A stretch of DNA of 35,951 bases from a bacterium (GTDB lineage Bacteria; Patescibacteriota; Dojkabacteria; JAKAPS01). Shown piece by piece: positions 1-35,951 of this stretch. Made by a program: the position numbers and the translations under genes. Location: assembly GCA_021806925.1 (NCBI GenBank), contig JAKAPS010000011.1, forward strand, positions 1 through 35,951, written 5' to 3'. Within the stretch, counting starts at the first letter, position 1, and each line of letters starts with the position of its first letter. The notes under the pieces were generated by a model. The model was not told where the DNA came from, searched no databases, and was given only the letters and a program-made list of their open reading frames with translations.

Positions 1-66
1 GGATTTCTTTACTGCAAATTCCAACTCCTGCTTTTGTTCATTTGTTAATTTTGGGGCGTGTTTCAT
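1..66 (-). CDS. N-terminus of a probable transposase / helix-turn-helix protein, cut by the window edge
   Basis: Only the first 22 residues are inside the window, beginning MKHAPKLTNEQKQELEF. This lysine- and glutamate-rich opening resembles the N-terminus of IS630-type helix-turn-helix transposases common in small AT-rich bacterial genomes, but 22 residues cannot prove the family. A TATAAT box lies at 76-81, 9 nt before the ATG. The same sequence occurs in decayed form on the plus strand at 35609 (50 of 66 bases identical by hand count), which shows that it is a repeated, probably mobile sequence. It sits directly downstream of the Cas12a-like fragment and may be what cut that gene. Confidence 0.5.
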   Translation of the reverse strand, partial: MKHAPKLTNEQKQELEFAVKKS

Positions 67-123
67 TACACTTCCATTATATCATTTCCTCTTGTTTCTT
101 GACGCTGGTTTGACTTGTTATGT

Positions 124-741
124 CTATAGATCTAAATTTTCATTAACAATTCTATTAGGAATACCCGTATCTTTGCCATTTTTATTATAATAATTTTTCC
201 TATTCATAGTGTACTTCCCCCAATAAATTGTAAATGTCTTTTCATAATATGAAATTACATCTAATTTAGATTTATCATCTATGTATTTTTGATTTAATAA
301 TTTGAGTATATTTTTCTTTAGCAATATTTCATTTAAAAAATTAGCATATTTTTTACCTTCGTATTCATATACTATATTACTAAAATCAAACAGATTTCTT
401 ATATCCTTATTTATTTCATTGATCTTTTCTTGTAGTTTATTTCGCTCAACTGAAATATTATTGCTTTCTGATTTAGCTTTCTGTTTTAATTTCGAATACT
501 CCAAATATGCATTATATTTCTTATTAAGTAGTTCAACTGGTATCAAGAACCTAGACAAAGAATACTCTATAAAACTCTCATGTTCACTGTCAATCATTTT
601 CTTCATCTCTTGGTAATATTCAATATCCTTATTATTTTCAGGTGTATATTTTGTATCATTACATTGGACTAATTCAAATTTAAGAGTCTTCTTTGAAGTA
701 GCTATATTAGTGAAATAATTTGTAAAAGATTCATTATTCAT
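124..741 (-). pseudogene. cas12a: N-terminal fragment of a Cas12a (Cpf1)-type CRISPR effector
   Basis: About 205 residues that read as the first sixth of a type V-A effector (full length is usually 1,200-1,300 aa). Near the N-terminus are FTNYF and SKKTLKFELV, matching the Cas12a opening (F-x-N-x-Y, SKTLRFELIP). Next comes YYQEMKKMIDSEHESFIE, matching the family's DYKK-x-K-x-IID-x-YH-x-FIE. The end reads FTIYWGKYTMNRKNYY and then GIPNRIVNENL, matching the TTYF-x-GF-x-ENRKN-x-Y and YRIV-x-(D/E)NL stretches of REC1. The frame stops two codons later at TAG. REC2, PI, RuvC and Nuc regions are absent, so it cannot cleave DNA as it stands. I chose the ATG at 741 over 768 because it gives the usual short leader before the FTN motif and has a TATAAT just upstream. 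No cas1, cas2, cas4 or repeat array is visible in this window; anything further left is unseen. Family recognised from memory of FnCas12a and LbCas12a. Confidence 0.8.
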
Positions 742-772
742 ATCCCTATTATAGTATCCTATATACATGATG

Positions 773-778
773 TATAAT
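773..778 (+). promoter_or_regulatory. -10 box of uvrC, probable leaderless start
   Basis: TATAAT preceded directly by TG, 10 nt upstream of the uvrC ATG, with no Shine-Dalgarno in between. The -35 region is weak. If transcription starts the usual 6-7 nt downstream, the leader is only a few nucleotides. Confidence 0.45.
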
Positions 779-788
779 ATATCAAGAA

Positions 789-2135
789 ATGCCTATAGAT
801 ACTGATTTTAAATTATATATCAACTCACTTCCTGATTCTCCAGGTGTATATATTTATAGGAACAAGAACTCCAAGGTTATATATGTAGGTAAGGCTAAGA
901 ATATAAAGAAGAGAGTAAAACAATACTTTCAATCTGGATTACTAACAAAGAAGACTGCAATTCTTGTAAGCAAAATAAACTCGATTGAGTATATAAAAGT
1001 AGTATCTGAGAAGGAAGCATTAATACTTGAAAATCAATTGATAAAAGAATATATGCCTAAGTATAACATCCTATTAAAGGATGATAAGGATTACTCATAC
1101 ATAATAATTACACTGTCAGAAGACTATCCTAGAATATTTCCAATTCATATAAGAAGTCTTGAAGAGAGGAATAAATTATCTAAAAATAATGTCTTATTAG
1201 GCCCATATCCATCAATAACTAAATTTAAAAACATACTAAATACATTAAGAAGAATGTATCCATTTAGAACATGTAATATAGATATAAACAAGATAAGCAA
1301 GGATAAAAGAAAATGTATATACTATGACTTAGGATTATGTAATGCACCATGTGATAAATTAGTATCAAAAAACGAATACAGAAAGAATATATTAAACATT
1401 GAAGATGTGTTAACTGGAAAGGGATATAAATTAATAAATAGTTACAAGAGGCTAATGAATGATTCATCAGACAGGCTTGATTTTGAAGAAGCACTCAAAT
1501 ACAGAAATATAATCAAGGATTTAATATATGTAATGAGTAAAGTATATATTAATGAAAAATATAACAAAAATTCGATTGATAAAACCTTAATTCCAGTTTT
1601 GAATAATATATTTAATAAAGTTAAAGCAGAAAATATATCTGGCAAATGGAGGATTGAATGCTATGACATTTCAAATTTTCAAGAATCATACACAGTAGGT
1701 TCGATGGTAGTTTTTGAGAATGGAATGCCAAAAAAAAGCGACTATAGGAAATTTAAAATGTCTATATTAAATAAACCAAATGATTTTGCACGCATACATG
1801 AATTAATATCAAGAAGGTTAAGTCATTTGCAAAATAAGAATGAAAAAGATATGTCTTTTAAATCAAGGCCTGATCTAATAATTATAGATGGAGGAATGGA
1901 ACAGTTAAAAATGGCAAATTCATCTTTAACAGCTATGAATATATCTATACCTATTGTAAGCTTGGCTAAAAAAGAAGAATTAATATATTTTCCACATTCA
2001 AAGGTTCCTCTAAGACTAGACTATTATTCAGATGAAATGTATTTAATCCAGAGAATAAGGGACGAAGCACATAGATTCGCAATTACGTATCATAGACTAC
2101 TAAGGTCAAAAGGTATGAAAATTGATAGATTTTAA
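789..2135 (+). CDS. uvrC: Excinuclease ABC subunit C, short form
   Basis: UvrC makes both incisions around a lesion in UvrABC nucleotide excision repair. The N-terminal GIY-YIG nuclease (about residues 14-95) shows SPGVYIY, IYVGKAKN and the following KKRVKQYF arginine region. The C-terminal RNase H-like nuclease shows ECYDISNFQ, DLIIIDGG and RDEAHRFAITYHR, so the carboxylate and histidine ligands for the 5' incision are present. A Cys cluster (TCNIDINK, KCIYYDLGLCNAPC) lies between them. At 448 aa it is well short of the usual ~600: it ends right after the RNase H-like domain and lacks the tandem helix-hairpin-helix DNA-binding tail, as in many CPR UvrC proteins. It is divergent from the Cas12a fragment, 47 nt away. 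Confidence 0.95.
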   Translation: MPIDTDFKLYINSLPDSPGVYIYRNKNSKVIYVGKAKNIKKRVKQYFQSGLLTKKTAILVSKINSIEYIKVVSEKEALILENQLIKEYMPKYNILLKDDKDYSYIIITLSEDYPRIFPIHIRSLEERNKLSKNNVLLGPYPSITKFKNILNTLRRMYPFRTCNIDINKISKDKRKCIYYDLGLCNAPCDKLVSKNEYRKNILNIEDVLTGKGYKLINSYKRLMNDSSDRLDFEEALKYRNIIKDLIYVMSKVYINEKYNKNSIDKTLIPVLNNIFNKVKAENISGKWRIECYDISNFQESYTVGSMVVFENGMPKKSDYRKFKMSILNKPNDFARIHELISRRLSHLQNKNEKDMSFKSRPDLIIIDGGMEQLKMANSSLTAMNISIPIVSLAKKEELIYFPHSKVPLRLDYYSDEMYLIQRIRDEAHRFAITYHRLLRSKGMKIDRF

Positions 2136-2183
2136 TTTAATATATCTTTTAGTTTAAATTAATTATATAATTTACAGAGTATC

Positions 2184-2819
2184 ATGGATGGTTCAGGACT
2201 TATAAGCAGTGAGTTCTTACAAGTAAGACGGGTCATTGGTGTTGATTTAGATGATGTCTTAATTGAATTCAGTTTGGCACTATCTTCATATATATATATG
2301 AAATATGGTATAAAATACACACTCTATGATATTCCAGCAGATTATGATCTAACCTCAATCTGGAAGTGTTCACATGATGATGTATTGAAGAATATATTTG
2401 AATTCTATTTATCAGAGGACCACATGAATATACTACCCACAAAAGGTGCAATTGAGGCATTGCAATTTCTAATACAGGATTTCGATATTGTCGTTATTAC
2501 ATCGAGACCTCAATCTGTTGAAGATATTACTATAAAATTATTAAGGAAACATTTTCCTGAAATATTCAAGAAGATATATTTTGTAAACACTTACATAGGA
2601 CCAGATAAGAAATCAAAAGCACAAGTTTGTATAGAGAATAATGTTGAACTCTTTATAGATGATTTGTTATCTAATACAATTTCTACTTCTGAAGCAGGAA
2701 TCCCTACAATAATATTTGATAGACCATGGAATCGAATAAATATCAGAAATAACGGGAGAACTGTTAGATGTAAAAATTGGAAAAGTATAGTTAAATTAGC
2801 AGAAGGTATAAGGAAATAG
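2184..2819 (+). CDS. HAD-superfamily 5'-nucleotidase-like protein (NT5C type)
   Basis: A 211-residue HAD phosphatase resembling 5'(3')-deoxyribonucleotidases. Motif I is GVDLDDVL (nucleophile region D21/D23), motif II is VVITSRP, and motif IV is ELFIDDLLSNT near residue 155. A cap-like helical insert follows motif I. Family members dephosphorylate nucleoside monophosphates; the substrate here cannot be read from sequence. A TATAAT at 2166-2171 is 12 nt before the ATG and no Shine-Dalgarno is visible, so it may have its own near-leaderless transcript in addition to read-through from uvrC. It converges on mpl with only about 20 nt between stops. Confidence 0.75.
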   Translation: MDGSGLISSEFLQVRRVIGVDLDDVLIEFSLALSSYIYMKYGIKYTLYDIPADYDLTSIWKCSHDDVLKNIFEFYLSEDHMNILPTKGAIEALQFLIQDFDIVVITSRPQSVEDITIKLLRKHFPEIFKKIYFVNTYIGPDKKSKAQVCIENNVELFIDDLLSNTISTSEAGIPTIIFDRPWNRINIRNNGRTVRCKNWKSIVKLAEGIRK

Positions 2820-2839
2820 TATTCCTCTATGCTTTAGTC

Positions 2840-4288
2840 TTATATATTCATTAAATAATCCCTTAAACCTCCTATATTGCCTGAAGACAACAGTAATACT
2901 ACACTATCAGTTAAATCATAATTTTTGAAAAATTCAAAGAGGGATATATTATCATTAAAATACCTTGCATTCAATTTTTTTGCAATCTTAGAAGTAATTC
3001 CATCTGATTCACTCGTATGATATACAGGAGCAATTATTGCTTCATCTAATCCATTAAAGAAACCTTCAGGAAAAGATATATCACCTGTTATTCTAAAGGA
3101 ATATGAATGTGGTTCGAAAACTGCAATAATTTTCTTCCCATTGTACTTATCCTTGACTGCTTGTATAGATGAATAAGCCTTTACTGGTGAATGTCCAAAG
3201 TCATCTATTAATATGAACTTATCATTTCTAATTATTTCCAGTCTCCTCTTCATACCTGAAAATTTTAATATATTATCATTCTCATTTAGCTTTTCATAGC
3301 TTATACCTTCTAACACATTGTGAAGCAACTCAATTCCTAGTGATAAATTCCTTATGTTATGTTTCCCTATAAGTTTTGTTTTAAATTCACTTCCACGTAT
3401 ATAGAACACTGTATAATCATCAAAGGATGAACCAAATTCAAGTATATCACTAAGATATATCCTTGTAATATCAATATTCTTCAAGTGTTTTACTCCGTTA
3501 TATATCTTTTGTATATTCTCCCCTTCCATATTAAGGAACACTTTATAGGTCGTTTTTTTCAACTCAGCTTCCTTATCCATTGAAAATATCAAATCTAAAT
3601 AGTTGGATACATACTCTTCCTCAGTTTTAAATATATCAATATGATCATAATTCGCACTAGTTAGTAATAGGACTGTTGGATGATATGAAAAAAATTTTGA
3701 TCTTACATTGCTATCAAGCTTAGATTCAACGTATTCATCTCCTTCAAATACGCCCCATTTACTGTCAGTGAAATTAACTCCGCTATTCAAATCAATTGGC
3801 ATACCTCCAATAGCATATGTAGGATTTACACCTAATTTATCTAACATATATGCAATAAAGGAGCTAATTGTAGATTTAGCATACTCTCCAGCTACAACAA
3901 TATTATTTGTCCTCAAGAAGAAATCTTCAAGTACACCTGCAAACCCATAATATATTTTTGACTTATCCTTAAAATTATTTATTGCATCAATGTACTCAGG
4001 ATTATTTTTCCCTATTGCAGTACCTATTAGAATATATTTTGCACCCTTAGGTATATTTCCACTTTTATACCCAATATTCACATTTATATTATTCCTCTTT
4101 AATTGATCACTTGCTGGAGGATAAAACCCTTGATCCGAACCAGACACAACAAACCCTAATTGCTTTAATGCAACAGCGAGTTGTGCTATTAGAGAACCAC
4201 ATATTCCAACAATATAGAAGACATCTCCTCTATTTATATTAGATATTATATTAGATTTTTTTTCAATACTACTTTTCATAAAATTCAT
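2840..4288 (-). CDS. mpl: UDP-N-acetylmuramate:tripeptide ligase (Mpl) homologue with altered P-loop
   Basis: Mpl joins recycled L-Ala-D-Glu-mDAP tripeptide to UDP-MurNAc in the cytoplasm. The Rossmann-like N-terminus has GICGSLIAQLA and SGSDQGFYPPASDQL; the YPP-x-S stretch is characteristic of Mpl rather than MurC. The central domain has the Mpl-like FEGDEY and RSKFFSYHPTVLLLTSANYDHIDIF. The C-terminal domain has DDFGHSPVK and FEPHSYSFR. The ATP loop is GEYAKST (residues 134-140) where the family has GTHGKT(T/S): the lysine and Ser/Thr remain but the preceding Gly is Ala. Length (482 aa) is normal. The start overlaps the DUF1611 gene by 20 nt, so the two are co-expressed; it is the last gene of the dcw-type operon. 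MurC activity is the main alternative. Confidence 0.8.
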   Translation of the reverse strand: MNFMKSSIEKKSNIISNINRGDVFYIVGICGSLIAQLAVALKQLGFVVSGSDQGFYPPASDQLKRNNINVNIGYKSGNIPKGAKYILIGTAIGKNNPEYIDAINNFKDKSKIYYGFAGVLEDFFLRTNNIVVAGEYAKSTISSFIAYMLDKLGVNPTYAIGGMPIDLNSGVNFTDSKWGVFEGDEYVESKLDSNVRSKFFSYHPTVLLLTSANYDHIDIFKTEEEYVSNYLDLIFSMDKEAELKKTTYKVFLNMEGENIQKIYNGVKHLKNIDITRIYLSDILEFGSSFDDYTVFYIRGSEFKTKLIGKHNIRNLSLGIELLHNVLEGISYEKLNENDNILKFSGMKRRLEIIRNDKFILIDDFGHSPVKAYSSIQAVKDKYNGKKIIAVFEPHSYSFRITGDISFPEGFFNGLDEAIIAPVYHTSESDGITSKIAKKLNARYFNDNISLFEFFKNYDLTDSVVLLLSSGNIGGLRDYLMNI

Positions 4289-5336
4289 TTATATGTTTCA
4301 TAGCAGATTCTCCTAATTCACCAGTTTGGAATCTTATCATATCTTCAACAGGAACTTTAGTTATTTCCTTTAATCTTAGTATATATTCTTTTGCTGTCTT
4401 ATCATCTAACCCTTGAGAATTAACTGATATTCCTATCCATTTTATCTTTCTTAATGCTAGTTTCTCATATATTTCCATCGTTTCCTTTGCTGATGGTAAC
4501 GATATATCTTTTGAACCTATAGAATGCTTTCGGATAGGCTTGTCAATTAATATAAGGTGAGTTGGTAATCCACCATGTAGAAGTGCAAGGGTTACACTTG
4601 AAAATCCTGGATGACATATACCCCCCTGACCTTCAAGTATTACAAATTTATTACTCTCATCAGATTCAATAACGAGTTTCTCAACTGCACCAGGCATAAA
4701 ATCTCCGATAACTCTATCAATAGATATTCCTTTTCCCTTTATCATTATTGCATTTTGACCAGTTGCAATAAGTTCTCCTTTAATTCCTTTTTCATTTAAA
4801 TATCTCTCAATTTCAAATCCTGTAGTCATTTTTCCAATTGCTGCATCACTTGCACAAGTTAAAAGTATTGGTTTACCAAAATTAAGACATCTTGCACTTG
4901 CTACATCAAAATCACCTATTGGGTTTCTTACATCCCATATCTCACAATTATTTTTTTTAGCAAGTGCACTTATTTCAATATCTTTATTTAATTCATAATG
5001 CATTCCAGAAACTATATCCATCCCTCTCTCTAATGCCGTAATTACATCCTTTCTTATATTCTCAGATATCCTTCCACCAGCAGGTGATACACCAATAACA
5101 AATATATCAATATAGTCATTCTCAATTTCTTCAATTGACTTAACACATTTAATATCTTTAAATAACTTCTCATTACTGCTGAATGTAGTATCGACTATAG
5201 CTTTGATTTTGAAATTATTAGAATACCTTATTAAACCATCTGCACATTTTGCTCTAACTGGAAATTTCTTTCTATATTCAATCGAGAATGCTTCATCAGC
5301 ATATATTGCAATTGATTTATTATTAAAATTAATCAT
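4269..5336 (-). CDS. DUF1611 / DgcN-like P-loop protein
   Basis: A 355-residue protein of the DUF1611 family. The N-terminal half is a Rossmann-like domain (IFVIGVSPAGGRI around residues 78-90). The C-terminal half is a P-loop NTPase-like domain starting LLTCASDAAIGKMTT (about residues 158-172; the family loop is typically GTDCAVGKMTT), followed by FVILEGQGGICHPGFSSVTLALLHG. The characterised family member DgcN acetylates D-glutamate. Here the gene sits between murE (7 nt gap) and mpl (20 nt overlap), so a role in supplying or modifying D-glutamate or wall peptides is a reasonable inference. The conserved DxA-IGK loop and the GQG motif suggest a working enzyme. Substrate and reaction in this organism are unknown. 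Confidence 0.8.
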   Translation of the reverse strand: MINFNNKSIAIYADEAFSIEYRKKFPVRAKCADGLIRYSNNFKIKAIVDTTFSSNEKLFKDIKCVKSIEEIENDYIDIFVIGVSPAGGRISENIRKDVITALERGMDIVSGMHYELNKDIEISALAKKNNCEIWDVRNPIGDFDVASARCLNFGKPILLTCASDAAIGKMTTGFEIERYLNEKGIKGELIATGQNAIMIKGKGISIDRVIGDFMPGAVEKLVIESDESNKFVILEGQGGICHPGFSSVTLALLHGGLPTHLILIDKPIRKHSIGSKDISLPSAKETMEIYEKLALRKIKWIGISVNSQGLDDKTAKEYILRLKEITKVPVEDMIRFQTGELGESAMKHINEFYEK

Positions 5337-5343
5337 ATATGTA

Positions 5344-6669
5344 TTAATTATCCTTCAATAAAAATTCTTTTACAATACCTACTTCACTCCATGGATACTC
5401 AACTTGCCCTATACATAAGCTCCTTTCATGTCCCTTACCAAGGAAGAAAACATAGTCACCATTTTGCACAAGTTTTGTTAGAACAAACTCTATCATATCT
5501 CTTCTATCATCTATTCTGAACAGATTTGTTCCCTCAATGAATTTCTTATTACATTTATCAATATCCTTAGTTATATCTAAGTAAATATCATCAAGCTTTT
5601 CCATTCTAGGATCTTCCTCTGTTATACAAAGTATATCAGCAAAATCACCAGCTATTTTCCCCATAACTGGCCTCTTTTGTTTATCTCTATGTCCTGCACA
5701 ACCAAATACAACTATTTTTCTTGCTACAACACCTCTAAATGCATATGAAATATTTTTGTATGCATTTGGTGTATGTGCAAAATCAACAATAACAGTAAAT
5801 GGTTTTGTTTGCACAATATCCAGTCTACCTTCGGGAGATTTAAAATCGCTAATGCCTTTTATAAGGGCCTTCATGTTTAACCTTTTAAAGTAAAGTGCAC
5901 TAAATACTCCTCCAATATTTTCAACGTTATATTCACCAATCAAATGTGTTGTTATATCAAAATTTATATTTCTAAGTTTTATATTTATTTTCTGCCCATT
6001 AATAAGTGATTCATTTTCTTTTACATCATCAATTATTCTCAAAGTTACATCTGCTTTGAGATTCTCCATGGTGTTTTTATTAATAGAATTGTCCTGAACA
6101 GAAAATGTATGAATTTCAATATCTCTCCTAATATTCTTAAGATGTTCCAAAATGTATCTGCTATTATTATCATTCAGATTTACAATTGCTAAACCTTTTT
6201 GTTTCAACATATTAAATATTTTTAGCTTTGCTGATCTGTACAGTTCAAACGTCTTATGATAATCAAGATGTTCAGGAGTTATGTTTGTTATATATGCAAT
6301 ATCTAATTTTATTCCGTACGATCTGTATTGTTCAAGTCCATGTGAGGTTAATTCAAGAATAACATATTTTATTCCAGCCCTTTTTAGAATTCTTAAATTC
6401 CTATATATCTCTTTTGATGAAGGTGTAGATGTGTGTAAACCAGTCTCAATAAATTTATCACCCATATACTTCATACCAAGTGTAGATATAACTCCTACCT
6501 TACCATGACTATCATTATTCACATTCATACAGTCGTACAGTAAATTTACTGATGTTGTTTTACCATCAGTACCTGTTACTCCAATGATTGAAATAAAATC
6601 CTGATCATGTATGCCATAAATGAATTTATATGTTAACGCTCTTACTTTTCTTAATAAATTAATTATCAT
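5344..6669 (-). CDS. murE: UDP-MurNAc-tripeptide ligase (MurE), lacking the N-terminal substrate domain
   Basis: MurE adds the third amino acid to UDP-MurNAc-L-Ala-D-Glu. The protein begins almost directly with the ATP-binding domain: IIGVTGTDGKTTSVNLLY (residues 28-45) is an intact P-loop, followed by TSTPSSKEIYRNL, LELTSHGLEQ and NITPEHLDYH. The C-terminal domain has GEYNVENIGGVFSAL, SPEGRLDIV, DFAHTPNA, FGCAGHRDKQKRP and FLGKGHE. The amino-acid-selecting DNPR motif of mDAP enzymes appears as EDPR: the arginine is kept and Asn is replaced by Asp, so mDAP or Lys use cannot be decided. At 441 aa it lacks the roughly 80-residue N-terminal UDP-binding domain, a known trimming in CPR MurE. Start overlaps the murF-like gene by 11 nt. 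Confidence 0.9.
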   Translation of the reverse strand: MIINLLRKVRALTYKFIYGIHDQDFISIIGVTGTDGKTTSVNLLYDCMNVNNDSHGKVGVISTLGMKYMGDKFIETGLHTSTPSSKEIYRNLRILKRAGIKYVILELTSHGLEQYRSYGIKLDIAYITNITPEHLDYHKTFELYRSAKLKIFNMLKQKGLAIVNLNDNNSRYILEHLKNIRRDIEIHTFSVQDNSINKNTMENLKADVTLRIIDDVKENESLINGQKINIKLRNINFDITTHLIGEYNVENIGGVFSALYFKRLNMKALIKGISDFKSPEGRLDIVQTKPFTVIVDFAHTPNAYKNISYAFRGVVARKIVVFGCAGHRDKQKRPVMGKIAGDFADILCITEEDPRMEKLDDIYLDITKDIDKCNKKFIEGTNLFRIDDRRDMIEFVLTKLVQNGDYVFFLGKGHERSLCIGQVEYPWSEVGIVKEFLLKDN

Positions 6670-7489
6670 AATATTTTTTTAATGTTGTAATGACATCTCT
6701 TTTTGTATACACATTGCCTATATCATCAATTTGAATGTTTAATAAGTTCAGAATATATATTGTAGGTAGAAACTCAATATACTTTATGCCTGCTTTTATC
6801 TTCCTTACATGAGATTTGTTTGTTTTTCTTGGCGATATAAATACATGTTTTAATGATTTATCTGTAGATATTGTATTATATTTCTCTAAATCTTCTTCCG
6901 GGATATTGTCAAAAAAGATGTCGGCTTCATGTGGTATATAGTACCATATTCTATCATCATCTCGGATACTATTTTTTATTGATTTATTTAATATATTAGT
7001 GATTATTTTTCCATTTTTCTTCACATAACTTATCAAAAATCTATCCATTGTATTTGTAAAATTCTTATCAATAACAAGTATATCCAATTGGAGAAATGAC
7101 CAGTATTTAATAATGGAAGGTACATTAGTTCTTAGATTTAATACTACAACTTTCTCACCTGGTGGCATTAATATTGTTTTAAATATAAATTTAATTAATC
7201 CTAGAAATCGATCAAATGAATTATCATTAACCACTGTATTTACTAATATATACGGAAGCTCTAAATCATTCTTAAATGGAAATATTGAATTTACGACATT
7301 TATATTACTATGCTTTAATGCATTTTCTAAAGCTACGGAATTTTTAGCCAAAAACTCATCATTATCACCAAAGAATCCAACTATATATATATTGTTTCTA
7401 GAAATATAGTACTTTGCAAGAATACCAATTAATGATTTTACATTTTTTCTGGTATCATTCCTTAACCCATGATAAAAACTCTTAAACAT
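6659..7489 (-). pseudogene. MurF-like Mur-ligase remnant without a P-loop
   Basis: A 276-residue open frame that looks like a reduced Mur ligase, closest in pattern to MurF. The expected ATP loop G-x-T-G-S-x-G-K-T corresponds to GFFGDNDEF (residues 38-46), so the lysine and threonine are gone. The following segment LPYILVNTVVNDNSFDRF, then KVVVLNLRTNVPSIIKYWSFLQLDILVI, keeps the spacing of MurF's nucleotide-domain region around the metal-binding Glu. The C-terminal ligase domain is mostly absent (MurF is usually about 430 aa). The frame is clean and overlaps both neighbours (11 nt with murE, 8 nt with murA), so it may be a maintained non-catalytic protein rather than a dying gene; I use the pseudogene type only to flag lost catalysis. 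Confidence 0.55.
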
Positions 7490-8777
7490 AATCTATATCA
7501 GCTCCAAGCTCTTGTAAATTAGGTATTAAATTATGATATGCCCTGAATATATGGTATTCATCATTTAACAATGTTTCACCGTTTGAGGCTAATGCTGCAC
7601 CAACTAATGTAACTCCATGCCTTACATCAAGACACGTTTTTGTTATATTTGATTTCAAGACGCTTTTTCCAAGTGTTAATACTCTTTGTTCATCTAATAC
7701 CTGTAATTTGAAGTTAAAATCTAATAAATCCTTACTGGATGTTATCCTTTTTTCATACATTTTCTCAAAGAATATAAATTTGGAATCAGATAGATTCCCT
7801 ATTAATATTAAAGGATTTAACAGATCTGTAGGAAACATTGGCCATGGTTGAGAATAGAATCCCATATTATCATATACATTAAATTCTTCATTAATATATA
7901 TATCTTGTTTACCTGGCACATATAGCAAATCATCATTCAACTCATATTTTATATTAAAATATTTTAGATGAGTAAGTATAGGAATAACTGAGGATGGATT
8001 AACCTTAGCTTTAATACCACTTCCCTTTGTGATCAATGAGTATATAACAAATGTCAGTATATACAATTCATCTGGATCCATCACAATTCTATTATTAATA
8101 TCTGTTAATTTATTTACTCTCTTAATTCTTAACACATTAGATCCAACCCCATCTATTATTGCACCTCTTTTATTGAGTGTATTACATAGAAATTGCACAT
8201 GCGGTTCACATGCTGCATTTTGTATTTCTACTTCTTCACCAGTATCACCAATAACATTTGCTAGAATACAACCCTCAGTCGCTGTAACAGCAGGTTGTGG
8301 CAAAAATATATTTTTCTTAAATTTTCTATTTGTCTTTTCAATTACAAAACCTAAGCTGTCGCTTTTTACTTCAATTCCTGAATCCTCAAGAGCTGAGAAT
8401 AAAGGATTTAATGATCTAATACCTATTTTATCACCTCCTGGAGCATATATTATCGATTTACCACTTCTAATACATGCAGCAATTGATAGCAAGTATCCAG
8501 CCCTTATTTTTCCATACAATTCTAGTGGTATTATTGAGTTCTTATTGTATTTAACATTCAGTGTTATTTCTCCATTTGCAGAAAGTGAAGAATATTTAAC
8601 TCCCAAGCTACTAAGCATTAATAGTATATGAGTAGCATCGTCTATGTGTGGAAAATTGCTAATTGAATATAAACCATCTGACAAGAGCAGACTGGCAAGT
8701 AGTGGTATTACAGCATTTTTTGCCCCTCTTGCACTGACAGAACCCTCAATTTTATTTCCCCCTCTTATTCTTAACAT
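7482..8777 (-). CDS. murA: UDP-GlcNAc 1-carboxyvinyltransferase with Asp in place of the active-site Cys
   Basis: MurA transfers enolpyruvate from PEP to UDP-GlcNAc, the first committed step of peptidoglycan synthesis. It has the GAKNAV motif (K20, N21), R92 in the KIRAGYLL stretch, the FPTDLLNPL segment with the catalytic Asp, and DVRHG near the C-terminus with the PEP-binding Arg. The catalytic loop reads PGGDKIGIRSL, so the position of E. coli Cys115 is Asp116. Asp at this site occurs in Mycobacterium, Chlamydia and Borrelia MurA and makes the enzyme active but insensitive to fosfomycin. Length (431 aa) is normal. It is separated from ftsI by 38 nt and overlaps the murF-like gene by 8 nt. 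Confidence 0.92.
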   Translation of the reverse strand: MLRIRGGNKIEGSVSARGAKNAVIPLLASLLLSDGLYSISNFPHIDDATHILLMLSSLGVKYSSLSANGEITLNVKYNKNSIIPLELYGKIRAGYLLSIAACIRSGKSIIYAPGGDKIGIRSLNPLFSALEDSGIEVKSDSLGFVIEKTNRKFKKNIFLPQPAVTATEGCILANVIGDTGEEVEIQNAACEPHVQFLCNTLNKRGAIIDGVGSNVLRIKRVNKLTDINNRIVMDPDELYILTFVIYSLITKGSGIKAKVNPSSVIPILTHLKYFNIKYELNDDLLYVPGKQDIYINEEFNVYDNMGFYSQPWPMFPTDLLNPLILIGNLSDSKFIFFEKMYEKRITSSKDLLDFNFKLQVLDEQRVLTLGKSVLKSNITKTCLDVRHGVTLVGAALASNGETLLNDEYHIFRAYHNLIPNLQELGADIDYV

Positions 8778-8815
8778 ATATAAATGAAAGGATTATATCC
8801 TCCGCACCACATATA

Positions 8816-10633
8816 TTATACTCCAATTTTATAATAATTGAATAAATTTTTTGCGATGTCTGCCCACATAGGAACTGCGTTATCTGCACTATACAGACCA
8901 ATTTGAGGATTATATAACATAGTTAACATTAGAAATTTAGGATCATTTGCTGGTGCAAAGCCTACATATGTTGATATTATCCTGTTATTATAGTATCCAG
9001 AATTATCTGGTAGAGGCACCTGTGCGGTTCCTGTTTTACTTGCAATAATAGGCATATACTGCCTAATAGACTGCAATCCCCAATACGGATCACCAGTAGT
9101 TGCTTCTAGTAACATTGTTGTAACTTCTTTTGCAGACTCTTGTGACATGACTCTTTCAACAACATTTGTATTACTACTGCAGTCACTACCAATACACTTT
9201 ACTATATTTGGAGTTACTCTTACCCCACCATTTGCTATAGTACTGTATACATCAGCAATCTGAAGTGGCGTTGCACCTACGAATTGACCGAATGAAGCAG
9301 TAGCAGTATCAAGTTGCGACCATGTATTTTCTGGAGGTAGTGTTTGATAATTCTCACCTTGAAGTGTAATACCAGTTCCACTACCTATTCCAAACGCTTT
9401 ATAGTAGTTATACATTATATTACTTCCTAGTTTTGCTGAAACCATACTTGCTCCAACATTAGATGACAGTTTTAATATATCACCCATTGTCATTTTATAA
9501 TCAGGCAATTTATTCCAATTGTATATTTTTGCACCATCTACACTATATATTCCAGTATTATCATCAAATATTGTAGTTGGTGTAATTTTGTTCTCATTTA
9601 TTGCAGCGGAGGCGGTTATTGCTTTCAATACTGAGCCTGGCTCATATGAAAAAGCAATTGCTGGATTACTGAATGAGTCATTCACATTAACTGTTGTTGA
9701 ATATTCTGGAGGAGTAAAGTTCTGTATATTATTAGTGTTTTTACAATCACTTGTAGATGAAAAGAAATAGCTATTGCAGTCAAGAATATACCCGTCAAAA
9801 TACGTGTTTGGGTTATATGTTGGATAGTTTGCCATTGCAGATATTCTTCCAGTCTTAGGGTCCATTACAATTACAACTCCGAAATCAGCTTGATATTTGT
9901 CAACATCAGTTTTTAAGACGTTCTCAACTAAATTTTGAACATAAGGGTCAATTGTTAATACTATATTCTCCCCATTCTTTGCAGGTGTATATTGAAATCC
10001 ATTTTGAATAGATACATTACCATTTGAACTGCCTGAGCCTGATACTGAGCCATTTTTCCCGCTTAATATATTATTGAAATAACCTTCAATTCCATATTGC
10101 CCTACTCCATTTCCATCAACAAAACCAAGGACACTTGATGCCAGTTCGTTGTTTGGATACACTCTATTCTGTGATTCCACTATTGTCATAGCAGGCAGAT
10201 ACACTGAAAATATGCTTTTGAAATTGTTCAGGTCATCAATTGAAATGCCTGATAAAAGCTTAAAATATAGTATATTATTGGATATATTTGAATTATACTG
10301 GCTATAATCCTGATTGTAGTATTTATAGAAGAATGAACTAAATGAAGAAATATTCTTTATATTTGGAGTATATATATATACATCAAAGCTTGGTTCATCC
10401 ATAGCTAAAATATCACCTGTAGAGTTGTTATTTTGTATATTATAGCTGCTATTACTGCCTCCAGCATATATATTTCCTCTAAGAGCAAGTATATTAGAAC
10501 TAAATGCTCCCTGCGTTGAAGCAAGAACAACATATTTATCTGCATGAATAACCTGCAATGAGTACAGCTTAACAACTGCAGATATTAACGAGATGAATGC
10601 AAGAAAAATGAATGTGTATACTTTCAGTTTCAT
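8816..10633 (-). CDS. ftsI: Class B penicillin-binding protein (FtsI/PBP2 type transpeptidase)
   Basis: A membrane-anchored transpeptidase that cross-links wall peptides, probably for division given its place in a dcw-type cluster. One N-terminal transmembrane segment (about residues 5-24) is followed by a dimerisation domain and then the transpeptidase domain. The three catalytic motifs are intact: SxxK as EPGSVLK (S334, K337), SxN as LSSN (S390-N392) and KTG as SKTGTAQV (K533-G535). Two cysteine pairs (C286/C297 and C480/C485) lie in extracytoplasmic loops and could form disulfides. At 605 aa it is typical. It starts 3 nt after the ftsL-like stop. Confidence 0.9.
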   Translation of the reverse strand: MKLKVYTFIFLAFISLISAVVKLYSLQVIHADKYVVLASTQGAFSSNILALRGNIYAGGSNSSYNIQNNNSTGDILAMDEPSFDVYIYTPNIKNISSFSSFFYKYYNQDYSQYNSNISNNILYFKLLSGISIDDLNNFKSIFSVYLPAMTIVESQNRVYPNNELASSVLGFVDGNGVGQYGIEGYFNNILSGKNGSVSGSGSSNGNVSIQNGFQYTPAKNGENIVLTIDPYVQNLVENVLKTDVDKYQADFGVVIVMDPKTGRISAMANYPTYNPNTYFDGYILDCNSYFFSSTSDCKNTNNIQNFTPPEYSTTVNVNDSFSNPAIAFSYEPGSVLKAITASAAINENKITPTTIFDDNTGIYSVDGAKIYNWNKLPDYKMTMGDILKLSSNVGASMVSAKLGSNIMYNYYKAFGIGSGTGITLQGENYQTLPPENTWSQLDTATASFGQFVGATPLQIADVYSTIANGGVRVTPNIVKCIGSDCSSNTNVVERVMSQESAKEVTTMLLEATTGDPYWGLQSIRQYMPIIASKTGTAQVPLPDNSGYYNNRIISTYVGFAPANDPKFLMLTMLYNPQIGLYSADNAVPMWADIAKNLFNYYKIGV

Positions 10634-10636
10634 GCG

Positions 10637-10933
10637 TTATATTTTAGACATATTGAAACTAAGTGTATTTGTATTATTTATATATACAACACTTCCATTA
10701 TTCTCTGATGTATATCCATCAGAGTTAGCAAGCTTATATATTTCATTAACATTCTGGTAAGTAGCAATTTTTGCAAGAATGTCTTGGTTCTTCAAAGTAT
10801 AACTATTTATGTCATTCACCCATGTTGTTATATTTGCGGAAGTATTAGCAGATTTAGTTGATAAATATATTGAATACACTCCAACTGTTATTGTTAAAAA
10901 AAATAATATGATTGTAAAAATTGATATCTTCAT
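10637..10933 (-). CDS. FtsL-like small membrane protein
   Basis: 98 residues with a single N-terminal transmembrane helix (about residues 4-24) and a short extracytoplasmic helical region with heptad-like spacing (KNQDILAKIATYQNVNEIYKLA). Sequence similarity to FtsL is too weak to see by eye, but the size, topology and position between rsmH and ftsI are those of ftsL, whose product joins the divisome with FtsB and FtsQ. The start ATG overlaps the rsmH TGA as ATGA, so translation is coupled. The call rests mainly on position. Confidence 0.6.
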   Translation of the reverse strand: MKISIFTIILFFLTITVGVYSIYLSTKSANTSANITTWVNDINSYTLKNQDILAKIATYQNVNEIYKLANSDGYTSENNGSVVYINNTNTLSFNMSKI

Positions 10934-11823
10934 TTTATATTTCTATATATATGTGCTTTTGCACTTCTTGCCCTTTTATTGCTATTTATTTCATCTTCAT
11001 CAGGAGTTAATATACCTAATAATTTAAATGAATTTCTGGAATCAACAAGATTATTTAATACTTTTTCTTCAAGTGAATGAAATGTTATAACAATTAAATA
11101 TCCTCCAGACGCTATAATTTCATTTGCTGAATGTACAAACAGATCAAGAGATCCGAGTTCATCATTTACCGTTATCCTTATTGCTTGATAAATTCTCTTT
11201 AATCCGCTCTGTAATTCACTTTTTTTTGATCCGTATATTTGACTTATTAATTCATTCAATTCATCTGATGATTCAATTCTCTTTTTTTCTCTGCAATTAA
11301 TTATTAAATTTGCAAGAGAAGTTGAATTTTGTTTATTCTCTTCAGCAAATTTCATAAATATATTAATTAAAGACGCTTTATTAAATACATTTAAAACAGT
11401 CTTTGCATCTGCATTTAATGTATCATCCATTCTCATATCAAGATTAACTCCAGATTTATATGAAAATCCTTTTGCTTTCTTATCTATCTGATAGCTTGAT
11501 ATACCTAGATCAAGAATTGCAACATCGAATTTTTTATTTAATTCATAGGCATATTTGAAGTTCTTTTTATGCAACTCAACAGTAATATTTTTTTTAACAT
11601 ACGGATTATCACCTTCAAATCCTTCACTTAATAGTCTTAAAGCTACATGCTGAAGTGCATCTTTGTCTACATCAAATGCATAGAATGTTCCGCTTGTAGA
11701 TTTCTTTATCATAGTTGCAAGGTGTCCCCCTCCCCCAGCTGTACCATCAAAAAAGATTCCATCCTTCTTGAAGGGAATCTCATTAAACAACTTATTTACT
11801 AAAACTGGATTATGAAAGCTCAT
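10930..11823 (-). CDS. rsmH: 16S rRNA m4C1402 N4-methyltransferase
   Basis: RsmH (MraW) methylates C1402 of 16S rRNA with S-adenosylmethionine. The SAM site FFDGTAGGGGHL lies near residues 24-35, followed by YAFDVDKDAL and DVAILDLGISSYQID. Also present are GFSYKSGVNLDMRMD, RIYQAIRITVNDEL and VITFHSLEEK, all family signatures, and a C-terminal KRARSAKAHIYR tail. Length (297 aa) is normal. The ATG follows AAAGGTTAA, a usable Shine-Dalgarno, and overlaps mraZ by 14 nt. It ends in TGA inside an ATGA overlap, which shows that UGA is read as stop here. Confidence 0.96.
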   Translation of the reverse strand: MSFHNPVLVNKLFNEIPFKKDGIFFDGTAGGGGHLATMIKKSTSGTFYAFDVDKDALQHVALRLLSEGFEGDNPYVKKNITVELHKKNFKYAYELNKKFDVAILDLGISSYQIDKKAKGFSYKSGVNLDMRMDDTLNADAKTVLNVFNKASLINIFMKFAEENKQNSTSLANLIINCREKKRIESSDELNELISQIYGSKKSELQSGLKRIYQAIRITVNDELGSLDLFVHSANEIIASGGYLIVITFHSLEEKVLNNLVDSRNSFKLLGILTPDEDEINSNKRARSAKAHIYRNIK

Positions 11824-12241
11824 TTAACCTTTCTGCTATTTTGCTACTATTTTTGAATATATAGTCTTCTCTTTCCAGCCACAACTCATTACTCCATACT
11901 TCAACCCATTTGTTTAAACCAACAAATACTACATCTTCTTTTATTCCTGAATATGTGATTAATTGATTTGGAATACAGAACCTTCCTTGAGAGTCACATT
12001 CATCAATATTAAATGCACCTCCTAGTATGAATCTTGATGTATCCCTTAAATCAGTATATGTAAATGGTTTTGATTCTATTGTTGCAACAAACTCATTCCA
12101 ATTTTTTTCAGATACAATTATCAAACATTTTTCATAGCTTCTTGTTATAACAAAGGACGAACCAATCTCATTCCTAAACTTCTTAGGAAACGCTACCCTA
12201 TTCTTTGCCCCTAATTTTATTAAATATTGGCCTATTAACAT
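11810..12241 (-). CDS. mraZ: MraZ, transcriptional regulator of the division and cell-wall operon
   Basis: MraZ is an AbrB-like DNA-binding protein that represses its own dcw operon by binding repeated boxes upstream. Two AbrB-type halves are visible: IGQYLIKLGAKNRVAFPKKFR near the start and GGAFNIDECDSQGRFCIPNQL in the middle. I chose the ATG at 12241 rather than the in-frame GTG at 12259 because the family begins M(L/F)-x-G-x-Y, and because the -10 box at 12261-12266 would put the GTG at or before the transcription start. Length is then 143 aa, which is typical. First gene of the operon running down to mpl. Confidence 0.92.
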   Translation of the reverse strand: MLIGQYLIKLGAKNRVAFPKKFRNEIGSSFVITRSYEKCLIIVSEKNWNEFVATIESKPFTYTDLRDTSRFILGGAFNIDECDSQGRFCIPNQLITYSGIKEDVVFVGLNKWVEVWSNELWLEREDYIFKNSSKIAERLNELS

Positions 12242-12243
12242 TT

Positions 12244-12272
12244 CACCACTTTTCACCACTAGTATACACCAC
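12244..12272 (-). promoter_or_regulatory. Probable MraZ operator: three GTGGTG boxes
   Basis: On the minus strand GTGGTG occurs at 12267-12272, 12254-12259 and 12244-12249, with 13 and 10 bp steps. The last two lie in a perfect 10-bp tandem repeat (12241-12260, AGTGGTGAAA). MraZ in E. coli and mycoplasmas binds tandem TGGG-type boxes at about 10 bp spacing. Here the boxes flank the -10 hexamer, so binding would block RNA polymerase. The box sequence is a variant and binding is inferred. Confidence 0.65.
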
Positions 12273-12290
12273 CTTCTTATTTTATTTCAA
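12261..12290 (-). promoter_or_regulatory. Promoter of the mraZ-mpl operon
   Basis: Minus-strand -35 TTGAAA at 12285-12290, an 18-bp spacer, and -10 TATACT at 12261-12266. The expected start of transcription falls near 12254, about a dozen nucleotides before the mraZ ATG. Confidence 0.65.
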
Positions 12291-12467
12291 ATATGTAGAA
12301 ACTATTTGATTAACTGCGAATACATAAACATATTTAACATCTTTATTTCAAATTCTCCCAATTTTAATGTTACCTCCTACTTTGTTCATGCCTGATATAT
12401 TAATTTTTGGATATTTCTAACTTTAAGAAGAAAATTGTTATACTGTTTTTTGTAGATAAAAGAATAT

Positions 12468-12905
12468 ATGATAAAGGTTGGAATAGTATATATGCCGCAT
12501 TTTGCTGGTGATGAATTATCACTTAAATATAAAGGTGATTCAGGTTTTGATTTACCAGCATCAATAGATAAAGATATTGAGATACAAGCACACACTCACG
12601 CATTAATTCCTACTGGTTTAAGATTTGATATACCAAAAGGGTACGAGATACAAATAAGATCACGCTCTGGGTTAGCAAATAAGAACGGAGTTTTTGTTTT
12701 GAACTCTCCTGCTACTATAGATTCTGAATATATAGGGGAATTATTTGTTGTTCTTGCATCCTTTGAATCCGCATTTATTGTATCAAGAGGAATGAGAATT
12801 GCTCAAGCAGTATTCCAAAAAGTTCCAGAAATATCATTTGTTAAACTTGATGATATCAAAGAGAAAGAAAGAGGAAATAATGGACTTGGTAGCAGCGGAG
12901 TATAA
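12468..12905 (+). CDS. dut: dUTP diphosphatase
   Basis: Hydrolyses dUTP to dUMP, keeping uracil out of DNA and feeding dTMP synthesis; acts as a homotrimer. All five motifs are present in order in 145 residues: I DSGFDLPA, II RSRSGLA, III NSPATIDSEYIGEL (the catalytic Asp region), IV RIAQAVF, and V RGNNGLGSSGV at the C-terminus. Motif III has NSPATID where many enzymes have NAPGTID. A TATACT at 12439-12444 is a candidate -10. Transcribed divergently from mraZ and convergent with recO (34 nt between stops). Confidence 0.95.
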   Translation: MIKVGIVYMPHFAGDELSLKYKGDSGFDLPASIDKDIEIQAHTHALIPTGLRFDIPKGYEIQIRSRSGLANKNGVFVLNSPATIDSEYIGELFVVLASFESAFIVSRGMRIAQAVFQKVPEISFVKLDDIKEKERGNNGLGSSGV

Positions 12906-12939
12906 AAATATATTTGAAGTATAAATATTAATCAAACTA

Positions 12940-13671
12940 TTAAATACCAGTATAATCAATATATCTTTCAACATTTGCAATGGAATTAAGTCCAAAATGA
13001 GTACCAACATATTCAAACAGTATTGGAAATAATGGTTTAACTACACTCTCTTTTTTCCTAGGCCATATTTTAGTAGATGACATATATGTGTATATATTTC
13101 CATCTACGCTTCTAGAATCATTTATACTGCAATCTTTATGTATTATTCCATTTTTATTAAATAATATTTCTGAAGAGCCTTCCTCAATCTGCTTTCTACA
13201 TATTGGACAAAATGATGGATCAGGACTTATACCAGTAAATCTGATGATTTGCATTAAGAATTTTATTGATATGTAGTATTTATGTGCAGGTTTCCGCTCC
13301 CAGAAATCCAAGATAAATAGTAAATTAGCAAGCAGTTTATCCTCATCTTCCATGCCATCGTGTAAAACTTTATCAAGTAAATCCGCTAGCACCATTACAA
13401 TCATCGGATCCAATTTTATATTCTTGTACATTGATATACACGTAACTCGTGTGATTATACATGTATCGCCCGAAACGATAAAATTTATCTTTACCTTATT
13501 TAGTAAATCAAGATTCAATTGAAGCCTCGAAGTTAATTTCCTTCCGCTTTTTAATTTAAATACTTTTACTCCATTTCCCCTATTCAATAGGATTTTGACG
13601 TATATATCGTCATTCACTTCTCTTCTTGATATTACTAAACCAGTAACATTTAATTCAGTTAAATTATTCAC
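12940..13671 (-). CDS. recO: DNA repair protein RecO
   Basis: RecO loads RecA onto SSB-coated DNA with RecR in recombinational repair. The N-terminal OB-fold-like domain contains the family's VTGLVISRREVNDD opening and the KSGRKLTSRLQ stretch. The helical domain follows, with a zinc-finger-like Cys cluster CPICRK, then HKDC about 20 residues later. Length (243 aa) is normal. It starts 8 nt inside lysS (overlap 13664-13671), so it is co-transcribed with lysS. Confidence 0.8.
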   Translation of the reverse strand: MNNLTELNVTGLVISRREVNDDIYVKILLNRGNGVKVFKLKSGRKLTSRLQLNLDLLNKVKINFIVSGDTCIITRVTCISMYKNIKLDPMIVMVLADLLDKVLHDGMEDEDKLLANLLFILDFWERKPAHKYYISIKFLMQIIRFTGISPDPSFCPICRKQIEEGSSEILFNKNGIIHKDCSINDSRSVDGNIYTYMSSTKIWPRKKESVVKPLFPILFEYVGTHFGLNSIANVERYIDYTGI

Positions 13672-15118
13672 GCTTCATAAGAGGGAATATAACTCCTTCT
13701 TTTGCAGGAACATCTTCAAGAAACCAAAATACTCTTTCCGTATGTCCATATCCAAAAGTTGGAGGCATACCATACTCCAGCATTTCGACAAAATCCATAT
13801 CCAGCATTTGTGCTTCATCATCCCCTGCTTCTCTTAATTTCTCCTGCTCATTAAATCTCTCAAGTTGATCAATAGGATCATTCAGTTCAGAAAAACCATT
13901 TCCGATTTCACTTCCTGCAATAATTGGATGGAATCTCTCAGTAAGCTCTATCTTCTCTGGGCAGGATTTTGCAAGCGGAGAAAGAAATTTTGGCTCATGC
14001 ACAATAAATACTGGACCTGCTATTGTAGCTCTAATTTTTTTCCATAATAAATCAATTCCACGATTTACATTTATTTCTTTTTGTTTATAGTCAATCTTAT
14101 TTTCATCTAGAAGATGTGTAATTTCACTCATATTTGTATTAAAAATATCCAGTTTATATTTGTCATATAACAGCTCAGTGTAATCAACAATATCCCAATT
14201 ATTGGAGATATCAACATTAAACCCTCTAATTGAAAAATTAGTTTTTCCATAAACTTTATCAACTACATACAAAAGTAAATTCTTAACAAATTCCATTCCA
14301 TCTTTATAGTTTGAATATGCCATATAGAACTCCATAGCAATATGTTCTGGCGTATGCTCATCACTCATACCTTCATTTCTAAATCTAGGACCGATTTCAA
14401 ATACTTTCTCATATCCTCCTCCTATCAATCTTTTTAAATATAGTTCTTGTGATATTCTCAAATAAAAATCCTGATGAATTGCTTCCATATGTGTTACAAA
14501 TGGTTTAGCATCTGCTCCACCTGGAACCATTTCAAGAACTGGCGTCGTCATTTCTAAAAATTCGTTGGATCTGAAAAATTCTCTATGAGCTTCCCAAAAC
14601 TGTGAACGCCTAACAAACCTATCAAACACCTCCTTATTTATATTTAAATCAATATATCTTTTTCTTAATCTTTCCTCTTTATTCTTCAATCCGTCAAAAC
14701 CAAGTGGAAGACCTCTAATTGCTTTTGTTAATATCTTTATTTCTTTTGCTAGTACAGAAAACTGTTTTGATTGTGTAAGTGTAGTTATGCCTTTAACTTC
14801 AATAAAATCACCTAAATCCAGGAGATCCAAATTTTGAAAACCAATAAGGTCACCTGTATTGTCTTTTAATTCATCTTTCTTTATATATATCTGAATTACT
14901 CCTGACATATCCTTAACGTCAAAAAAACAAACAGAACCATGTTTTCTAATTGATACTATTCTTCCAGCTACAGATACTTCTTCATCAATATTCTTTAAAA
15001 GTATATTCTTAATACTATCACTTCTATTTGAACTTGAAGGATATGGATTTATACCACTTTTCTTCAATTCCTTCATCTTATTTATTCGTATAGTCCTTAG
15101 ATCATCTATTGTTGACAT
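13664..15118 (-). CDS. lysS: Lysyl-tRNA synthetase, class II
   Basis: Charges tRNA-Lys. An N-terminal OB anticodon-binding domain (about residues 45-145, VAGRIVSIRKHGSVCFFDVKD) precedes the class II core. Motif 2 is visible as PRFRNEGMSDEHTPEHIAME and the substrate region as FLEMTTPVLEMVPGGADAKPF. Motif 3 reads FGYGHTERVFWFLEDV, with Glu in the usual Asp position of G-x-x-R, and the protein ends GVIFPLMKRE. 484 aa is normal. First gene of lysS-recO. Confidence 0.92.
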   Translation of the reverse strand: MSTIDDLRTIRINKMKELKKSGINPYPSSSNRSDSIKNILLKNIDEEVSVAGRIVSIRKHGSVCFFDVKDMSGVIQIYIKKDELKDNTGDLIGFQNLDLLDLGDFIEVKGITTLTQSKQFSVLAKEIKILTKAIRGLPLGFDGLKNKEERLRKRYIDLNINKEVFDRFVRRSQFWEAHREFFRSNEFLEMTTPVLEMVPGGADAKPFVTHMEAIHQDFYLRISQELYLKRLIGGGYEKVFEIGPRFRNEGMSDEHTPEHIAMEFYMAYSNYKDGMEFVKNLLLYVVDKVYGKTNFSIRGFNVDISNNWDIVDYTELLYDKYKLDIFNTNMSEITHLLDENKIDYKQKEINVNRGIDLLWKKIRATIAGPVFIVHEPKFLSPLAKSCPEKIELTERFHPIIAGSEIGNGFSELNDPIDQLERFNEQEKLREAGDDEAQMLDMDFVEMLEYGMPPTFGYGHTERVFWFLEDVPAKEGVIFPLMKRE

Positions 15119-15129
15119 AATTTAATCGT

Positions 15130-15158
15130 ATAGTATCAAATATATATCTTTAATTCAA
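15130..15158 (-). promoter_or_regulatory. Promoter of lysS-recO, probable leaderless start
   Basis: Minus-strand -35 TTGAAT at 15153-15158, 17-bp spacer, -10 TACTAT at 15130-15135. The ATG of lysS is only 11 nt downstream of the -10 and no Shine-Dalgarno is present. Confidence 0.5.
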
Positions 15159-15216
15159 TAATTCTTATTGTGGTGTAAGCTCTACGAGAAAAAAATATCC
15201 CCGTGGTTTATTTCTA

Positions 15217-16356
15217 CTAAATCTTTGTGCTATTCATAGCTGAAGCTATTCTGGTTAAGAATTCCTTTTTCAATTCTTTTTCCGAAAAACAATCAACAGA
15301 TTTGATTATCTCTTCTTTAGCAAAATGAATTCTCTCTAATTTTCTTATTCCATCAACAAAACCATCTACAGTGAGCTTATCAACAAATATACCGTTTTTC
15401 CCTTCCTGCACAATTTCCTCAGCTCCACCTTTCCTTAGTGCAACAACAGGAATACCAAGTTCCATAGCTTCAATCATAACTAATCCAAAATCCTCGTATA
15501 CTGGGAAAATAAGGAATCTCGATTCTGATAATATTTGCATTTTTACACTATCTGATACGAACCCTGTAAATATGCACATACCCTTTCTTGTTTCATTAAT
15601 ATACTTACTTTTCAAGTGTTTCAATTGATCTCCATCTCCAATTATGACAATTCTCGTACCCGTCTTTAATGCTGAATCAATGGCAATCTCAGGATGCTTA
15701 TATTTTTCAAGTCTTGATATATATGTGCAATATTCATTATTGTATGATTCTAATTGCTTGATGATACTATCGTTTTCTTTACCATCATTGCCTAGAGTTA
15801 TATTCACTGGCCTTGTATACACAACTTCCGAATTTAATCTATACAATTTCCATATTCTTTTTTTAGTTTCAATCGAATTTGTAAATACTATATCAGCTCT
15901 TCTAGCACCAAAATAATCAAGTATTCTAAGGTAAAAAAACATTATAGAGAAGAGTCCCTTTAACCAGCCATATTTCCACAGGGTTGATGTCTCCATATTC
16001 CATAGGAACCTTGGTGGAGTTAATATATATGAAATATTAAATACATCAGTACTAGTAACCACAAATTTTGATCCATATGATGAAATAGCAACAACAAGAT
16101 CAAAATTTGAGAAATCCCATGATTCATAAAATATGTTCAAAAATGGAACCAATAATTTAACAAACAACTTTCTAAATGGCAAATACTTAAAATTAGATTC
16201 ATGTATCTTTAATTTTTTTAGTTCTTCTGATATATGATTCTTATCAAGAAACAGAGTAAATATTTCTGGGTTATCAAACAAACTTGATATAAATTGAAGA
16301 GCATTCTCTCCACCACCGTGAACGTACAAATAATCATATACAATTGCTACCCTCAT
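15217..16356 (-). CDS. Glycosyltransferase family 4
   Basis: A 379-residue GT-B retaining glycosyltransferase. The N-terminal half begins RVAIVYDYLYVHGGGENAL, the sugar-acceptor domain with its glycine-rich loop. The C-terminal nucleotide-sugar domain has YISRLEKYKHPEIAI and VIIGDGDQLKHLKSKY, and the E-x7-E motif as YEDFGLVMIEAMELGIPVVA followed by GGAEEIV. Donor and acceptor cannot be read from sequence; a cytoplasmic role in building a surface glycan is likely. Its ATG overlaps the TGA of the upstream GT4 gene (ATGA), so the two are translated together. Last gene of the kinase-like / response regulator / GT4 / GT4 operon. Confidence 0.88.
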   Translation of the reverse strand: MRVAIVYDYLYVHGGGENALQFISSLFDNPEIFTLFLDKNHISEELKKLKIHESNFKYLPFRKLFVKLLVPFLNIFYESWDFSNFDLVVAISSYGSKFVVTSTDVFNISYILTPPRFLWNMETSTLWKYGWLKGLFSIMFFYLRILDYFGARRADIVFTNSIETKKRIWKLYRLNSEVVYTRPVNITLGNDGKENDSIIKQLESYNNEYCTYISRLEKYKHPEIAIDSALKTGTRIVIIGDGDQLKHLKSKYINETRKGMCIFTGFVSDSVKMQILSESRFLIFPVYEDFGLVMIEAMELGIPVVALRKGGAEEIVQEGKNGIFVDKLTVDGFVDGIRKLERIHFAKEEIIKSVDCFSEKELKKEFLTRIASAMNSTKI

Positions 16357-17504
16357 TTTATATTTGCTTCAATAACTTCGATTAGAGAATTCTTAAATTT
16401 TTCAAATGAAAATTGCTTTGCAATTGCAGTCATCTCATTTTTATCGAACCCATCATTTTCGAGTTTCATTTCATACCTCTTTATTGCGTTTTTCAGTGAG
16501 ACTTCTGTCTGCTTAGTATATAACACACCTATATTATCTGTAATCATTGTTGGAGCAAATCCTTTACTATACGCAATTACACCAATATTCATAGCCATTG
16601 CTTCCAATAATACAATTCCAAAATCTTCTTTACTCTGCCATATTAGTCCTTTTGCATTTGATAATAACGAAACCACCATTGCATCATTTGCATTAGTGAT
16701 TAATTCAATATTAGATGATTTTATTCTCTTCTCTAATGTTGATACATATTTTGTAGAACAATGCCCAACTATCTTTAATTTTTTACCATTCTTATTAAAC
16801 AAATCAATCACATATTCAAGATGTTTCCATGGATTTATACGCCCAATTATTATGTAATAGTCATTTTTTGTTTGATCATTTAATTTCTCAGGTTTGTAAT
16901 TTATAAATCTGCTTAATTCTACAAATGGGTGCACACAAATCGAATCTCTTCTTAAGAATTTCGCTATACGTTTTCTTGAATACTCTGAATTTGTTAATAT
17001 TACATCTGGTCTACCACCAGCGGCATAATCCCACACACGCAAAACTGATACAATTGGATAATATATTATATTAAGGAATTTAGGAATCTTCAAACTGTCA
17101 TGGTATTCAAAAAAATCCCAGACATATCTTGACACAGAATGCATATAGCACACATGTAGCTGATCAACACTTGTTAATACTGAATGAGCAAATCTAGTTG
17201 ATGATGATATGACTATATCATAATCACTCAAATCCAGTGATTCAAAATACATTGGATATATAAAAAAAAGAATTCTTGATAATTTATGAAATATATTTAA
17301 CTTTCCCCACCAAGTTGATTTTATTTCGTATTTACTAATATCGATTCCATGTGATTCAACAATTCTTTTGTTGTATACAGGAGTATATACTGGTGCATTC
17401 AATATACGTGCAACAGATAACATTACTCTTTCTGCTCCACCAAATTGATCCAAAGAATCAAGAACTATACATATTTTTTTATTATCTATTTTGTGATTAT
17501 TCAT
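16353..17504 (-). CDS. Glycosyltransferase family 4 (paralogue of its neighbour)
   Basis: 383-residue GT-B glycosyltransferase. It opens with KICIVLDSLDQFGGAERVML, the typical GGAE acceptor-domain loop. In the C-terminal domain YYIIIGRINPWKHLEYVI and KIVGHCS mark the nucleotide-binding fold, and SKEDFGIVLLEAMAMN is the E-x7-E motif. It shares the same middle-region plan as the downstream GT4 (CYMHSVSRYVWDF versus the neighbour's YILTPPRFLWN), so the pair probably arose by duplication. It overlaps the response regulator gene by 8 nt and the next GT4 by 4 nt. The substrate is unknown. Confidence 0.88.
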   Translation of the reverse strand: MNNHKIDNKKICIVLDSLDQFGGAERVMLSVARILNAPVYTPVYNKRIVESHGIDISKYEIKSTWWGKLNIFHKLSRILFFIYPMYFESLDLSDYDIVISSSTRFAHSVLTSVDQLHVCYMHSVSRYVWDFFEYHDSLKIPKFLNIIYYPIVSVLRVWDYAAGGRPDVILTNSEYSRKRIAKFLRRDSICVHPFVELSRFINYKPEKLNDQTKNDYYIIIGRINPWKHLEYVIDLFNKNGKKLKIVGHCSTKYVSTLEKRIKSSNIELITNANDAMVVSLLSNAKGLIWQSKEDFGIVLLEAMAMNIGVIAYSKGFAPTMITDNIGVLYTKQTEVSLKNAIKRYEMKLENDGFDKNEMTAIAKQFSFEKFKNSLIEVIEANIK

Positions 17505-17889
17505 TTATACCTAATACTTGTTTTACTTCACCTGAGAGTTGCGAGGATAAAATCATTGATTTTATTATATATCCATCTGCACCCAATGTATATGCGTTAT
17601 TGATTTCACTTGGTGAATCAACATTCGATAATAGTAGCACTTTTGTTTTTTTTTGATTTTGATTGCCTTTAATTTTTTTCAATATATTGAGACCATTATC
17701 ATTCCCTAATACTATGTCCAAAAAAATTACATCATATATGCTGTTTCCTGATTTTTCACTGTTTTTTATATATTTATTTGCTTCTACTGCATTCTTAGCA
17801 ATATCTACATACATTCCATCATATACAAGTGCTGATTTATATATCTTAGCTAAATCAGAATCATCTTCAATAATTAGAACCTTAATCAT
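17497..17889 (-). CDS. Single-domain response regulator (receiver only)
   Basis: 130 residues forming one CheY-like receiver with no output domain. All signalling residues are present: acidic pair at E8-D10 (IIEDDSD), phosphoacceptor D58 (IFLDIVLGND), S88 in the switch position (LLLSNV) and K110 (GYIIKS). It should therefore accept phosphate. It lies directly downstream of a kinase-like gene with an 8-nt overlap and upstream of two glycosyltransferases, so it may control their activity by protein contact. No DNA-binding region is present, so transcriptional control would need a partner. Confidence 0.9.
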   Translation of the reverse strand: MIKVLIIEDDSDLAKIYKSALVYDGMYVDIAKNAVEANKYIKNSEKSGNSIYDVIFLDIVLGNDNGLNILKKIKGNQNQKKTKVLLLSNVDSPSEINNAYTLGADGYIIKSMILSSQLSGEVKQVLGINE

Positions 17890-19081
17890 ATAATCTCACA
17901 TCTATTAGAATTTTAATTTGATACATTGATTTTCCGGCAGGAAGTTTTTCAACACTTACACTTCCACCATGTGATTCAATTATAAGTCTTGAAGTAAAAA
18001 CCTTTATTATTTTAGCATTTTCGCTTGAAAAATCATCACCAAATATTTCTTGAAAATCATTCTTCAGACTTTCAAAATTAATATTTATATCTAATATATT
18101 TGAGTTAGCTGATACGTTAAATGATGGTTCACCATAAACAAATGAAAGTATATAGAAAAGTATATTTTTAAGCGATATTTCAATCAATCTTTGATCAATA
18201 TTTAAAGTAAGCGTTTCTGTCGAGACCTTATATACATAATTCAATCTGTAATATTTGCAGATTCCCTCTATTTCAACATTCAACCTATCAGAAAAGTGAG
18301 AAAATAGAACATTCGCCTTTTCAATCCTAATATTATCACCTTGCATATCAAGAACATTAAGCAAGTTATTAGATGCTGTTTCAATTCTACCAATATTTAT
18401 TGAAATTGATTTCATAAATGTTGGAATATCTTCTTCTTGAGCATTTTTCGAGAAATATAGATCACAATAACCTTTTATGACACTAATTGGATTAATAAGT
18501 TTTTCTTTTGATACTGATATAAATTCATGTCTAACTATATTTAATTTCTCCTCATATATATCATTTTCAATAGCATATTTTAAATTATTCTTACTTGTTT
18601 CTGCTTGACTGAATAGTAATCCCACAAACCATCCAACAAACGTTATAAAGACGATACGTAAGAAAAAATTGGTGAAAAATTGAGATGTTGACATCGACGG
18701 CAGGAAATCAATGTAATAAATAACAGCAAGTGATATTCCAGATACCAACCCCTCTACTATACCACTGAGGAATCCAAATTCGGCTGCGTTATATATTATT
18801 GATAGAACTATAAGCAGATAATAATCTGAATTTAATATACCCAGGTAATAAAGAATAAATATATATATGCCTCCATCCAATACTGATACTAATGCACCTA
18901 ATTCATTCTTTATTTTTTTATTCCCACTCGTAAATCTAATTATTATATACTGATATACCTCAGAGACCAGAAACAGTGCTAGAATTATACCAACAGTAAA
19001 TAAATTAATATTGAATACCAATGCAGACAATACTATTAATGATTTTATAAAGAGACGTGAAAATACTATAAACCTTTTCAT
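17882..19081 (-). CDS. Membrane histidine-kinase-like protein lacking the phosphoacceptor His (pseudokinase)
   Basis: About 400 residues. The N-terminal 160 contain roughly four to six hydrophobic membrane segments and no clear extracellular domain. A HisKA-type helix follows: residues 188-200 read EFISVSKEKLINP where the family has EF-x-S-x-x-SHELRTP, so the His is Glu (E195) and the Arg-Thr before Pro is Ile-Asn. The nearby H187 is seven residues off the phosphoacceptor position. The ATPase region is also degenerate: the N-box Asn is replaced in LKNILFYILSF, no D-x-G-x-G is visible, and the GLGL loop is absent, although VFTSRLIIESHGGSVSVEK preserves the final HGG strand. It probably senses or scaffolds rather than phosphorylates. 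I prefer the ATG at 19081 (third codon of the longest frame), 10 nt after a TAGTAT -10 box. Confidence 0.75.
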   Translation of the reverse strand: MKRFIVFSRLFIKSLIVLSALVFNINLFTVGIILALFLVSEVYQYIIIRFTSGNKKIKNELGALVSVLDGGIYIFILYYLGILNSDYYLLIVLSIIYNAAEFGFLSGIVEGLVSGISLAVIYYIDFLPSMSTSQFFTNFFLRIVFITFVGWFVGLLFSQAETSKNNLKYAIENDIYEEKLNIVRHEFISVSKEKLINPISVIKGYCDLYFSKNAQEEDIPTFMKSISINIGRIETASNNLLNVLDMQGDNIRIEKANVLFSHFSDRLNVEIEGICKYYRLNYVYKVSTETLTLNIDQRLIEISLKNILFYILSFVYGEPSFNVSANSNILDININFESLKNDFQEIFGDDFSSENAKIIKVFTSRLIIESHGGSVSVEKLPAGKSMYQIKILIDVRLYD

Positions 19082-19084
19082 ACT

Positions 19085-19131
19085 CATATATATACTAATA
19101 TATATATGAAAAATTGTTAATTATTTATATT
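19085..19131 (-). promoter_or_regulatory. Promoter of the kinase-like/response-regulator/GT4 operon, with inverted repeat
   Basis: On the minus strand TTAACA (-35), a 17-bp spacer and TAGTAT (-10) end 10 nt before the preferred ATG. A perfect inverted repeat with 10-bp arms and a 4-bp centre (19085-19108, CATATATATA / TATATATATG) covers the -10. The repeat is pure AT alternation, so chance is possible. Confidence 0.4.
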
Positions 19132-19335
19132 TTCAGAAAATAAATCTACAACACAATGAACTTTACTTCAAGAAATAGCTATTATACACAAATACTCAGG
19201 CATAAATTTCAAATCAAATTCACACTTAGGTAATATAACATAATAAGGTATACAAAACATTTCTAAAAACATAAAACCGAATATAGATAAACACAAGTAT
19301 AATAATGTTATCTTGTGATAAGCTCTTAAAGCATT

Positions 19336-19944
19336 CTATTTTAAGCTTATATCAGTCAAAAATGTTTTCACTTCATTCTCGGATACATAATGTTCATCAA
19401 TAAAATGTACACTCTCCGAGAAGTCTACATCTGCAAAATATGAAAGTTGCACTCTGAAAAATTTCTCATTAAATTGTGACTCGAATATAGATTTTGTTAT
19501 TTCAACAATATCCGTAATGCTAAATATATGTAATATAAAATACAAGTCAACATAGTCTTTCCATTTTGACCTTTTACTCAATGCAAATGCTTTCATAGCT
19601 GCTAATGTTTTTAAATTTGGAAGTTTAATGAAATTCTCAAAATCATCAGTAAATGATATTTTGTATGGGAAATATAGGAAAGTTAATTTCACATTATTTA
19701 CAAGAACAGTAAGCTCATCTTCGCTTTTGAAAAATAGGTGCTCTATTTTAGAGTATCTACTTAATTTATTGCTTATGTGTTGAGTATTAATTTTATCAAT
19801 TGAAAACAAATCAAAATCGACTGATTTTCTATGTCCTAAATGTAATGCAATCGCTGTGCCTCCAACTAGACCGAATACATCTGAGAACTCCTTTATGATT
19901 GGTAATATATGTGTCTGATTTAGATCTAGAATTTCATCGTGCAT
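19336..19944 (-). CDS. AbiEii/AbiGii-type nucleotidyltransferase toxin
   Basis: 202 residues with the DUF1814 nucleotidyltransferase signature: LVGGTAIALHLGHRKSVDFDLF (residues 27-47) contains the GG(T) loop and the D43-x-D45 metal-binding pair. LAAMKAFALSKRSKWKDYVDLYF around residues 115-140 supplies the conserved Lys and Asp of the later motifs. Characterised relatives (AbiEii, MenT) transfer nucleotides to tRNA or other targets, stop growth, and can abort phage infection. It overlaps the small upstream gene by 11 nt, the usual arrangement for this toxin and its antitoxin. All key residues look intact, so it should be active. Confidence 0.85.
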   Translation of the reverse strand: MHDEILDLNQTHILPIIKEFSDVFGLVGGTAIALHLGHRKSVDFDLFSIDKINTQHISNKLSRYSKIEHLFFKSEDELTVLVNNVKLTFLYFPYKISFTDDFENFIKLPNLKTLAAMKAFALSKRSKWKDYVDLYFILHIFSITDIVEITKSIFESQFNEKFFRVQLSYFADVDFSESVHFIDEHYVSENEVKTFLTDISLK

Positions 19945-20191
19945 ATTTCTTAAAATATAGAGTAAAATAGTGTACTATCTCAGGGCGATAGTTAGACCTT
20001 TCCTTCTTAATTGAGTTATCAAATATTTTTGATGTTTGTTTTATTCCTTTAATTTCTATATATTTCTTTACATCATCAAAATCACCGTAGTTTAATACAT
20101 GTTCCAATACTGATTCATCTGACATATTCTCAAGCGAGTCTATATACCAAGCTAAATATGGCTTATTTATTATTATATCCTGTACTCTCAC
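19934..20191 (-). CDS. Probable antitoxin partner of the AbiEii-type toxin (DUF6922-like)
   Basis: 85 residues starting with GTG. The pattern KPYLAWYIDSLENMSDESVLEHVLNYGDFDDVKKYI, then SNYRPEIVHYFTLYF near the C-terminus, matches the short proteins (DUF6922-like) that precede AbiEii genes in many genomes. It ends 11 nt into the toxin gene, so the antitoxin is made first and coupled to the toxin. A 20-bp perfect palindrome covers its -10 region, as expected for an autoregulated module. No classic DNA-binding motif is obvious, so the role as antitoxin rests on size, order and coupling. Confidence 0.65.
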   Translation of the reverse strand: MRVQDIIINKPYLAWYIDSLENMSDESVLEHVLNYGDFDDVKKYIEIKGIKQTSKIFDNSIKKERSNYRPEIVHYFTLYFKKYAR

Positions 20192-20195
20192 CCTA

Positions 20196-20229
20196 AAAAT
20201 ATATTAATATATTTTGCAACAAAGTTCAA
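20196..20229 (-). promoter_or_regulatory. Promoter of the toxin-antitoxin pair with a 20-bp palindrome over the -10
   Basis: Minus strand: -35 TTGAAC (20224-20229), 17-bp spacer, -10 TAATAT (20201-20206), 9 nt before the GTG start. The palindrome AAAATATATT/AATATATTTT spans 20196-20215. Its placement suits an operator, but an AT-only palindrome is easier to get by chance in this genome. Confidence 0.5.
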
Positions 20230-20242
20230 TTTGCTTTAAAAC

Positions 20243-20277
20243 TAAACAACAGTCGACTTATAATCGACTGTTGTTTA
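20243..20277. terminator. 14-bp perfect hairpin, terminator of the GT4 gene at 20318-21499
   Basis: TAAACAACAGTCGA (20243-20256) and TCGACTGTTGTTTA (20264-20277) pair perfectly around a 7-nt loop. On the minus strand the stem is followed by GTTTT. It lies about 40 nt after the GT4 stop and before the antitoxin promoter, so it insulates the two. The GTCGA core is unusually GC-rich for this genome. Confidence 0.75.
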
Positions 20278-20317
20278 ATATTTAAGTATATATACATTAA
20301 GAAATTATAACGGTAAA

Positions 20318-21499
20318 TTAATCACCAAGGCTTATACAATAAAAGAGCTTCTTGGCAGATTTACTCCAGGAATATTTAGTAATTTCACTTCTACCCCTAG
20401 AAACAGCTTCCTCCCTATACTTTGCATCAAACGAATATCTCTCAATACATTCTACCCATTTTTCTATATCATCAGGATTAGTATTTAATACTATCTGTGT
20501 TTTACCAATCGCCTCTTTTAGAACTTGTATGTTTGATGTTATTACAGGTGTGCCTGATGACAATGCCTCAAGAGGTGTCAAGCCAAACCCTTCAAACTTA
20601 CTTGGGTGAACTAGGCATATTGATTTACTAAGTATCGCTTTAACCTCAATGTTACTTTCTATTCTACCTAGAAGAATTACCCTATCTTTCAATGCAATAT
20701 ATGTATCATTGATAACATCTTCTAAATTGATATTATTTGATTTTCCAACTCTTTTTCCAACTACATCAACATGTCCAATAACTACAAGAGATATATTTTC
20801 ATCAAGCTCCTTTAAGACATTTAAAGCAAATATCATGTTCTTGTGAGGTCTTCTATTGCCTAAATAACATATATATCTTTTGTTATTCAATCTGTATTTT
20901 TCAAGTGTATCTGAAATAAATTTAGAGTCTAATTCCCTTTTGTAATCCTCTGAAATGCTTGGGGATATAACTTTAATTACTTCACTCTTGATATGTAAGA
21001 ATTTGTTTATATCATTCTTACCTGAAACGGTTGATGCTATTATTCTATATGCCCTTTTAGCCACCCAGGAATATATAAATTTATCATATATCTTCTGCTT
21101 TAGTGATATATCATTTTTTAGATTAAAACCTATTAAATCATATATCATCAATATATACCTCTTTGGCATGATTAGTAGTACACTCCATGGGTCAGTTAAT
21201 ATAACATCTGGATTGATTTTCCTATATATGAAGAATATGTACGGAAAAAGTATATAGTTCATAATACTTGAAACTGGAATATTAATAACTTTAACCTCAA
21301 TATTCCTGTTAAATTTAGTACCAGATATCCTCTCAAGCTCTTGTTTTACGTAATCCTTATTTCTATCTGTTACAACAATAACAATTGATAAGCTTGATCT
21401 ATACCTTCCTATTAGATTACCAGTAAGATTTAAAAAGTGAGAACCAAGACCAGTAGGAAAAGGTTCAATAATTCTATAATCTATAAGTAGTTTTTTCAT
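20318..21499 (-). CDS. Glycosyltransferase family 4 (mannosyltransferase-like)
   Basis: 393-residue GT-B enzyme. The N-terminal opening LLIDYRIIEPFPTGLGSHFLN matches the GIGR-type acceptor loop of mannosyl- and rhamnosyl-transferases of O-antigen clusters. The C-terminal domain has RYICYLGNRRPHKNMIFALNV, VVIGHVD, and the E-x7-E motif as SKFEGFGLTPLEALSSGTPVITS. Length and motifs are complete. It is a single-gene unit ended by a strong hairpin and divergent from the GT2 gene (75 nt between starts), so the two may share a regulatory region. Donor sugar is unknown. Confidence 0.88.
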   Translation of the reverse strand: MKKLLIDYRIIEPFPTGLGSHFLNLTGNLIGRYRSSLSIVIVVTDRNKDYVKQELERISGTKFNRNIEVKVINIPVSSIMNYILFPYIFFIYRKINPDVILTDPWSVLLIMPKRYILMIYDLIGFNLKNDISLKQKIYDKFIYSWVAKRAYRIIASTVSGKNDINKFLHIKSEVIKVISPSISEDYKRELDSKFISDTLEKYRLNNKRYICYLGNRRPHKNMIFALNVLKELDENISLVVIGHVDVVGKRVGKSNNINLEDVINDTYIALKDRVILLGRIESNIEVKAILSKSICLVHPSKFEGFGLTPLEALSSGTPVITSNIQVLKEAIGKTQIVLNTNPDDIEKWVECIERYSFDAKYREEAVSRGRSEITKYSWSKSAKKLFYCISLGD

Positions 21500-21574
21500 G
21501 TTGATTCTCTAAAAAGCAATCTATCTATAATAGCTATATTATACATGATATAATCGGGTACATCAAAATAGGAA

Positions 21575-23362
21575 ATGAGTAATCAAGCGTTAAACACATT
21601 ATTGAGTTCCATAGAGTTGAATTATTCATTTTTTGAAGCCAATAACGATTCGCAAAATAGAATATACAAGAAATATGATGTAATATATTTAAATTCAGAT
21701 AGATATAATATAAATAGGATATATAAATACACATCTAAATTCATAGTACTAAAAGTGAATGATGATATGTCAGGTATTCCTAAAGATAAGCTGTTGCCAA
21801 TATATCTAATAAGGATTAACAGTAGAATAACAAAATTACTTACATCTATAGATATTATTAAATTTGGTCTTCTTTCAACAAATGAATATGATAATGAAAA
21901 GAAAAATAAACTAATTTGCTATATATATTTTAAAAATTTCCCTAAAGAATTATTTAAACCTAATGTCAAATATATTAATAAGGTCTACGAAAGGATTGAT
22001 AAGAGTAATAAAGATAATAAATCAAAAAATAGATTCTACAGGCTACTTGATAACGTACCTCTCGATTTAGATAACTCAAAATTATTGCAAAAAGCAAATA
22101 TCAATTTTAATTACCCTCATCTGATTTACAGAAGAATAAAAAGACTGATTCCAAAACAAAACAGAATCAGAAAGGATATAAAGGTAAAATTTACAATTAT
22201 TTGCATAATAAGAAATATAGATGAAATATGGATAAATAAGACTATTAGAAGTATTAAAAATCAGACATACAACAATTTTGAAACCATCATTATAAACAAT
22301 GCATCCAACAAGACATATGTTAAATCATTTCTTTCTTCATTGAATGATGAAAGAATAAAAGTATTTTCATTTGATGAAGAAATGCCATTTTTTACAATTA
22401 TTAATTTTGCTATTAATAATTCAACTGGAGATTACATAACACTTATAGATGAAGGTGATGAGATAAGCAAAAACTGCTTTGACATGGTATACAAGAATAT
22501 CTCTGAAAATCCAGATAAAGTATTTTTTTATTCAGATGAAGATGTACTGAGTTTAGCAAATAAGGCTTCAGAAATTGTAATAAAGCCAAACTATATAGAT
22601 GATATATTATTAAAGGAATACCCCTATGTGTCTCATTTATTTTGTTTTAAAAAGAGTTCGTATATATTCTTTGAAGATGAGGGTGATGCTTATAGGGTAA
22701 ACAACATAAATTCTCTTGTTAATTTATTCACTAATCATTATTCAGATTATGGCAAAATAGATAGCATTCTATATCATTTCCGTAAATCTCAAAAGTACAA
22801 CAAACCATCTATATTTGATTTAAAAGATGTAGACTATAACTCTGCATCTATTATAAAAGATGTTGATATCAGAGAATCAATCGAAGATGTACAAACCGAA
22901 TACGTCATTATTAACAGAGCAGGAACACTACTTCCAAAAGAATCAATAATATTGTTACTATATTATGCAAATGAAAACAGGTTATCCATAGGTCCAGTTA
23001 AGCATAGTAGAAATAACATAACTAAATATCTTACATATTTCTCAATTGATAATAGGGTTCTTAGTATTGAAAAAAACAACTCATTCCTACTAAATAACTC
23101 CCATAAAGTTAAATTATTTACATTTGATAATTTATGTATATCAACATCATTATTAAGGAATATATTGTATGAACATCAGTTTAGTGATGAATATACTTCT
23201 AGCATATTTAAAGAACTTGATATATCAATGCAATTAAGTAATACAATTGATTATGTATATGTTCCTGATGCGGTTGCAAATACAAATACACAGATACACA
23301 CATTAAAAAACATAAATAGAAAAGACTATATTACATTTTTAGAGAAGTGGAATATGTTCTAA
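21575..23362 (+). CDS. Glycosyltransferase family 2 with a ~200-residue extra N-terminal domain
   Basis: 595 residues. The GT2 (GT-A fold) domain begins near residue 205: KFTIICIIRNIDEIWINKTI, then SIKNQTYNNFETIIINNAS. GDYITLIDEGDEIS supplies the metal-binding acidic motif, FFYSDEDVL the second acidic motif, and IKPNYIDDILLKEYPYVSHL the acceptor-side segment typical of O-antigen GT2 enzymes. I do not recognise the first 200 residues (starting MSNQALNTLLSSIELNYSFF); they contain FIVLKVNDDMSGIPKDKL and are Lys- and Asn-rich. The C-terminal 180 residues are also unassigned. An AATAGGAA Shine-Dalgarno precedes the ATG and a TATAAT lies 20 nt upstream. Only plus-strand gene in the glycan region. 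Confidence 0.8.
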   Translation: MSNQALNTLLSSIELNYSFFEANNDSQNRIYKKYDVIYLNSDRYNINRIYKYTSKFIVLKVNDDMSGIPKDKLLPIYLIRINSRITKLLTSIDIIKFGLLSTNEYDNEKKNKLICYIYFKNFPKELFKPNVKYINKVYERIDKSNKDNKSKNRFYRLLDNVPLDLDNSKLLQKANINFNYPHLIYRRIKRLIPKQNRIRKDIKVKFTIICIIRNIDEIWINKTIRSIKNQTYNNFETIIINNASNKTYVKSFLSSLNDERIKVFSFDEEMPFFTIINFAINNSTGDYITLIDEGDEISKNCFDMVYKNISENPDKVFFYSDEDVLSLANKASEIVIKPNYIDDILLKEYPYVSHLFCFKKSSYIFFEDEGDAYRVNNINSLVNLFTNHYSDYGKIDSILYHFRKSQKYNKPSIFDLKDVDYNSASIIKDVDIRESIEDVQTEYVIINRAGTLLPKESIILLLYYANENRLSIGPVKHSRNNITKYLTYFSIDNRVLSIEKNNSFLLNNSHKVKLFTFDNLCISTSLLRNILYEHQFSDEYTSSIFKELDISMQLSNTIDYVYVPDAVANTNTQIHTLKNINRKDYITFLEKWNMF

Positions 23363-23428
23363 CATATAATAATTGGAATGTATTTCAAAAATCAAAAATA
23401 TACAATAAATAAAAGCATACAATAGAAA

Positions 23429-25717
23429 TTAGTACACATTATTCTTCATACCCTCTAGATATGAATCTATCTTACTTGAATCTGTAATGTATTTATGAGA
23501 GTTTGATATAATATCTTCCTTAGTCTTAATATTACCTAAATCGCTTGGAGTTTTATGAAACCATGTTAGGAATGGCTTTTGAAGTGTTCCTGCTTGATAT
23601 ATTCTTGCTAAACAATTGAATTTTTCAATTGATGTGAAATCAAAATCATTTATTTCCTTTCCCATTTCTTTTGTAAGATTTGTAGCATCAGATCCGCTTG
23701 TTTGAAATATAAAATCATTTCCAATATGAGAAACAATGCTTGGGAACTTATGAAAATCTTCAAGGCTTTGAGTTGAAAATATATAACCAACATTATCTTT
23801 TCTTCCTCTCTTCAGTATTTCTAATATAAATTCATTTATAAAGTATGATGCTTCATCAATAAAAACAAATAAATTTGAATCTTCCCTATGCTTCATTTTT
23901 GCATATGAAACAAGTAACAGTATCATTGAACCAATCAAATATACATTATCTATACCTAGAGTAGAAACTGGGAGCGATACTATTAAAGTTTTCTTTCCAT
24001 TAATTATTCTGTCAAAGTCAATTTGAGAATATGGGTAACACAGGACTTTCTTTATTGGTTCTGACATAACAATTCTACCCAACTTATTTAATATAGGGGA
24101 CATAGTATCAAAATATGTCCTTGAATTTCTACTTATAGCAGAAAACTCATTATTCCAGAAATTTAAAAGTAATGGATCAGTTACTGTTTTAAGTGCTTTC
24201 TTTCTAAAGTTCTCATCAGTAAAAAGTAAATACAACGATATTATGCTTGCGTTATCTAAATTAAATGTAGTTATTATACCATTGCGTAATATATATTCAA
24301 GTCTTGGTCCCCAAGAATCAAAGTATGATTTAAAAATTTGAATAAGATAATCAACAACGATTTCTCTTTCTTCATATATTGAAAATGGATTTATATTTAT
24401 TGGTGATTTTAAAGGATCTAGAAATATAACATCATTAACTTTATCTTCTGGAATTAACTCAAGAATATGTTTAGATAAATCTTCATGAGGATCAAAGATA
24501 ACTACAGATGATTCATTGCCTTTTATACATTCAATAGCAATGTTCTCCATAAATGATGTTTTCCCCATTCCAGTTTTTCCAAGCACGAGTGAATGTTTTT
24601 TCATATCATCATATGAAATATATACACTCTTATTCTTAGAATTTACTTCACATTCGCCTAATCGTATATCTGAAGTTGTGAAATCAAATTCAGGAGAAAC
24701 ATGTTTTACACCAAGTGAAAGTAATTTAGTATATTTTGAATATTCAATTTTTGGAAAATGATAAATATATGGAATCTCAAAAATTGATAAACATTGTATT
24801 ATTTCATCACCTATTGTTCTCTCAAAAAAACCAGAAGACGAGTAATTTAATATATTTACTTTAAATTCATTACTGCTATTTATTGATGAAACAAGAGATG
24901 TTATTCTTGTTTTCAAATCATCTTCACCCTTCTCATATAGAACCCTGAATTCAAATTCAAAATTCTTACTTGCAATCTTCCTTCTAATACTTTCAAGTGA
25001 TTTTTCATCTAACTTGATTGATGCGTTTGCTACATTAATGTGTTTTATTGCAAAAACATTTTCATATATTCTTAGTATATTCCTTATAAACCTGAAAAAA
25101 ATCACTTTATTATTATTTTGTGATTTCAAATAGGAATCTGCATATGTATAGTCGCTATTTACTGGTCTCAAGCACAATTGTAAATATATATTGGATTTCT
25201 CTATAGTTGATGAGATATACATGAATTTATCAATAAAATCACCTTCTTGCAATGTATACAAATTATCTTTTGTAAGATTAAATTCAAGAACCTCATACTT
25301 TTTATCTTCATTAAGAGGGTTTGGCAAATATTCGTTAACACTTGTTACAGAAATATTTGGAAAACGCATGTATAAATTATCAAAAAAGATCTGTTTGTAG
25401 ATTCCAGGTATGACAATATACATTTGGATTCCAGATTCAGTTTTTGTAAGCTCAAATGAAATTGAATATAATGCTCTTTGCTTATTTCCTTTTATTTTAA
25501 ATATATCACTCAGGAAACTCTCAAACTCAGACTCTAATATATTTGCTCTTTTTGGAAATAGTATCCTTAGATATTCTTTATTCGGAATATCTTCCTCCAC
25601 CTCAAAATTTCTCCTATTTAATTGTCTTACAACCTCAATTAAATAAATAAAGATAAATATAAAAATAAAGATGAATATCCACCATATACTAGGCTTAGGA
25701 AATTCAATTATATTCAT
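23429..25717 (-). CDS. VirD4/TraG-like AAA ATPase with N-terminal membrane anchor
   Basis: 762 residues. A single hydrophobic helix (about residues 11-30, with an IFIFIFIFIF run) anchors it to the membrane. Residues 40-340 form a CPR-type extension I cannot assign. The ATPase domain has Walker A GKTGMGKTS (380-388), FDPHEDLSKHILELIP just after it, Walker B LFVFIDEAS (about 615-623, E622) and sensor-like YIFSTQS. This resembles type IV secretion coupling proteins and DUF87-type HerA/TraG ATPases, which pump DNA or protein. No relaxase, VirB or pilus gene is nearby, so it is an orphan; DNA uptake, chromosome pumping or protein export are all possible. It overlaps ileS by 4 nt at its start. Confidence 0.75.
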   Translation of the reverse strand: MNIIEFPKPSIWWIFIFIFIFIFIYLIEVVRQLNRRNFEVEEDIPNKEYLRILFPKRANILESEFESFLSDIFKIKGNKQRALYSISFELTKTESGIQMYIVIPGIYKQIFFDNLYMRFPNISVTSVNEYLPNPLNEDKKYEVLEFNLTKDNLYTLQEGDFIDKFMYISSTIEKSNIYLQLCLRPVNSDYTYADSYLKSQNNNKVIFFRFIRNILRIYENVFAIKHINVANASIKLDEKSLESIRRKIASKNFEFEFRVLYEKGEDDLKTRITSLVSSINSSNEFKVNILNYSSSGFFERTIGDEIIQCLSIFEIPYIYHFPKIEYSKYTKLLSLGVKHVSPEFDFTTSDIRLGECEVNSKNKSVYISYDDMKKHSLVLGKTGMGKTSFMENIAIECIKGNESSVVIFDPHEDLSKHILELIPEDKVNDVIFLDPLKSPININPFSIYEEREIVVDYLIQIFKSYFDSWGPRLEYILRNGIITTFNLDNASIISLYLLFTDENFRKKALKTVTDPLLLNFWNNEFSAISRNSRTYFDTMSPILNKLGRIVMSEPIKKVLCYPYSQIDFDRIINGKKTLIVSLPVSTLGIDNVYLIGSMILLLVSYAKMKHREDSNLFVFIDEASYFINEFILEILKRGRKDNVGYIFSTQSLEDFHKFPSIVSHIGNDFIFQTSGSDATNLTKEMGKEINDFDFTSIEKFNCLARIYQAGTLQKPFLTWFHKTPSDLGNIKTKEDIISNSHKYITDSSKIDSYLEGMKNNVY

Positions 25718-28700
25718 GTTTTTATAACAGTAATGTTTATATACCCATCAAATATATTTATAGAACTATCTTCTGTTTTTTCAAGTGAAGAATCAAATTT
25801 ATAAACAATATCATCTGCCTTTAATTTATCTTTTAGAACACTCTCATGTTCTTTAACAAAATCTAAAGCGCTTTTATCACTTGAAGAGGCATTTATCCTT
25901 ATTCTATCTTTTATATTAAACTTACTAGTCTGTCTTAATACCTGAACATATCGGACTATTTCATTCAATGTCCCTACGCTCTTCAAAGCAGGAGTGATTG
26001 ATATGTTTAAAGCAACCACAGAATTCTCATTTTGCCCTCCAGTATTACTCCATACCCATTCAAAATCCTCTTTTGTAACCCAATCATTAAGTTCATCATG
26101 CGTTGATACAAATCTAATATTCTCAACATTTATTTCATCACGTAAGACACCTAGAAGTGATTCATTGAAGAATTCAATTTGGTCTTTATTCAATTCGCAA
26201 TAAGTCTTTGAATATATCACAATTTCACTTAGCGGCTGCCTAAGTTTTCTCTGGTGTTTTACTCTTAAGCCAAGTACTGTTGATGAAATATCTCTAACCA
26301 CTTCCATTAAATCAAGTAATAAAGTATCGATATATTCATCGTTTATTACTGGATAATCTAATAAATGAACAGATTCAACACTATTATTAATGTGCCTAAT
26401 TATATGCTCAGTTAAAAAAGGCATCTGAGGAGCCCACGCAGTTGTTAGTAATTCCAGGTTATATTTAAGGGTATTTAACGCATCAACATCTCCATTTACG
26501 AATCTGTCTCTTGATCTCCTTATATACCATGTAGATACATCCTGAACAGTTTTTTCAATTAAACTTACCGTTTCAGGCATGTTATACTCTTCCATCAGTT
26601 CTGAATATCTTTTTATAGACCTATTTACATAGGAAGATAACCATCTATCCATAACATCGTTTGATTGAATATATTCATCTTTATCTTTTATCCTATCGCT
26701 ATACTCTTTTGAATATATTAATAGATACTTATATATATTAAAGTATGGTATTAAAATATTCTTTTTAACATTAATTAAATCCTCATCATTCCAAGACATA
26801 TCAAGACCTATCATGTTAGGTGATTTCATTAAATAGAGCCTAACGGCCTCAGCACCTGCAGATTCGAGCAATTCTTTCGGATCTGGATAATTTCCAAAAC
26901 TTTTACTCATTTTCCTTCCATCATTTCCTGCAAGTGTTCCAGTAACAACTACTGCCTTGTATGCAGATTCATCAAATAGCATTGTGGAAATTCTAAGCAG
27001 TATACTAAAATATGCTCTGATTTGAGCCATATATTCTATGGTTAAGTCACTAGATTTTTGATTTTCAAATTCATCTATATTTTTAAAAGGATAACCAAGT
27101 TCTGCAAATGGTCCAGACCCAGAGTCAAACCATACATCTAAAACTTCTGGAATCCTTTTAAACTCATGTCCGTTATATGTAAATTCGACCTTATCACAAA
27201 CATTCTTATGCCATTCAAATTCTGTATTCTCTTTGAAATAGTATTTATTATCTTTGAATGTAATATCCTTACAATATTTCATCAATTCTTCAACACTACC
27301 AATAACTATTTTCTCTCCTGTTTCAGAACATTCCCAAATTGGAATTACTGTCCCCCAATACCTGCTTCTTGATATACACCAATCAGGTGAGTTCTCTATT
27401 GTATACTTTACTCTCCCTTCCTTTAAGTATTTAGGGTTCCAGTTTATATCTTCATTAAGTTCAAGCATCCTTTTTCTCACATCAGTTAGATTTATAAAAT
27501 ATGCTTCCTGACTTTTATATATCAAAGGATTATCTCCTCTATAGTACGGCAGTTTATGAATATACGGAAGAACTCTCAGAATATATTCATGAGACTGCAT
27601 ATCTTCAATAATTAGAGGTGAAGCATCTCTCAAATATATTCCCTTGAATTTACCTACAACCATTTTACCCTCTTCATCAATATCAATAAATGCTGTCAAA
27701 CCATTTTCCTTCCCAATCTCAAAATCCTCTTCACCAAACCCAGGAGCACAATGTAATATTCCAGTTCCTTCACTCTCAACTACATATTCTGTGTTGTATA
27801 CAGTAAAATCATTGTTATTCTCATCAAACTCATCATATATCCTTTCATATTTCAATCCAATCAATTCGCTGCCTTTAAATTCTTCAATTATTTGAATTAA
27901 ATTATCTTCATTCTTACCTATATCACTCTTCTGAATATCAAATGTAAATTCAATTCTTGATTTTGCAACTATCAAATAATCACTTCTTTTTTCCATCATG
28001 TACCTTACAAGTACATAATCAATATCCTTCTGAATACCTAATGCACTGTTTGAAGGAATAGTCCATGGGGTCGTTGTCCAAGCTACTAAATACACATTAT
28101 CATAATTCTTAAACTTATCTCTTAATTTGAATTTTACAAATATTGATAAATCTTCAGTATCCCTATAGTTATCATCGTCCATTGCAACTTCAAAACCAGA
28201 AACCGGAGTTGATGTATCAGTTGAAAATAGCGATGTTCTCTTTCCTTTATATATTAATCCTTTATTATATATCTCTTTAAAAGCCCATATAACAGAGGAA
28301 GTATATTCAAAACTCATAGTTCTGTATGCATTATCCATATCAACCCATCTTCCAATTTTTTCAATATACCATCTCCAGTTATCACTACATGAATTTACAT
28401 AACTCCTACATGCTTCAATATACTTGTCAACTCCGTATGATTCTACCTCTTTTGACGAATTTATATTTAATTCTTTATTTACTTTTGCCTCAATTGGCAA
28501 ACCATGACAATCCCAGCCCCACACTCTTCTTACATAGTAGCCTTTCATTGTCATGTACCTTGGTATAACGTCTTTAGCAATACTACACATTAAGTGACCA
28601 TAATGAGGATTTCCAGAAACAAATGGAGGACCATCAACCATTCTAAAACTCTTTCTGCCTTTATTCTTATTTAGTGATTTATTAAATGTATCATTCTCTT

Positions 28701-28779
28701 TCCAATACTTGGTTATATTCTCCTCCAAATTTGTAAAATTAAATTGTGAATTATTTGAATCTAAATCTGAGTAGTCCAT
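25714..28779 (-). CDS. ileS: Isoleucyl-tRNA synthetase, IleS2 (eukaryote-like) type
   Basis: Charges tRNA-Ile and edits valine. The HIGH motif appears as GNPHYGHLMCSIAKD and KMSKS as GRKMSKSFGNYPDPKEL. GWDCHGLPIEAKV precedes the editing domain, in which TTPWTIPSNSALGI and GTGILHCAPGFGEEDFEIG are intact. HYGH and NYPDP are features of the IleS2 clade shared with eukaryotes, not of the common bacterial IleS1 (HIGH, NVV-P). The C-terminal zinc site of IleS1 is absent. I chose the ATG at 28779 (1,021 aa) because it follows AATAGGTTTG and the 5-nt gap after the DUF59 gene; the longer frame begins inside that gene. Confidence 0.93.
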   Translation of the reverse strand: MDYSDLDSNNSQFNFTNLEENITKYWKENDTFNKSLNKNKGRKSFRMVDGPPFVSGNPHYGHLMCSIAKDVIPRYMTMKGYYVRRVWGWDCHGLPIEAKVNKELNINSSKEVESYGVDKYIEACRSYVNSCSDNWRWYIEKIGRWVDMDNAYRTMSFEYTSSVIWAFKEIYNKGLIYKGKRTSLFSTDTSTPVSGFEVAMDDDNYRDTEDLSIFVKFKLRDKFKNYDNVYLVAWTTTPWTIPSNSALGIQKDIDYVLVRYMMEKRSDYLIVAKSRIEFTFDIQKSDIGKNEDNLIQIIEEFKGSELIGLKYERIYDEFDENNNDFTVYNTEYVVESEGTGILHCAPGFGEEDFEIGKENGLTAFIDIDEEGKMVVGKFKGIYLRDASPLIIEDMQSHEYILRVLPYIHKLPYYRGDNPLIYKSQEAYFINLTDVRKRMLELNEDINWNPKYLKEGRVKYTIENSPDWCISRSRYWGTVIPIWECSETGEKIVIGSVEELMKYCKDITFKDNKYYFKENTEFEWHKNVCDKVEFTYNGHEFKRIPEVLDVWFDSGSGPFAELGYPFKNIDEFENQKSSDLTIEYMAQIRAYFSILLRISTMLFDESAYKAVVVTGTLAGNDGRKMSKSFGNYPDPKELLESAGAEAVRLYLMKSPNMIGLDMSWNDEDLINVKKNILIPYFNIYKYLLIYSKEYSDRIKDKDEYIQSNDVMDRWLSSYVNRSIKRYSELMEEYNMPETVSLIEKTVQDVSTWYIRRSRDRFVNGDVDALNTLKYNLELLTTAWAPQMPFLTEHIIRHINNSVESVHLLDYPVINDEYIDTLLLDLMEVVRDISSTVLGLRVKHQRKLRQPLSEIVIYSKTYCELNKDQIEFFNESLLGVLRDEINVENIRFVSTHDELNDWVTKEDFEWVWSNTGGQNENSVVALNISITPALKSVGTLNEIVRYVQVLRQTSKFNIKDRIRINASSSDKSALDFVKEHESVLKDKLKADDIVYKFDSSLEKTEDSSINIFDGYINITVIKT

Positions 28780-28784
28780 CAAAC

Positions 28785-29099
28785 CTATTTTAATATATTT
28801 AAATCGAGTAGTCCAGAAGGAGATATCATGTCCGGATTCCATGGCGGATCAAAAGAAACATTAACATTTACTTTTGTAAAGTTTGGAAATTCTTTAAAAC
28901 AGATTGATTTTATTGATTCAATAAAATCAGTAACATTAGGACAGTTAATAGTTGTCAAACCAATTGTAATTGTCAAAATTGATTTATCCTCTTTACCAAT
29001 TTCAATAGAGTAAACTAAACCAAGATCTACAATATTAATTGGTATTTCTGGATCATATATACCCTTAAGAACATCTCTAACTTTGTTTTCTTCCTCCAT
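28785..29099 (-). CDS. DUF59/MIP18-family protein (SufT/PaaD-like)
   Basis: 104 residues with the family's DPEIPINIVDLGLVYSIEI near the N-terminus, the conserved Cys in TTINCPNVTDF, and the C-terminal FDPPWNPDMISPSG. Family members help mature iron-sulfur proteins (SufT, CIA2) or load metal centres. No iron-sulfur assembly genes are visible nearby. It is 5 nt upstream of ileS and in the same operon. Divergent from hpf with only 18 nt between start codons, so the hpf -35 box lies inside this coding region. Confidence 0.85.
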   Translation of the reverse strand: MEEENKVRDVLKGIYDPEIPINIVDLGLVYSIEIGKEDKSILTITIGLTTINCPNVTDFIESIKSICFKEFPNFTKVNVNVSFDPPWNPDMISPSGLLDLNILK

Positions 29100-29111
29100 T
29101 TTTTATATAAT
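29083..29111 (+). promoter_or_regulatory. Promoter of hpf, probable leaderless start
   Basis: -35 TTGTTT (29083-29088), exactly 17 bp, -10 TATAAT (29106-29111), and the ATG 6 nt later. Transcription would start at or within a base or two of the ATG, and there is no room for a Shine-Dalgarno. Confidence 0.6.
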
Positions 29112-29117
29112 ATATGT

Positions 29118-29672
29118 ATGCAGATTATATTTAATTATCAGAACATTGACAAATCAGATTCACTTGAGTCATTTATTGAGAAAAAATTAAGTAATATTGA
29201 GAAGGTTTATGATATAAGCGAAGTTGATGTAAAAGTTAAATTAAAGAACTCAGAAAATCTTAAATATATTTTTGAGTGTACATTAAAATTTAAGCATCAT
29301 TTATTTAGAGTAGAGGATCAAGGTAAGGATTTATATAAATTAGTAACATCTTCATTAAAAAAACTTTCAAGAAAAATAGCCGAATTCAATGAGAAGCTGG
29401 TAAAAAGTAGAAAGACAAATGATGTTATCGCTAGCGATAGTGTTAATGATGAAGAATATGAATTAGAATTTATTGTTGGAGATAGTAGTGAACTTATTGT
29501 AAAAAGAAAATTTTATGATGATGACAGACCTTTACACCCTGAGGAAGCAATAAATCAAATGGAATTACTTGGTCACACAAGTTTTCTATTCAAGAATATT
29601 GAAAATAACAAATATGCTATGGTGTATAAAAGGAAAGATAAAAAATACGGAATAATACAACCAACTAATTAA
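29118..29672 (+). CDS. hpf: Ribosome hibernation promoting factor, long form
   Basis: 184 residues with two domains. The N-terminal S30AE/YfiA-like domain (1-105) begins MQIIFNYQNIDKSDSLESFI and ends KKLSRKIAEFNEKL; it occupies the mRNA/tRNA channel of idle 30S subunits. The C-terminal dimerisation domain (about 125-180) contains VKRKFYDDDRPLHPEEAINQMELLGHTSFLF, the hallmark of long HPF that drives 100S ribosome dimers by itself. Its stop overlaps the uppP stop by 4 nt on the opposite strand, so the two genes converge with no spacer. No Shine-Dalgarno; probable leaderless transcript. Confidence 0.92.
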   Translation: MQIIFNYQNIDKSDSLESFIEKKLSNIEKVYDISEVDVKVKLKNSENLKYIFECTLKFKHHLFRVEDQGKDLYKLVTSSLKKLSRKIAEFNEKLVKSRKTNDVIASDSVNDEEYELEFIVGDSSELIVKRKFYDDDRPLHPEEAINQMELLGHTSFLFKNIENNKYAMVYKRKDKKYGIIQPTN

Positions 29673-30499
29673 AAGAATTTGAGTAGTATTGTAAACACAA
29701 TACCTATTATAACGCTGTAATATGCAAATGGAAGTAGTTTTCCATTCTCAAAATACTTCATTAAGAATTTTGTGCTAAAATATGCAGCTATTCCAGCTAC
29801 TATACCGCCAAATAAAAATTCTGGAGTAAGCGTTGGATACATTATTAATTTTCTTGATTCAAGCAATGCTGCTGCAAAGATTAATGGTGTTGCAAGCATG
29901 AATGAAAGTTTTGCACTATCTTCATAGTTTAAACCTAAAGCAAGACACGCAGCCATGCTTATTCCTGATCTTGATATTCCTGGAATCAATGCGAAAGATT
30001 GAGCAAATCCTACAAATACAACATCCTTTAATGAAAACTTTACCATATCTTTCTTGTTTTTTTCCAATTTCCTATATATATCTGCAACGTAAAGAATAAT
30101 ACCATTAATAACTAGAAATAATGCTGCAACATATGGTGATTTAAATATATTTCCAACCTGCTTCTCAAGTAGCAAACCGATAATGCCTACAGGTATAGAA
30201 CCTACAATAATTAACCACCCTAAATGCTCTTCTGAATCGTCTGAAAACTTTCCACTCATAAATGAACTAAATAATTTTTTGATTATTCTTACCCAATCTT
30301 TATAGAAGAAAAGAAGCAACGCTATTGCAGTTCCTAAATGTAGGAACACTGCAAAAGCAAGGAATATACTTCCACTTTCATTTATTCCCCAGTGAAGCAC
30401 GTTAGGAATTAAAACAAGATGACCTAAACTACTAATTGGAAATAACTCACTTACACCCTGAATAAATCCTAGTATGAAGACTTGTATTGAATTAAACAT
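29669..30499 (-). CDS. uppP: Undecaprenyl-diphosphatase (UppP/BacA)
   Basis: Recycles the lipid carrier undecaprenyl diphosphate to its monophosphate for peptidoglycan and glycan synthesis; an integral membrane enzyme with about eight helices. The first catalytic region reads FIQGVSELFPISSLGHLV, with Gln and Glu of the (E/Q)-x3-E motif, and the second is IPGISRSGISMAACL (PG-x-SRSG, catalytic Ser and Arg). 276 aa is normal. It follows pspC after 6 nt and shares its promoter. It links the dcw genes and the glycosyltransferases through carrier supply. Confidence 0.95.
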   Translation of the reverse strand: MFNSIQVFILGFIQGVSELFPISSLGHLVLIPNVLHWGINESGSIFLAFAVFLHLGTAIALLLFFYKDWVRIIKKLFSSFMSGKFSDDSEEHLGWLIIVGSIPVGIIGLLLEKQVGNIFKSPYVAALFLVINGIILYVADIYRKLEKNKKDMVKFSLKDVVFVGFAQSFALIPGISRSGISMAACLALGLNYEDSAKLSFMLATPLIFAAALLESRKLIMYPTLTPEFLFGGIVAGIAAYFSTKFLMKYFENGKLLPFAYYSVIIGIVFTILLKFF

Positions 30500-30505
30500 A
30501 AATCT

Positions 30506-30994
30506 TTAACCTTGCGGCCCCATAGGGAATGCAGTAAATGTCGATAATTTTAATGTACCTATAAGCACTGCAAGAAATATTGATATCACAAAAACAAGAG
30601 CAATAAATACTAAATTCATTTTTACTTTTGCAAGCATTGCACCACCAAAGATAATTAACAATGATGCAGCAAACATACTAAAACTGAAATTAGCTAGTAA
30701 ATTGAAATAATTTGCAAGTATTAAAAGACCAATTACAAGTAAAATTAGACCAACTCTAGCAGCTCTATCTACATTGTTGGTATCTCTCATATTTTTCGTA
30801 CTTTCGTTATCCATCGTTTTATTATCTTCACTTATTATATAGTAAATTATAAAATATAGAAAGAATGTTAGCGGAAAGAAAACTACAAAAATTACTCTTA
30901 CTAGTATTACATCAACACAAAAATAATTTGCTAAGAACGAACACACACCTAGCAACAACTTCCTGCTTTGTATATTGTTTCTACTATTTTCCAT
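30506..30994 (-). CDS. PspC-domain membrane protein
   Basis: 162 residues. The first 60 form a PspC domain: RKLLLGVCSFLANYFCVDVILVRVIFVV, then a transmembrane stretch ending YYIISED. After a polar linker (residues 58-75), three more hydrophobic helices follow to the C-terminus (GLILLVIGLLILANYF, then FAASLLIIFGGAML and LVFIALVFVISIFLAVLIG). PspC proteins respond to envelope stress in Proteobacteria; in other phyla their role is unclear. First gene of the pspC-uppP unit, with a near-consensus promoter and no Shine-Dalgarno. Confidence 0.8.
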   Translation of the reverse strand: MENSRNNIQSRKLLLGVCSFLANYFCVDVILVRVIFVVFFPLTFFLYFIIYYIISEDNKTMDNESTKNMRDTNNVDRAARVGLILLVIGLLILANYFNLLANFSFSMFAASLLIIFGGAMLAKVKMNLVFIALVFVISIFLAVLIGTLKLSTFTAFPMGPQG

Positions 30995-31005
30995 TTACTG
31001 GATTT

Positions 31006-31035
31006 AGTATAAACCAGCTTTCATATAATTGTCAA
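31006..31035 (-). promoter_or_regulatory. Near-consensus promoter of pspC-uppP, leaderless
   Basis: Minus strand: -35 TTGACA (31030-31035), 18-bp spacer, -10 TATACT (31006-31011). The pspC ATG is 11 nt after the -10, so the leader should be about 4-5 nt. This is the best promoter match in the window. Confidence 0.75.
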
Positions 31036-31046
31036 AATGCGTTAGA

Positions 31047-31115
31047 TAGAAAAAAATAAAAATAAAAATAAAATAATAATAGAATAAAATAAAATAATAA
31101 AAATAATAATAAATG
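31047..31115. repeat. Low-complexity A/T tract downstream of secA
   Basis: About 70 nt built from irregular units of AAAAT and AATAAT on the plus strand. On the minus strand it is a T-rich run right after the secA stop, which could aid termination, but no stem is seen. It resembles replication slippage. Confidence 0.6.
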
Positions 31116-31129
31116 TATTACTATTTTTT

Positions 31130-33850
31130 CTAATGCTTCTTACTTAGATTAAGCCTATGCTCCTTTGTGTTCTTCTGCCCACACTGAGAATATTTCATCT
31201 TTGATCCACAAAAACACTCTGAATTAGGATCTCTTTTACTCTTCTTCTTACCATTAGAGTCCTCCATAACTAGAACATTCTGACTAAGTTTATTTTGGCT
31301 AAGTTGATTTTGATTCTGTTGTTCAGGATTATTAACTTGAAGTGTTGGTACATTGGGCTTTAATACTATTCTTGAAAATGAATCCTCTAAATTTGTTATA
31401 AATTGTTCAAAAGCAAAATATACCTGATTTTTAAATTCAATAAGAGGATCCTTCTGCCTAGTAGATGCAAATGCAGTATCTTGCCTAATTCTTTCAATTG
31501 TATCTATGTATTCCATCCATAGAACACTTATGACGTTAAGAATTTCCACTCTGAATTTAAATACCAATACTTCATATGGAATAAGTGCTACTAGATAATC
31601 ATATGCTTCGTCAATAAGCAATTTAATATTCTCAAAGAACTTATCTTCATTTTGCTGATGAAGCATTAATTCGATCCATTCATCAAAGCTAGAATTAGAA
31701 GAGGAGAATAGTATGTTTAATTCCTCTAACGGTATAACTGTAGGAATCAATGATTTCGAATTATTCACCATGCCTATATAATCATTTGCAGAATCTTTTA
31801 TTTGCCTTCTAAGTGATTCGTAAACTTTTGATGTTATATATGTCTTCCTTTCAGCCTTAATAGCATCATCTTCATTTTGGTTATATGCAAAAGTACTTAA
31901 TATATATTTTCTCCTTTTATATAGAATTTCTCTTTGAGTATTTATTACATCATCATATTCTACAACATCCTTTCTCATATCAAAATAATAACCTTCAACT
32001 GATTTTTGCACTTTCTCAATTCTATTAGATATCATTGAAAGGTTTATTGGCATATTCTCATCGATCTTAAAAGTATCTAGTAGCTTTACAATTGTTTCTC
32101 CTCCAAACCTTTTTACAATATTATCTTCAAGAGAAATAAAGAATTGACTTTCACCAGGATCACCTTGCCTGCCTGCTCTACCCCTAAGTTGATTATCTAT
32201 TCTTCTTGCTTCATGTCTTTCAGTACCTAAAACAAACAACCCCCCAAGATCTTTTACTCCCTCTCCAAGTGATATGTCTGTTCCTCTTCCAGCCATGTTT
32301 GTTGATATTGTAACGCTCTTCTTCTGCCCAGCCATGGCTATAATTTCAGCTTCCTTTGCATGATTTTTGGCATTTAACACATTATGATCAATTCCATGAG
32401 ATTTAAGAAGTTCACTAAGTTGCTCTGATTTGTCAATTGATGTAGTACCTACTAATACAGGTTGACCTTTCTTGTGCCTTTCTTTAATTTCATTAACAAC
32501 AGCATCTAATTTTGATTTTTCATTTTTGAATACTACATCCTTTTTATCTTCCCTTATAACTTTCCTGTTGGTTGGAAGCCTAACAACATCTAGACCATAT
32601 ATCTTTTCAAATTCTTCAGCTTCAGTATAAGCAGTTCCAGTCATACCTGAAAGAATCGGAAACAGTTTATACAGATTCTGATATGATATTGATGCTGCTG
32701 TTCTATCTTCAGACCTTATTGAAACTCCTTCTTTTGCCTCAATAGCTTGGTGAATTCCCTCTGAAAATCTTCTGCCATCTAACACCCTTCCTGTAAATTC
32801 ATCTACTATCATAATCTGCCCATCTTTAATCATATATTCCTTGCCGTCAATGTATAGTTCTTTTGCTGAAAGTGCATTATCAATTAAATGTACAAGATGA
32901 AAATCGTTCCAAAGATTACTAATATTCAACATCTTCTCTATCTTCTCAGTTCCTTGATCTGTCAAAATTACTTTCCTTTCCTTTTGTTCAACTATATAAT
33001 CTGACTCATTATCAAGATGCTCAACTATATTTTTAGCAACAATATATTCATTAGTATTTGAATTTGTTGGTAGAGATATTATTAATGGAGTTCTTGATTC
33101 ATCTATAAGTATTGAATCTGCTTCATCAACAATACAGAAAAAGAAATCACGCAAAACAGAACTTGATAAATCAATTTGCATGTTATCTCTAAGGTAATCA
33201 AATCCAATTTCAGTATTATTACAATATGTAATATCAGCACCATATGCTTCTTGCTTTGAACAAGTAACCAAATTATTTCCATTCATTTTATTCAAATGTA
33301 AATCCTCAAAATCTAATTTATTCCTTTTAAAAACGTACGAAGCAGAGCTTGTTACTATACCAGTTGAAATTCCAAGAGTATCGAATATAAGTCCGCACCA
33401 TTCACCGCCTAGTTTAACAAGGTAATCGTTTACTGTTACAAGATTAGCTCCTCTTCCTAGAAGTGAATACATATATAGAGGAAGTGTTGCAATAAGTGTT
33501 TTTCCTTCACCTGTTGCTATTTCACCTATTGTACTGTTGAAAAGTGCAACTCCAGCAAGGAGTTGGGAATCAAAAATATCAAACCCTATACTTAATTTTA
33601 CGGCAGATTTAACAAGTGAAAACCCTTCAGGAACAAACTCAGACAACTTTGTTATAACTTTGGATTTACTCTTTCTATCTAAATTATCAAAATCCTCATT
33701 TTTAAATTTTTCACTTACTTTTTTTTTTAATTCTAACGATTTATTAATTAATTCATCTCTATTATCAATTAATGAAAATGAATTAGCCCTTTCTACAACT
33801 TTTCTAAGTTTATTTAAATATATTTCATTTAAATCAATAAAAAATTTCAT
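31130..33850 (-). CDS. secA: Preprotein translocase ATPase SecA
   Basis: Drives Sec-dependent export through SecYEG. Walker A is TIGEIATGEGKTLIATLPLY (residues 108-127), DEAD-like Walker B is VDEADSILIDESRTPLI, and the second motor domain has TNMAGRGTDISLGEGVKDLGG and RRIDNQLRGRAGRQGDPGES. The preprotein cross-linking and helical wing regions follow. A Gln/Asn-rich linker (EQQNQNQLSQNKLSQN) precedes the C-terminal SEC-C zinc motif, read as CFCGSKMKYSQCG: three of four ligands remain and the last Cys/His is Gly. 906 aa is normal. Last gene of the greA-greA-HD-secA run, 12 nt after the HD gene. Confidence 0.97.
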   Translation of the reverse strand: MKFFIDLNEIYLNKLRKVVERANSFSLIDNRDELINKSLELKKKVSEKFKNEDFDNLDRKSKSKVITKLSEFVPEGFSLVKSAVKLSIGFDIFDSQLLAGVALFNSTIGEIATGEGKTLIATLPLYMYSLLGRGANLVTVNDYLVKLGGEWCGLIFDTLGISTGIVTSSASYVFKRNKLDFEDLHLNKMNGNNLVTCSKQEAYGADITYCNNTEIGFDYLRDNMQIDLSSSVLRDFFFCIVDEADSILIDESRTPLIISLPTNSNTNEYIVAKNIVEHLDNESDYIVEQKERKVILTDQGTEKIEKMLNISNLWNDFHLVHLIDNALSAKELYIDGKEYMIKDGQIMIVDEFTGRVLDGRRFSEGIHQAIEAKEGVSIRSEDRTAASISYQNLYKLFPILSGMTGTAYTEAEEFEKIYGLDVVRLPTNRKVIREDKKDVVFKNEKSKLDAVVNEIKERHKKGQPVLVGTTSIDKSEQLSELLKSHGIDHNVLNAKNHAKEAEIIAMAGQKKSVTISTNMAGRGTDISLGEGVKDLGGLFVLGTERHEARRIDNQLRGRAGRQGDPGESQFFISLEDNIVKRFGGETIVKLLDTFKIDENMPINLSMISNRIEKVQKSVEGYYFDMRKDVVEYDDVINTQREILYKRRKYILSTFAYNQNEDDAIKAERKTYITSKVYESLRRQIKDSANDYIGMVNNSKSLIPTVIPLEELNILFSSSNSSFDEWIELMLHQQNEDKFFENIKLLIDEAYDYLVALIPYEVLVFKFRVEILNVISVLWMEYIDTIERIRQDTAFASTRQKDPLIEFKNQVYFAFEQFITNLEDSFSRIVLKPNVPTLQVNNPEQQNQNQLSQNKLSQNVLVMEDSNGKKKSKRDPNSECFCGSKMKYSQCGQKNTKEHRLNLSKKH

Positions 33851-33862
33851 AATATTATATTT

Positions 33863-34417
33863 TTAGATATTTAGTTCCTCTCTATTAAGTATAAAAGCAT
33901 CAATAACATGTTGTATATACGTATCAAAGTCCATATTATCAAAATATGCCGCCGCCTTATATATATCCTCCCTATTTACAGGAGAACAAAAGGATTTATC
34001 TTTAAGTTTCTTTTTTACACTTGATACATTCAACCCATCAATCAACTTATTTGGTCGTACAAGGATACATGCATAAACAAAACCTGATATCTCATCAGAG
34101 GCAAAAAGTACTTTATCAAGTAATGAATCTATTTTATCGTTGTATCTATGAGCATATATTGCATCAATAATATAAGATGGAACATCGTCTCTTTTCTTTA
34201 GATAGTCAATTATCATTAAAGGATGCTCTTCAGGATATTTCTCATAATCAGCATCATGCAGTAAGCCTGTTATATAGTAGTTATCAAACTCTCTATCAGG
34301 TATGTTTAACACTTTAGCAAAGTGTAATGCTGAATTTGCAACTGCTTTTGAATGCGTCAACAAGGAAGGAGAATGTACCCAATCAGTTAATATTGCTTTA
34401 GCTTCATTTATTGTCAT
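33863..34417 (-). CDS. HD-domain hydrolase
   Basis: 184 residues with a metal-dependent HD phosphohydrolase core. SLLTHSKAVANSALHFA supplies the first His, TGLLHDADYEKYPEEHPL the HD pair, and DAIYAHRYND the later His. The closest remembered relatives are small HD proteins of unknown substrate often annotated as HDIG or metal-dependent phosphohydrolases. It overlaps greA2 by 4 nt and precedes secA, so it belongs to the greA-secA operon. Substrate unknown; nucleotide or phosphate ester hydrolysis is a family-level guess. Confidence 0.75.
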   Translation of the reverse strand: MTINEAKAILTDWVHSPSLLTHSKAVANSALHFAKVLNIPDREFDNYYITGLLHDADYEKYPEEHPLMIIDYLKKRDDVPSYIIDAIYAHRYNDKIDSLLDKVLFASDEISGFVYACILVRPNKLIDGLNVSSVKKKLKDKSFCSPVNREDIYKAAAYFDNMDFDTYIQHVIDAFILNREELNI

Positions 34418-34878
34418 TCAACTTTTACTATCTTGTATTTTAATGTATTTCCATTCTCAAGTGAAATATCAACAAAATTACCCTCCATTTTACCAATAAG
34501 TTGACTTCCTAATGGTGATTCATTTGAAATTAAATAATTCAAAGGATCACTTTCAATTGAAGAAACCACTGTATATACTCTCTTAGGAATACCCTTTGCG
34601 TAAAGCACAACCTTAGATCCAATATCAATTTTACCTCCCTTTTTAGGCTTTACTAATATATAGTTATCAAGAATATTTTGAATTTCTTCAATTCTTGATT
34701 CAATTGTTGTACATTCTACAAGAACAGAATCAAGAGAACTTTCTTCTGTTAAATCTACAGATTCACGCAAATCCTCAAATTTTTTAGAAATTTCATTTTT
34801 ATATTTCTCTTTAAGGATTGCCAGTTCAGATTTTAATTCTTTTAATTTTTCAGATGAAATTTTATACATATTACTCAA
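34414..34878 (-). CDS. GreA/GreB-family transcript cleavage factor, divergent paralogue
   Basis: 154 residues with the Gre plan: an N-terminal antiparallel coiled coil (about 6-78) and a C-terminal FKBP-like domain (VVLYAKGIPKRVYTVV, then NYLISNESPLGSQLIGKMEGNFV). The coiled-coil tip reads VDLTEESSLD, so the two acidic residues that hold Mg in the polymerase channel (D42, E45) are kept, although the usual SENAEY context is lost. It overlaps the neighbouring greA by 8 nt. It may rescue stalled RNA polymerase with a different range, or compete with GreA. Confidence 0.8.
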   Translation of the reverse strand: MSNMYKISSEKLKELKSELAILKEKYKNEISKKFEDLRESVDLTEESSLDSVLVECTTIESRIEEIQNILDNYILVKPKKGGKIDIGSKVVLYAKGIPKRVYTVVSSIESDPLNYLISNESPLGSQLIGKMEGNFVDISLENGNTLKYKIVKVE

Positions 34879-35359
34879 TTTTCTTTATCTTGTATTCAAT
34901 AATTTTACCATCTACATCAAGCTTCACAGTTGAATTCAATTTTGCACCAAGTAAAATAGAGCCAATTGGGGACTTATCTGAAATCTTTCCTTGAGTTAAA
35001 TCAGATTCATGTTCACTTACGATTTCAAGTTTTAACACACTGCCATTTACTTCAACCTCAACAATTGATCCAAACTGAACAACATCTGAGTTGTCATTAT
35101 CGCTTTCACTAACAATTGCATTTCTAATTATTTCATTAAGCTCTGCAATCCTTGACTCATTCATTGACTGATTCTCCTTGGCACTTGTGTATTGAGAATT
35201 TTCACTCAAATCCCCCTGCCTTCTAGCTTCATCAATATCATTTAAGATTTTCTCTCTTAATTCTAACCTTTCAGCAAGCTCATCAGTCAAGGCGTCAAGA
35301 CCAGATTTTGTCATATATATTATATTTTTCACGCTATTACTATTATTTGTATCTTCCAT
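34871..35359 (-). CDS. greA: Transcription elongation factor GreA
   Basis: 162 residues. It stimulates RNA cleavage by backtracked RNA polymerase. The coiled-coil tip GDLSENSQYTSAKENQ carries D50 and E53, the catalytic acidic pair. The C-terminal domain has FGSIVEVEVNGSV, then ISDKSPIGSILLGAKLNSTV, as in the family. First gene of the greA-greA2-HD-secA operon. An extended -10 (TGGTATAAT, 35374-35379) lies 14 nt before the ATG. Confidence 0.94.
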   Translation of the reverse strand: MEDTNNSNSVKNIIYMTKSGLDALTDELAERLELREKILNDIDEARRQGDLSENSQYTSAKENQSMNESRIAELNEIIRNAIVSESDNDNSDVVQFGSIVEVEVNGSVLKLEIVSEHESDLTQGKISDKSPIGSILLGAKLNSTVKLDVDGKIIEYKIKKIE

Positions 35360-35373
35360 AAATTTACTCGATT

Positions 35374-35379
35374 ATTATA
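35374..35379 (-). promoter_or_regulatory. Extended -10 promoter of the greA-secA operon
   Basis: TATAAT preceded by TGG (extended TGn motif) on the minus strand; no good -35. The greA ATG is 14 nt downstream, giving a leader of roughly 7 nt. Confidence 0.55.
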
Positions 35380-35509
35380 CCAAATTTTTGGGTTGTATTC
35401 ATAATTATACACTATACCAGTGGTATTAGTAAAGTACTCACTGTGTAACATGTCATAAATTAATAGTATGAGAAGAAAATGTCGAATTTATAAAATGATG
35501 TGAAATATG

Positions 35510-35542
35510 TATAAAATAAAGATGGAGGGTAAAGCCCCTCCA
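35510..35542 (-). terminator. GC-rich hairpin with T-rich tail, terminator on the minus strand
   Basis: Minus strand reads TGGAGGGG-CTTTA-CCCTCCA then TCTTTATTTTATA: a 7-bp stem with a short loop at 35523-35542 and a T-rich tail. It would stop a transcript arriving from the right, just before the greA promoter. Confidence 0.6.
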
Positions 35543-35608
35543 CCTGATACACCTACAGATGAAAAGGATATAATAAAGGAGTAGATGAATTGGTTTAATG
35601 GAATAGTA

Positions 35609-35951
35609 ATGAAGCATACCAGAGAATAAACAAATGAATAGAAACAGTAGTAGGAATTTGCAGTGAGGAAATATACATTTCTCATTCTAACTGCTGGAGT
35701 TTTAAGTTAGAACTTTATAAATTACCCTGATAATACAATGAAAATAAAAGGGAAACTACTATATTGCCTTCTTCATCAACATTTGATGGGGTTCCGTCAA
35801 TAATTTTCCAGAGGAACGATATAACTCAAGTTAAACACTAAAGATAGAAAAAGGTTGAAATGAAGGGACGAATAGAAATAGGTTAGCACCCACGGAAGAA
35901 TTAAATACTGATTTTAAGCTATTTTATTTAATATTTCATCAGATTTCTTTT
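35609..35951 (+). pseudogene. Decayed copy of the probable transposase that begins at the left edge
   Basis: Reading from the ATG at 35609 gives MKHTRE, stop, TNE, stop, KQ, stop, stop, EFAVRKY, which aligns without gaps to the left-edge protein MKHAPKLTNEQKQELEFAVKKS; 50 of 66 bases match by hand count. Further on, the same frame gives FLILTAGVLS, then stops, and a shifted frame near the end gives TNRNRLAPTEELNTDF, which resembles the linker after the helix-turn-helix in IS630-type transposases. Many stops and at least one frameshift show it is dead. Within the same gene-poor stretch (35360-35951) I see only the greA promoter, the terminator hairpin and an 8-bp stem at 35685-35712. Confidence 0.55.

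Follow-up and report, generated by a model that had tools for sequence, protein, structure and literature searches.

A divergent Cas12a gene of a Dojkabacteria bacterium, apparently inactivated by an IS630-family insertion

How does a reading frame that begins like Cas12a come to end after 205 codons, and what has become of the rest of the gene? CRISPR systems are rare in Patescibacteria, and this question is raised by the first lines of a window of 35,951 nucleotides, which is the whole stretch of DNA analysed here and the entire contig C5 of its assembly, ending inside an IS630-family element. The host is an uncultured Dojkabacteria-like bacterium whose genome (23 contigs, 928,548 bases, about 93% complete) falls in the class Dojkabacteria of the Patescibacteria; two further genomes, G030 and G069, are placed in the same class. 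The original prediction left two answers side by side, namely the disruption of a type V-A locus by an inserted mobile sequence and a retained REC-only fragment. We are close to certain that the frame represents the 5′ portion of a type V-A cas12a gene on the chromosome that was split by the insertion of an IS630-family element, with the other part of the gene located on contig C23 of the same genome (Table 1).

Table 1. Features of the interrupted cas12a gene, the inserted element and the neighbouring genes on the window (contig C5) and on contig C23
Feature	Contig	Position	Strand or order	Basis
IS630-family element, left end, runs off contig edge	C5	1..126	minus	inverted ends, genome pattern search, C23 transposase
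Transposase, first 22 codons MKHAPKLTNEQKQELEFAVKKS, ATG at 66, cut by contig edge	C5	1..66	minus	read from sequence
Terminal inverted repeat TAGACATAACAAGTCAAACCAGCGTCAAG	C5	98..126	minus	pattern search and end comparison
cas12a 5′ part, 205 codons, WED-I and first part of REC1	C5	124..741	minus	Pfam REC1, TIGR04330, junction analysis
TA target site	C5	127..128	no strand	second TA copy across the element, on C23
uvrC, borders the CRISPR island on the C5 side, divergent from cas12a	C5	789..2135	plus	Pfam UvrC_RNaseH_dom 2e-48
cas12a remainder, 983 codons	C23	41863-38912	minus	RuvC_1, TIGR04330
cas4 (cas4_PREFRAN)	C23	38915-38346	after cas12a	profile 1.7e-62
cas1 (cas1_PREFRAN)	C23	38362-37412	after cas4	profile 1.8e-90
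cas2	C23	37415-37137	after cas1	profile 3e-13
CRISPR array	C23	about 36900-36268	after cas2	36-nt Cas12a-type repeats

The 205-residue frame, counted from the ATG at 741 (the ORF finder instead starts at 768, which gives 214 residues), is the N-terminus of Cas12a and corresponds to the front fifth of cas12a, with a likeness far beyond chance. The Cas12a N-terminal motifs on which the original prediction was built are present in the sequence, and a profile search matched the frame to Pfam REC1 (PF18501) with 49.9 bits and an E-value of 5e-13, where the cut-off is 37.4 bits. The same part of the window matched the NCBIfam model TIGR04330 (cas_Cpf1) at E 1.4e-15 over model positions 3-191, and a PDB search with the frame returned AsCas12a at E 2e-5. 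An AlphaFold model of this part, calculated from 16 aligned sequences, reached a mean pLDDT of 71, and the first 32 Foldseek matches to that model were all Cas12a structures (probability 0.99-1.00, with E-values of only 0.005 or weaker). Profile and structure comparison therefore bore out the claim of a truncated Cas12a.

The rest of the gene is found at the end of another contig. A RuvC_1 profile search of the bacterium's own genome hit a single place, near the C23 end, with an E-value of 1.5e-69, and coverage of the REC1 model is complementary between the two contigs, such that model positions 1-156 lie on C5 and positions 165-250 on C23. The C23 part alone scores 461.7 bits against TIGR04330, so the 300-bit cut-off of the Cas12a model is exceeded. 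Alignment with FnCas12a places IGIDRGERN, VVLEDLN, GDSNGAY, QLRNT and LHVPITLNWK at corresponding positions, with the RuvC catalytic D, E and D, the NUC arginine and the crRNA-processing H/K among their residues. Beside this part of cas12a lie cas4, cas1, cas2 and a CRISPR array, the gene content that defines a type V-A locus. The array comprises ten identical 36-nt copies of GTCTAATAATAACAATATATTTCTACTAATGTAGAT and closes with a degenerate copy. It holds nine distinct spacers, of which one is present twice; an Rfam search of the array region gave no match. The repeated spacer occupies two successive units (L004:11331-11457 on C23), and an IS66-family transposase gene adjoins the distal array end (L004:9923-11224 on C23). 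The missing gene part, cas1, cas2, cas4 and repeat array that were looked for were thus all located on C23, and the end of the IS630 element beside them upholds the reading of a type V-A locus disrupted by an inserted element.

The junction itself explains where the frame ends. Its TAG stop, at 126-124, is formed by the first three bases of the inserted element. Behind this stop the original prediction had placed about 55 nt followed by the start of a repeated, probably mobile gene. These ~57 nt are no neutral spacer but the terminal inverted repeat and leader of the element. The mobile gene is real: an IS630-family element is represented here by its left end and its first 22 codons, and its right end occurs in a second copy where contig C13 ends. 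While those 22 codons alone are too short for a family call, the last 239 bases of C23 carry the element's right end and code for the final 73 residues of a transposase of the IS630 family. This 73-residue fragment matches DDE_3 at 1.6e-8, above the cut-off, which identifies an IS630 transposase; its match to NF033545 (1.5e-10) is below that model's whole-protein cut-off. Over their outermost 29 bases, the element ends on C5 and C23 are inverted repeats that agree at 24 of 29 positions, and both inverted termini and a TA target duplication, as in the IS630 family, are present at the cas12a site. When the element and one TA are removed in silico, a single open frame of 1188 codons results, whereas keeping both TA copies closes the frame after 207 codons. 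At the junction the joined protein has the sequence NRIVNENLDLFIKNIERF, which aligns without gaps with RIIDENLPKFCDN and like segments of 21 relatives.

Within the genome the end pattern of the element occurs only at the edges of C5, C13 and C23. The C13 edge holds another right end, 98% identical, that is followed by AA and not TA, such that either the exact end of the element is uncertain by two bases or the C13 copy has decayed. From this C13 copy it is clear that the genome contains the element more than once, which suffices to interrupt an assembly; contigs C5 and C23 accordingly end within the element, with one part of cas12a on each. The element shares its DDE_3/IS630 transposase C-terminus, short inverted termini and TA duplication with the IS630 family (IS630/Tc1/mariner-type); it differs in that only its two ends are seen, the middle being absent from the assembly, and in that a search for further copies in 380 genomes of the phylum returned only relatives, the closest of them 57% identical in the C-terminal part. 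At the opposite end of the window (35583-35672) lies a degenerate relic with 78% identity over 90 bases to the element's left end and transposase start.

The insertion is not spanned by any single contig, and for this reason we infer the join of C5 and C23. Beyond the array, C23 carries an aldehyde dehydrogenase gene, with tpiA and radC before it. In 7/7 relatives, all from the same family or order, uvrC and the aldehyde dehydrogenase gene lie side by side on one strand, about 20 to 1,100 bases apart, which argues that the end of C23 and the start of C5 belong next to each other. The order in a same-family genome is radC, tpiA, aldehyde dehydrogenase, two small frames, uvrC and a mur ligase, and neither REC1 nor cas1 was found in that genome. 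By this comparison of gene order, the CRISPR locus, together with the IS66 transposase gene beside its array, is an island between aldehyde dehydrogenase and uvrC. One alternative hypothesis is that the parts were one gene once and that recombination between element copies then separated them, such that C5 and C23 would lie apart in the actual chromosome. There are at least two copies of the element (C23 and C13) with assembly breaks at both; however, a simple join of C23 to C5 keeps the ancestral order of the outer genes, and cas12a is broken in either case. We consider this rearrangement very unlikely. Two separate observations concern genes of the window. The uvrC product measures 448 residues against 501 in the same-family genome and may be without the usual C-terminal part, and uvrC frames of order-level relatives also measure about 445-474 residues. 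At 19336-20191 there are two overlapping small genes, the second of AbiEii-type nucleotidyltransferase appearance by eye, which are perhaps a toxin-antitoxin or defence pair.

Could the 205-residue protein instead be a retained REC-only fragment, domesticated for a function of its own? Its frame is open over all 205 codons, but the end of that frame is set by the element, and the other part of the gene survives without damage, its frame open and its catalytic motifs retained. Among the relatives with a Cas12a match, genes are full-length or otherwise broken, and none has a 205-residue form. This half of the original prediction finds no support, and we assign it a negligible probability.

Returning to insertion into cas12a, we propose that an element of the IS630 family entered cas12a behind codon 205, at a TA dinucleotide that was duplicated in the process, and that the element's own terminal TAG ended the reading frame at residue 205. 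Cas12a is one continuous effector of ~1200-1300 residues, and here the gene is split after codon 205. The N-terminal product would stop mid-REC1, and the first start codon available among the C-terminal 983 codons lies at about residue 261 of the joined protein; for these reasons crRNA-guided interference has most likely been lost, while the adaptation genes and the array would stay intact. The type V-A system was thus apparently inactivated by the insertion sequence. The event may be recent, judging by the clean frames, the undamaged motifs and the absence of differences among the ten repeats. An alternative hypothesis is that of a natural split Cas12a, in which both parts are expressed and the N-terminal 205 residues assemble with the C-terminal product on crRNA. 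The two open frames and the retained catalytic motifs speak for it, but an intact frame is equally expected from a recent insertion, and with no start in the first 55 codons of the C-terminal part, any product would lack REC1 residues ~206-260. Moreover, promoter scans around the break gave no excess over shuffles. We hold such a split enzyme to be highly improbable. Self-targeting spacers were also considered as the cause of inactivation and rejected: the best off-array match of the nine distinct spacers to the bacterium's own genome is 17 bases on contig C14 (E 0.057); it has mismatches at the first three bases on the PAM side and is no better than chance. No spacer targets were found among phage records, and a search for four spacers as exact stretches in viral contigs found none. 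Presumably the whole population carries the insertion.

The parent Cas12a is divergent, yet it falls within the Cas12a family. The restored protein of 1188 residues has 27-32% identity to 21 relatives, and its end branch of 2.7 compares with a median of 0.5, where the long branch and odd composition make placement unsure. The predicted divergence from known Cas12a is confirmed by this long branch and by an identity of about 32% at best among the relatives compared. The unbroken gene did not turn up in related genomes: no uninterrupted copy of this cas12a was found, REC1 matches in 97 relatives were distant, and viral contigs yielded no Cas12a relatives. A broader reading, in which the restored protein stands for a deep Cas12a branch that evolves fast and has distinct properties, and in which the split effector works in at least part of the population, has in our estimate only a slight chance of being correct. 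In a same-class relative, locus L027 (G043:C19, about 1000-5775) holds a Cas12a gene broken into several frames with a stop, adjoined by cas4/cas1 remnants. Loss of type V-A systems in the Dojkabacteria class has possibly occurred repeatedly.

Type V-A systems have been published from the Candidate Phyla Radiation, for example from Vampirococcus (PMC8080830). The locus described here shares with that system and with the Dojkabacteria loci L031 and L044 the cas12a-cas4-cas1-cas2-array order, cas4 and cas1 of the PREFRAN type, RuvC and NUC domains and a repeat that ends in a TCTAC-TAAT-GTAGA hairpin, but differs from them in that its cas12a is split by an IS630 element and encodes a divergent protein. 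Natural IS insertions into cas genes have likewise been published (PMC10359306), as have IS256 insertions in cas/csm genes of S. epidermidis (PMC3784566), and FnCpf1 was also struck by insertion sequences in a laboratory trap (PMC10359306). Those natural cases share with the present one a mobile element that interrupts a cas gene, whereas here the element is of IS630 type and the target a natural cas12a of Patescibacteria; the words IS630 and cas12 are absent from the main text of PMC10359306. The mechanism is ordinary, since breakage of cas genes by insertion sequences is already known, and what is new is the IS630-type instance together with the divergent parent Cas12a. The finding adds a natural case in which an IS630-type insertion would disable a Cas12a effector in Patescibacteria, and the locus context, the repeat and all 1188 codons of a divergent Cas12a are useful for collections of Cas12a diversity.
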